Source: Polychytrium aggregatum (lineage: Eukaryota; Chytridiomycota; Chytridiomycetes; Polychytriales). From it: a stretch of 64,000 nucleotides of DNA. Position 1 is the stretch's first letter, and each line of letters starts with the position of its first letter. Below, piece after piece: positions 1 to 64,000 of the stretch. The notes beneath the pieces are model-generated. The model saw only the letters and a list, made by a program, of their open reading frames with translations. It was not told the origin of the DNA and did not search any database. A program made the position numbers and the translations under genes. Where the stretch lies: NCBI RefSeq assembly GCF_025602895.1, contig NW_026516231.1, forward strand, positions 434,001 to 498,000, read 5' to 3'.

Positions 1-678
1 GATGGCGACACATCAAGCAGCAGGCAGCGGGAGTCGAGAAGGCCGTCGGGAAGATGGTTGGGAGGAGCCTCAAGGCTGGACAATCAGCAGACTCGGCCCG
101 TAGCAAGCACGCAGAGACGACGGGTTCATACTCTTCGGTCGAAACATCAACCATGTCGAATTCGACCTTGCGCGCCTTCAAGATATCCTGAACCCGGACC
201 TGGTCCTTCTTCAGCTGGAGTGCCGGTGAGCCAAGCGAAAGTGCTGTTAGCATGCCGGCTGAGAACGAAACCGCAAGCCTGGGACGGCTCCTCGACGCTG
301 CTGGCGAGGCGGGATGCGCACCTTGAGGGTCGACGGGACAGACGAGTAGTAGAGGATAGTGCGGGCGACCATGGTGTCGGGGGCCGGGGCGGGATGGAGG
401 GGAGAGCGGGTCTGGGTGGGCTGATCGCTGGCTGGGCGAGCGGGAAGAGGAACGAGGCAGATGCCGGGTGGCATCGTGGGTTGCACGGGGCCAGGCGGTC
501 TCTGCGCTGGCGTGCTGTTCTGGGCGACATGGACGGACCGCAGTATCGGCCACTGCATGTATTCAGGGCCAGCATCGGTATCGGCCCCCAGAGGCCTTGG
601 CGGCCACTGCATGTATTCAGGGCCAGAAACCCATTATCACAGATGGCCAGAGTCGCGGCTGCCCCACGGAGCAGCAGC
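1..678. other. Flank 3' of the F-box gene, no gene seen
   Basis: GC-rich stretch beyond the stop codon of the F-box/LRR gene. Open frames exist on both strands, but they overlap each other, are Arg/Pro/Ser-rich and resemble no family I know. It holds one duplicated 26-bp segment, listed separately. The window edge may cut off a neighbouring gene. Confidence 0.5.
547..626. repeat. 26-bp direct repeat, two perfect copies
   Basis: The 26 bases at 547-572 recur exactly at 601-626, a period of 54 bases. Both copies lie just downstream of the F-box gene stop codon, in its probable 3' untranslated region. Confidence 0.85.
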
Positions 679-2004
679 TCAGGTTCCTTCGTGGTCGACA
701 AGAATGCCCAGATCCGTCAGCGAATCGATGCTGTCGGCGGACACACTGGTGCACAGGGCAACATCGACATAGGTCAATCTGGGCATTTGCTCCAGATTCC
801 TGAGGCCGTCCGCCGTGATGCTGTCGCAGAGCGAGAGTCGCAGTCTCCGGAGGGACCATCGAGTAAGCCCGCCGGCGAGGTACTCGAGGGCATCGTCCGT
901 CAGGCTTGGGTTGCAGCACAGTACAAGTGTCTCGAGCTGACGAAGGGAGCGGGCCAGGTGCTGTATGCCCTTGTCCGAGACATTGGTGCACCACTTGAGG
1001 TTGAGCGACGATAGTTCTGCAGGTAGCCCACAAATGCCGGTATTTAATTAATGCCGCTCTGGGGTGTGCCCGGCTCGACTCTATCTCACCTTTGCAATGT
1101 CGGGCAAGTGCATCGCACGCCAGGTCGGTGATTTCATCGAGCCACTGCAGATTCAAACTTCGCAGCCTCTGGCAGCGCTCGGAAATGGCAATGACGCCCC
1201 AGTCGGTAATCTTGCTGCAGGACGACAGATTCAGCGAGCGCAGAGATCCGGGGCAGTGTTGGGCCAGAGTGATGATGCCACAGTCAGTCAGGTTGGTGCT
1301 GCCCCCGGCCGTGGGAGAAAGCAGTATGACAGGAATATCGGTTGGTAACGGTCAGCTTGAGCGCCGACATTGAGCTGCTTCCACGAACATAATCGGGCAA
1401 GGATGCTCACCATCCACTCAGGTCGAGATCCATCAGCCGGCCCGCTCCGATCTCGGGATCGATAGAAGCAAAGCGGGTGCGTCCCAGGATGCCCAGGGTA
1501 GTGTCGTCGACAATCGATCTGCCGCACCGAATGAGCAACTGTTCAGCCACGGAATACTATGCATTGGTGTGGCTGTTCTCGCAGCTCGTCAGTGCGGCGA
1601 CAATCCCTGCATGCCATCGAACAGCAAACCTGAAGGGCTCCAGCGATATCTTCCTCCACAGCATCGAGTCGTTGCTGGCAGGTGCGAAGAAATGGTCCAG
1701 CCACTGGGGCATCAGTCGGGGGCAAATACCACTCCCCCCCTCCAGTATTCCCACGTCGATGCACATTGCCTGTCGATGGATACAGTCCGCTCACTGTGGG
1801 GCTCTCATAAACCCATGCGGAGCGCAAAGCAGGACTGGAGCGGCGACCGAACCTGACTTGCGAGAACCGACGAGAGACCCTCTGCACTGTGACCTGGTCA
1901 ATCAGCGGCAGATAGTGGATGATGGCCAAGACGACCTCGTACGGAAGAGCATCGAACCCCGAGGCAATGTCGAGCGAGGAACCTGATTCAGTGGAATCGA
2001 GCAT
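679..2004 (-). CDS. F-box / leucine-rich repeat protein (AMN1/FBXL-like)
   Basis: Probable substrate-recognition subunit of an SCF (Skp1-cullin-F-box) ubiquitin ligase. The ATG at 2004 opens a peptide carrying an F-box core (FDALPYEVVLAIIHYLPLID, then VTVQRVSRRFSQ). A further exon near 1640-1725 reads WLDHFFAP...LWRKISLEPF, as expected in the second half of an F-box. Later exons near 1390-1535 and 1070-1310 lead into cysteine-containing LRRs: NLTDCGIITLAQHCPGSL, LRSLNLSSCSKITDWGVIAI, LRSLNLQWLDEITDLACDAL. The last exon continues the repeats (LSSLNLKWCTNVSDKGIQHL) and stops with TGA at 679-681. I count at least five exons and roughly 330 residues. The frame stays open upstream of 2004, but that extension is low in complexity, so I prefer this ATG. 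The substrate is unknown. Confidence 0.8.
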
Positions 2005-2691
2005 TTCAGGGAGCCAGAGGAAGGGAGACGCCCCCCAAGGTGCGCCGTTACTTGGTGTGGGAAGTCGAGCAGAGTGCTTGTCTCGGCTGGATCGGTGTCT
2101 GGGTCTCGACGATCGAGTCTGACACGGATGACGGCCAAGAAGACTGCGATTTGCTTCTGTCTCGGGTGTGTGATGTTTGTCTATAAATAGACGGCGTCTG
2201 GAAAGAAGCAGCAGAACCACCAACAACAGTGAGAGCGTGTGTTCGGCAAGGCCATTGGTGCATTGCGATATCGATCGACGCTTGTGGACTGATGGCTTTG
2301 ATTTCTCGTTCACAGTCGCTGCAACAGAGCATGCCATTGGTGAACTCCTTTCTCATGTACGCCGAAGATAGTGGTGGATCGGCACGGACGGCACATGCCA
2401 CCTCTGGGCCATTCCGGTACAGTCACAGCCCAGAAACTCATCCATAGCATCATTGTGAACAATGGATGTGTGTATTCTCCATCCAAATGATTAAATGAAC
2501 GATGAACATTGAGTGTCTGGCTTCGTATTGCGAGGGTTCTATCGAGACATCAACTCAGATCGCTGGGGCTCCTCCCATTCGCGCATCTCCTCTGCCTCTT
2601 CCATGTCAGAGTGAGCCAGCAGCTCGGTCTTGGCTCGCAGGCAGATTGAGTGCGGAAGAGGGATCGCCGCCGTGGGCTGGGAGAGGAGGGG
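2005..2691. other. Intergenic, F-box start to kinesin stop
   Basis: Both flanking genes read on the minus strand, so this should hold the F-box gene promoter and the kinesin 3' end. The only marked element is an AT-rich imperfect palindrome at 2179-2192 (GTCTATAAATAGAC), about 180 bases upstream of the F-box ATG. In the F-box direction it reads TATTTATA, so a TATA role is uncertain. Confidence 0.5.
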
Positions 2692-5600
2692 CTACTTGAC
2701 TGTCTTGCGCGCCGTGCCGATTTGGCACGCATTGACCTGGAAACGACGGTAAAGCAATATGAGAGGAGAATTCTTGCCGCAGACACGGAGGGCGGAAAGA
2801 GAGGCTCGGCGTGAGCTGAGCAGCAAACCCCACGCTTGCTTCGATCAATACTAACCTTGGTGGCAAACCGCAGCGAGCACAGAGTCTCCTGGACATTCGA
2901 CGGCAGCGGCGAGATGTTCACAAACATGAGTGTCTTGCTGTTGCCTCCCAGTGAGTTCTGGAGCAAATAGGTGAGCTACAGATAGAGGCAGATATGGATA
3001 TGGATATGGATATGGATGTGGATGTGGATCAGGGTCATGGATACGTATCGGGAGCGAGCTTGGCGGTACTCGAGCACTCCAGCGTGAGAGGCTGGTGGGC
3101 TGGATTGTTGAGGGGACATTCGGGACATATGCAATCAACAAAGACAGAGGTGGCATCCTGGGCGCCATGGGAGGGCCCGCTGGACGAAACCTCGCATACC
3201 TTGGAGTTGCGGTATGGCACATGAGAGTCTTTGTTGGCCAGGGCATAAATCACATCGCCGAGACAGCTGAGGCTCTTGTTGATGGCCTGCGTTTCCTTCA
3301 GGCGATCGCCCGTTGCACCCGACGACGACAGGCGCTCGGATCCAGCCAGATCGATGAGGTGCAACAACCCCTCGCTGACCTCCTCGGTCAAAGAATTTTT
3401 GCCGTTGATCTTGAGGGTGAAGACACTGCAGGCGCAAGCAACAGGGCGGGGGAGGAGGAGGGCCGGCAACAGAAAGGTCAGCGAGCCACACGGAGTCTCT
3501 GGTCATAGATGTCAGCGCAGTATCGTGTGCACTCACCTATGGCTTCTCGACGAGCGCTCGTTGCACAGCGTGGCTCCAACAGCCCGGTTCTGTGAGGCTT
3601 TCTTCAGCGCATTGTAGACTGCCTTTGGGGTTTTGAGCGAAACTGAACCCCACAGGAAAGCGATCCGAGTCAGGGGACCATGTGGCCACAGTGCCTCTCG
3701 ATGGGTGCATCGAGGCGAATTTACAGCCCCCCAGACGGAGCCCAGGTTCACTGGTCGGTTTGCCATCGTGTGAACCTACCAGAAGCAATGTCGGTGACAG
3801 TCGTCTTTCCAGTCTGCGGGTTGTGCTTGATCTCATGTTTTCGCGAGCCATCGTCGTTGCTGAGCAAATCGCGAATGCTTTCGTTGTAGATCTCCACAAA
3901 CTCTCCCTCCATGGAGTAATCCCAGCCCTTTTCCTTCAGAGCCTCGGCGGTTTCGAAGATCTGGCAGACCGCTCGCGGGATCATTCCCATGGAATCTTCG
4001 TTGTCGATGCCGTTGTCAGGTCCTTCCATCCTGTCGCGGTGATACAACGCATATGTGTGGGTCACTGGCATGCTCTTGCCCAAGACTAGCGCAGGCGGGC
4101 AGTGCTGGATTTGCTGCACAGATGAAACACCCACGTGTATGTCTTGCCACTGCCGGTCTGGCCGTAAGCAAAAATGCAGACGTTGTAGCCGTCCAGAGCA
4201 GATTGAACCAGCTGTGAAATTTCTTCAAAGACCTCCTTCTGCTGCGTTGCCGGTGGGAAAACCTGAGGACGAGCAGACGACGATAAGGAGCTGGATACAG
4301 ACCCACTATGATATCGCTGGCTCGATGCAGAGCAACCTGTCTGCGTAACTGCGATCCACCATGCCGATGATGAGGAAGCTCATCAGGCGCCCGAACGAGC
4401 CGCGCCATAACTAACCCGATCAAATGAGAAGGGAATGTTCTTGGTGATGGCCTTGCTCGTGGAGGATTCCTGAGATCGCGGTAAGAAAGTGAGTCGGCAG
4501 CGCGTGGCACCCACCACTGTCGCCGTGCTTGCTTGCGTGTCAATGCAGTCGAGTTTCGCCGTCTACGAGGCTTTCCTCCCGATGAGACAGTGCTCTCACC
4601 GAAGTCTGGATGATCTCGATGGATCGGTCGTCCTGAGGCGTAAAGGTGATGTGGCTGAGCGCCGATTCTTTGTCGTTCTCGGATTCTGCGATATGGGGGG
4701 GAAGTTTATCAGCGCATGAAGTCATCACCGAGCATCTCCAGTACACGATCGCGCTGTTGGATCGAAAGTAGTGGTGGAGAACGTCGTCTGTGTATGGAAG
4801 GCTGCCAGGGACAGCACGGCGAGCGCGAGCGGCCGAGAGTCTTACCGAGCGAAGGCCGGACACGACAAAACACTCGGATGTTGCCCTTGAGCTCCTGGAT
4901 CATGTTGTGCAGTTTACGGCGGTTGGTCTCCTCGAGCCGGACCTTGCCTTCCAAGATCGAGATGTCTGCCAGGGCCTTGGAAAGCGATCTCTCCAGCTCC
5001 TCGACGCGCTCCTCTCGGATTTTGAGGGTTCCTTGTGTCGTCTGCGATCAGCGGTCAGGTGTGTCAGCGGGAGGGGGGAAGCGGTACCAGCCGACTTGAA
5101 GTGGGTACAATTCAGCAGTTCGGCGGCAACATGATCATGGGGGACGAGGACAAAATCAAATCTACCTCAAGCATCAGGCGAGTTGATCGAAGATCGCTTT
5201 CGATCGTGTACGTCGATGCGGCTTGCTTTGACAGGGTATCCTATGGGGCATCGGGGAATGTTGCGAGGGGGACGAGTCAGTCCAGTGTGCCCTCACAAGT
5301 TGTAAAGGTGTGCATCTACACAAAGTAAAACAGGAACCCCCTCGAGGCTCCCGTTCCAAGATCAGGTTCTGTATCGCGGCCATCCCCAGAGACAAGCGTA
5401 CCTTGTATGTTTCAATCTCCTGCTGGGCTCTCTTCAAATCGCGGGAAAGCGAGTCGTTGGTGCTCTTGAGGGCTTGGATCTCATCGTCTCGCTTGGTGAT
5501 CTCGCGTTTATGTGCCGACTGGATCACTTCGATTTCATCGGTGTGCTTTCGCTTGCTTGTCTATGGAAGCACCGAATCCAGCACATGGGGGGGGGGACGA

Positions 5601-6963
5601 GTCCAAGTTCCAAAACAATCGTGAGTCGCATGGCTCGTCGTCGATGAAACAGAAGCCTTAAGCAGGATGAGGTTGCATCCCCGAGCAAACACGTCGGGCC
5701 CAAGAGTACATTCGCAGGAACAGAACGAGAGCAGAAGACCGATTGGTCTGAGCATTGGCCGCGGCCGTTGGCAACTCACATCGTACTCGTACTTGAGATC
5801 GTTCAGCTCTCGGATGATGTTCGAGTTCTCTGTTTCTTTGACCTGGACAGTCGTTTGCAGACTCGTTCTAAAGTTGATGAGCTCCATGACTATCAACGCA
5901 GGGCAGACGATCAGCCCGGTTCGTCAGCATTGAGGAGAGACCAACAGCTTGGTGGCTCGGCAGATATACTCAAACACGCTGGCCGCCATCAAGAGTGGAT
6001 GTGGATCCAATGCGCAGGAGGAGTTGCGTGTTCCGCACCAATCGCCCGAGGTCGCGGTTCATCTGATACATACTCTGGTGCCGGCTTGACCGCAGCTCCT
6101 CGCCAAGAGACTCGATCTGATCCTTGGAACTCGTGAGCTGCTCAACTGTCTGTCCATACTGCTCCTCCAGATCAAACAGTCGACCCTTCATCACGAGAGT
6201 TGAGTGGCATAGGTCAGATCACACGAAGCATCAGGTGCATCGGCCAGTGGCGGGTGAGGAGGCGATCGCAGCTGATGCTGTCCAAACGATCGCCGCCTAC
6301 CTTAGTGTCCCAGGCTGCTCGAGATGGCTTTTTGTATTTGGAGGTCTCGGTTCCGTTTGATGTTGCCTTGGCGGCCGCGGCGGGTTTGGCAGCTGCAGCC
6401 GGAGCCGCCCGGGTGGAGCCTCTCGATACCGGCTGTGCAACGGGGCGCCTGGCCACGGTCGATTTGGCGGCGGCAGAAGCGGCAGTCGTCTTCATCGAGG
6501 TGTTCATGCTCTTTGGCGCTGGCGGCTGGGGCTGTTTCTGAGAGGCCTTCTTGGCGAGACTCGAAGCTGTGGGCTTCCCGATGCGGGAAGCAAAGGGCTC
6601 AGGCTCGGGTTCGGGCTCAGGCTCGGACGCCTTTGCAGACAGCCCCTCGCTCGATTCAGACGACCGATTGGAGCCGCTGTCGACGGCCATCAAGCTGGCT
6701 CGGGATCGAGTGATGCGCACGTTGTCGATGAGACTGGGGGACGACTTGCGCTTCAAGGTCAAGTTGCTGGTGTGGGTAATGACTTCGTCGGAGTGACTGC
6801 TTGGGTGTGGGTTTTGGTTCTCTTGGGATACGGGCGATCTGGGTCGGGGCTGCGATTGAGCAAGTGGCGGGAAAGCTGCAGCGGTTGCTGCTGCCGGTGC
6901 CGAGAACTTGGTCGGCTGCTTGAGCAGCGACGGCGAGGCGGTTGCGTGTGCTGCTGGGTTCAT
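2692..6963 (-). CDS. Kinesin-14 (C-terminal motor, KAR3/NCD type)
   Basis: Minus-end-directed microtubule motor for spindle and karyogamy functions. The N-terminus from ATG 6963 is Ser/Ala/Pro/Lys-rich with an acidic EP repeat. Several coiled-coil exons follow between about 6190 and 5000 (for example [20 protein letters not shown] and [20 protein letters not shown]). The kinesin-14 neck is [20 protein letters not shown]. The motor shows the P-loop AYGQTGSGK near 4143-4169, switch I NERSSRSH near 3540-3563, switch [18 protein letters not shown], and [18 protein letters not shown] last short exon adds [13 protein letters not shown] and TAG at 2692-2694, so the motor is C-terminal. About nine or more exons. 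The true start may lie upstream: a splice-acceptor-like CAG sits 15 bases before this ATG, and an open frame at 7075-7374 (starting MEGVAVSQPVFSSSQ) could be an earlier exon. Confidence 0.88.
2991..3030. repeat. (GATATG)n microsatellite in kinesin intron
   Basis: Hexanucleotide GATATG/GATGTG repeats inside an intron of the kinesin gene, between the exon ending in HVPYRNSK and the exon with [12 protein letters not shown]. Confidence 0.8.
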
Positions 6964-7697
6964 GGCAAGGTGACTCTGCGTGACGGAAACGATGGCACAA
7001 ACGAACTGTGAGACATTGGGTGCAGGAGCGATCGGCGATCGACCCAGATGTAGCAAGTTCGTGAGGGCAGATCCCTAGGGCATCAGCGGCGCATCGGCGG
7101 GCTGGGGTTGCTGCTGGATCGCCAATGCAGCACCATCATCGCGGCATTGTTGTGGGCTGCACACGAGCGAACCTTGGACATTCTCAGGATTGGCTTGCAC
7201 AGAGTACTGTTGAGCCAAGGCTGGGTCGACACGGGCTGTCCTTAGAGAGGGAAGGGGAGGGTGCAAGGACTCGCTCGGGTGGCTCTGCCGATGCTCTTGG
7301 TTGGAGTGATGGACGGAGAGAAGGCCGCTCTGGGAACTGGAGAAAACGGGCTGGGAAACAGCGACGCCTTCCATTTATGGCCATATCGATTGGGACAGCA
7401 CATGGCCGCACGTGACGGCTGGATTTGGAGCGGGCCAGGATGTGGCTGGCCAGGTTTGTGGGCGAAAGCAGTTCGATTGGTCGACGAGACAATTCGGGGG
7501 CAAGCATGCGACACCGAAGGGAAAGAACGGCACAAAAGCACGAACGAAAGGGTGGATGGATAAAATAGTATAGTAAAAAAAGGAGGCAAGGGATGAAAGA
7601 GAAACACGGAGTGACGGGCATGGGCGTCAATGGACAGATGAGAAGAAAAGGGCAGCCACGGAAGAAAAGGGCAACCACGGAAGAAAAGGGCAGCCCG
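6964..7697. other. Kinesin upstream region
   Basis: Lies between the kinesin start and the DUF2408 stop, both on the minus strand. It contains a 99-codon minus-strand frame at 7075-7374, rich in Ser/Gln/Pro, that could be a first kinesin exon. Near 7640-7695 a short tandem repeat (GGAAGAAAAGGGCA-type units) lies just downstream of the DUF2408 stop codon. Confidence 0.45.
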
Positions 7698-10459
7698 CTA
7701 CAAGTCCTCCATGTCGTCATCGATCTCTTCGTCGACGAATTCGCCGTCGTCACCTTCTTCAAAGAGCTCGTCGTCCGATTCTTCCTTCGGGGCGTCGTTG
7801 CTGAGAGCCTCGCGCCGCAAGTCGTCCAGGAGGTCGTAGCAGTGGCTCAGGAGCTCGTGGAGGATACCTTGGCCTTCGGGCACCTCACCGCTTGCGCTCA
7901 AGAACTTACCGTCCCGTCGCTGGCAGAGGGGACATCGGTGTCAGATTTGCCGAGAAAGCCCGGAGTTCCGCGCAATTCAGCAGCAGCAGCAGCAGCAACA
8001 TGAGGATACTTACGCCGTTGTCAATGGCAGCAAGAGCAATTTGGTAAGGAATGAGCTCGCGCATGGACAGGGTAATCTTCCACCGGCACAGCGACATTAG
8101 ACACTGGCGGATCGACTGCAGCTTGCGGAGAATGGGCATCAGGTCCTCCGAGACAGGTTCCGAGGACATTTGAAGTTTCTGGATCAAACGGTAGCACTGA
8201 CAAAGGCGCGCGGGAGTGGTAGCAAACATGCAGCCAGTCAGTAGTTGCTTTAGAGGGTCGGATTCCGAGAGACTTCTCTAAAGCAGGGTCCTCGGAGAGG
8301 CAGCGGTCCAAACAGATCGGATCGGATAGGATCAACTGCGACGGGGTCGATTCAGTTTGTGCCTGATCCGTGCGGCATATCGCCACCGAGCGAAGCAAGG
8401 CCATAGACGCTGTGGTCGCCACGACAGAATATGGTCACGACAGAATGTGACCACGGCCGAGTGTGACCACGACAGAGAGCACCCATTGATACACTCAACC
8501 CGATCCGATTGGGCTCGTTACAGGGAGATTACCTTGTGGATCAAGAAATGCAGGATGGCCTGGCCCTCGGGGATGTTGCCGTGCTCGTCCAAGAACTTCC
8601 CGTCAACGCGCAAGTTGTCGATCTGGCCGAGCTCCATCTGCAGCGGGACGAGGTCCTCGGGACGAATGGTCCACCGCCGTACAAGGACCAGGTCCTCGAG
8701 ACGGGCCTTGATCTGGATGAGCTTTTCGTAGACGCTGCGGAGGGGGTTGTCGCCAGTGACTTCGTCTCGCTGGGCCAGAAGCTCGTGGCAGTCCTCGAAG
8801 CAGTTCTCGAGAAGCGTCGTGACGTGCGCCTGACCGGACGGGATCGACCCGTCTGTCGATGAAACAAAAGCACCGTTGATCCGGAAGGAATCGATCTCGT
8901 TCAAGTGCTCCTGCAGATCGTGGATCTCGGAGAGGGAAAAGGCAGTGGGGTGCGACTGGGTCAGCAGGCGCGCCAGCTCGCCCTGGATCTCGACGAGCTT
9001 CTCAAGGATCGGAATGAGGGCAGCATCGATGTTGGAGAGATCGGACTTGAGCTTGGAAAGCAAGTTATCTGGAAAGCAGCCAAGGTGCGGTGTCAGATGC
9101 CGCATTAGCTGCTGGGGGGATTCGAGACAACCGTCCGCGTGCAGCATTCCTGCGTCGCCAACTTTCGCAGCCACATCCTCTGCGTTCAAACGTATCGAGC
9201 AAGCAGACAGGTTCGTTCACATGCCCGTGATTGCAATCCCAGGGCCTCGTTGAAAGCTGGCTGGTCGCAACCACACAGGAAGCAACACCGAGGAGTCACC
9301 GCCCTCCAACGCCGCATCAAAGCAGCAGATCGGTGGAGCATGCGCAATACGTACTCGCTGCCTGGTATTTCTCTTTCATATAAGACATGCCCTGCAGATA
9401 GCAAGCGGCGATGCCGTCCTTCTGGCCGGCGAGGGCGGCCTCAATCGCGCGAAGGGACTCGGCGAGCTCGGCCAGGGCGAGGACATGTGTGGACAGGATT
9501 TGGCTCGTGAAAAGCCCAGATTGGTTCAACTGCTTGAGGGCTGCATGAAGCTTGGACAGCTGGACGTAGCCTTGGGAGCACGATAGAGAGTGGGATGTGT
9601 GAGGCGCACATACAGTCAAAGTCATCGAGGGAGGACATAGCAACGGCAGAGTGCGATAGAGTACACCCAGTCGGTCATACTGCGGTAAAATCCTGGGGGG
9701 ACCTTCTTTTGCTGTAGGCCAGTGATGATGATGCAAGCGAGAATGCGGGCGATACGATGCGATGAGTCGATGGAAGGACACGAATACTGCTTGCCATCCA
9801 AGTAACATCCTCCGACGGCGGGTATTGCATCGACTCATGGCGGCGACGATGGCGGCGACGACGAAGGGTCACTTACTTCCGTCCACAGCTTGAAGAATAG
9901 CGAGAGCACATCGACCGAGACCTGGTCGACTTTGGTCGGGGAGTCGGTGCTCTGCTCAAGAAGCGAGATCAGGAGCTTCCGGTTGACCTCGGACAAATCC
10001 GCAGGAGCAAACTTGGGGTGCCGGCCAAGACTAGAGTGCTGCGAGTGCTGGCCATCGTTCACGACCAGAATCGAGTGCGGCTGGGTCGAGTCGGCGAGGT
10101 GCTTAGGCTGCTGCTGCTGTTGTAGTTGCGGTTGTTGCTGGGGCTGCGATTGCGCTTGCAACTGCGATTGCGATTGCGATTGCGGCTGTGGCTGTTGGGG
10201 CGGCTGGTCGCTCGAGGCTTCACCCTCAACCTCTCCGATGGCGATTCCAGTGCGGGACTGGTAGTGCGACTTGACGGCGCCCACATAGCTCTTCCAGAGT
10301 GCGCCAATATCGGCGTCGCTCGGGGTGGAGCTGCCCTTCTTGAGCAAGGTGCGATGGCGCTCGAGCTGGCCCCTGATCTCAACGAGGACCGGCAGAGCCA
10401 CGGCGTCTTCGGGAGGAAGTGGGCTGGACGTGCGGAGGGCCGTGATATCGAACGGCATG
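7698..10459 (-). CDS. DUF2408-family protein, Gln-rich N-terminal half
   Basis: Fungal protein of unknown function. The ATG at 10459 starts MPFDITALRTSSPLPPEDAV. Exon 1 holds a Gln/Ser/Pro low-complexity tract (runs of QPQ, QSQ and five consecutive Q). The conserved part has the repeating pattern I associate with DUF2408: LEKLVEIQGELARLLTQ, then HDLQEHLNEIDSFRINGAF and GSIPSGQAHVTTLLENCFED, followed by a second copy with KLIQIKARLEDLVLVRR, MELGQIDNLRVDGKFLDEHG, NIPEGQAILHFL. A later pair of exons gives a third round ending VPEGQGILHELLSHCYDLLD. The C-terminus is very acidic (EEGDDGEFVDEEIDDDMEDL) and TAG lies at 7698-7700. At least six exons. The family has no firm biochemical role; the alpha-helical repeats suggest a scaffold, which is inference. 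Confidence 0.75.
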
Positions 10460-10962
10460 CTATGACGGATGCGGTAGTGAACGCTGGGGGGGGGGCGTTG
10501 TGCAGAGGCGAGGAGCGGCTCTGGGCAGATGATGATCGATGCGCAATCGGGCTGAGGACAGACCAAACGCCGATTGCCGAGCCTGCCGGGGGAGCTTGTG
10601 GCTGGCCTCGGATGTGGCTGCCTGCCTGCCATTCGCCGACTTTGGACCAGTGGGCTGGCGGGGTGTCCAAGACGGGATGGGCGGGACTTGCCAGGCGCGA
10701 TTGTGGGTTGATCTGGCCGATTCGCACAGGGCAGCGTCTGCGAGATGCAACAATCGCAGCCCGCTGGAGGGGGAGCGGCGCTGAACATACACATCCCGGC
10801 ATCGGAACGCGACATGACAGGAAGCCAAAGGGTATGGGTGAATGCGATGACCGAACATGTGTATTCAGGATCCAGGAGAAGCGATCTGGGTGACCCCTCT
10901 TAAGGGCGCCGTGGTCGATTCGCCCGGGCCGAACACACGCCAAAGACAAAGAACGATGGGAT
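10460..10962. other. Intergenic, DUF2408 start to pyrophosphatase stop
   Basis: Both neighbours are on the minus strand, so this should hold the DUF2408 promoter and the pyrophosphatase 3' end. Long open frames cross it on both strands but none resembles a known protein. It contains an 8-G run near 10490. I see no further structure. Confidence 0.4.
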
Positions 10963-12965
10963 TTACAGGCTGGGCTGGCCAGAGATGAAGAACCACTTGT
11001 CGACTGGCAGGGAGGAGATAAAGGAGCAGGCGTGTGAGCGGCCGACGCAGTAACCAACCGCAAAGCCACAGCCACAGCTACAGCTACAGCCAGTTGATTT
11101 GCTCGAGAAGATTTGCACAATAACACACCTGACGGGTCGATGGGAGCAGCGGGCTTTCGCGATTCAGCGGGAATGGAAGTGTAGAGAGCGTTGGACTCCT
11201 CGAGGCGGTAGGGGCTGTCGGCGACATGGATGTTGGAGCTATAGTAGGAACAAGCGACGGGTGTGTCAGCGACGATAGGGTGCGACGCCACGGGGTAGTG
11301 TGCTGTGGTTTGGAGCTCGCGGATCCAACATGAAATGGTGGGCTCGGCAAATCAGATCAATCAGACCAAATCAGACCAAAGCAGGATGCCTATCCCTCTC
11401 CCTCGCCGCACTGGCACACGCCACGTACACAGAGATATCGAAGCGGTCGCTGGCAGGAACGGGGTTGGTGATCAAGCGTCTCCAGGCCTCGTGGGTCTCG
11501 TGGACGATCTCGGTGGCATATTTTCGGTTCTTGGCCTCGCCAGAGAAGGCAAAGTTGTTCTCGGGCTTGCCGTCAGGGATCTTGTAGATGCGGAACCACT
11601 CGTTGGTGGCACGGAGAAGACCAGGGAGATGCTTCTCGACGTCCTCGATGTCTATCCGCCAAAGCAGACACGGGATCAGCCGCCATAGGCAATCGAGATC
11701 TATCGACAGGCACACACACACACACACGATGCAGTATCAGAGATGGGGGGGGGCATCCTACCGTTCAGCTTGGCGGCAAGAGGGTCCTTGATATCAATGA
11801 CGATGAGCTTCCAGTCGGTCTCGCCCTCATCGAGGAGAGCCATGGTGCCCAGAACCTTGACCTGCTTGACCTGGCCGACGGTGCCGACGAGCTCGCCAAT
11901 TTCGCAGACATCAACCGGATCGTTGTCGCCCTTAGCCTTGGTATCGGGGTGGGTGTGGTTGGGGTCCTCCCAGGTCTAAGGAAGGGGAGAGGTGGATATT
12001 AGCAATCAGATCGTAGGGCACATGTCTGGAGTGCCCACAGGTTTGCCAATCACATCCGCACGACTGTGTGCCGGACTCACCTGGGGAAGGGCACCGTACT
12101 GCATCCGTCATGTCGAGGTGGAAAGTCGGGATTGAATGCGCCACGCCAAGGACGCGCCAAGGTGAGACCGGTTTGGCCAGGAAGAGCAGACATTAGCACA
12201 CACGATCGATTGATATTCCCGGGTTGCCGGATCAGAGTCCCGCAGGCCCCGGGTGCACGCAGACGACAGCGCACTGAACAATATCCAGCTGCCACGGTGG
12301 TTCCCATGGGGATCGAGCGATGGGCGGGTGCCGTTCACGGCGCAGTCTGCAGTCGGGCAAGTGCAGCCAACAACAGATCTGGCGACGCGGTGCATATAGT
12401 CGACGAAACACTTACGTTCCAGATGTAGCCATGGTGAGGGAAGCAGTTGCGGACGTAGCGGAGCTTGCCCTTCTTGGTGTCCTGCTTGATGGGGTTGAAG
12501 GACTCCTCCTTGGAGATCTGCAAGAAGGGCACAGGGCAGTGATTAGAAGCCAGCCAGACGATTCTGGCGACGGAGCAGCGAGTGCAGCAACTGAGACGCT
12601 ACAGCCCAAGCAGACCCACCTCGAGCTTGGCGTTGGTCCATCGAGGAATCTCAACAACCATGTTGAGGATGGTCTTCTCCTCGTTGGCATAGAGAGGAAT
12701 GTCGTGGAAGGGCGAGACGACCTTGCCATCCTTCTCTGCGGGACGATCACAAGTCCGGGGTGCGTGAGTAAATGAGCGGGCAGGTGCATCCGAACCCAGC
12801 GGGCGCTTGTCGGTGCTCCTTAGCACACCTGCTACCGCTGCAGATTGAAGCAGACGCTTGCTCGCCGGGGCCAGCGGAGCAAGATGCAGTGGGATCCTCA
12901 CCAATGAAGACGCGGTAGTCGATGGTGTTGGGAGCGCCAACGACGCGGGTGGAGTACTGGGTCAT
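10963..12965 (-). CDS. IPP1: Inorganic pyrophosphatase, cytosolic family I
   Basis: Hydrolyses pyrophosphate from biosynthetic reactions to two phosphates. Eight exons read cleanly: 12965-12902, 12735-12620, 12517-12416, 12098-12081, 11975-11762, 11651-11429, 11238-11129 and 11003-10963. They total 888 bases and encode 295 residues, close to the yeast enzyme (287). Family landmarks are [50 protein letters not shown], the metal-binding segment [34 protein letters not shown], and [20 protein letters not shown]. The C-terminus [13 protein letters not shown] matches the fungal VDKWFF tail and is supplied by the last 41-nt exon. Exon 4 is an 18-nt microexon coding YGALPQ. The gene is divergent from VPS33. 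Confidence 0.95.
12081..12098 (-). other. IPP1: 18-nt microexon of pyrophosphatase
   Basis: Encodes exactly YGALPQ. It is flanked by CAG upstream and GTGAGT downstream on the minus strand. Without it the conserved HHGYIWN-YGALPQ-TWEDPN segment loses six residues in frame. Confidence 0.9.
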
Positions 12966-14362
12966 GATGTGCCTGAGGAAGGATCGAGACCAGACCCGGG
13001 GAGCGGGGAGGCAGGCCGAGTAGGCCGGGAGCGATCGGGTGCAGAGGCGAACGAGCATCGGAAGTGACAGAGAAAGTGTGCCAGAGGACGCCAAAGAGAA
13101 CCAGCCGACGGATGGACAGAGGAAGGTTACTCTTTGAGAAGAATTGAGCAGACAGGCCCGGGCGAGGCAGCAGGCGGCGGCGGCGGCCGAGGCAGAGCGG
13201 GAGGACTTACCGGGAGGAGGAGAGGGACTGATGGGCGGGGAGCGGATGGGCCGGGGAGGGAGAAGATCAAAACGCAGAGGGGCGAGCGGGTGCTTTTTGT
13301 AGGCAGTGTGCGACCAGACCGGTCGCATCTGGGGCCCGCTGGGGAGCAACAAGGGGGCCGCGAGCGAGAAAGGGCGAGGGCGGGCGAGGCAGCCGACGGG
13401 GGCAGCCGACGGGCCGGCATGTGGATGCGGGAGGGCAGCCGGGACGGGCGCGGTCGCTGCCGTTGCTGCTGTGAGCGGTGCGGCGATGATACTGCGGCAG
13501 CGGTGTTAGTGGTGTTGATAGTGCGGTGGTGGTGTTGTTGCCGCGGTGCTGGGATCATGATGCTGCTGATGGTATTGCGGTCATGATCTGCATCCGGATT
13601 GCAGTCGTTGCGCTGCGACTTGGACTCGGCACTTGCACTTCCTTGGTATCCGCCCAGCGAGAGAGCCGTCCTCGCATGGCCCTCTCTTTGCCTCGCAGGC
13701 TTGCTCGGCGCCAATGTGTTATCGCGGCCATCACGGACGATTGCAAGCCATCGCAGTCCATTGTTGCAGCCCATCGCACACACCGCCGCAACCCACTGCA
13801 AACCATGGCAAGCCATGGCAGCCCAAGCGCCCGCTGCGATGCAGACACCCTGCCAGACCCCTCTCTCGCCCTCAGCGTCTCCCTGCAGTCCGCTCCCCTG
13901 CCGGCTTCTCGGTCGCTCTCTCCGCCCAGGCCCGTTCCCGTCTCGCCCTTTCCTCTTATCGCACCGAAACACAAAGCGCATCGGCACTGCCGCCGCGTCG
14001 CCATCCACAGGCAGCCGCCGCCCAATGGCAAGCACGCAGGCCACTGCCACCGTTATTGCGCTTCTCGCCGCGTCCCTCGCTGCCTCCTCGCCGCCTCCTC
14101 GCCATAGCTTGTGCTCTCGCCGACAGCCGCCCCGATGGCGCAATCCGCCCTTGTCCTCGCGCGCAGCACCGCCCTCGAGTGCGGCTGCATCCGGATCGAC
14201 CCATCCCGCCTGGTTGTCTGCCGTGAATCTGTCTCCGGCCAAGTCGGACCCAGCCCCCCTGGTCAAGTCCATCGCATCCACATCGCATCCACATCGCATC
14301 CACATCGCATCCGGCGCCAACCCTCGCTGTCCTGTCTGCCGCTACCAGCCGCATCCTCTGCC
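12966..14362. other. Divergent intergenic region, IPP1 / VPS33
   Basis: About 1.4 kb between two divergent starts, so probably both promoters plus 5' untranslated sequence. It is simple in sequence: GC-rich purine runs near 13140-13460, GTT/GCT-rich trinucleotide-like sequence near 13440-13600, pyrimidine-rich sequence after 13860, and a 12-bp CACATCGCATCC-type tandem at about 14270-14310. Long open frames of up to about 400 codons cross it on the minus strand, but they are Arg/Ser/Pro-rich and look like composition artefacts. Confidence 0.5.
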
Positions 14363-17300
14363 ATGGTCTCGAGTGAATCCCTGTTTTCAGCAAAGGCCCT
14401 CAAGGATGCCGCCCGCAAGGATCTTGTCCGGCTTCTTGACTCGGTATGGCCACATCCCATCCCATCTCATCCCATCCCATCCCATACCCCTCCCTCGTCC
14501 AGAGATTCTCGTGCGTCCATGTCGCCGTCGCCGACACCTGCACTAACTTCCGCCCGCCTGCCGAACCGGGTTGCATCGATCCCCGGGAACGCCTCTTGTC
14601 CTCGCCCATCCCGCGGCTCTCCGATCAAAGGTCCAAGGGAAAAAGTCGCTCGTCATCGATCCCAGCGTCAGCGGGCCTCTCAGCCTCATAGCTGAATTCA
14701 GTCTTCTCAAGGTAGGCCAATGAATCATGCAGCATGCATCTGGCTGTCAACACAGCAACGTCCCTCGGCTGGACGGTCGGCGAGGACCACCGATGCTCCG
14801 ACACAGCGACGCTCCGCACCGGCGAGACTCCAAGCCATCCAGCCCCTCCTCCGCCATGTCTGGCCATGACCGGAGCTGCAGGGTCAATGACAAACGGCGG
14901 CGACCCATTCCGATGCATGCACGTTCGCCAATGTTACCACGATATCGTAGTGGCTCGCCCCTCACCGGCGCCTTGCCGTCTCGCTGCCTCGCAGGAACAT
15001 GGCGTCGACAAGATCTATCACTTGCAACCCACGCCTGCCGATACGGGCGATGCCCGCTGTCTGATATACCTCTGTCGGCCAACCCTCCGCAACATGCAAT
15101 GGATCGCCTGTGAGTCAGCTCTGCAGGCCTCTGCTTTTGGCTGCGCTTGAGCCTTTGCTCCATGGCGGAGTCGCCGATACATCCATCCAGCCACCGCTCC
15201 GCCCTCCCACCGCTGAAGGCACTGTTTGAAACCACTCCGCCATCATCACTCGGCTGGTTCTTGAGCGAACAGTCGAGATGCATCTAGTTTGCACTCATTG
15301 GCAAACGTGAACTCATCTGACTGCTTCCCTGTTGTTTCCCACTGTCCCCCATTTGCAGCCCAAGTCCAGCAGAACGCATCAAACGGCAAACGCATTGAAT
15401 ACCAGCTCCTGTTCGTACCCCGGCGCTCCGTCATCTGCGAAAAGCTTCTTGAGGACGAAGGTGTTCTTGGTGAGATTCATATCGGTGAATACGAGCTCGA
15501 CATTGTCCCGCTGGATGAAGATGTGCTCTCACTCGAGGTCGAGTCGGCATTCAAGGATATCTATGTGGTAATGGCTCGGTGTTCAGGCTGTGGGCGTCCT
15601 ACCTGTCGGCCTGCTTTGCAAGCTTGGATACTGGACGCTCTGCGCTGGGCGTTGGCATATCGTATAGGATGTCGTATAGGATGTCGTATAGGATGTCGTG
15701 CCCAGCGTTGGTGCCTTGGCGGATCGACTGTCTCGGCTCACCGCGCATCACAGATCTCGACTACCGGATGCGCATAAGCACTAACGCCAGTCTTGTTTGG
15801 TTTGCCTTGCGGATGGACAGGACGGCGACACCTCTTGCATCTACAGCCTCGCCAGGGCACTGATGAAGCTGCAGTGCATGTTCGGACTGATTCCCCGCAT
15901 CGTCGGAAAGGGTGCCAAGGCACAGGTGGGTGTAGATCGTGTGCCCCAACATCACGACGACCTCCATCCTCAGCATGGGTGCGCTTCGACCTGCCTTGCT
16001 GCTAAGCTCCATGAAGCTCAAACTCACCCGTGGATCCATATCTGTCGGCTCTCCTCAGATGCTCTTTGATTTGCTAATGCGGATGAGACGCCAACTCACT
16101 GCTACTGCGGCCTGGAAGAATGTTCACGATCCGTTCCCTTCATACTGCGAATTCGACTCGGTCCTGATTCTGGACCGATCCGTGGACTTGATCACGCCCA
16201 TGTGCACACAACTGACATATGAGGGACTCATTGACGAGATCTTTGGAATTCGCACAAGTATGCTCTGTCCCTCGTTGCAGTATCGGGGAAAGGCAAAGTT
16301 GGTCTGAGCAGCATGGAAGCGACAGAGCGGCACCATCACGCGATCGGCTCGTTTGGCTGGTTCGTGGCTGGTTCGTGGTTGCCTCGTTGGTTCAGCCGGT
16401 CTTGCTCGCCCTCCGTTGATGCCTCGACTCTTTCTTACCCTCCACGGACCCATCGCCACCCACTCAGCCTTTGCCGAGTTCGATAGCTCTGTTTTACCGT
16501 CGACAGCTGCCCCTAGCACTGGCTCGACGTCAGCAGGGCCCAGCAGTTCCGCCTCTGCGCCTCCCGCACAGGCCCCGACAAAACCCCGCAAAGTTCCTCT
16601 CAACAGCACCGACAGCATCTATCAGCAATTGCGAGACTCCAACTTTACCATCGTCAACGGAACCCTCAGTCAGCTTGCCAAGCGGATCCATGGAGACTAT
16701 GAGGCAAGCACCACGAAAGAATTGCGCTCGCATCGAGTGCGGACAGTGCGTCTGAGCATGGATTATCTGGCACGCGGATCGGCCTCCGATTCGTTTCGAG
16801 TGTCGTGTCTGATCGGATGCATCGGCGCCCGCCATAATAGGAGCGCCATAAGGCTCAAACTGTCACCCAGATCAAAAACTTTATTGGCAAGCTCGGGACT
16901 CTGCAAGTTGAACACCAGTCCTTGCGGCTGCGTACGTGCTGCGTTTGCTGTTGGATCTGCATTGCCCCGGATGGCCGTACCAGACGAGCCCCTCCCCCGA
17001 CACCAGCCGTTCGGGTCATCCAATCGGCTCCAGAGAGACGTCGCACACTAACACACTCTAACTTTGCCAATAACTGCGACACAGATATCAACGTCGCTGA
17101 GAGGATCACCAAATACACCCAAGATGTTCAATTTAACCGGCGCCTTGATGCCGAGCAGAGTGAGCGACCTGCCGGCTGGAATTGCTGCTTTCGGTCCTCT
17201 GGCACTGCGTCGGCATCAACTCCCAATACCGGCGGCAGGCTGGCGGCTAATGTGCGTGTGTTTGATTCACCAGGCCTCGTTGCCAACCTCTCACAGGGCA

Positions 17301-18806
17301 TCCAGCTGGAATACATCGAAGAGCTGATCTGCAAGCAAGCGCCGTTATCCTTCACCATCCGGCTGTTGTGCCTCTACTCTTTGGTCAATGGCGGCGTCAA
17401 GCCCAAACATCTTGATCACCTGCAGCGTGAGATTGTCCAGGTGTGTGTCGCATCGCTGGTCTGTCGTCGGGCGGTGCGTGCAGAGCGCATTGTTGGCAGC
17501 ATGCCCTGTCGCACTCACGTTGTCGGTCATATCGGCAAGCGTCATGAGCGCCACTCCCATTGCTCAGCATGGCTCACTGCCAACAATGTGCTCTGCACGC
17601 ACCGCCTGCCGAGGATGTCCGTGTCTCCGATCAATACAGCATTTCTAATGCCGCCATTTCTGCGGCGTCGTCGTCGGCTCTGCATCTCGGCCTCAACAGA
17701 CATATGGAATCGAGCATCTCCTGACCCTGCAGAACTTGGAAAAGGCCGGCCTGCTCACACGCCTCGAGTCTCAAAAGAACGGATACCCTTCGATCCGCAA
17801 GTCGCTGAGGCTGATCGTGGACGACGTCGATGAGCAATCGCCCAACGACATATCGTTTGTGTACTCTGGATATGCCCCCATCAGCATCCGGCTGGTGCAA
17901 GTGGCCACGACCAAGAGCGTCGGTGCCAGCAGCGCCCCAATCCACACGGCAACGGGCGTCGCCAGCGCCGTGGCTTCTGCAGCCGTCAGCGTGACGAAAA
18001 ATGCGGCCGCTGTGGTCACCGGTGCAAGCAGCATCACCACCACTACCACCTCCACCACCACAGTCACTCCAGCCACTACTATCAATGGTAACCCTGCCCC
18101 TTCAGGTGGAAGCGGAAGCGCAAATGGCAGTGGAAGCGGTCCCTCGCATGCAGTCCCAGGAACTGCGACTGTCGTCAACCAAACGGTTGGATGGAAGGGC
18201 TGCGACGAACTGATCCGAGCGGTTCCTGGAGCTACCCTGGAGGAAGTGCAGATTGCAAAGCCTGGACTGCTGCCAGCGAGTAAGCATCGACAAAGAATGC
18301 TGCGAGGCATATGGATATCTGGCCCGGAGTACTGGACAATGCTGAGTTACAACAGGCACCCCGACAGATGTTGGAGAGTTAAGCGATCGGCACACTCGAC
18401 ATCGCTGAGCCGAACGTTTGGCCAATGCGGCGGATGCTGACGGCCTTCGCACTCTGCCTTGTAGGACTCAAGAGCCAGCAAAAGATCACCCTGGTCGTCT
18501 TTATCGGTGGATGCACTTCCACCGAGATCTCGGCCTTGCGCTTCCTGGCGCGAAACGACCCAGGTATGCGAACGGCATGGCGAACCGCAAGCACGCAGAA
18601 GGGCGATGTCTGCGAACGACAGCGAGTAATGTGTGGAATCGACTGCATTTTTGTTGAGGGGTTTGAAACTGACCCTGCGTCTGCCTCATCGCTCCCGCCT
18701 CGCTTCCTGCAAAACAGCTGGTCGGGAATACGTCGTGCTTACCACCCATGTCCTTAACGGAACCCGGATGATCAGCGAACTCAGCGAGAAAGTTGACAGA
18801 TCATAA
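14363..18806 (+). CDS. VPS33: Vps33, Sec1/Munc18-family subunit of HOPS/CORVET
   Basis: SM protein that binds SNAREs and drives endosome/vacuole fusion within HOPS and CORVET. About thirteen exons. The start at 14363 gives [20 protein letters not shown]. Later exons read [120 protein letters not shown], and [20 protein letters not shown]. The end is [20 protein letters not shown], then [20 protein letters not shown] and TAA at 18804-18806. These are hallmark positions of Vps33 rather than Sly1 or Sec1 (the VFIGG...EISALRFL ending is typical). Between [14 protein letters not shown] and [14 protein letters not shown] there is an insertion of roughly 90 residues of Ala/Ser/Thr/Gly, probably a disordered loop. 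Microsatellites sit in introns. Confidence 0.9.
14452..14490. repeat. (CATCC)n microsatellite in VPS33 intron 1
   Basis: CATCC/CATCT pentamer repeats immediately after the first exon's donor site. The same CATCC motif recurs near 37470, 42075 and, inverted, near 42555. Confidence 0.8.
15661..15696. repeat. 12-bp tandem repeat, three copies, VPS33 intron
   Basis: CGTATAGGATGT repeated three times without interruption inside an intron of VPS33. Confidence 0.85.
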
Positions 18807-19769
18807 TCGGCGGTGACGGTCCTGGATCTTGGCGGGTGGGGGGCAGAGTCAAACATGAGAGTCAAACATGAGAGTCAAACATGAGTGTCAAACATGAGTG
18901 TCAAACATGAGTGTCAAACATGAGTGTCAAACATGAGAGTCAATACCACTATCCCGCTGCTTATGCCGTGAGGTGTGAGTGGCAACGAGAGCCGGGAGGT
19001 GTCTGCCCAATTGGGGCATGTCGATATCGAGTGAGCCAGAGCAGAATCGCGCGACTCGCCAGGGAGGAATCGAACGCGGGCCGTCGCCGTTGATGACGTA
19101 AGCGGGTTCTGCTGCCTTCGCCGTCCGGCCAAAACGAATGCGGAATGCGTTCTGTCCGTTTTCGCTCGCCGTTTTACTCTGTCCTCGGCTGCCAACCTGC
19201 CTCTGGTGCTGTTCAAAAAGACCAGGCTCAGACTTCCAAATATAGATAAAGTAAGTATCAGCAGCAACATCGTCGCCAGCAGCAGTACCGTCGTCAGCAG
19301 CAGCACCGTCGCCAGCAGCAGCACGAGCAGAGCAGCACGAGCAGAGCCAGGAACCCGACACCATGCATCTCGATCGCTGTGGGGTGCGTTGGGGTTGGCC
19401 ATTATGGAATATGGCTGTTTTTGGATGAATGGAACCCAGTGCTCGAATGCAAAGGCCTCTGAGGGTTGCCGGTTCTTGCTCTACCTAACCTCCAAGCCTA
19501 TGGTCTTGGGTATCGACCACAACCGGGCGCTGTACGATCGCTCGCCGCATACAGTCAGTGTCGATCATGGAATCAGCGGGCGGTCAAACTGTCGACACTA
19601 TGATTCTCACACCGGGTCCTCGATCCCTGTCCTCTTCACCCTCCCCCATCCTCCAGCGTCCACCGATCCCCCGCACAGCTCAACAAACGAGTGCCGTCCT
19701 TCTTGAGGTCTCCTCCAGACCAACCGAAACCCCTGTCTTGGATCAACCGGCCCAGTCCGATCGGCCACA
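18807..19769. other. Intergenic, VPS33 to BRF1
   Basis: About 960 bases between co-oriented genes. It contains the 13-bp array at 18846-18936, a CAGCAG-rich stretch near 19258-19350, and pyrimidine-rich sequence before the BRF1 start. A tRNA B-box-like string lies on the minus strand at 19066-19077, but no tRNA folds around it. I see no protein gene. Confidence 0.5.
18846..18936. repeat. 13-bp tandem repeat, seven copies
   Basis: Seven head-to-tail copies of GAGTCAAACATGA or GTGTCAAACATGA, followed by a partial eighth. The array begins 40 bases past the VPS33 stop codon. Units 1-3 carry GAG and units 4-7 carry GTG. Confidence 0.92.
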
Positions 19770-22700
19770 ATGCTGCACAATTGTCCTCGTTGCGGCCCAT
19801 GCACCACCCAAGGCAGCGCGGCCCTGGGCCACACAGTCTGCTCAAAGTGTGGCTATGTATGTGATCGCCCTCGCTCTATTGACGGCCTGCGTCCGCTCTG
19901 GCCGTATATCGCTCGTCAAAACAGCTATCGACCCGGCCCGGCATCGTGCTTACACACCGACGCTGGAAAGGCGTGCTTTGCCTGATGGACGACTGTGGGT
20001 AGTGCTCCGGTTCCAATATCTCCATTAACCTGTCTCATCCTGGACCTCAACCTCGGCTTCAACTTCGGCCTCATCCCGGACTTGTACACTCTCCTACTTC
20101 CTCTCCCATCCAAACACCAAATCCTGTTTCCCCCCCCCAAAATAACACCAACAAACACACAACACAACACAACACAACACAACGCACAAACTAACCGGCC
20201 GTGCTCTGGATCCACAAATAGGTCTTTGAAGAAAACGAGGTCGTCCTCGAAGTAACCTTCTCTGAAAATGCAAACGGATCCGTGAACATGGACGGCTTCT
20301 ATGTCGGCAGTGGGCAATGTAGGGATAGCAGCCCGATATTGATTGCAGCGTCAGCATCGAATCGAAGCAAAGAAGGAAGAAGGGAATAGCAGACGCATCC
20401 AAGATGCATCCATGTCGTTGGAACAGGGGGTGGTTGTGCAGTGTACTGCTTACCGCTTGCTGATGTTTGTGATGGTCCATTTTTATGCCACAGCACGAGC
20501 ACGCGACCTGGTGGTTGGACGATATGGCCAGAGCTCGGTCGAGTCGCGGCTGGCCACGATCATGAGAGGTAAAGCGCTACATCCCGAACGACGATAGTGT
20601 GGTATCTGTGCCATGTGTGTGTACACATTGTGCTTGGGTCAGTCAGCGGAGCTGGGTTCGGGCTCAACGACAGCAAGCGTATATCCGAAACACTTGCGCT
20701 CAAAGCAGACGCATACACCCCGATCTTTGTCCATATCCAAGCGTGCTTGCCTGTATGGGGACCAGAGTTCCGCGAATCTCGTCATCTCACCATCTCACCA
20801 TCTCACCATCTCACCATCTCACCATCTCACCATCTCACCATCTCACCATCTCACCATCTCACCATCTCACCATCTCACCATCTCACCATCTCACCATCTC
20901 ACCATCTCACCATCTCACCATCTCACCATCTGCCAACAAACCAGGCAACGCCGTCATCCAAAAGATCGCCAACACCCTCAAGATCCCCGACAAGCATGTC
21001 GAAATTGCTCAGCGCTACTATCAGACAGCGGTCAACCAGCACTTTACCAAGGGCCGGCGCGTGCAGATTGTGGCATCGGGATGCCTGTATATTGTCTGCC
21101 GCGAGGAAAAAACGAGCACGATGCTGATTGACTTTGCCGATGTGACCAACGTAAGCTTGACCAAGTAAACCCACCGGGTCTAGTTGGATCTAGTTGGGTT
21201 TAACAACGCCCGCTGTCGCCGATGCCCGATCAAACTGCGGTTTTTGCTCACGGGCCTTACCCGTCTCTCCATACAGATCAGCATCTATGCGATCGGCGCC
21301 ACTTTCATGAAGCTGGTGGAGATGCTGCGACTGAACCTCCCGATGGTGGACCCCGCCCTGTACATTGCGCGCTTTGCCTTCCGCCTCGAGTTTGAGGAGA
21401 AGACCCAGGACGTCATCCGTGATGCCACTCGGCTGGCTTCGAGAATGAGCCGTGACTGGATTCAAACAGGCCGCCGACCCGCCGGTATCTGCGCCGCATG
21501 TAAGACCACTTTCTCGAGCCCAATCCGGCTGCCTGTCTGCGTTTAAAGTTTTGGTCCTCCACCAAAGTGCCTGGGCCAGCTGTTTTGGTCAATTTCGATG
21601 GCTGCCAAACAGCGCTGGCTCGCCCCATCCTCTGCCTGTGCACTTCGTCGTGCTGAGTCGCTGCCTCGATGTTTCGTTGCGCTCTCCCTGCTAATTGGTA
21701 CAACAATCCGATTCGCCACCATCCGTATCTGCCTCCATCTAGGCTTGTTTGTGGCCGCGAGAATGCACGGGTTCAATCGGACAATCCACGAACTCGTCCG
21801 GATCGCTAAGATCTGTAGCTCGACCCTGAAGCATCGGTATGGAATTGGGTGGAGCGCGCGAGCCTGATCTCAATGAGGTCTGATGACCGAGAGGACGGTG
21901 GTGCATTCTCATCGTAGGCATGCATTGCTGACGTGCCCCTCCCCACAAACTTACCTAAATCCGTATTTTTTTTTGGGAACCTCCGGCCCGTTTAGCCTCG
22001 AAGAGTTCAAGTGTACGCCCTCGGGAAACCTCACTGTCACCGATTTCCAGACCATTTGGCTGGAGGAAGGCGCAGATCCTCCTTCTTACTCGCAGATCCT
22101 GAAGAAACTCCCGAAGCGGCAGCGAAAGTCTAAAAGCGCCGACGAAGGCGTAAAGGAGGAGGATGAAGAGAGCGATGCAGACGAGACTAAAAATGAGGAC
22201 AAGGACGACGACGAAGAGACCCGCGAGCTCGAGAACGAAGTGAAAGGGCTGATGGATGCCGATGACGTCCTGCGTAGCGCCTTGCGCGAGCAGAATGCGC
22301 AAGGTCGGGCCTCTTTGCAGGGTTTGGCCAGTGGCGGAGTTGCGGACCAATCGGGGTACCGCTCGGTTGAGGAAGCATGGGCTGACTTGATCCTGTCATC
22401 AGAATCCCAGGATGACGAGAATCTCGATGACCTGGACAACGATGAAGAAGTCCAATGCTTCCGTCTCACCGAGGCTGAGGTCGAGTTCAAAACCAAGATC
22501 TGGACTGCCGAAAACTGGGACTGGGAGGTAAAGCAACAAGGTAAGACTGTGCTGGGCACAAGTGCGCAGACATACGGTTCTGTAATTGGCCACGCTGCTG
22601 ACACATTCTGGACCGATACCATCAGAAAAAGCCCTGCGGCATGGCGGAGCCGCGCCACCGAGACGGGTAAGTCGAGGAATTCTCTTTGTGGATGAGGCAG

Positions 22701-23196
22701 CGATCGAGCATGGCGCACCATCATTTTGCCGCATGGCCCGGGCCCGACGTCGCTGTAACTCCACGTACCGCCTTCCTATCCTGAACCTGCCGTGCGGAAC
22801 AACAGGCACGAAAACCCAAGGCCCAGCAAGCCCGACTTCCGGCCGCGAGCTCGCCGGCCGAGGCTCTGCGCAACTACACCGCTAGCCACAAGAAGGCATT
22901 CTCGAAAAAGATCAACTGGGACGTGTTCAACAAGATTGACGAGCCGGTGAGTTGCAGCAGGAGAGATGGATGTGACTGGCACTGTGTGTTTGTGGTCGTG
23001 GGCTCGACTAAGTGACTCTATGTCGTCTTGACTGCTCGGCCCGATCTTCGTATGATGTAAACTCATCGACACTGTGCCGGCTCTTGCACCCTGGATGCAT
23101 CATCTTCGCGCTCTATCAACGGGCCAGATCGACGAGTCTAAGCTCGTCTCAATCGAGGGTCCGATCATTTCCATTACCAAGTCGGAGACGATCTGA
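19770..23196 (+). CDS. BRF1: TFIIIB subunit Brf1 (RNA polymerase III initiation factor)
   Basis: Bridges TFIIIC, TBP and RNA polymerase III at tRNA and 5S genes. The start at 19770 gives a zinc ribbon (CPRC...CSKC). The next exon reads VFEENEVVLEVTFSENANGS, then SRARDLVVGRYGQSSVESRL. Two cyclin folds follow: NAVIQKIANTLKIPDKHVEI and RRVQIVASGCLYIVCREEKT; then ISIYAIGATFMKLVEMLRLN, DWIQTGRRPAGIC, and AARMHGFNRTIHELVRIAKI. LEEFKCTPSGNLTVTDFQTI is a Brf1-specific segment. It is followed by a long acidic linker and KAFSKKINWDVFNKIDEP, the core of the TBP/Bdp1-binding homology block. A final exon ends ITKSETI with TGA at 23194-23196. About ten exons. The intron at 20569-20944 carries a large tandem array. 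The neighbours are unrelated. Confidence 0.9.
20155..20182. repeat. (AACAC)n microsatellite, BRF1 intron 1
   Basis: Pentanucleotide ACACA/AACAC repeats in the intron before the exon starting VFEENEVVLE. A CTAAC branch-point-like motif follows within 15 bases. Confidence 0.75.
20785..20930. repeat. 8-bp tandem array (TCTCACCA), about 18 copies
   Basis: Near-perfect TCTCACCA repeats fill the 3' portion of the BRF1 intron 20569-20944 and stop 14 bases before the CAG acceptor at 20942-20944. Eight is not a multiple of three and the unit lacks stop codons, so all plus-strand frames stay open across it and give false open frames. Confidence 0.95.
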
Positions 23197-24010
23197 GTGT
23201 CTCCCACGTCGGTAGATATATCCACCATTGCTCATGCGACCCCGTCGCCATCATCCAATATATGCATTCCTCTCCCCTGCAGCCGCATCTGTTTCGATCT
23301 GGTATGCTGGTCGGCGAAATGGAGCCCTTCGTGTAAATGCTGGACTGCGTCAGCGAGCCGGCTTTCAGGATGCATGTTCCAGTCGTGCGTCGAATCCGGA
23401 TCCGCTTGGAATGGGAGAACAGAGACCAGCAAAATGGGAGCATTGTCACTGGGCTGCCTTTCACTGCCTCGTGCCAATCACTCTCCCCAGGCCAACTGCT
23501 CGTGAGCCAGCCCACCATTTCTTGTGGGAACCGCGCCAAGCTTGCCAAGCTGCCAACATGTACCCACAACTCATATCATATCTACATGTCCTTCATCAGC
23601 CGCAGCTTGGACTCGCCATCCCGGGCTTGCGGCTGCGCGACCCTACCACGGACTCGACCACCACCGATTGCACTTTCGAGGCGATAGCTGGGCTCATGCC
23701 ACCCGGCTCGTGAATCACGCTGTTCATTGACTCCACCATTGAAACAATGAGTCTTCTCAGTGGAATTCCCGGCTGCATTTGACAATAGACATGCCTCATT
23801 ACAGAGGAATCGTTGGAATTCCAATGATCTGATCATTATCATGGCCGAGATTATATACCTGGACATCCTCCCTCCCTGAGAGAGCGACATTAGATACATA
23901 GACCATCGCCACGTCCACTGATCTTTTGCTACTGTCGTCGCATCTTCCTCTGGCACTATCGCTTTCTTGTTTCTGTTCCCGTCTGTCTCTCTCGTCTACC
24001 GACAGCCAAA
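23197..24010. other. Intergenic, BRF1 to GT15 gene
   Basis: About 810 bases between co-oriented genes. The proximal 90 bases before the GT15 ATG are strongly pyrimidine-rich, as in many fungal 5' leaders. A TATATA string lies at 23852-23857. I see no protein gene. Confidence 0.5.
23852..23857 (+). promoter_or_regulatory. Candidate TATA element of the GT15 gene
   Basis: TATATA about 155 bases upstream of the ATG, followed by a CT-rich leader up to the start codon. Position and context fit a fungal core promoter, but nothing else supports it. Confidence 0.35.
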
Positions 24011-25706
24011 ATGAGAAGACCCGGATACTTTATTGTGCTCACGCTCTCCTGCACGCTGGTGTTCCTCTATGCAATCGAGCTTTCGCTGCGCAACTCCTGG
24101 CGCTCGTCCGAGGATATCGTCGTCCGGGCATCGTCAAAGGGCAGCATGGCTCCATACAAGATCCATCCCGAGCAGTTGAAGATCAAGGATCTGCCGTATC
24201 GGCATGTGCCTGGTCGGGAGAATGCTTGCATCATCATGCTGGCACGCAACTCGGACAGGGACGATGTCGTCAAGACCCTCGCCACGTTCGAGCCCACCTT
24301 CAACGCCCGCTTTCTGTATCCGTATGTGTTTTTCAACCAAGAGCCCTTCGATGACGACTTCAAGGCCGCGGTCTCCAGTGCGACAGAGGCAGAGGTCCGC
24401 TTCGAGCTGATCCCGCAGGATCAGTGGTCCATTCCTTCCCGCTACGACCGATCGGCCGTGCTGGAGTCCTTCAGGAAGCAGGGCGAGCGACCCGGCCTCA
24501 AGGCCGATTTGGAGAACTACCATCACATGTGCCGCTACTTCTCTGGGTTCTTTGCCACCCATCCAGCCCTGAGGGAGTTCAAGTACTACTGGAGGGTGGG
24601 TTGCGGGCCGATGGCTCTCTGTTGTCTGCTGCCTACTGTTGGTGTCTGCTGTCGGTGCCTGTTGTTGATCCGTCGGCTTGCGACAGTCGACGGATATGGG
24701 AGGTCTCGGATGGCATTGTCGATATCCTGGCTCGCATCGACACTGCAATGGATCTTGTCGCTGAGCACTAACTCTGTTGCGGTTGCGACACGATTCTCGC
24801 CTCATTCCACCTGTGTGGTCAACTTACATCCCCATCCAGATCGAGCCCGACGTTTCCTATTACTGCACGCTCGACTATGATCCGTTTGAGCTGATGCGAA
24901 AGTGGAACAAGACCTACGGCTTCACTTTTGTTGGGGTCGAGGATCCGTGGACGGTGCCGACGCTTTGGAACTCGACCCTGGAGTATCTCCACTCGCGCAG
25001 CCGGAGCTTTCCACCCCACCTGCGGGCCTTTGACCAGCGAACCGGCAACGAGCCCGAGTCTGAAAGTGACTACAACTACTTTTACTTTTTCAACAACTTT
25101 GAGATTGCCGATCTCGATTTTTTCCGATCCGACGAGTACCTGGACTACTTCAAGTTTCTGGACGACAGAGGCGGATTCTTTTTCGAGCGATGGGGAGATG
25201 CCCCCGTTCATACCCTTGGGGCCGCCCTCTTTCTTGATCCGAGTCAGATGCAGTATTTCCATGACGTTGGTGAGTTGCTGGTGCTAGCTGCGGATTAGAC
25301 GGTGCAGTGGCCGATTGGATGCGCAAAGTGGCTGCGGCCGTATGATGAGTGATGGCATGGACGAGAATCGTCTCCAACTCACTCGCTGTGTGATATAGGA
25401 TACCGACACGGGCCAATTACCCACTGTCCCGCGAATCTTCCAGAGTACGGCATAACCAACAAGAACTGTCACTGTCGGGATCGAATGCCCGAGGTAGGCC
25501 GCTCATGGGGATGTGTGCTTGATGCTTGGTGCCTGGCTGATGCCTGGTTGGTGCCTGCACAACACACATCGCTTCCGAGACTCACCGACTGCGATTTTCA
25601 TCGGCAGGACCCTGACCAGCGCATCTCGGAATCACCCTGGGATGACGCTCTCAAACACTACCTTCGCGTTGTCCCCGAGCTCAGCCTCGAGAAGCATCTG
25701 CGCTGA
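24011..25706 (+). CDS. Alpha-1,2-mannosyltransferase, GT15 (KRE2/MNT1/KTR) family
   Basis: Golgi enzyme that adds mannose from GDP-mannose to N- or O-linked glycans. Four exons (24011-24595, 24840-25269, 25399-25493, 25608-25706) total 1209 bases and encode 402 residues, as usual for the family. Residues 5-21 form a signal anchor (YFIVLTLSCTLVFLYAI), giving type II topology. Signatures in order: ENACIIMLARNSDRDDV, FFNQEPFDDDFK, the region EFKYYWR with the next exon IEPDVSYYCTLDYDPFELMR, YGFTFVGVEDPWTVPTLW, the hallmark NNFEIADLDFFRSDEYLDYF with the conserved Glu, GGFFFERWGDAPVHTLGAAL, and the short exon with YRHGPITHCP. The FkbM-type gene follows 627 bases later in the same orientation. Confidence 0.95.
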
Positions 25707-26333
25707 ACGCGCTCGTCTCGAGAGCCCACATCAGACGCAGGACTGTGGTAGCCAGGTCTCCTTTGGGGATGGTGCCGCACTGGCAGGGCTGTGGGTCCTG
25801 TGGGGAGTCCCACGCCGTCGCAGTCTATCCTGCATTGTGAGCGCGGTGCTTCGTGTGCCAGATACTCAAAGTGTAGCCGTGCAGCGCCGCTGATGAAGAC
25901 GGGCTCAGGAAAGCCCAGGAAATGTACTCTGCATTCTCGTCAGCTGGAAGGGCATCCCAGCCATCGGGAAGATGCGCAGCATGTGTGGCACACGGATGTC
26001 ACATGTCGCCTGGCGACAGCCAATCAGGCGCCTGTGGCACCGCCCCGCCACCAGCCGCCACCAGCCGGAGCCAGCCGGAGCCAGTTGGCTGTCCGGTGCC
26101 AACACGCGCACCGTCGCACAGGACGTGCCCATCCCTTGTTGTCCCTTCACCGCCACACACACACAGTGTCACGCGCTGTGGGGCCGGGCTCGTGGTCCGC
26201 GACCACCCGTACATTTCGTACATCGCCGATCCGCCGCTTTCTCCCCCCCCATAGTCTTCTCCTGCCTCGTTGTACCTGCTGCAGACCCACCGCCGTCACC
26301 CGCTCCGTTCCCAGTCCGAGACAGATCCAGGCC
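25707..26333. other. Intergenic, GT15 to FkbM gene
   Basis: About 630 bases between co-oriented genes. An open frame continues through it from 25791 into the FkbM gene, but the segment before 26334 has no family similarity and looks like promoter and leader sequence. It is C-rich, with a short CAGCCG/GGAGCC duplication near 26040-26085. Confidence 0.5.
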
Positions 26334-27386
26334 ATGCCGACCACAATCCGAGCGAGCAGAAAGTTCCTGCTTCTGGTCCCCGTCGTCGTAATGCTCATCG
26401 TTGTTGCTGTGATGGTCATGTCGGAAGACTTTGATCCCCGCAGCAGCTTCTTTGGGCAGCAGTCCTACGACCGCCAGGCCGATGAAAACGACCAAGGCCG
26501 CCAGCACCGGCACGGCGACCACCAGCAGCATCACCACGACCACCATGGAGCCTACAACCACGGCTCGAACAACCCTGTCCCTCCCGTCCCACCGAGCTAC
26601 CAAATCCCCGACGACCCTCAGTTCTATCGCTCCCAGAGCGGCCAAGACAGATGGATCCTCAAGTGGTTCCAGAACGCCACGCAGACCCGTATTCCTTTTG
26701 CCGGAAAGGGCGTCTTCATCGAGTTTGGTGCTCGCGATGGCCTGGACGACTCCAACACCTATCTCTTTGAGTCGTCCTTCGGCTGGCGTGGCATCTTGGC
26801 CGAAGCCATCCCCCAGGAGCAAAAGTCGATCATGGTCAACCGACAGAACTCTGCTGTCGTCGACGCCGGCATCTGCAACACTGGCAAGGCTCAGTTCTAT
26901 GCCCTGGACAAGGCCAGCGGATGGAACGGCATCGTCGACTCGTACGATCAACAGCGCAAGGACAAGATCGATACAGTGGCCTCCAAGATCGAGGTGTTTT
27001 GTGTCCGTCTCGACACCCTCGTCGAGTACTTTGGCCTCCGCCGGGTCAACTACATGTCTGTCGACACCGAGGGCTCGGAGCTGTCGTCCCTCATGACCTT
27101 CCCGTGGTCCAAAGTCGTGGTGGATCTGGTTGGCGTCGAGATCCTCGTCGGTTCCGAGCCCGGCAGAGCCGAGAACCGCCAGCAGATCATTTCGTTCATG
27201 GGCCGCAACGGATATGAGCCTGTGCATGAGTTCACCGTCGGAGGCGACACCCACGACCTGTTCTTTGCCCCTGGGCCACACCGGTCGCATCCCGCTCCAA
27301 TCGTCTCCGACAGCGACTTGTTCATGGACCAAAGCCATTTTCTGGAACAGCGTCGCATGTGCCAGCTGCTTGGTCGCTGCCTCTAG
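26334..27386 (+). CDS. FkbM-family SAM-dependent methyltransferase, type II membrane protein
   Basis: Intronless, 350 residues. Basic N-terminus, then a transmembrane anchor at about residues 11-29 (FLLLVPVVVMLIVVAVMVM). A short linker follows with nine histidines between residues 58 and 76, then Pro-rich sequence. The catalytic domain starts at about 97 (FYRSQSGQDRWILKWF). It holds the SAM-binding motif GVFIEFGARDGLDDSNTYLF, GWRGILAEAIPQEQ and the FkbM landmark VNYMSVDTEGSELSSLMTF. FkbM enzymes typically O-methylate sugars or other hydroxyls, so a lumenal Golgi/ER glycan methyltransferase is likely; the substrate is inference. I chose the ATG at 26334 because it directly precedes the basic residues and the anchor. 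It lies next to the GT15 mannosyltransferase. Confidence 0.88.
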   Translation: MPTTIRASRKFLLLVPVVVMLIVVAVMVMSEDFDPRSSFFGQQSYDRQADENDQGRQHRHGDHQQHHHDHHGAYNHGSNNPVPPVPPSYQIPDDPQFYRSQSGQDRWILKWFQNATQTRIPFAGKGVFIEFGARDGLDDSNTYLFESSFGWRGILAEAIPQEQKSIMVNRQNSAVVDAGICNTGKAQFYALDKASGWNGIVDSYDQQRKDKIDTVASKIEVFCVRLDTLVEYFGLRRVNYMSVDTEGSELSSLMTFPWSKVVVDLVGVEILVGSEPGRAENRQQIISFMGRNGYEPVHEFTVGGDTHDLFFAPGPHRSHPAPIVSDSDLFMDQSHFLEQRRMCQLLGRCL

Positions 27387-28519
27387 TGATGCGATCTGAC
27401 ACTGGAAGTGTCGTCGTCGATAGAATCGGTTCTCGATTTCGGTTGGAACATAGATGACAAACGCATGTGGCTATGGCCATAGATAGGACGCATGCCCCCC
27501 TTTCTGAACACTCCCAAACTCAGCTGCAATCAATCGCACCCTCGCCATCTGAATATAGCCTGCTTGAGCGCATGTACGTCTCATTCAGAAAACAAACGGG
27601 ACACCACGCCCGCTTCCATGAACATGTAGTATGTGATGAGCTTGCATCAAGCTATAAATAAACAGATCACTTTGGCAGCCTCTGAGTGAAGACCACCGGT
27701 CGCTCTCCGCCTCCGCAATCGCTTGCTGTGGAGATCGAGTCGCTTGAATCGCCGTCGCCTGGGTGGTGCCTTTCGCTTGGGGGAGCCAGCTGTGCGAAAA
27801 AGAAGCGTCGATGGCTGGCTCTGCTCTTAGGCAAGAGTGAATCTCCTCAAATCCAGCGCATTTTTGGGCTGGCAGCGATGCCCACAATGGCGTCCTTGAT
27901 TCGGATCCAGAGTCGCATCACAGAATGGCCATGACCAGCGCGCGATGTGTTGAGGCAACAACATATTTGTTCAACGCTCAGAATCCGGGTGCCTCGATTG
28001 GCTGTAGTCAGGCTGCGTCCAACACCTCCCGCCCTGGCTCTCTGCTGCTTGGATTTGCCCGGCTTTGCTTTCCGTCATTGGCCGTCAGCAGCCGAGAGGG
28101 AGTGGCACTGGCCTGAAACACGCGCATCCCGGCTTCGATCTCCTCCTTCCGCCCTTCCGTTGCAATCTGCCGAAATCCGTCGCAGCCAGCGCCTTCCTCG
28201 TTGCCGGAGCCGCTTCTCCAGCAACACTGACTCGGTGGCTCTATCAGAATGACCCAAGTGGCATCTGCATTCATCAACGAGTTGCTTGGCGTCAGCAATC
28301 CGGAGCAGGTGAATGGCGGCATCAGCCGTTGCCACTTTTGCTGTCGCTGCTACCCCTCCTCGAACCTCGGGCACATCCGCATCGAACCCCAAGATGTTTA
28401 AACCACACGGCGGAGCCATTGTCCGACAGCACCGCCCTATCCATTACCAGACGGCATCGTCCTAACCATCTCGCCAATCGCATATCGCATCAACCATCTG
28501 TCCTTCTCGTGTCGCCATC
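27387..28519. other. Intergenic, FkbM gene to VPS52
   Basis: About 1.1 kb between co-oriented genes. TATAAATA at 27653-27660 overlaps AATAAA at 27657-27662. The latter could be the FkbM polyadenylation signal, though it lies 270 bases past the stop. I find no conserved reading frame on either strand. Confidence 0.45.
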
Positions 28520-31500
28520 ATGGCATCGGCTCGGGATGGAATGTCACCACAGGTTGATCTTGCTCCGGCCGGGGCCGAAGTCGCCGACTCGACTGAGGAC
28601 CTGAACAATTTTTCGTACGAAGAGGTCGACGGTATGCCGACCCTTGATGGCATTCCATCCTTGATGGCATGCCTGCCCCTTGATGGCACAATCTCTTGGC
28701 CTTGATGCAGCTCCTGGACTGCTCTGACCCTGCAGTGCTTATGGACATACGGCAGCGCTATCGTCTTGATGCCCTTACCTCGTTTGCACCAACTGATAAT
28801 CGCCCGCATCTCGAATCGTGTGGGTGGGTCTGGGCCGGACTCCAGACAGAATCAGCGAGTTCCAGGGCGACGACTTGGTTCGAGAGGCACTAGAGAAGGT
28901 AAGAGCGAGTTGGCTTGGGCCAGGGCCTTGACTCTCTGTCGGCCGAGGCAATCTGTCTCATGCCCTACCCTCATACTGTCCTCATACTGTCCTTGCTTTA
29001 CCCAGGGGCTCGATTTGCGTGAATATTCGAAAAAGACGCAAGAGGAGCTGAAGGCGTTGGAGCAAGAGCACATTCTCGACTGTATGTGTCGCTGTGGCCC
29101 TTGGTTGCCGTCAGCCGGAGAAGCACCGCTGGAGCAGTTGGGTCCGACCACGCCGAGCTAGACTTGGCCCGACCCGACCAATCTAATCGATACTGCCATC
29201 AGATGCCAAGCAAGCCCAGGCTCTGGTTGATTTGTACAACGAAATCGAGGTGCGTCTTCGAATTCTCCATCCACCATCCAGCCGATATCCAGCCGAATGA
29301 TGATAACGAGCAAGTTGTGCGGCTCCTGGCATGCCTACCCGTCCTAACAACGGTGTGTCCGATATGATCCGCTGGATTGCTGCGACCACAGTCGTGCGAC
29401 GACATCCTCGGCAACATGCAAAGTCTACTGACGGGGTTCCAAGAGAACCTCGGCCAGATTAGCGGCGAGATTGCAACCCTCCAGGACAAATCAAAGGAGA
29501 TGACGATCAAGCTCAAGAACAGGACGGTAGGGTGCTGTGCGGCGCTTTTCAGTGTGCCTGGCATGTCCTCGAGCTGCTGCATCAAGCCTGAGATGAACGG
29601 ATGAACGGCACACAGGCGGCCATGGCCGGCATCAATCTGGCGGTCACACCGGACTGATGCAGCTGCCATGGGTTTCTGTTATCCACTCTCCAACATCAAC
29701 CAGTTGGCCCAGTCGTCACTCGGATCCTCGCTAGATGGAATAGTCATTGGCTCAGACTTGATTATGTATGTCGTGAGTCGACCAAGCGCATCCCCGATCC
29801 TCGGTTGCGCATCCTGCGGATACTGCAGCATGCTGATGTGTGGCGGCCCTCCTGGTTGCGTTCTTGACGGATCCAGCAAAATCTGCGAAGGCGAAGTCAA
29901 TGAGTTTTTCGTCCAGCACCTGTCGGATCTCAACGACAAGATGACATACATGAAAGCCCAGCAACACAACAAAGTCCCTATCAAAGCCTTCAAGGAACTG
30001 TTTCCAGAAGTCGAGAGGCTGAGACTGAGGGCAAGTGCACATCCGGAGCATCGGCTGAGCGGACAACCGAGACGCTGGTGCCACTCGCTGCCTCGGCCAA
30101 GCTCAGTATCAGCCAGGCGCAGTTTAACTTCCTGCGATCCTCACATTGGCTCGTCTCGTCTCGTTTTGTCTTGTTTCATTGTATCACACATCGATATCAC
30201 CATTACTTGGCGCGGCAGGCTGCGGAAAAGTCTCGGGACTATCTGCTGAAAAAGATCGAGTCTCTCAAGTCGCCCAACACCAACATCGTCATCATCCAGC
30301 AAAACATGCTGCTCAAGTTCAAGGAGCTGTATTGGTTTCTGTTCGAACGTCACGGCGAAGCGGCTGCTGAAATACGTGCCAACTACATCATCACAGTGGG
30401 CAACTACTTTTTGGCGTCCTTCGACAAGTACATCAAGTCCATGCAGAAGCTTCAGGTGAGGACCCAAGAGTCCGGTTGTGGGCCACGCCCGACCGTCGTT
30501 GGCATTCAGCGGCCGGGGCATGTGCAAGTCGGGACCCGGCTCGCCCTCAGTCCGACTTGCGGCAGAGCAATCCATGCGCGCGACCATGCTGGGTTTATCC
30601 TCTTGGACGGGACTGACAGGATTCCCTTGTGGCTCATTGTCGAAACCTTCAGACCATCATAGCCGATCGACTTGACCTCATAGGCTGCGAGGAAAGCGCC
30701 AAGCGAGGTAAAATATCGGTCGTGCGATCTCGATCGCTTGGAGATTGCATTCTCTGTAGCAACGGTGCTGGGCTTCGCCACGGATCTGAAGCAATGCAGG
30801 CTGATTATACAGCTCCCTCCATACACTGGATCCCATCGCCAAGGTCTCTTTAGCGGGAAACTGGCACTGAAGGACAAAACAAACGTCTTTACATTGGGAG
30901 ACCGCATCAACGCCCTGGTGAATCCGGACTCGGGCATCATTCTGGCGCATGTAGCTGAGGAGCAGAGCCTGGTAAGCATTGGCAGCGTGTTCCGATCAAT
31001 GTGCAGCTGTGGAATAGTTCGCTGCCAATCTCTGCCAAGGTCAGCTGATTGACATTGGACGACGGCTCGGTCGCCGTCTGGGTGTGTTGGTCCAGAAATT
31101 CCCGTTTGAAGCAGTCTTCAAGAGCGTCAGCAGGTTGCTGATGGACAATTCGTCATCCGAGTACATCTTCACCATCGACTTTTTCAACACTCCTCGCAAG
31201 TCCAAGCCGGCCGGGATGACGCTCGAGCCCATGGGCCTGGCATTCACCGAGGTCTTTGAGCCGACACTGAAACTCGTGCAGGTGAGTTGGCGACGTGACT
31301 AGCGGCCGCTTTGCCCGCCTCTTCTGCCCCACCCACGATCTGGTGGCCAGTGATCCCATGTCGCGACGCACATTGCGGCTGCACACTCGACTGCTGCCGA
31401 CGATGAACTTTGGTGTTGTCCACAGGGATACATCAAACAAGTGACCGAGAGCAGCTTCGACGCCGTCGGGGTTCTGCTCTGCATCCGCCTCAACAACCAA

Positions 31501-32995
31501 AACATGCGCATCATGCAAAAGCGGCGGATTCCGTGTCTCGAAAACTTCATGATGGCCATCAACATGCTGCTGTGGCCGCGCTTTCAGTTGATTTTGGACA
31601 TGCACATCGACAGTCTGCGAAAGGCAGTGCCATCTCGACTCATGGCTGTCAAGGACGTGACGCCGCACTATGTGAGTGGTTTTGCGGATTTGCAGCACCA
31701 CCAGGCTCGCGGTGGAGCATGGAGCGTGGCGACAGGGACGTATCCAAATCACTCAGACGTCTTCCTTCGCAAGATCACACGGCGCTATGCCGAGTTTTCG
31801 GCCTCGATTCTGACACTCAACCAAGGATATCAAGATGCGCTTCTGGTTCACAGGCAAGTGCATGGTCAATCGCATGGATAAGCCCATCTGCACTATTCGC
31901 TGAGGCGTTGTCTCGCCAGTGGCCTGGGTGAGAATCCAGCCGACCATACAGCCCGTGTATTGACAGTGGTTTGGGCTGGGCTATCAGCCTCCAGAGACTC
32001 CGATCCGAAGTCGAGTCCCTGCTTCTGAGGATGTCTGTCGAATTCTCCGACACGAAGAGCAGGGTGATTTTCTTGATCAACAACTTTGATCTCGTTGTGA
32101 CGATTCTCAGCGTACGTACACAGGCCCGCTATGCTTGCTCATGGGTATTGGCCTGCGTTGTTTCTGCTTGTGCTGCTCGCCTGGCATCTGGACTGACCTG
32201 ACGACCTTTGACCGCCCCTCCAGGAATACACGGCGTCGTCGTTCGAAGAGGAGAAGGCCTACTTTGCAGGCATTCTCGAGAACAGAACAGATGAGTTCGT
32301 CGAGGAGGAGCTGCGTCCCTATTTCGGAACGTTGATGGGTCTTGTTGCCGAAGGCGAGCAACATCCTGACCTGCTCAAGATGGACGGTGGTAGGCATGCA
32401 GTACGGTTTGGATGCACCTGGCTGTTTCGGATTGCAGGATCGCTGCTGGCTCTGCGTGTCATTGACGCAATCCTGTCTATCCGCGGCAATGCGCCCGCGG
32501 CCCTCAGACAAGTTTGAACGCATCGCCGACAACTTCAACAACTCGTGGAAGCAAGCCATCGGAACAATCAACAACTCCATCATCCAGTCCTTCACGAACT
32601 TCCAGAACGGCGCCCGCATTCTGCAAAGTGCCCTGACTCGACTGCTTCTGTACTACAAGCGGTTCCTGGTTCTGTGGGAGAAGCGATTCGGCAGCCGCAA
32701 GCAGCGTGTACAGCCCGTGGGTCTGCAGAGCGTCATGGTGGAAATCAAAAAGTTTAGGTGAGTGCATGGGCGACATCAAAGACCTGCGGGGGGGGGCGAC
32801 GACGATGATCTGCGGGTGCGACGGCGAGGATCTGCGGGAGCGTCGTGGGAAGCGTCGCGAAGCTGCCAAGACCAACCCGTGTTCATTGCTTGCGTGGTCT
32901 CGTTGGCGTGTGGTGATTCCGATGTGTCATCGCCGCCAGCTCGCTAACTCCATCCACCCCCCCCCACACCAACAACCAGATCCAATTTCCAGTAA
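28520..32995 (+). CDS. VPS52: Vps52, GARP tethering-complex subunit
   Basis: Subunit of the GARP complex that tethers endosome-derived vesicles to the trans-Golgi. Many exons (about fifteen). N-terminus MASARDGMSPQV from 28520. Then LREYSKKTQEELKALEQEHI, a family motif, and CDDILGNMQSLLTGFQENLG followed by SGEIATLQDKSKEMTIKLKN, the conserved coiled-coil core. Later exons give DYLLKKIESLKSPNTNIVII, QQNMLLKFKELYWFLFERHG, ANYIITVGNYFLASFDKYIK, EYIFTIDFFNTPRKSKPAGM, and RRIPCLENFMMAINMLLWPR. The tail is WKQAIGTINNSIIQSFTNFQ, then LLLYYKRFLVLWEKRF, and the last exon SNFQ with TAA at 32993-32995. The order matches Vps52/Sac2 proteins throughout. Some middle exon edges are uncertain. Confidence 0.9.
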
Positions 32996-33654
32996 AAGCT
33001 GCTGGCCTGGCCGATGCGATGCCCGCCTCGGTCCGGATCATAGATAGAATGGGACCAGAGACACCGCACAAGTTGCAATATCACATTGTGCTCCGGAAGT
33101 GCCTGATGCTCGCCTTGATCTCAGCGGACTAGCAGCGGATGGGGTGGAGACAGAGCCGCTGGATGTGATCGTCCCAGCGCCTCGCCTCGGATGTATCGGA
33201 TATGTGCCGGGCCGTCGGGCTCGAGCTCGGATGGGCGGAGAGAAGCACCCTGGAGCAACCGCGCCACGCTCCACACCTCCGAGATGGCGCCAAAACAAAC
33301 GAGGGTGGATGTCAGGTGACCGCATCCACCCATGTCCGGCCGCGGTGATTGGCTGCCGCCGCTGGCTCGAGCCGGCTTGGCAGCTGAAGCCCCAACAAGG
33401 CGCGACCAGTATTTGAGGCAGGGGGAAGCCGAGGGGCACTTTCACCTCCCACGCCCTCCCCCGTCTTCTCACGCCCCGCCGTCCTCGGTGCAAGAGAAAC
33501 CGCGATCCGCCCCGAGCTCGATCTCAAGTGATATCCGAACAGTCTCGCTCTGCTTGCATCTCGCACGTCCCTTGATTTGATATCCGAGTCCGCTCGTCCC
33601 GCCGTCCAATTCAAAGCCAGCAAGCCAGCAAGCCAAGCACGTAACTGATCTACC
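32996..33654. other. Cofilin upstream region
   Basis: About 660 bases between VPS52 and cofilin, both plus. CT-rich sequence near 33440-33490 and an (AAGCCAGC)-like short repeat at 33615-33640 precede the ATG. I see no gene on either strand. Confidence 0.5.
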
Positions 33655-35089
33655 ATGGTAAGCCATGCGCTCGCGCACTTGGTACCTCTATGAGCGACCG
33701 CGTGGTGGAGGTGATCGGCCAATACCAAGAAGAGCCTCGCCCCCGCGTTCGTGGGTCGCTGATCTGGGAGCAGAAAGCGTCGCGTTTCGAGCGATTGATC
33801 GGTTCAGAGTTCACACCGCTGGTGATGCCCGCCGCGTGAGCGATCAGCATGCGCGACATCGATGTGTATGATCTCCATGCGTTGGTTGATCGACCTGAAT
33901 TCATGGCGGAGCAGTGGCAGGAGCCCGTCTGATCTTTGTGGGGCCGTGCGGTATTGGCATGGGGATTTGCATTGCGCACGTACAGCATCGTCGGGGCGAT
34001 GAGCGCCGCGGTACGGGATTCACTCTTGTTTCTCGTGCAGCCCGCGATTGTGTCTTGCCCGTTCAATATCGCATCTCGAGGCCCCGCCAGGATCAGCGAA
34101 CGCATGGGCCGGTTCATACCCAAGCCCAATAGCTCCATCGTCCTGGTGGCCGGCTCTCCTTTGCTTGTCTCTCTTGCTGCGACCCCATTGCGGCTCCTCC
34201 CATTGCACCACCACGAGGCCGTCGCTATTTTGATTGCGTTACTTCGCGTATTGCTGTGTCTGGATTGCTTCTCTTCCACATTGGCGCGGCGACAGGCTCG
34301 ATTGCTGCAGTGTGTATCTGGATCGATTCAGACACTCTCCTCCATACATCTAACCCTTCTCGGACTTGATTGCTCCTCCCGCAGGCTAGTGGAGTTGGAG
34401 TTCAAGACGCCGCCATCGAGGCCTATCAGGATCTCAAGATCCGCAAAAAGTACCGCTATGTGGTGTACCGATTAACCGACAACGCGACCGAGATCACCGT
34501 CGAGCGAAAGGTTGAGCAGGCCAACTACGAGGACTTTGTCAACTCGCTGCCCCCGAACGAGTGCCGATACGTGGTTTACGATTTCCAGTACGAGACCTCT
34601 GGCGAAGGCACTCGCAACAAGATCCTGTTTTACGTCTGGTAGGTTTGCTATTGATATAAATATGGGGCCGTCCTCGACTGAATTGGAAGCACACGGAGGC
34701 CGCCAGTGTTCGATTCCTGGGAACATGGCCCTGACCACCAGGCCCAATTCACGGTCACTGACTGGCCCTGCTGCGGTGAATCTACAGGTCTCCCGACTCG
34801 GCCAAGATCAAGCCCAAGATGCTGTATGCATCCAGCAAGGATGCCCTTCGCAAGAAGCTCGACGGCATCTACACCGAGATCCAGTGCACAGATCTCTCCG
34901 AGGTCAGCTACGAGGCCGTTTTCGACAAGGTATGTGCGCTCTCGACTGCAACAGGCAGTATCGGAACGGCTCCGTGAGGCAGCCTGCCCTGCATCCAGCA
35001 TGTATCTTGGCTGTGGTCGAGGCTCCATTCCTAACGCCCCTCCGCCCCACCAACTCTGATATGTGCAGGTCACTCGTATGACAAGTTAA
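33655..35089 (+). CDS. COF1: Cofilin / ADF actin-severing protein
   Basis: Binds and severs actin filaments in the cytoplasm. Four coding exons: 33655-33657 (only ATG), 34385-34638, 34788-34929 and 35069-35089, total 420 bases, 139 residues, close to yeast cofilin (143). After the ATG the donor is GTAAGC; the acceptor CAG at 34382-34384 precedes GCTAGTGGAGTT. The protein begins [20 protein letters not shown], with the N-terminal serine typically regulated by phosphorylation in this family at Ser3. It continues [61 protein letters not shown] (the actin-binding long helix), [14 protein letters not shown] and VTRMTS. A first intron right after the initiator region is also known in yeast COF1. 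The gene converges on ABD1. Confidence 0.94.
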
Positions 35090-35688
35090 GTGACCCGCTG
35101 GCTTTCAAGGCCGACACCGATCCTCGTTGACGAAACCCCTCGCCAACGGGCCGGCCGGCGGTCATAATACGCCACCTCACCTCCAATGTATGCCGTGCGC
35201 GAATCTTGTGTCGAGTACGGACAGCGTCAGTTGCCTTTCCGATTTGAATACGTGTGCATCCGCCCTTTACACTCCGCTCCCATCCGCTCGTAAAATGCAT
35301 GGATGGCCAGGACTTTTTCTTGTGAGGTAGTGATGCTTGTTGCAAGTGAAATACAATGTGATACAACTCTTCCAGACGATAGTTCCCAGGCGTGTGAGAG
35401 AGATTCCGGCACGGCTCTGTCGTGAGTGCTCTGGATACTCATGGGAATGGATAAGCGCCCCTGTATTCAGCAGCCAGAACAGAGCAGCTGGTGAAGAAAT
35501 GCAGGATCTGAAATCCCAGGGTAGCATTTTGGCTGGGGTGGAAGGGAGTGGTGCGTGGATGAAGCGCCGTATCAGGGCCTGGTGCGGCACCAGCCGTTGG
35601 CGAACCACTCTCGGGGCGAAGGTGGCATGCGATGCGCCCAGATATAGCCTGGGGACTAAGTCGAAGCGAGGCTGTGCTTTGGTTGGGA
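35090..35688. other. Convergent intergenic, cofilin / ABD1
   Basis: About 600 bases between two convergent stop codons, so 3' untranslated sequence of both genes. The minus-strand ORF crossing it has no family features. I see no repeat or RNA gene. Confidence 0.5.
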
Positions 35689-37166
35689 CTACGTAGCGAG
35701 CGAACCCGCAGATCGCTTCACGAAGGCAAACGCAAGGTAGAGATCTGCTCGGTCCCATCACAGCAGATGCATTTGCGAAATTGTCAGCGAGACCATGCCA
35801 TGCATCTGCAGAACGACGACGAAGCGTCCCGGAGCACCTGGATCGAGCTCGGTTGTACATCTGGTCTCACCATGAGACTGCTGTTAACAAGAGTGCGTAC
35901 CTGCAACCCTCCACTCATCCTCGGCCATGGTGCCCTCGGAATTGACGACCTTCATCCTGTCCAAGAGGTGTCGGGGTTCGGACTCTTTGTGCTTTTCTTC
36001 ATAAAAGTTGAGGAATTCTTTGTTGTAAACGAGCTCAAGGCCGTACTCTCTCGCAATCAGCTCGAGAACGTTCATGGGAATCAGGTATTCAGGACAGCTG
36101 TCGATGGCATCCTCCAAATGGAACGTGTACTTGGCCCCAAAGGTGGGAATGCTCTTTTCGCTTTCGTATCGCTGGGCAAACTTGACCGAATAGATGCTGT
36201 TGCCGAAGGCGCCGTCAGGCGTTTCGAACAGTTTCTTCCTGTGCCGATCGAACCAAGGTCAGGATCCGAGCCGCAGCCAGCGACGACAGACGACAATGCA
36301 CCAAGCAAGCCCCGGCTCGCATGAGCGGCTGTAATTGCCAGCCTCCAACTGCCCTGCTTACACCAGCCGGTATGCATTCGGGATCGTGCCGATAAAATGG
36401 CCGCCTTCTCTCAGGCGAGACGAGACATTGCGCATCGCCTGGCGTGCCTGCTTCTCGGTTTCGAACGAGTAGTGCAGCGAGAACTGGCAGCTGACGAGAT
36501 CGAAAGGACCCAGGTCGCTGTCCTTGGCAAACAACTCGTCCTGGCGAGAGACGAATGGGATGGCCACAGTTAGTCCTGTCCGTGGTTTCGAGAGCCCAGC
36601 GACAGCGACAGCGAAACAGTCTCGGCTCGCATCATGCACGTCGCTAACCTTGAACGCATCCTTGACGATAAACCGATAGCGGAACTGAGGCGGGCTTTCC
36701 GCGCAGCGCTGCTGGGCATGCTGGATCGAGACATCTGCGATATCTACACAACCAACAGAAGGCACGATATGTCACCGGTGTCGCTCGCAGGACGGGCAAC
36801 AGCCACACGCCTTCCCGACAGCGAGGAGCCCGATCGCCGACGTTCTTTACCTACGCCGACCAGGGAGGCAATTCGGCTTTTATCCCATTTCTGCAGATCG
36901 CCGCCTTTGCCGCAGCAAAAATCCAGCACATTGTCGCCGGGCTTGCAGTAGGTGCGGATCAAGCAAGACTTGACCCAGTTGTTGAAGTTTTTGAGGTGGA
37001 AGATGGGCGACCGCTGCCGCTGAAAGCGGTTGACCTGTGGCCGGGCGTTGTAGTGGCCCGCCACAACTCTGGCGTTGCCATCGCCCGGAAATGACATTTT
37101 CGGAAGCTTATGGACGGGGCTGGTTCGGCCCAGAAACGAAGAGGCTGAGCGCTGGGTTGATGCCAC
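35689..37166 (-). CDS. ABD1: mRNA cap guanine-N7 methyltransferase
   Basis: Methylates the guanine of the nuclear mRNA cap using SAM. About five exons. The first exon reads [20 protein letters not shown], then [20 protein letters not shown] and the SAM motif [15 protein letters not shown]. The second contains [15 protein letters not shown] and [11 protein letters not shown], then [38 protein letters not shown] and [15 protein letters not shown]. Further exons read [35 protein letters not shown] and [21 protein letters not shown]. The end is [17 protein letters not shown] with TAG at 35689-35691; I placed this last exon from the in-phase CAG acceptor and its match to the usual LY.VFAF ending. 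The start may be 37166 or the in-frame ATG at 37097 ([12 protein letters not shown]). Divergent from the C2 gene. Confidence 0.9.
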
Positions 37167-37608
37167 CAGAACACAGATTTGCTCGACTCGTTCACACTAT
37201 GCTTCCCTGAACAGCTCGCTCGCCCGTGCTCGCGCTGTCACGCCCTGGTGTGCTGGATCGGCACCCTGATCGCTCTGTGTCGGCCTAATGCCGATATCTC
37301 TCAGCCAGAAACAGGATGTCGCTGGTGAGGAAGGGCAGATGGGAAGAGAGAGCGCAAACGCATTTGGGCGTGGCGAGACCGAGCCGCGAGACGGCGAGGA
37401 GCGGGCGAGGAGCGGGCGAGGCGTGCCAGCCACAGCGCGGCCGCCTGTATCCGCCCTGGATTGTCTGTCCATCCCATCCCATCCATCCGACCGATCCCAC
37501 CCATTCGGCTTGTCTCGCTTCATCGTCGCATCCATCGCATCCATCGCATCACACCACATTTCATTACGTCGCATCGCATCGCATCTCGCCAGACCCGCTA
37601 CCCCAGCC
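37167..37608. other. Divergent promoter region, ABD1 / C2 gene
   Basis: About 440 bases between divergent starts. Contains CATCC/ATCGC pentamer-like repeats at about 37465-37585, immediately upstream of the C2 gene ATG, and GC-rich sequence near 37370-37440. No gene seen. Confidence 0.5.
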
Positions 37609-38742
37609 ATGCCCACCGGAATCCTCAAGGTCACCGTCGGCAAGTACATTGCCTGCGGCACTCGCACGATCCGGCTGGATGCCATCGACAAGCATCCAAA
37701 CAGCCGGTTCCATCGGCCACAGCAGAGGCAGCAGCAACCAGGCCAGCCCGGGAGGAAATGTCGAGTGCATCTTGTCCGCAGCGCATGCAGCTGACTCGCT
37801 TGGTGCCGTCTGCGTCGTGCTTTGATGGCTGCTTCTGCTGCTTCCTCCTTGATTGCCACTCCAGTCGAAGCCAAGAAGCTCAAGGGCGAGGACTTTCTCG
37901 GCAAGAACGACAACTTTGTCGTCCTGGTGGGTGGCATCTGCCTGTCCTCCCGGGCGCACTCTGGCCGGCTCTAGTTGTACTATTGGGCATCCCGAGGACG
38001 AGCTGCGACGACGGGGAAGGGAGTCGCCGAGGCTGGCCCGGCCGTCATTGCGTGCTTGTGCGGATATCACCCCGTTTTATGACACCGTCTCCTCGCATCC
38101 ATGCTGCTGCTTGCAGTACGTCAACCCAGCACAAAAGTTCCAGACCTCGGTCAAGTACAACACCGGCGCCCAGGCCACCTGGAACGAGCACTTCAACATG
38201 TAGGTTTCGGCCGCAGCGCTGCAGTCCACTCCAACCTGTGCCGGATTGGATTGCTGCTGTCGCCCAAGCCGCATTCATGCGGAAGCGAGCGTCGTTCCGG
38301 CACCCTTCCTCACCAGCCGCGTTTTCGGCGACTGCAATCCCCATCGCCGCTGCTGTTGGCACACTAGCCCCGTGAATGGCGAGGAGGAGCTCCACATCTA
38401 TGTCATGGACAAGGACACCTTCAAGGATGATGAGGTTGGCAAAGCCAAGTACAACCTGAAGGAGATCGCCTCGACCACCCAAGGCAGTAAGTATCCATGA
38501 CTGGTGCATCCACCGACTTGCGATGACAGGGCTCTGCGCGCTGATGCGACATTTGAAGCCGTGCATCAATAGCGCCGTCGAGTTGTCCTCGTCGTGCTGA
38601 CCTCGTCGTGCTGACTGTCTGACTCCCGTGTGCTTGTCAATCCGCTGCCGCCGTTGAAGTTGATCTCTGGATCAAGCTCCCCGCCTTCTTGTTCATGTCC
38701 GATGGCGAGGTCCGCCTCCGACTTCAGTTCCTCAAGCAGTGA
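37609..38742 (+). CDS. Small single C2-domain protein
   Basis: Five exons (37609-37639, 37865-37926, 38117-38199, 38368-38486, 38660-38742) total 378 bases and encode 125 residues: essentially one C2 domain and nothing else. The order is MPTGILKVTV, VEAKKLKGEDFLGKNDNFVV, YVNPAQKFQTSVKYNTGAQA, TWNEHFNI, GEEELHIYVMDKDTFKDDEV, GKAKYNLKEIAS and DLWIKLPAFLFMSDGEVRLR with LQFLKQ at the end. One acidic loop (VMDKDTFKDDE) is retained. The first loop reads FLGKNDNF, with DN where DPY is usual, so calcium binding may be partial. Likely a membrane- or lipid-binding adaptor (inference). The first intron uses a GC donor (GCAAGT) at 37640. The gene converges on RPN10. Confidence 0.85.
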
Positions 38743-39118
38743 ACCCTTCTCGCTTAGTTCCCAGTCGCCCACGCCAGAAGGAGCTGACGGCGCAGCAGGC
38801 GATTGAGCACTTTCCCGAACCTGGCACTCACCCAGGGGTCTCAAGTGGCTTGCTTCATTGTCAAATATATCCACGCTGTGCTTTCAATTGCCTTCGGGCG
38901 TGCGCATCCAGCCATGGTGACCGAGGAGAAGAGAAGCAAGCAAGCAAGCGAGCAATGCACCAGACACCGCCCTTTCGCTCTGTTCGAATGAAAATAGAGA
39001 GATATATTGCTATGATGCGGAGCAGATGGCTCAACGGCGTCGCTGGCTTGATACTCAGCAAGAGGGCTCCAGAGCCGCGGAGTGCCCGTCATCCCCCCCG
39101 CGGCCGTCCGCCTGCGTC
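38743..39118. other. Convergent intergenic, C2 gene / RPN10
   Basis: About 375 bases between convergent stop codons. It includes an (AAGC)-rich run near 38935-38955. No coding potential that I can support. Confidence 0.5.
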
Positions 39119-41620
39119 TCACTTCTTCTCTTTCGACTCATCCTTCTCGTCCGGCTTCTTGTCTTTGTTCATGGACTGCAAGGCGTTTTGGATTCTGGGA
39201 TCGCTCGTGTTAACACCGGGGAGATTGCCCAGGACAGAGCTGAGGTAGTTGGGGTCGTTGAGGGCGGGTTGAGGCTGCGAGCACGGCGTTGGATCCGATT
39301 CGGTCAGTAAGCAGAGAGGACAATGGTCCTGCTCTGGTATCCCCGGGCGAAAGACCACGAGCCAACAAACCCTGCGAAGCGCCCATCCGCGCTCTATCGG
39401 ACTCGATTTGAGAGATGCGCGAGGAAGATACGATCGACCACTGCAAGGCAAATTGAATGCCCAGCAGGCCGGACAGAGTACGCGGCGCTCGCTCTTACCT
39501 GTTCACCCTCGCCCATGGACAGAGCAATGGCTCGCTGGATCTGCTCGTCTTCGGTTAGCTCAGTCATCTCGACATCTCCCTCCTGCAGGACGCCAGTAAA
39601 GCCCAGAGGGAAGATGTTAGATCTGAACGAAGAAGCGCAATGGATTGCACAGATGCGCCATTCACTTGCTGAGAGGCCGTGCAGACTGCATCGTCTTACA
39701 TGGGTCGCTGGGGTTTGCGCTTCGCCGCCCATCGACAGAGCCAGGGCCTGGGCAAGGAGGTCATCTTCTACCGAGGCTTGACCCTGATCGACAGCCATGG
39801 CGGACGACTCGCCCTCGGCCTCTCCAGGGGTATCTCGAGTGGCCTTTTCCTGTCGCGCACGCTCTTCCTCCATCGAGATTCGGAGCGCCTGTGGATCATA
39901 ATCCGGAGATAGAAAGCAATGAGAGTCGCTTCTCCGATAGTTGGCCTGCCTGTAGTCTGGGGGTGCAGTCGGCCGCGAGCGCATATCGGCGGAAACATTA
40001 CCAGGGCGAGTTCAGGGTCCAGGTTCGGATCGACACCAAACTCAAATCCACTGCCACCAGAAAAGGCGGGCGGAGCGCCGTCCTCGCCCGCGATGATCGG
40101 CGACGATAGCAGAATGTCGCTCAGGATATGGGGTCCGGGAGGGATGGTCACCAAATGGCTGCCGATCGACGGACACATGCAGGACGATGCGGGACGATGC
40201 GGCGGGATGCAAAGTCAGGTGTGAGTGAGAATCCGGGCCGTATGACAGCAGTGCCACAACAACGCCGAGGCTGTGAACCGCAATCGCCACCAAATGAAGA
40301 GCACTCAACACATATCGATAAAACACAGCTCGTTGGTGCTTTGTGTAGTTGCCGAAACGAACCTGTTGTCGCTGCTGTTGATGGCCTGGATGAAAGCGTC
40401 CAGCTTGGCAGTGTTTTCGGCCTCCTCTCCAAAGTTGATGACATCGACTGCGACGTTGTTCTTCTTTAGCTTCTTGCCCAGCTTGACCAGAGAGGCCTCA
40501 TCTTCAGTAACTGGGCTTCCCACAAACACGATGATTCTCTGGCGTTGATTTTTGTTCTGGCGATGCTTCAAGGCGAGCTGCGAGGCATATTGAGGCGTCA
40601 GGAAAGCAGCAATCGAAGGAGAATGTGGCACGATGCGACGAAGAACATGGCGATGTAAGGCGAGAGGATGACGTTGGGGGGCCACCCGGGTATTGACTCC
40701 AGAGGCAGTCGACAAGGTTCCAATATCTCCCTCAATACGGAGCGCAAACGGTCCGATTCTATACCTGTGCAATCTGGATTCCGGTACTGATATTGGGGCT
40801 ACCAGAGAGCTTGATTTGGTGCAAGGCCGTCAGGATCTTGCCAATGTCGGATGTCAATGTCACGAGAACCTCAGGACTGACGGATGGTTGAGGAGACAGT
40901 CAGCGGCAAGCTACGGAATCGAACCGATCGGATAATAATGGGGGCAGATCCGCAGCGTGCCTCGGTCGTAGACCACTTGCGGCTGCCTCAGTCGACTAGC
41001 TCTCTGGTACATGCATCCCGCCGTCGCTGTCGCTCAGCACATGTCGGCGCCGCCGAGAAGCCCACGGCGTTGATGGCCTGGAGTGCGACAGGCCCTGAGT
41101 CGCCCCGCACAACATCGGAGGTGCCCTATCGATGGATGCTCTGCGAACCTCTTGCCCGACATCGTCATCAAGGCGACTGTGTTTTCGGGGTTTGATTGAG
41201 TCTTGGCGTTGAAGAGCAGCGTTGCAGCGTCATTCTGCGCCTCGATGCGCGTGGGTGTGTAGTCTCCATTTCTCATCCACTCGGAGTTGTCCAAACTGAC
41301 GAGGCAGTGACAATCATTGCCGAGGCAAGCAGGACCAGCAAGACGGGCAAGGCGCACGTCGGATATGGATACGGGATCAGAGAGGACAAGGGTCAGCAAA
41401 GGCAGCATGCTCTCGATGCCGCTGACGAGCGGCGATCTGGATTGGCCGCTCCTGCCTGGAGCTCAAGCATCCGAGCCGGCTGACGAGGCAGGCGCAAATA
41501 CAGGAGACATTGCACTCATCTGCGCAATCAGACGTTTCTCGGGATGCTGGATTGTAGCGTGCTGTTGGCGGCCGAGATGCGCAATATCGCCTACACTAGA
41601 ACGGTTGCTTCCAGGACCAT
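39119..41620 (-). CDS. RPN10: 26S proteasome ubiquitin receptor Rpn10 (S5a)
   Basis: Ubiquitin receptor of the 19S regulatory particle. The first exon is 26 nt (41620-41595) and joins in frame to an exon starting at 41295, giving [20 protein letters not shown], which aligns residue for residue with the Rpn10 start. The VWA domain continues with [20 protein letters not shown], then [60 protein letters not shown] and [20 protein letters not shown]. Three ubiquitin-interacting motifs follow: [32 protein letters not shown] and [15 protein letters not shown]. The C-terminus has [20 protein letters not shown] and a Lys/Asp-rich tail, with TGA at 39119-39121. Many exons (nine or so). Animal proteins have two or three UIMs and budding yeast one. 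Divergent from RPS23. Confidence 0.94.
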
Positions 41621-42027
41621 GGCGGGCTCGTCTCAGGCTCGATCGGGCTGCTCGCAGGCTGTGGGGTGTTGAATGAGGGGATGGAGAATGCGTTGCTTTG
41701 GCAGGGCACCGTCTGGGCACAGGAGAGCGGACTGGTGGGTAACTCGGCTGGCGAAGCAAGGCGGATCAAGAACGAGAAGAACCCGGGCGGCCTCGCATTG
41801 GGCGGACGTGCCTGGGCTCCCTGGTCGGCGGGCGCCAATCGTGCACGTGAGGCGACCCTGGCCGTGGCGATCCGCCCCGGTTCGACACACGTGTGCGATT
41901 ATGTAATGTGTGTCGGTGTCGGTTCTGTGTCGGGCCGGAGCCGAGAGGGGCCTGGTTTTGACGGAGCGGCAGCGGCATTGCCTTTCGATCCTCCTTTTTT
42001 CTCTTAATTCCATTTTGAATAGGCAAT
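41621..42027. promoter_or_regulatory. Divergent promoter shared by RPN10 and RPS23
   Basis: Only 407 bases separate the two start codons. On the RPS23 side, a pyrimidine-rich tract (CCTCCTTTTTTCTCTTAATT) at about 41990-42009 lies just upstream of the ATG, as in many ribosomal-protein leaders. I do not see the yeast proteasome element GGTGGCAAA. Confidence 0.5.
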
Positions 42028-43361
42028 ATGGGCAAGTACGTATCGCGACCGAGCAGGGCCGGATCGGGCCGGATGCATGCATCCATCCGCCCATCCGTGC
42101 ATCCATCCATCCATCCGTCCACCTGCACATCGCTGCGGTTGTCTGGACCTCGCTGGCTGCGGATGGTCTGGGAATGCCGAAGCCGCTTGGACTGAGAGGG
42201 GGGGGACGACGGTCTGGCGGAGCAGCAACAATCAACCACGAAGGCCGGGTACGTGATGGCAAGTTCGACGACAAGCAGCGGTTGAAGCGGCAATGCCAAA
42301 TCCAGAGCCGCCGGATCTGCTGGAGTGCCGAAGCGCTTTGATGGGACGGGCCAGGCCAGATTGTATCAACCGATGCCAACACAACTGGCCACAGCATACG
42401 GGATGGCGTTTGCGGCATCAACTCCGAGGCTGCAACTATCTGTCAGTCGCCACCGATACCAGTGTCGGTGGCAACTGGCATCGCAGCAGCAGCAGAGAGA
42501 CCTGGAGTCATCACAGCTCAAGAGTCATCAACTCAGGAGCACGGCGATACGATGGGATGGGATGGATGGGATAGGATGGGCGTGATCACGAGGGCAGCAG
42601 GCACTCCCGTATGCGGCAGATCCAGACACCAGACCCAGTCCGCCACTCTCGATCCGCATGCCCGCTGGGCCTGGAGCACATGATTAAATGCTGTTATTGG
42701 TTTGGATTGCAGGAGCAAGCCTAGAGGACACAACGCCGCGCGCAAGATGCGCACCCACCGCCGCACTGAGCGCTGGGCCGACAAGGTCTACAAGAAGACC
42801 TGCCTCGGCACGATTTACAAGTCCCCCTTCGGTGCTTCCTCCCACGCCAAGGGTATTGCCATCGAGAAGATGTATGTACAGCCCACTGTGCTGGCAACGC
42901 AGCGCTCTCGCTCGCCGTATTGCTACGAACGAGGACGCTCGAGACTGATGCGATGTTTCTCCCCCTCAGTGGTATCGAGTCCAAGCAGCCCAACTCTGCC
43001 ATTCGTAAGGCCATCCGTGCTCAGCTCATCAAGAACGGCAAGAAGATCACTGCTTTCGTTCCCATGGACGGTTGCCTGAACTTCATTGACGAAAACGTAA
43101 GCCTGTGCAGATAGCATCGATATGGAGGCGATGCTTCCGGCGCCGACGTGGCCCTGTTGGGATCGGGATCCCCGCCTGCGTAGTTGTCTCTTAACACCTC
43201 CCCGACATCGACACCAACAGGACGAAGTCCTTATCGCCGGTTTCGGTCGCAGTGGCAAGGCCGTCGGTGATATTCCCGGCTGTCGCTTCAAGGTCGTCAA
43301 GGTCTCTGGTGTCTCCCTCCTCGCCCTCTTCAAGGAGAAGAAGGAGAAGCCCCGTTCGTAA
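42028..43361 (+). CDS. RPS23: 40S ribosomal protein S23 (uS12)
   Basis: Decoding-centre protein of the small ribosomal subunit. Four exons: 42028-42035 (8 nt), 42713-42871, 42970-43096 and 43221-43361, total 435 bases, 144 residues (yeast 145). It begins [20 protein letters not shown] and continues [54 protein letters not shown] (with the universally conserved KQPNSA loop whose proline is hydroxylated in yeast and animals), [40 protein letters not shown] and [21 protein letters not shown] replaces the usual VPNDG, and one residue is missing near SPFG compared with yeast. Intron 1 (42036-42712) is long and full of CATCC-type simple repeats. Confidence 0.96.
42070..42125. repeat. (CATC/CATCC)n simple repeat, RPS23 intron 1
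   Basis: CATCCATCCGCCCATCCGTG-type repeats soon after the first RPS23 donor site. An inverted version (GATGGGATGG) follows at about 42550-42582 in the same intron, so the two could pair in the pre-mRNA. Confidence 0.75.
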
Positions 43362-43794
43362 GCATCTAGCCCCCTCGGATGTGCTACCAACAGCAGCGGC
43401 GACAGACAGAGCCTTCTCTCTGTTGTCCTTGTCAATACACGCATAAAAACAACTGTGCGCCTCTCAGTTTAGCCTCTGTCCATTTGCGCCGTGCGTGTGG
43501 CAATACTGTTGCCTCTGAAGGATATCGTGGTGCCACTGTCGAGGTCTCCCGCAACATGGGCGGCCAAAGAACATTGAGCCGTGGAGCAACTCCTTCGCGC
43601 CGTCGCTCGGCTCCGTGGGAACATCGGCCTTCCGCCATCAGCACCCACGGCCGCCACTGCCGTCGTCGCCGATCACGGCCGGCCTTGCTTTGGATCCCAG
43701 TAGCGTCGTCGTCTTCGCGCCTTCCCGCCATTGTGCCCTTGGTCGATTGCCAATCCCATCTGTTGCCAATTGCAGAGCAGCCCAGCGCCATGTC
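43362..43794. other. Intergenic, RPS23 to HPt-like gene
   Basis: About 430 bases between co-oriented genes. It contains GCATAAAAAC near 43441 but no clear AATAAA. Open frames here are Arg/Ser-rich and unsupported. Confidence 0.4.
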
Positions 43795-45079
43795 ATGGAA
43801 TACGACCACACAGACAGCGGATCAGGACGGAGTCCGTCTCTACCCAAACCGGAAGAGACACTGTCAACGGGCTCCGACGCTGCAAATCTGGGTGTGTTCG
43901 TCGCTGCTTTGACAGTGATCGTGCCCGGCCGTTCTCGTCTTGATCCTCTTGGACGAAACAGCTATCCCCTTGTCATCCGCAACCCGCCGTATATCCGCTT
44001 GATTGAGAACGACGAGCAGACGGCGATGGTCATAAGCAAGCGATCTCGCCCGAGTTGGACTCTGTCCCCGGAAGCATCGCGACTCGCTGCAAAGGTAAGA
44101 CTGGAAATCCTGACTCCTGAATCTGTTGCGTTGTCGCCATTTCTGTCGCCACAGACATCAATAGGGGCGATGTAGTAGTGGTTGTGTGCGAGCAACCCGT
44201 GCGAGCAATTCGTGCGGTCCCGAAACCTTTTGCCAATCGGTGAGAGTTTTTCCGGGGCACTCATCGCCCACAATCCCCTGGGAATCCGCCCATAAAACCT
44301 CGTCGGGCAGCGTGAACCTGCACAACCAGTGCCACAGGCTCGCTTGACATCAGCAACAGCCCCCAGGTCAAATGCATGTCGATCAAGCGCACTGGAAACA
44401 AATCCTGCATCTCGATGGGCATGATCCTGCAAGGCCCTTTGCGATAGAAATGGCGAGGCTGTACTCGTCCAACGCCCGCGAGTCGCTGGCATATATAGAG
44501 GAGTTGCTGTAAGTTGAAATTCTCCCCAGCGATGCAGATGTGCTGCGGTCGAGAGCTGCTGTTCCTGCGCTGCCGATGGTGTCGCCACATGAGCGAGAGT
44601 CGGCAACCGAGAGGGCCTGGATGCCCTGGATGACCTGGATGACTTGGATGACCCGGATGACTTGGATGGTGCGATGACGCGGCTTTCTCACCGTAATGCT
44701 CTGTCCGCGGCCGCACGGGGCGGGCAAACGGGCGGGCTCTGGTTGCTGTTGAACCAAAATAAGTACCAAGCAGGAGCCAGGATTCCTGATTCTCTTAAAG
44801 CGAGAGGCTTCCAAGCTCAAGGTTGCTGCCGCGACGCTTGGCTTCACCCGGATGAAGGGCCTCTGCTTCATTCTGGAGCAGTACAGCGATCTCAAGGATC
44901 CCGACAATACCTTTGTCGTGTCTATCGAGACCACCGAGGCCGTCCGGCGATCACGGCTCACGGTCTTGGAGGTAGTCTGCGAGTTTCGCCGGACACAGGA
45001 GTTTCTCCAAACTGCCCTTGCGATCGAGCTGGAGCCGTACGGGTCTCTGTCCGGACCCCTCGACTCGCGATCAGAATAA
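43795..45079 (+). CDS. HPt-domain phosphotransfer-like protein lacking the histidine
   Basis: Ypd1-like four-helix HPt fold. The firm part is two exons, 44372-44508 and 44764-45079 (453 bases, 150 residues). Helix A is VDQAHWKQILHLDG, then FAIEMARLYSSNARESLAYI with EELL. After an in-phase intron come EPGFLILLKREASKLKVAAA and TLGFTRMKGLCFILEQYSDL, and a last helix LEVVCEFRRTQEFLQTAL. The active site of HPt domains reads H-x-L-K-G-S/A-A; here it is SKLKVAAATLG, with Ser (TCC) at the phospho-histidine position and Val for the glycine. A phospho-relay role is therefore doubtful; a decoy or inhibitor like plant AHP6 is inference. A further exon, 43795-43891 (MEYDHTDSGSGRSPSLPK...), joins in frame at the acceptor 44365-44366 and is a plausible but unproven N-terminus. 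The acceptor before 44764 is AAG with a weak pyrimidine tract. Confidence 0.65.
44616..44669. repeat. 9-bp tandem repeat (CCTGGATGA), six copies
   Basis: Six imperfect CCTGGATGA/CTTGGATGA units inside the last intron of the HPt-like gene. On the plus strand they read Leu-Asp-Asp in frame, but they lie outside the exons I infer. Confidence 0.8.
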
Positions 45080-46013
45080 ATTCAATTGTCATATCTGCGC
45101 GATTCTCTCTGCTGCCTGCTCCGAGCAGCACACACTCGCCGCTACCACCGGCAACCTAATCCATTCTGGCGTGTGTGGATCCAGTTCAAAAGCAAAATCG
45201 GTCTCAAGGTCCAAGATGCTGTTGCAGCAAGTAGCTCTCAACAACAACCATTCAGGTTGATTGCCGAGATACAGTTCCACCAGCAAGCCACTCTCTCCCT
45301 GCACCCAGCTGCGTTCGTTCCGCCCATCTCTCCAAAGGCAGGCCGCATCAACAATTGCTCTGCTCGACCGCAAACGATGCCGGGTTGTGAAAGCAGCCAA
45401 AGCAGCGGGATATTTCAGCGACTCGCTGGTGAGGACAATGGATTGGAGAGCGCCACTGCAGACGCAATAGAAAAACACAGCAAATTGCCTGCCTCGGATC
45501 TTCTTTGGTTGCTCCCTTTGATTGGGGTCATCCTCCAGACCCCAGCTCACTGCTATTGCGTCGACTCTGTCCATCGCATCGACTCGGCTCGCCGTACCAG
45601 GCCAGCAGAACAGAGTGTCGGTCTGTCGATCCGTTTACTTGCCCTTCATGCTTGCACTGCTTGCAGGAATGCTGCTCGCAGCAACACCACTGCCGGGGCG
45701 ATGCGGCTGCACTCCGAGGTGCATCCGAGTATGCATCATGGTCTGTTGGATCACGATCCCACCACGAGCTGCGCCATATCGCCACGCTGGTTCCAGCCAG
45801 CAGATCGCCCTTCAGGCCAGGCCAGGCCACGTGATCCCATAATTTACCTTATATGGCTTGATTTGTTGGATCCGGAGCAATGACAAATCGCCTCGCCGCT
45901 GAGTATATGAGGCCAACCCAGCCGCTTCACACTCGCACCCCCGGGACCGCTCTCCTCGTCGCTGCCAATCCCATCCCCTCCCACCGATTCTCGAGGAGCC
46001 GCATCCAGCCAGC
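45080..46013. other. Upstream region of RNR1
   Basis: About 930 bases between co-oriented genes. TTATATGG at 45849-45856 (TATA-like) and a CT-rich leader after 45950 precede the RNR1 ATG. I searched for MluI cell-cycle boxes (ACGCGT) and found none. I see no gene. Confidence 0.45.
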
Positions 46014-49000
46014 ATGTTTGTCTACAAGAGAGGTGAGTCCCCAACGTCCGGCTCGGTGCCGTGGCCGTCGCTGGCGCCGCCTCAGTCAATCCCGCCCACG
46101 GCGGTCTGGCGAGCGGCTTCGCAGGGGGCTGATCGCTGGCCAGGCTCCGTCGGGTGCTTCCGTCTGGGCCGCGCTTCCTGCTCTTGCATTGGATCTTTTC
46201 CTTTCCGGTCTCGCTCGGCTTCCTTTTCTGCATCGAAACTCCCTGATCATGGCTGATTCTGCCTCCGTGTCGAGTCTTCCTGACATTGTTTGCGTTGGTC
46301 CAGACGGCCGCACCGAAAAGGTTGCCTTCGACAAGATCACCTCCCGCATCACCAAGCTCTGCTATGGCCTGGACATGAACTTTGTCGATCCTGTCCAGAT
46401 CTCCATCAAGGTAGATCTCTGGCCCAGCTTGCCCGACGTCCGCTGCGTCTTGATCGTCGAGATGCGCTCTCTTCGCGGCTCTCCTTTCCAGCTCCGGCCA
46501 CTGCTCTGGCAACCGCGATCGCCCCGGAATAGATCTCTCACCGACTCTGGCTTTTCTCTGCAATCTTAGGTGGTCAGCGGAGTCTACCAGGGAGTCACCA
46601 CCGTCGAGCTCGACAATCTTGCCGCCGAGACCGCTGCCTATTTGACCGTGAGTGACGGCCGCTCGATCACTGCACGCTGGGTTACCGAACGCAGTTTCAG
46701 CAGGCGCTGCTCGATCCAGAGTGTGCCCATCCGCGGCAATTTTGTCCTTGTCACTGTATCATTTGATCCTTGCCACTGTATCATTTGACTGCCGTGTCTC
46801 ACTGGTCTCTCGCTTTGCCATTTCCCAGACCAAGCATCCCGACTATGCCATCCTGGCCGCGCGTATCGCCGTTTCCAACCTCCACAAGGAGACCAAGAAG
46901 CAGTTCAGCGCTGTTGTTGAGGATCTCTACACTTACGTCAACCCTGCCACCGGCAAGCCAGCCCCGATGATCTCGCAAGAGACCTACGAGTGCATCGTGA
47001 AGCATGCCGACCGCTTGAACTCGGCCATCATTTACGATCGCGACTTTAACTACAACTACTTTGGCTTCAAGACCCTGGAGCGTTCCTATCTTCTCCGCAT
47101 CAAGGGCCGTGTTGCCGAGAGACCCCAGCACATGCTCATGAGAGTCGCTGTCGGCATCCATGGCGAGGATATCGATGGCGCCATCGAGACCTACAACCTG
47201 CTCTCCGAAAAGTACTTCACCCATGCCTCTCCTACCCTGTTCTACGCCGGCACGCCTCGCCCCCAACTGTCGAGTTGCTTCCTTGTCGCCATGCAGGAGG
47301 ATTCGATCGAGGGTATCTACGACACCCTCAAGACCTGCGCCCAGATCTCCAAGAATGCCGGCGGCATCGGTCTGCACATCCACAACATCCGCGCCACAGG
47401 CTCCTACATTGCTGGCACCAACGGCCAGTCCAACGGTATCGTTCCGATGCTCCGCGTCTTCAACAACACCGCGCGCTATGTCGACCAGGGCGGCAACAAG
47501 CGTCCGGGCGCCTTTGCCATCTACCTCGAGCCCTGGCACGCCGATGTTTTTGAGTTCCTCGATCTCAAGAAGAACACCGGCAAGGAGGAGACCCGTGCCC
47601 GCGATCTCTTCTACGCGATGTGGATCTGCGATCTGTTCATGAAGCGCTGCGAGAAGAACGAAGACTGGTCTCTGTTCTGCCCGGCCGAGGCTCCCGGTCT
47701 TGCCGATTGCTGGGGCGAGGAGTTTGAGGTACGTCGTCGTCGTGGTCGTGGTGGTCGTCGTCGAACCGCACGTCGTGGCTTTAGTAAGCGCCTCGCGCAC
47801 GCACATGCGCGCTGTCGATTCAGATGCTGAGTTGCCGTCGTTTCCCTTGCTTCCAGGCCCTCTACACCAAGTACGAGAAGGAGGGCCGCGCTCGCAAGGT
47901 CGTCAAGGCCCAGAAGCTCTGGTATGCCATCCTTGAGTCTCAGACAGAGACCGGAACGCCCTACATTCTGTACAAGGACTCGTGCAACCGCAAGTCCAAC
48001 CAGCAGAACCTCGGCACCATCAAGTGCAGCAACCTCTGCACCGAGATTGTTGAGTACTCGGCCCCCGACGAAGTCGCCGTCTGCAATCTGGCCTCGATCG
48101 CGCTGCCTTCGTTCGTCGCGAACAAGGACACCTTTGACTTTGCCAAGCTGAGGGAGGCAAGTACCTCGTTCTTGACTGCATCGCCTGCATCTGTGACCAA
48201 CGCAATCAACAAACCGTTGGATGGCGAACCGCGACTGCAGCCCAGCGTTTGCTCGAAATCAATTTGCTCCTCCGCGTACTCTGTCTGCCGCTGCCGCTGT
48301 CCCTTGGGACGGCTGCCATAGACTTGCATCTGACTCCCTTCTTGATATATGGTCCATGCGTCCATGACACGATTCTGTCTACGGATTTCTTCCGCATTTG
48401 CCGCGAACGCGTTCACAGGTCACCCACGTTGTCGTCCGCAACCTCAACAAGATCATCGACATCAACTTTTATCCCGTCGAGCCGGCCAGAAGATCCAACT
48501 TCCGCCACCGCCCTGTCGGCGTCGGTGTTCAGGGCCTCGCCGACACCTTCATCAAGATGCGCATGCCGTTCGAGTCGCCCGAGGCCTCGACCCTGAACCA
48601 GCACATCTTTGAGACCATCTACTTTGCCGCCCTGGAGGCTTCTTGCGAGCTCGCCGAGAAGTACGGCCCCTACGAGACCTACCCCGGCTCGCCTGTGAGC
48701 AAGGGTATCCTGCAGCACGACATGTGGGGCGTCGAGCCCAGCTCTGGTCTCTGGGACTGGGACGCCCTCCGGGCCAAGATTGCCACCTATGGCGTTCGCA
48801 ACAGCTTGCTGGTTGCCCCCATGCCCACCGCCTCCACCTCGCAGATCCTCGGCAACAACGAGTGCTTCGAGCCCTACACCAGCAACATCTACCAGCGCCG
48901 TGTCTTGGCTGGCGAGTTCCAGGTCGTTAACCCGCATCTGCTCAAGGATCTTACTGAGCTGAACCTCTGGAACGACGGCATGAAGAACCGCATCATCTCC

Positions 49001-49717
49001 GAGGGTGGATCCATCCAGAAGATCGCCTCGATCCCGGACGACATCAAGGCCCTCTACAAGACCGTCTGGGAGATCTCCCAGGTAAGCTGCGAGCAGCTGA
49101 GCGCGCGTATCGATGTACACCGAGCAGATGGTGCACCAAGCAGATGGCGCGCCAGGCAGATGCGTATCGCACACTTATCTTTGTTGTGCAAGCGATGGCA
49201 ATGTCTCTCTGCTCACCCGTTTGCTGCATATCACAGAAAAAAATCATCGACATGGCCGCAGATCGCGCTGCCTACATCGGTAAGCATGTCTCGCCCGTGG
49301 TTGCGTGCGTGGACAGATTTGCCTGTGGCTGTACTTGCGGATGTGCTTGGCATTTGTGGGTGGGTCGTGTTCATCACCATGATGGCGATGCACTTTCAAG
49401 CCACACAGCACCATCCCACTCGCTCACTCACTCCTCGCTGCCCCGCTACAGACCAGTCCCAGTCGCTCAACATTCACATTGCCGAGCCCAACTACGGCAA
49501 GCTGACGTCGATGCACTTCTACGGCTGGAAGAAGGGTCTCAAGACCGGTATGTACTACCTGAGAACCCGCCCCGCCGCCGATGCCATCAAGTTCACTGTC
49601 GACCAGCAAGCCCTGAAGAAGGATCTCGACACCGAGGCCGCCTCCCGCAAGACCAACGAGGACGCCGTCGCCTGCTCGATCGACAACAAGGATGCCTGTG
49701 TGATGTGCTCTGGTTAG
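46014..49717 (+). CDS. RNR1: Ribonucleotide reductase large subunit (class I alpha)
   Basis: Reduces ribonucleoside diphosphates to deoxyribonucleotides. The first exon is 19 nt (46014-46032, MFVYKR) and joins at 46304 to [20 protein letters not shown], the ATP-cone (allosteric activity) domain. Then [40 protein letters not shown], and the catalytic barrel: [20 protein letters not shown] with the redox-active Cys, [83 protein letters not shown] in the thiyl-radical loop [20 protein letters not shown], and [20 protein letters not shown]. The C-terminus ends CVMCSG, the Cys pair that re-reduces the active site. TAG at 49715-49717. About eight exons. An alternative in-frame start lies in intron 1 at 46249. 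Confidence 0.96.
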
Positions 49718-50235
49718 ATTAATCGTGCGTATGTTGTTCTGGCCAAAGCAAAGCCAAGCCAAGCTGGACGGATGGGATGGCCGATCGAGCTTGTCCTCCC
49801 GCCCCGTCACTCTACCGCAAAGCCCAGTCTTGCTTCAGCGGACGCACTCCGCCCCATTTATGTCCCTGCTGTGCTCTTTCTTTCATGCTCCTGCATTCTT
49901 CTCGTGCCGGTCGTCCCTGCCGCAGCACACCTGGCTGCTCGGCGATCGACCTGGCTTTTGTCGTTGCACTTTCTGTTTGCTCTGTATGTGTCTTTTTGCG
50001 TTGCTCCAATAATAAACTGCTGTAAAATACCCCTGCCGCCGGCCGAGCGAGGGAGGGGAGCTGCTGTTCAGGATGGAACCTCATCCGTGGCTGTGGCGAT
50101 CCGTTGGTGCTTCGGAGGCGCTTCGTTGCTGGTCCCGCCTCCTCCGCCAAGCCCGCCATCCAAGACCAGCAGCCCCGTCCTCGGTTGTGCCCATCCTTGT
50201 CCTTCCCCATCTCTACCGTCGCCCGCCACTCATCT
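49718..50235. other. Intergenic, RNR1 to NPP gene
   Basis: About 520 bases between co-oriented genes. AATAAA at 50011-50016, 294 bases past the RNR1 stop, is the best polyadenylation signal in this interval. No gene seen. Confidence 0.5.
50011..50016 (+). terminator. Candidate RNR1 polyadenylation signal
   Basis: Canonical AATAAA downstream of the RNR1 stop and upstream of the next gene on the same strand, followed by a short A/T stretch. Confidence 0.4.
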
Positions 50236-52736
50236 ATGAGCAGTCCTCCAAGAAACCGCCCGACAGGCTCCGAAGAGGAGGAGCAGGGCCTCCTGAACGA
50301 CGAGACCGATTCCCTCGAGTCGTTCTCGCAGGTAACAATCGCCTATGCTCTTTGCCACCGCATGTCCAGAATCCCCCGACTTGCCCGAGGCGTCCCTCTG
50401 CCTTGGCAGATGAACCCAACCGCATCGTCTCTCGTCCTTCGATCGCTCCTGTTCTTGCTGATCATTCACTCTGACCCTCCGTTGTCGTCAACACCAACGT
50501 GCCGACTCGACAGTGGCCCAGACCGCTGCAGCCGCTCATTCGGCAGTTCAGTCTCCGTTCCAAGGCCTTCTTCTGGGCCCTGGCTGCCCTGTCGTCTTTT
50601 TTCATCGTCCTCTTTTTCTTTGCCCTGCGCTCGTCCTACGACGAGACTGTTATCTTGGTCTCGCTGGACGGATTCCGGGCGGACTATTTCAGCCGCGACC
50701 TCTCCAAAACCCTGACACAGCTCAGCCGAGACGGCGTCAGGGCCGAGTACTTGAAATCCTGCTTCCCGGTGGGTTTGCAATGACAGCCAGATGTCCGGCG
50801 GGTGTGCATCTGGACTGCGTCTGGACCGCTCAGAGTGCTTGCTCTTGAATCGCCTCCGCGGCCGTCCCAAACGCACATCAACTCGATCTGGCTGACGGCA
50901 GCCGCTAGCCGCTGTCGGTTTGCATGTATTCTGCTTTGCCTGTGTTTGTGCTCGAACGGATCGGCGAGAGTCTGCGTTGCCAACCCCGGTGTCCTGGTTC
51001 ATCTTTCATCAGTCCATCACCTTCCCGAACCACTACTCGATCGTGACGGGACTCTATCCCGAAGCCCACGGCATCGTCTCCAACGTTTTCTATGATCCCG
51101 ATCTGAACGAAACCTTTGTCTACACGGATCCCGCCAAGAGCAGCGAGGGCTACTGGTGGGGCGGAGAGCCAGTAAGTCATCGTTGTTGCCGCAGGCCCTC
51201 CAAGCTTAAGTTCAGGCAACATGATCCGAACCCTTCGCATTTGCGGCTCCATGGCTGTTTCGACGATACACATGTTTTGTGGGGGTGCCGGCCAGTACTG
51301 TCACATACGTCCATTCGCCGGCGACGATCGGACCTGCCGTCGCTCAGCAGCAGTCTCCCTGACCCTCTGTCCTCGATAGATCTGGATCACCGCTGTGAAG
51401 CAAGGCAAAAAAGCAGCCTCGTGCATGTACGTCGGCGGCAACGCCGAAATCAAGGGATATCGGCCCACATATCACCGCGATTACGATTCGCACGTCACTC
51501 TGGCCGAAAAGGTCGACACTGTCCTCGGCTGGATCGACCTGCCCAAGCGCAAGCGGCCCGTTTTCATCGCCATGTACATCGCCGACGTCGATTCGGCGGG
51601 CCACCAGTTCGGCCCGGGTTCTGCCGAGGTATGGGCCTGCCTTGGCTCCTGGGCAGCCTCTGTGGTGTCACCCCATAGCCACAACCTGCTTGCATTTTCC
51701 CCGCTTCGAGAGCCTCGTGTGCCACTTACACTGTCCTATGCTCTTGCTCTTGCATCCCTGCGTAGGTCAACGACGCCATCAAGCGAGTAGATGTTGCCCT
51801 CCACCAGCTCGTTGAGGGAATCCGATCCCGAGGGCTGTCTCACAAGGTCAACATCGTTGTCGTCAGCGATCATGGCATGGCTCAGGTGCAGCGCGACCGA
51901 GTGGTCTATCTCGACGACTATATCGACCCCGATCTTGTTCGGGTCGAAAACAATGGCCCGATCCTGACGCTCGAGCCTCTGGATGCCTCCGGTACGCATG
52001 CGCATCGGCTGTGGCCTCGTTCCGGACTCGGAGGGGGGGGGCATGAGACTGGTTCAGAGATGCTGGCGGGTCGTGTGCTGCGACACTAATGCCATGCCGG
52101 ATCAACATATATGCTTGATCGTGCAGATCAAGGTAGAATCTATCGCACCCTGAAGAAAGCCGCGAGCGAAGATGGCTTCTGGAACATCTGGCACAGAGAA
52201 GATGTTCCCGCAGAGTACCACTACTCCAACAACAAGCGCATCGGCTCGCTTGTGCTCGTCGGCGACGTGGTGGGTGGCTGCTGTTGCTGGATCTGTCGAG
52301 TCTGTCGAGTCTGTCGAGTCTGCTGGTGTCGCAGGGTGTTGGCTGGATGCTGGTATCGCAGGGTGTTGGCTGGATGCTGAGCACCGGAGTGAGCTTCGTG
52401 ATGGGTGAGCTGCTGTCGATAGCGGACCACGCATTCGCCCGCTGATAGCTCGTCTGGCTCGCCTGGCTCGCTCAGGGATCTCTCTTCACCTTCCGGGACA
52501 AGCAACATGCCTCCACGATTCCCCAGGGTGCTCACGGCTACAACAACAGCGCTCCCGAGATGCATGCCATCTTTGTCGCCAGCGGTCCGTCCTTCAAGCC
52601 CTTCAAGAGTCGCGAGCCTCATCCTCCATTTTCCAACGTCGAGATCTACAACATCATCGCCCGGATCCTCCGTCTCGACCCGGCCCCAAACAACGGCACC
52701 AAGGGCGGTGCGCACCCCAGCGCCTATCTTCTGTAG
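50236..52736 (+). CDS. NPP-type nucleotide pyrophosphatase/phosphodiesterase, membrane-anchored
   Basis: Type II membrane protein of the alkaline-phosphatase superfamily; hydrolyses nucleoside triphosphates, dinucleotides or phosphodiesters in the lumen or outside the cell. The cytoplasmic N-terminus is Ser/Glu-rich. The anchor [20 protein letters not shown] is followed by the metal site in [20 protein letters not shown]. The catalytic Thr lies in [20 protein letters not shown], at the start of its exon. Then [40 protein letters not shown], the metal-binding [30 protein letters not shown], and [10 protein letters not shown] with another metal His. Ends HPSAYLL with TAG at 52734-52736. About eight exons. 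All catalytic residues I can name are present. It is followed by the S1/P1 nuclease in the same orientation. Confidence 0.92.
52292..52382. repeat. 9-bp and 27-bp tandem repeats in NPP intron
   Basis: Three copies of TCTGTCGAG (52292-52318) are followed by a 27-bp unit (starting TCGCAGGGTG) present twice, at 52329-52355 and from 52356. All lie between the exon ending LVLVGDV and the exon starting GSLFTFRDK. Confidence 0.85.
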
Positions 52737-53168
52737 CTTGTGAGCGAATTGCGCACACATGCACATATACCGGACCCTGAGAGATGTGATGCTCCAATAC
52801 AGCACTCCGCGGCGGTGCTCTTGTCCATCCGAAGCGATCATCCAGCGACCGTCCAGAGATCGTGTGGATGCTGCTGATGATTCCAGACGCCTTCGATCGA
52901 GGCTCTGCCATGCAATCCCTGCGCTCGGCCAGCCAACCCACGGGGAGTCCGACTCAAAGACCGGATGGCATGGCACTTTCGTTGGCTTGCTGCCTGCGCC
53001 GGTGGGAAGCTGGCATGTCCGAACCCGCCCCCAAAGCCCGCTTCCCGCTCCGCCTTCCATTCTCCGTTCCTTGCTCAACCTTCCCGCCGTCACATTGCCC
53101 TCCCCGGCTACTCTGCCATCACTCTTGTCTGCTCTCCCTCTCCACCACCCATCCATCCAGCCACATAC
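52737..53168. other. Intergenic, NPP gene to S1/P1 nuclease
   Basis: About 430 bases between co-oriented genes. The last 130 bases before the nuclease ATG are CT-rich. No gene seen; long minus-strand frames here are antisense artefacts. Confidence 0.5.
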
Positions 53169-54481
53169 ATGTTCGCCTCTCCTGCTCGCGCAGTCGCCCG
53201 TGTTGGGTGCTGCATGCTGTTGATCCTCGTTTCGGCCCGACTTGCGCTCGCCTGGGGCGCATTGGGCCACCAGCTCACCGGCCAGATTGCCACCGCCTAT
53301 CTGTCCAAAGAGGCCAAAGAGGCCGTCGATGCCCTGCTTCCTGCCCGATGGTACGGCAACCTCTCCCGCGCTTGCACCTGGGCCGATGAGATCAAGGGTC
53401 GCCGCTACTACGCCTGGTCGTCCAAGCTCCACTACATTGATTGCCAAGTCGACATGCATGCCCGCATATGCTCCGTCGACCTGGACCGCGACTGTCGCAA
53501 CGGAGCCTGCATCGTCGGCGCCATCTATAACTATACCGAGCGCCTTGATCCTGGAAACGGCTACCCGCTGGACCAGCAGGCCGAGGCCCTGCGTTTCTTG
53601 ATCCACTTTGTTGGTAAGCGACGGTCGTTGTGTTAAGCTGCGGCAGTGGGAAGTTTGTCCGGACGCAGGGCGCAGATGCAGGGCGCAGATGCAGGATCTA
53701 GATTCAGGATGCAAGATCTAGATGCAGAATACAGGGCGCTCGGCTTGCGTCGTTGACAAACTCTGTCTATGCAGGCGACATGGCCCAGCCCTTGCATGCC
53801 AGCGGAATCTATCGAGGCGGCAACGACTGGCACGTCATCTTTGACAACCGAACCTCTCACTTGAATGGCATGAGCATCAAGCGACCGTACAATATGCACT
53901 CCATCTGGGACTCGTCCATAATGGAGAAGGACATTCGTGAGCACCACGGCGGACAAGTGTCCAACTATATCAAATCCATTATGTATGACTTGGGTAAGTG
54001 CTGGCTGTCTCGGGCTCAAAGCCATCGCTTTCTGATGTCCTCCAAGGCAGGCGATCAGTCCAGTAGAGGAATGTGAGGTCTTTAGCTCGAGCTGCAAGCT
54101 TTACTCACGGATGCATGTTTGTTTGCTTTCTCTGCTTGGTGGAAATCCAAAGAGTACGGCCAGTGGGAAGACGAAAAGTACGACTGGATCGAGTGCAAGT
54201 CGCCCTATGTGACCCGCTCGGGTCGCTCGACTCCAGCCTGCGCTGTCGAATGGGCCAAGATCAGCAATGCCCTCAACTGCGAGACCGTCTGGGTCGGTGT
54301 TGAGCCGCGGGACAAGGTGGACTTGGGCGGCGAGTACTATCGTCGCAACGCCCCGATCCTCCGCAAAACCATCGCCCAGGGCGGCATCCGCATGGCGGCT
54401 CTGCTCAACTCGCTGTTTGCCAATGAGTCCGACGATGCCGAAACCTGGTTCCAGCCCGGCCGCTTTCTCATCGTCCAGTGA
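53169..54481 (+). CDS. Secreted S1/P1-family zinc nuclease
   Basis: Extracellular trinuclear-zinc nuclease that cuts single-stranded DNA and RNA and removes 3' phosphates. Three exons, 53169-53613, 53775-53993 and 54153-54481, total 993 bases, 330 residues, the normal family size. Signal peptide VGCCMLLILVSARLALA; cleavage would leave Trp (WGALGHQLTGQIA) as the first residue, which is itself a zinc ligand in P1 nuclease. Other zinc-site landmarks are CTWADEIKG, SKLHYIDC, ALRFLIHFVGDMAQPLHASG, GGNDWHVIFDNRTSHLNGMS, and NMHSIWDSSI. Cysteines that could form disulfides occur in CSVDLDRDCRNGACIVGAIY and YDWIECK. The last exon was placed by the in-phase AAAG acceptor before EYGQWEDEKYDWIEC. It follows the NPP gene. 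Confidence 0.93.
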
Positions 54482-54837
54482 AACGCACATACCCGCTTAG
54501 ATCTGCGGCAGATTGCTAGTTCCCTGTTGTCGTCGTTTGTGCCCAGGCATCAGCCACGTCGCCCTGCACATCCGCACCGTCTAGCCCTGCACTCATTGGA
54601 ATACGTTTCATAAAACTCGCTGTATTGCGTTTGAGCAGATTTCTCTCATGCCAACGCTCTATCAAAAGATCAGGTCACAATGTTCCAGCCGAGCAGGGTC
54701 TGAGCGATAAGAGAGGGGAGGTCGGCCAAACCACCGATCAGAGTGCAGTGCACAGCTGACAGCCAGCTTGCTCGGATGTGCTTGATTCTCTGGTGCTCGA
54801 ATATGCTTGGTGCTTCGTATGTTCGTGCCCCGGTATT
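54482..54837. other. Convergent intergenic, nuclease / ARM gene
   Basis: About 355 bases between convergent stop codons. No feature stands out. Confidence 0.5.
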
Positions 54838-57800
54838 CTAGTGCTCTATAAAGTGCGTGCTACACTCGTGCATCGCCCGGGCAGCAAACTTGGTGTCGGA
54901 CTGGGCGCATTTGAGCGAGCAGATGTAGTGAACGACGGATGATTTTGGAAGCGCCAGCTGATACAGTCGAATCGAAGTGCTACAGCAGACACCCTTGCAG
55001 TTGCGACAGAGATTGACATTGCGCACGAGCCACTCTTTCAAGTGATCGTGCAGCGGCATGAGCGGCAGTATCAAAGTCAAGGCTGCATGGTCGCCGTCGA
55101 GGGGGCTGTTGATTTCAGAGATGCAAGCCATTTCCATGTCCAGGGAGGAGTTGGATCGCTTCCGTTGGTTGGATACGCCTTCGCTGGCCGTGTCCATTGG
55201 CGCAAGCTGATCAGCGTCCATGGATACCCTTGCGGCTTCGCTGCTGTCGCTTTGTCGAAGGTGTGCGCTCGGCTGTGTGCGGGAGCCACGGAATGAAAAC
55301 AGGTTCGTTAAAGAGCTTGGGAGCAAGCTGCGGCTGCGCTGACTCGCCCTGTCTCTTGTCAGAGGCTCGATGTCATCCATTTTGGCACTAGAGGAGCCTG
55401 GATAAACTAAAGTTGGCGCATATTTCAGGTACACCTTGTGGTCAAAAATGCACTTGCGTGCTAGTTCAGCAAGCGACGGGAGGCTGGAGAGCGTGGGTAA
55501 TCATGTGGTGCAAGTGGAAGTATGTCAGCGGTTGGTGATGGAAGGGCGGATTGGCGATCGAAGCGTTGGCATTCAGAACAGTTCAAGAGCAGTTCAGCGA
55601 GGGATCGACCCAACAAGACCAGCACTGTCAAGCGAGGGTGGTGACTGAGCTCCAGCTTGCTCCATTGTCGAACTAGACTCACCCTCGAGGCTTCAGGTAA
55701 ATTGATTTTTCATCTGTTTGGAGAATCGCGCCATGAAATCAGCCCGGGCTGGACGTGGTCGTGTGCGATTGCATCTCGGACTCACCATTCTTTGTGAACT
55801 TGGCGAAGATCTGGTGAGTGTTGTCCGGCATGATTAGCGGTTGTCGGTTCGTACCGGCGATCAAATGGCCAAGCGCAGCGCGGACAAGTGGCAGTCACAG
55901 GCAGATTTCCGCCAGCTTACGTAGAAGAGTATGGCCCAGAGATCGTGGTGCTCTGACACCTTCTTCGAGGCTTCAAAAATATGGTGGATGCCGCCGCTCT
56001 CGATAACGAGGCCCCTGCATTTCTCTGCACAAGCATGGCCAAGAGGGAGGGAAAACAGCAATAGATTGGTCAGCCGCGCTCAACGGGACTCTGGAGATGA
56101 CCGCAAGGCGCAGCGCGGGATCACCATACCGTTATCACTCAAGTTCATGAGGGCGACAGATCCAAAGAGTTGCAGGAGAATGTGCTTCGAATATGCTTTG
56201 GAGTGTCCACGGGCGTACAGGACCGGCTCCGGACCAGAGTTGTCGTCATCGTCGTTGTACCCCTCAGCGTCCTCCAGATCGCCTTGACAACCACAGCGCA
56301 GTGCGTGGAGGGACGTGCAGGGGTTTGGGTCAGGCAAGGCGATGCAGTCGCTCTGGGTTGCTGAGCACGACTCTGTGTTTCAATCTGTCGCCTTGATTAC
56401 CTCCGTCACAGCCAACCAGTTGCATACTCACCCGAGTCGATGCCACTGTCTCGTCTTCCATTCAGAATACTGCTTGACTTGCTCCGCGGGTATTTGCGAG
56501 TCATGGCACCTATGATCTCCTGGACGCCGCCCATTTCATAAATCACCTGTCGATGGTCGTCTGGAACGCAGGCGAGCGTGTCATAAAGTGGCCGATAATC
56601 GTGCCATCGTTTCATGTGTCCCAGCTGGCGCACCCATCTGTCTCTTACCATCGTACATGACTATCGAGCCCAGGGCGAACAAGGCTGTGGTTTGAAGCGA
56701 CTCTTGTTGCGGAAATCGTCTCATCGCCCGCAGGATGAGCTCGATGCCGTTGTATCGCTTCAGGAGCTGCGAGCTGGTGACTTTGTGAGTCACCCATCGT
56801 GAGTTGGCGTTTGGAGTGCGCCCGGTGGTAGCCGGTTCGACGAGTGTAAGTCATTGGTGATGAGCCAAGGCACCCGCTGAATGAAGGCAGCCATGCAACT
56901 ACGCTCATGGGAGTCATGTTCCCACAGTCGCGCTCATACAATCAAGCCCACGCAACCACGCCCAGGCATTCCTCAATGTATATGCATCATACCATGCAGG
57001 AAAGACAGATGTGCCAGTGCAAAGCAGGCAGTGATCTGGAATATGTGGTTGTTTTCGAAAGCGCGCATGGAGTTGAAGATCATGGACACAACCGCGTCTC
57101 GGCTGGAAGTGAACACGATCCCGGCGAATGCCAGCGATCCCAGAGCATTGCAGGCCGCTGAGAGAGGATTCGTGGCGACGTGATCAATACAACGATGTCA
57201 TATTGTGGAATGTTAGTCAGCTGCACGACAAAATGCAATCGGATGGCAAGGTACAATCGAGTAGGAAAGTTCAATCGACTGGTCGCTTTCACCTCCAATC
57301 AGATCGACATCATTTGGGTGGTTCTGGACGCTCTTGAGGACCATTTGGATAAAGTCGTTGCTTGAAAGGGAGTCTCGGCTGTACTTGCCCAAGCTCGAGA
57401 GCGCGTGAAACGCCTGGATCTGCAAATCCACCTGGCTCACGGTTCAGCACAAACCAGCCAAGCCGGAGCATGTGTGTTGGTTTCGGATCTGGTGCTGGCG
57501 CTCATGTGGTTGCCGTCTCTCGTCACCAAGCGCAGAGCAAGTGAGCGTGCGTCGACCCTGTGTTCGCACCTTGTCTTCGTGGAGCCTCATACAATCCAGA
57601 ATCAGAGCGCATCCACTATTTTTGACGATGTAGGCTGCATTGTTTTCTGGATATCCGCATGGCGCCGAGGGTTAGCCATTCGCACAAAACCAGGCCCGAT
57701 GGGCGGGCGATGCACGCTTCGCATCAGCACAAGCCCAAAGACATTTGGTGTGAGAGCGGGCCGTTGCATTCGCCAGCAGTTGCTGTCGATGATGCACATA

Positions 57801-59256
57801 GGAATGAGGAGGAATGGTACCGTGGCAAGCCAGGTTCGCCAGGGTGGCGCACACTTCTGTCTGAACGCTGGGCGAGTTCATAAACTTTGTCATATTCTCC
57901 AGGATCATTTTGATGCATCCGTCCTCGAGCATCTGCGAACGGTTGGTTTCTGGATTTGCCGAGCGAAGTGTGTGAGCGCACGAATCGAGCGCACGAATCG
58001 AGTGCACCACCTGCACGATTCAGCCCCGCCCAACGTACCGACGGATGCCAGATTGGCAAGCGAGGCCGAGCAGTCGACCTGCAGCTCGATGCACAGTGGA
58101 TACGATTTCATGATCTCCAGGATCATCTTGATGCCCATGCTGTCGCCGATCCGCTTGGCAACTTGGTCTGGCAGTCCAAACCCCGTGCGAAAGATCGTGC
58201 CGTTCATGTTCGATGATAGGTCGACGCAGACAATACACGAAGAGCATATTAGAGATCAGTGGACAAATCTGGTGTCAGAGCAGCGTTGCTGGCCAAGAGT
58301 ATGGTGTTGCTGGCCAAGAGCATGGGGCTGTTGGCCAAGAGTATGGTGTTGCTGGCCAAGAGTAAGAGCATGGGGCTGCTGGCCAAGAGTATAGAGTTGC
58401 ACCTCGAATGGAAGTGTTTGAGCCTGTGTGACGAATCGCCTTGCCAATGGCCCCATACCTCGTCTGGAGAAGATGCGGATGAGCTTCATGATGAGGATCA
58501 GACTCTCTGTTAACTCGCCGAGCTTGTTCTCCGGCATGTTTAACGCATGCGCCGAGTGGATCCTGAGGGCTTCCCATCCATAGTCCATGGCAGTCTTGAC
58601 GAACGCACAGCATTGACTGAAGTGGATCCGAAAGTATCGCTCGCTTTTGATGTCTGCGTTCCGAAATTGGCGGGGAATGGAAAAGAGAATGGCACAGGCA
58701 TGGTGAGTGTATTTGTGACGCCGAACGAGCCATGGCCGACGTCCTGGCGAGCAGCCCTTGATTGTTCCCGCTCCAGCCGAGCGAATGCCGCCGATGCGAC
58801 GCGAAACCCGACAGCGGCGAAACCCGGCTGGGCCGGTTCGTCGCGCATATGCGGTCGGCATTGTGGGTGCAGATGGCGAATTGCAGGCGCATGGGCGGGG
58901 AGGAGAGCATATTGGAGCGTGGGAAGCATCGGCGAGCAGCGTATGCAGGGTGGATATATCGAGCAGCCACACGCCAGGCAGCGTCGGTTACATTGGCGAA
59001 CATTCAGGTAGCTGTCGAGGAAGGCTTGGAGCGCCGAGCGGGCTTCGTCCACAGACATGTCTTGGTAGCCGTCAGGGATATGGAACATGGCGATGGCAGA
59101 CGGCGGGATATGTGAGCTGAAGGCAGACTTTGAAAAGAGAGTGCCCATGCTCTGGGCCAGCACGACGAGGGAGCGAGAAAACGTGGCAGAGCTTTCGTCG
59201 ACGAGAGCCGGACCCGATGCGGGCGACACGGCAGACGGCAGTGCTGTGGAATTCAT
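54838..59256 (-). CDS. Armadillo-repeat protein with C-terminal Cys-rich (LRRC-type) tail
   Basis: Not assignable to a named protein. The start at 59256 gives MNSTALPSAVSPASGPALVD, a Ser/Ala-rich N-terminus. ARM-like helical repeats follow over many exons: GWEALRIHSAHALNMPENKL, MGIKMILEIMKSYPLCIELQ, VDCSASLANLASVG, CIKMILENMTKFMNSPSVQT, EVCATLANLACHG, VDLQIQAFHALSSLGKYSRD, ELILRAMRRFPQQESLQTTA, LFALGSIVMYDGKR, VIYEMGGVQEIIGAMTRKYP, and LVIESGGIHHIFEASKKVSE. Short in-phase exons then lead to LPSLAELARKCIFDHKVYLK and, after a Ser/Arg-rich stretch, LPLMPLHDHLKEWLVRNVNL, CRNCKGVCC, VVHYICSLKCAQS and a stop at 54838-54840. The tail pattern (P-x-L-x-E-L-A, LP-x2-L, C-x2-C, C-x3-C) resembles the C-terminal module of some LRR proteins. 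I joined the exons by phase. Role unknown; ARM repeats suggest a protein-binding scaffold. Confidence 0.65.
58286..58396. repeat. 21-bp minisatellite, five copies, ARM gene intron
   Basis: Five copies of a TTGCTGGCCAAGAGTATGGT-type unit, one expanded to 27 bases. Variants alternate (GTATGGTG and GCATGGGG types). The array lies within an intron of the ARM gene, between the exon ending FSRRG and the exon beginning NMNGTIFRT. Confidence 0.85.
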
Positions 59257-59450
59257 CGCAGCGATGCAGGCAGGGATGTGGAGATGGCAGGAGCGATGTG
59301 ACGACGTGTGGGGCGACGAGAACGGGTGGAGTTCAGGGAGTTGCGCGCGGTCGAAGGGCCGGGCGACGCTGGACGGGATATGGGCGACGCTGCGATGAAG
59401 ACGCTGGTAACGGTGAAGCTAACGACCGGATTAATGGCCAGGGCAACAAT

Positions 59451-59522
59451 CAAAGTAAAAATCAAGGTAAGAATCAAGGTAAAAATCAAGGTAATGATCA
59501 AGGTAACAATCAAGGCAATGAC
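59451..59522. repeat. 12-bp tandem array (CAAGGTAAAAAT), six copies
   Basis: Six uninterrupted 12-bp units, CAAGGTAA(A/G)AAT and variants. Most carry AAGGTAA, identical to a splice-donor core on the plus strand. The array sits between divergent gene starts. Confidence 0.88.
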
Positions 59523-59644
59523 CAAGACAGCGCCGGGCGATGGCCAGGGCAGATGCGGGCAAGAGAGGACTTCCCACGGGCGGCGGTGAGCGCTGGCGGG
59601 CCGCTGCCGATCCTGCATCGGATCATCCAGTCGGATCGTCCATC

Positions 59645-59745
59645 CAGGTAATCACCCAGTCGATCACCCATCTGATCGTCTATCCAGGTAATCACCCAGG
59701 TAATCATTCGGTTGATCACCCAGTCGATCATCCTGTCGACTGCTC
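59645..59745. repeat. Imperfect CCAGGTAATCACCC / GATCACCCAG repeats
   Basis: Interleaved GGTAATCACCCAG and TCGATCACCCA motifs, two to four copies each, just downstream of the 12-bp array and still upstream of the phosphatase ATG. Confidence 0.6.
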
Positions 59746-59957
59746 GCGGCCGAGCCATCGCGATCGCATCTCTTCTGTCCTGCTCGCCGCCGACGGTCCC
59801 CAGATCCGCTTCGCCCTGATCAACTCGTCTGCCAGCACATCCGCCCATTCTCGCCGTTCTGCAGGATCCACTGCCGCACCGGCCCTCGCTCCCAGCGCCT
59901 CGGTCGCACTTTCCCTCCCCCGCATCCGCATCCGCCTCGCACTCCATCCATCCGTCC

Positions 59958-61380
59958 ATGGCCGATTGTTTCGAGCTCTATCAGGACTCGCCCGAGTATA
60001 AGCTCGAGCTGGCCCTGCTGAACTCGCACGCCCATGCCCACCACTCCATTCTGTCCCACAAATATATTTACAATCCCCTGCAATATCCAGTGTTGCCGCC
60101 CGACCTGCTTCAGCTGCACAACTCTGGCGATGGCGCTGTCATCGGCGGCAGCCCAGAATACCCTGTCATCAATGTCGACAGCGACGATGAAGCACACAGC
60201 GACGATCGCCACCATGCCGCCGCACCTGCAATCCCTCGGACACGGCAGGCCCTCGCCCGGATCTCAGCAATCGGCGAGCCAACGGCAAAGCGCTTCAAAT
60301 CGACAGCGTCCGCTCCTCCGTCGATCGCAGACACGCACATCAGCATCTCTGACAACGACGATAACGATGCTGAAGCGGATCGCGGCGAGACCAGCCACAA
60401 CGACACACCGAGTCGATTGCCTCGGCCGATCCAGTACCAGCGCAAGCTGCTGCTCATCCTGGATCTCAACGGCGTGCTGATAGACCGTCTGGTAACATCC
60501 CAGGACAAGTCCGCCGCCCAGGCAAATCCCTTCAACCAGCAACTGCCCAGCTTTTCCTGCAACCAGTGCTATATCCACATCAGGCCATTCCTCCGAACCT
60601 TTCTCGACTTTATATTTGAGCACTTTTACGTCGCCACCTGGACCTCGGCAAAGCAGCAGAACGCAAAGAATATCATCTGGATCCTGTTCCAGGAACGCTG
60701 CCATCGACTGGTCTTCAAGTATTACCAAACAGAATGCACCGACTCTGGCCGGGTGAGCGGCCGGGGCAAGCCCGAGTTCATCAAGGAACTTTCCAACATC
60801 TGGCGAAACCCCCTATACTCGCAGTGGAACCAGGTGGGGGCTCTGCAGCATCGACTCACTTGACTGGATGGCGGCGCTCGAGGTTGTCAGGATGTCGCTG
60901 GGTCCTCTGGATAGTGTCTCGGCTTCCGTTGGAGTGTCTTGGCTCTTCCGTCGGATTGTCTCGACTCCTCCATCGCTTTGCCACCATGGCGCTGACTCGT
61001 TCCACTTGCATGTATGACTGCCTCGTCGACGCATTTGCCAGAGCAACACTTTGATTATCGACGACAGCAGCCACAAGTCTCAGCTCAACGCCGCCAATTC
61101 CCTGCTTGTGCCCACCTTCACCGTGAGGAGCGGAAGCATCGACTGCTGGAAAGACACTGGGCTTCTCTCGATCATGCAGTACCTGCAGGCGCAACTCCAA
61201 GACATCCACTGCGACGATGTGCAGCAATGGCCACCCTTTGTGGATGACACGACGGGCCGTATCCTGCCTCCGTTTCAAGTCACGCACATCCGTGAGGATC
61301 TCGAGAAGGATCGCAACTGGGGTGTGCTTTCTCTGAGCCAGCGAGATGCCCTCCTCAATCGACTGCAGTTCCAGCCGTAG
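59958..61380 (+). CDS. FCP1/NIF-like HAD phosphatase domain protein (DLNG variant)
   Basis: Two exons, 59958-60833 and 61042-61380, total 1215 bases, 404 residues. The N-terminal 155 residues are polar and acidic (INVDSDDEAHSDDRHHAAAP, SISDNDDNDAEADRG), with a possible basic nuclear signal near EPTAKRFKS. The HAD domain begins QYQRKLLLILDLNGVLIDRL, where the nucleophile Asp is present but the second Asp of the usual DxDxT is Asn. It continues NQCYIHIRPFLRTFLDFIFE, HFYVATWTSAKQQNAKNIIW (motif II), GRGKPEFIKELSNIW (motif III Lys) and NTLIIDDSSHKSQLNAANSL (motif IV). This is the layout of NIF/FCP1 phosphatases acting on phosphoserine proteins. DLNG variants are known in plant and fungal relatives. 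Activity and substrate cannot be judged from the sequence. Confidence 0.85.
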
Positions 61381-61780
61381 CTACTACTACTGGGTCTGTC
61401 CGACAAACACGGCTCTGTTGGAAACCAACGGGAAAGGTGGCTGGGCCGTGAGCATCCGACCAGAGCCACTGCGTTGACGAGCGCGATCCAGAGTGGTGCC
61501 CGAGTACCTTCAGAGGGCAGAGGCATGTGCGATGTTCAATCAGCAAAGCTGTATGTATTTGTCTGCCAGGAAGTTGATCTCACTGGTCTGATTCAAGATA
61601 TGAGGATGCAGAGCCACTCTGCAGAAAACTCTTTGAAACGAAACTGCCAACATGCACAAGGTTCAGCGAGCAGGAAGACGAGGGTGTTTATGTGACAGGC
61701 TATCATAACATCCAACATCATCGCCCACAGACCATCTTGCGATTGCCACCCAGTTTCGCTGCCGTCATTCTACTCTGGTT
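61381..61780. other. Convergent intergenic, phosphatase / Sel1 gene
   Basis: 400 bases between convergent stop codons. On the minus strand AATAAA (61780-61785) overlaps the Sel1 stop codon. No other feature seen. Confidence 0.5.
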
Positions 61781-63961
61781 TTATTTGGGAGAGACTGTGT
61801 GTTGTTGCGGCGACGGGTACCATTGCATTTCGTCCTTCTTCTGACTCAGCGCGCTCGAAGCATCAGCGATGCCCTGGTCTGCAGCTCGTTGGAGCCACAC
61901 TTGCGCCAGCGGCTCATCTTGGGCGGTGCCTCGCCCCTGCAAGAGCGCCAGACCAATCCGGAATTGTGCCTGGGCATGGCCGTTGGTGGCAGCCCACAAC
62001 CACCATGACACTGCCTGGGCCTCGTCGACCGAGGTACCATGCCCGCAGTGGAATGCCAGTCCTGCCTCATACTGCGCCTCGACGCCTCCTTCCGTTGCGG
62101 CCTGGAGGAACAGCGGGAAGGCCCGGTCGTAGTTGAGCAGGACCCCGGTGCCGTTCTTGAAGCATTGCGCCAGCCGGGTCTTGGCCTCGACGTGGCCGGG
62201 GGCCGTCACCACAGCGAGGTGATAAAACTGCGTCGCCAGCACTGGGTCGAGCGGGGCGTGCTGACCGGCCTCAAAGCGCTTTCCGAGCGAGACCATTGTG
62301 TCGACATTGCTGTTCGCCCGAAGGGAGGCGCACATGCGCTCGATGTCGCTCTCGGGCGAGGCGCTTGCGGACGCAACGTCAAGCTGCTTCTGCTGCCTGT
62401 TTTCCCCCAGGACCAGCCCCTGCTGCCTGTTCTTCTCCAGGGCCAGCACTTCATTTATGATCGTCTCCTTTATCAGCCCCCGTTTCCTCTTGGCCTTTTG
62501 CTTGATTTTCTTGGAGTGCTCCTTTTGCATCTTGCGCGTCATGGCCTTGCTCAGGGGCCTTGCAGGTGCTGCACTGGTTGTTTTGTTGGCTGTTTCGCCA
62601 GCTGCCTTGTTGGCTGTGCCGCTGGCTGCCAATTGCGCTGCCTTCTTCGCTGCTCTTTTCGCTGCCCTCTTCGCCGCTCTCTTCGCCGACTTTGTTTTTG
62701 GTTTTTTTGTTGCTGTTGTCGCTTGATTGCCGTTGTTGGGTACTGTTGGGTCTGAATCGCCGCTTGGCATCGATCCATTGGCGCTGACCGCGCCGGACAT
62801 GTTGTTCTGAACAGGAGGCTGCGAAGGGTTCGAGTTGCCATTGTTGTCACCGGCCGCACCAGCCGACGGAGTGTTGTCTGTGCGCTCGTCGCTATCATTT
62901 GAGGCGCCTTTCGGCTTTTTGGATTTGTTGTCATCGCTCGGGACTTGAGTGATACGCGGCGCAAGGATCTCGAGGCGCCTGTGGGCCGTAGGATCCTTCT
63001 TGGCCGCCGCCTTTTTGTACCACTCGATGGCAGTTGGGATGGATTGCTCGAACCCTGGGGGACCAGTCTCGAAAAGCAGACCCATGCGAAGCTGGAATTT
63101 GGCCGAGCCCACGACTGCTGTGGACAGGTATCCGCGCAGATCATCGATGATCATTCGCCGGAACTTGGTGTCGCTCGCGCCCATAATGCGGTTTTCAACG
63201 AGCTTTGAATTGTGGAAATGGGGATCCGTGAGCCAGCGCAGGACCTGTGGAAATTCGTGCCGTATTTGCTTTGTGTTGTTGTTGCAGATCGCCATGGCCT
63301 TGATGCGGCATCCTCGATGCCCGTGGCTCAGCCCTCGCAGGTACCATAGAAAGGCAGAGGATAGGCTGACGGGCAAGCCATATTGACCGGTTTCGTAGGC
63401 CTCGCCGATCCTCTGGTACATGACAATCAAGTCTCGGGGTATGTCCTTGTCGGCGTATCGGAGCCGCGAAATCGATTGATGGATGAGCTGCTCGTCCAGA
63501 ATCGCAGTCCCGGTCGCGAGCGAGCTTGCGGTCTTCTTTTGGGAGAAGCGAGTTGCTACGGCAGCGGCATTGCTGCTGTCGTTACACTGCACCGAGGCAT
63601 CGATGGCCGTCGCTGTCCTTTGAAGCACGCTGGCGAGAGAGATGGCGGTGTCGGTGCCTCTCTGGCAGACAAGCGCCAATTGCATCCGGGCGGGAGCATG
63701 TCCCTGATCGCTGGCCATGGAGAGCCACTTGATGGCCAGATCTCGGCTTTGCTCGACAGGGTTGTGGTTGTGGGAATAGAAGAGCCCGAGGATGAACTGG
63801 GCGGAAACGCTGGTGTTGTCACGGTCGGCGAGATCGACGAGCCATTGGATGCCTGTGGGTGGGGTCTGATCGGACGTGAACATTTGCGAGAGCGTGTGGC
63901 GGTCGGTGTGGAAGGTGGGATCGATCTCAGCGGCCGGATCCGAGACTTGATCGTCGCTCAT
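61781..63961 (-). CDS. Sel1-like repeat protein with Lys/Ala-rich insert
   Basis: Intronless, 726 residues, complete within the window. Sel1-type tetratricopeptide-like repeats occur in two blocks. N-terminal examples are VSAQFILGLFYSHNHNPVEQ, AIKWLSMASDQGHAPARMQL and AKFQLRMGLLFETGPPGFEQ with AIEWYKKAAAKKDPTAHRRL. C-terminal examples are ATQFYHLAVVTAPGHVEAKT, AFPLFLQAATEGGVEAQYEA and GLAFHCGHGTSVDEAQAVSW, then AQFRIGLALLQGRGTAQDEP. Between them, at about residues 345-500, lies a disordered Ser/Asn/Gly-rich stretch followed by a strongly basic segment (SAKRAAKRAAKRAAKKAA and KIKQKAKRKRG). Sel1 proteins act as scaffolds, for example in ER quality control or cell-wall regulation. There is no signal peptide here, and the basic block could direct nuclear or nucleic-acid binding (inference). 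The start ATG at 63961 is the first in frame that I can see. Confidence 0.85.
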   Translation of the reverse strand: MSDDQVSDPAAEIDPTFHTDRHTLSQMFTSDQTPPTGIQWLVDLADRDNTSVSAQFILGLFYSHNHNPVEQSRDLAIKWLSMASDQGHAPARMQLALVCQRGTDTAISLASVLQRTATAIDASVQCNDSSNAAAVATRFSQKKTASSLATGTAILDEQLIHQSISRLRYADKDIPRDLIVMYQRIGEAYETGQYGLPVSLSSAFLWYLRGLSHGHRGCRIKAMAICNNNTKQIRHEFPQVLRWLTDPHFHNSKLVENRIMGASDTKFRRMIIDDLRGYLSTAVVGSAKFQLRMGLLFETGPPGFEQSIPTAIEWYKKAAAKKDPTAHRRLEILAPRITQVPSDDNKSKKPKGASNDSDERTDNTPSAGAAGDNNGNSNPSQPPVQNNMSGAVSANGSMPSGDSDPTVPNNGNQATTATKKPKTKSAKRAAKRAAKRAAKKAAQLAASGTANKAAGETANKTTSAAPARPLSKAMTRKMQKEHSKKIKQKAKRKRGLIKETIINEVLALEKNRQQGLVLGENRQQKQLDVASASASPESDIERMCASLRANSNVDTMVSLGKRFEAGQHAPLDPVLATQFYHLAVVTAPGHVEAKTRLAQCFKNGTGVLLNYDRAFPLFLQAATEGGVEAQYEAGLAFHCGHGTSVDEAQAVSWWLWAATNGHAQAQFRIGLALLQGRGTAQDEPLAQVWLQRAADQGIADASSALSQKKDEMQWYPSPQQHTVSPK

Positions 63962-64000
63962 CGAGGCCAGATCAATGACGATAGTGTTGTTGTCGTCGTC

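What the first reader, a model, noticed from the sequence alone, without database searches (positions are those of the whole stretch)
44372..45079. HPt-fold protein with serine in place of the phospho-accepting histidine
Seen: helices VDQAHWKQILHLDG / FAIEMARLYSSNARESLAYI / TLGFTRMKGLCFILEQ fit a Ypd1-type HPt domain, but the H-x-L-K-G core reads SKLKV. Known: HPt proteins relay phosphate through that histidine, and plant AHP6, which lacks it, inhibits the relay. Inference: this could be a fungal pseudo-HPt that binds histidine kinases or response regulators without passing phosphate on. As far as I know no such fungal pseudo-HPt is established.
Basis: partly seen in the sequence, partly recalled or inferred. 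Interest (0 to 1): 0.72.

Follow-up and report, generated by a model that had tools for sequence, protein, structure and literature searches.

The report
Fungal phosphate-relay protein missing its histidine
This gene encodes a relative of the fungal relay protein Ypd1 that has lost the histidine that carries phosphate, in a genome where searches found no histidine kinase and no normal Ypd1, so the fold seems to be kept for something other than passing phosphate.

Summary
Exons 44372-44508 and 44764-45079 join into a 150-residue protein. It matches Pfam Hpt at E=4.5e-5 (24.1 bits, just under the 24.6 cut-off), and its best PDB matches are Chaetomium thermophilum HPt chains. Ser62 replaces the phospho-accepting His, Lys65 is kept, and Val66 replaces the H+4 Gly.

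The same genome holds a paralogue (79 of 147 residues identical, same intron position and phase) in which the two sites read Leu and Thr. Silent sites are saturated, omega about 0.04: strong purifying selection. Two of the three assembled paralogue copies carry a nonsense codon.

The inhibitor idea is weakened: searches found no HisKA, no recognisable histidine-kinase ATPase, no Nik1-type kinase and no canonical Ypd1; the one receiver found sits on a Rim15-like kinase. These are capped six-frame searches, so absence is likely, not proven.

Best reading: Ypd1 descendants kept as phosphate-free binding proteins after the histidine-kinase layer was lost. Yeast Ypd1 G68V is under 3% phosphorylated yet still binds its receiver, about threefold more weakly (PMC6341664, passages). 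The partner is unknown; Rim15's receiver is the obvious candidate.

The parts
44372..44508 (+). Exon 1 of the pseudo-HPt gene (residues 1-45 and two bases of codon 46): first helix and most of the second
   Evidence: ATG is the first Met after an in-frame stop; donor CT|GTAAGT; aligned residue by residue with the paralogue's exon 1
44509..44763 (+). Intron, 255 bases, same position and phase as the paralogue's 78-base intron; holds a GGATGACCT-type repeat
   Evidence: GTAAGT...AAATAAG; only acceptor of nine that keeps the frame
44764..45079 (+). Exon 2 with stop: HPt core helix, following helices and C-terminal helix
   Evidence: open frame to TAA; Pfam Hpt match 26-86 of the joined protein
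44810..44812 (+). Ser62 codon TCC at the position of the phospho-accepting His
   Evidence: alignment with C. thermophilum HPt and S. cerevisiae Ypd1
44819..44821 (+). Lys65, H+3, conserved
44822..44824 (+). Val66 codon GTT at the position of the conserved H+4 Gly

Best explanation
The gene encodes a Ypd1-lineage HPt-fold protein that can no longer carry phosphate: the phospho-accepting His is Ser62 and the H+4 Gly is Val66 (shown by alignment). It is one of two diverged paralogues, both without the His and the Gly, that kept their sequence under strong purifying selection for much of their divergence (shown by omega about 0.04 on saturated silent sites). The genome appears to have lost the hybrid histidine kinases and canonical Ypd1 (searched, not proven). 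I infer that the fold survives as a phosphate-free binding module. The most likely single partner is the receiver domain of the Rim15-like kinase, the one receiver domain found, which could be held or shielded by the pseudo-HPt (inferred by analogy with Ypd1 G68V, which binds Sln1's receiver without being phosphorylated; not shown).
For: HPt homology. His to Ser and Gly to Val. Paralogue with Leu and Thr at the same sites and a shared intron. Selection: 87 of 284 first and second codon positions differ against 92 of 142 third positions (Fisher p about 3e-11); omega 0.038, 2 delta lnL 81 against omega 1 (t about 7.9, so the exact value is rough). No HisKA; all ten HATPase_c matches read: six carry dehydrogenase-kinase, Hsp90 or gyrase/topoisomerase domains in the same frame and none of the ten frames carries HisKA; a Nik1-type query that matches HisKA, HATPase_c and Response_reg strongly in Pfam rings only on the Rim15-like receiver at 35% identity over 60 residues; Response_reg finds that receiver only. 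No canonical Ypd1 by two Ypd1 queries, the Hpt profile, or either paralogue as query. G68V in yeast Ypd1: under 3% phosphorylation, Kd 2.9 against 0.94 micromolar (PMC6341664, passages).
Against: Two of three assembled copies of the paralogue have a nonsense codon at residue 49, so that gene at least may be decaying now. Pairwise omega averages over the whole divergence and does not show that selection acts today. No transcript, structure or binding data; the single-sequence fold of exon 2 failed (mean pLDDT 39). The Rim15-like receiver is split by an apparent intron, so other split receivers could have been missed. The Hpt profile and both Ypd1 queries also missed the window gene itself, which limits what their silence means. 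The Rim15 link has no direct evidence.
Confidence: 0.58

Rival explanations
1. Decaying relic: after the relay was lost, both Ypd1-like genes are drifting toward pseudogenes and have no present function.
For: His and Gly both lost; two of three paralogue copies carry a nonsense codon; score just under the Pfam cut-off.
Against: Open frame, intron and length conserved in two genes over saturated silent divergence; omega about 0.04; conservation continues through the C-terminal helices (31 of 51 residues).
Confidence: 0.2
2. AHP6-like inhibitor: it competes with a canonical Ypd1 for histidine-kinase or regulator receivers and so damps an active phosphorelay.
For: His absent as in plant AHP6; bulky H+4 residue still allows receiver binding in yeast Ypd1 (PMC6341664); one phosphorylatable-looking receiver exists (one search's sibling locus L014).
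Against: No kinase layer and no canonical Ypd1 found.
Confidence: 0.12
3. The fold has been re-used for a partner unrelated to two-component signalling.
For: Two losses in the active-site patch in both paralogues; no relay partners found apart from one receiver.
Against: No positive evidence; no extra domain in the protein.
Confidence: 0.2
4. Mis-splicing or sequence error: the real transcript restores a His.
For: Weak acceptor context at 44764.
Against: Two-base change needed; only in-frame acceptor of nine; the paralogue has the same exon structure and no His either.
Confidence: 0.03

Closest known systems
Fungal Ypd1 (C. thermophilum HPt, PDB 8pbw; S. cerevisiae Ypd1, PDB 1qsp)
   Same: Collinear helices through the first four helices, conserved D15, F23, L64, K65, L71, G72, C80 in the four-sequence alignment; about the same total length.
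   Different: His replaced by Ser and H+4 Gly by Val; two to three residues longer just before the core helix; no histidine-kinase partners found in the genome.
Plant AHP6 pseudo-HPt
   Same: HPt homologue without the phospho-accepting His (PMC4709007, passages).
   Different: Plant protein acting beside canonical HPts; the fungal one also loses the H+4 Gly (AHP6's own H+4 residue was not checked here) and no active relay was found to inhibit.
Yeast Ypd1 G68V laboratory mutant
   Same: Same Gly to Val change at H+4; phosphorylation under 3%, receiver binding kept (PMC6341664, passages).
   Different: The mutant still has its His; the window protein has lost both.
Rim15 kinase receiver domains that cannot be phosphorylated (Ascomycota)
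   Same: Another fungal two-component domain kept after loss of its phospho-site (PMC8510515, passages).
   Different: Receiver, not HPt; in this genome the Rim15-like receiver still looks phosphorylatable by eye.

Membership tests
Hpt / Ypd1 (PF01627) | Sequence similarity to the HPt profile | tested here: inconclusive
   E=4.5e-5, 24.1 bits, curated cut-off 24.6; E=7.4e-4 to a solved fungal HPt; above 1000 of 1000 shuffles. Homology is clear, the formal cut-off narrowly missed.
Hpt / Ypd1 (PF01627) | Phospho-accepting histidine | tested here: not met
   Ser62, TCC; Leu in the paralogue
Hpt / Ypd1 (PF01627) | Small residue (Gly) at H+4 | tested here: not met
   Val66; Thr in the paralogue
Hpt / Ypd1 (PF01627) | Lys at H+3 | tested here: met
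   Lys65 in both paralogues
Hpt / Ypd1 (PF01627) | Helical-bundle fold | tested here: inconclusive
   Only exon 2 alone could be folded; mean pLDDT 39
Hpt / Ypd1 (PF01627) | Relay between a hybrid kinase and a regulator | tested here: not met
   No kinase found by HisKA, HATPase_c or a Nik1-type query; six-frame, capped searches
AHP6-type pseudo-HPt | HPt homologue lacking the His | tested here: met
AHP6-type pseudo-HPt | Inhibits an active phosphorelay | not testable with these tools
   Needs biochemistry; no relay was found in the genome
AHP6-type pseudo-HPt | Descent from the plant AHP lineage | tested here: not met
   Best solved-structure matches are fungal; no plant HPt listed up to E=10

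The most novel reading that the evidence does not exclude
A fungus that has discarded its histidine kinases and its canonical Ypd1 keeps two phosphate-dead Ypd1-fold proteins as protein-only regulators of the one receiver domain left to it, on a Rim15-like kinase, so that a two-component pair works with no phosphate passed between its members.
Probability: 0.22. Interest if true: 0.8.

Novelty: new variant of a known kind. Interest (0 to 1): 0.55.

Why it matters
Fungi are described as having only one type of HPt, Ypd1 (PMC8510515, passages), and HPt function is usually equated with carrying phosphate. A natural HPt-fold pair without the His, apparently in a genome without histidine kinases, would show that the fold has a use that does not need phosphotransfer, and would give a clean system in which to ask what happens to Ypd1 and to Rim15's receiver when the kinase layer is lost.

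Tried and rejected
Reading that restores a His: rejected for two-exon models; micro-exon models not computed.

Antisense ORF (44383-45081, minus, 232 aa): no Pfam match at E up to 1; its tblastn match to the paralogue locus (34%, with stops) is far weaker than the sense match (77 against 135 bits). Rejected as the coding strand.

Weak extra hit at C90 (E=0.18): read in full and judged chance, since it lacks the HPt core.

Structure: single-sequence fold of exon 2 gave mean pLDDT 39; not used, no fold search made. Searches found the machine busy.

Skn7-type regulator: four HSF loci read over 6.5 kb each; no receiver in them by tblastn, best E 1.9.

Relatives in viral contigs: 61 pattern matches, none confirmed. 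No collection of other fungal genomes was available, so whether relatives share the Ser is untested.

Published result that cuts against the rarity of HPt without kinases: a survey reports HK and RR domains in 20 of 35 fungi but HPt in 32 (PMC4558063, passages), so apparent kinase absence beside an HPt can be a detection artefact or is less rare than it looks. A print search for a fungal pseudo-HPt (listings only, open-licence papers only) showed none.

Full report
What is there. The window holds a two-exon gene on the plus strand, 44372-44508 and 44764-45079, coding 150 residues. The window is part of a 551-kb contig of a 64.7-Mb, 418-contig genome. Its neighbours include ribosomal protein S23 and ribonucleotide reductase large subunit, and a Glyco_transf_15 mannosyltransferase, a family that I recall as fungal; together with the best HPt matches this fits a fungus.

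Homology. With the corrected sequence Pfam reports Hpt alone (E=4.5e-5, 24.1 bits, cut-off 24.6). Of four PDB sequences listed up to E=10, three are C. thermophilum HPt entries (E 5.3e-4 to 8.5e-4) and the fourth, an aminotransferase, is at E=0.43. A two-sequence Ypd1 profile scores the protein at 16.9 bits and the best of 1000 shuffles at 8.5. In the alignment the His falls on Ser62, the H+3 Lys is kept as Lys65 and the H+4 Gly is Val66.

The paralogue. A tblastn-type search of the genome with the window protein gave eight matches: two are the gene's own exons and six are the two exons of a paralogue in three assembled copies (contigs C364, C135, C322). It shares 79 of 147 residues, the intron position and phase, and has Leu and Thr where the window gene has Ser and Val. 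The C364 copy is open; the other two, identical to each other over the coding part, have an AGA to TGA change that stops the frame. The copies sit in stretches that are 98.8 to 100% identical over kilobases, so they are recent duplicates or haplotype copies.

Selection. Over 142 aligned codons, 46, 41 and 92 differences fall on first, second and third positions (Fisher p about 3e-11 for the first two against the third). A codon model gives omega 0.038 against 1 with 2 delta lnL 81; silent sites are saturated so the number is rough. Both lineages were therefore under protein-level constraint for most of their divergence. This does not date the loss of His: one ancestral loss followed by drift at that site, or two losses, fit equally.

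The relay in this genome. Hpt profile: no match, but it did not ring on the window gene either. C. thermophilum HPt and S. cerevisiae Ypd1 as queries: nothing. The paralogue as query: nine matches, eight being the known genes and one at E=0.18 judged chance. HisKA: none. HATPase_c: ten matches; read in Pfam, four have dehydrogenase-kinase domains, one Hsp90, one gyrase B, and the remaining four have only ATPase domains, no HisKA (by eye one looks like a dehydrogenase kinase and three like MutL proteins). Response_reg: one match, at the end of a protein kinase which I call Rim15-like from its layout and recall. A Nik1-type core typed from recall, strong in Pfam for all three kinase domains, rings only on that receiver, where a hybrid kinase would be expected to ring far more strongly. 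Four HSF loci have no receiver within the 6.5 kb read. The searches are six-frame, exon by exon and capped at the first look, and the Rim15-like receiver itself is interrupted, so I read this as probable loss of histidine kinases, not proven. It should be weighed against the published survey that lists HPt in 32 of 35 fungi but HK and RR in 20 (PMC4558063, passages).

Mechanism. Shown: HPt homology, loss of His and of the H+4 Gly in two paralogues, past purifying selection. Inferred: the protein cannot carry phosphate; it still may bind a receiver. The second step leans on yeast Ypd1 G68V, under 3% phosphorylated while its Kd for Sln1's receiver changes from 0.94 to 2.9 micromolar (PMC6341664, passages). 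With no kinase layer found, an AHP6-like brake on a running relay is less likely than a phosphate-free binding role. The Rim15-like receiver is the natural candidate because it is the only receiver found; by eye it keeps the acidic pair, the phospho-acceptor Asp, the Thr and the Lys, as described for Rim15 outside Ascomycota (PMC8510515, passages). No result here ties the two proteins together.

Verdict. The inhibitor interpretation is only partly supported. The more interesting point is the apparent absence of everything the protein should relay between.

Noticed in passing
L012, L013 (contigs C135, C322), paralogue copies: Two of three assembled copies of the paralogue carry an AGA to TGA nonsense codon just after the intron; the C364 copy is open.
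   Followed up: partly
L014 (contig C57:641000-648500): Rim15-like kinase with a C-terminal receiver that looks phosphorylatable by eye and is split by an apparent in-frame intron, in a genome where no histidine kinase was found.
   Followed up: partly
window 44618-44668: GATGACCTGGATGACTTGGATGA-type repeat inside the intron; a 51-base stretch at 86% identity lies on contig C146 (L010).
   Followed up: no
window 44383-45081, minus strand: A 232-residue antisense frame stays open across both exons and the intron; no Pfam match.
   Followed up: yes
L033/L034 (C101, C376), L016/L017 (C410, C412): Near-identical contig pairs (99.6% over 6.5 kb for C101/C376), suggesting haplotype copies or recent duplications in the assembly; the window gene itself appears once.
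   Followed up: no
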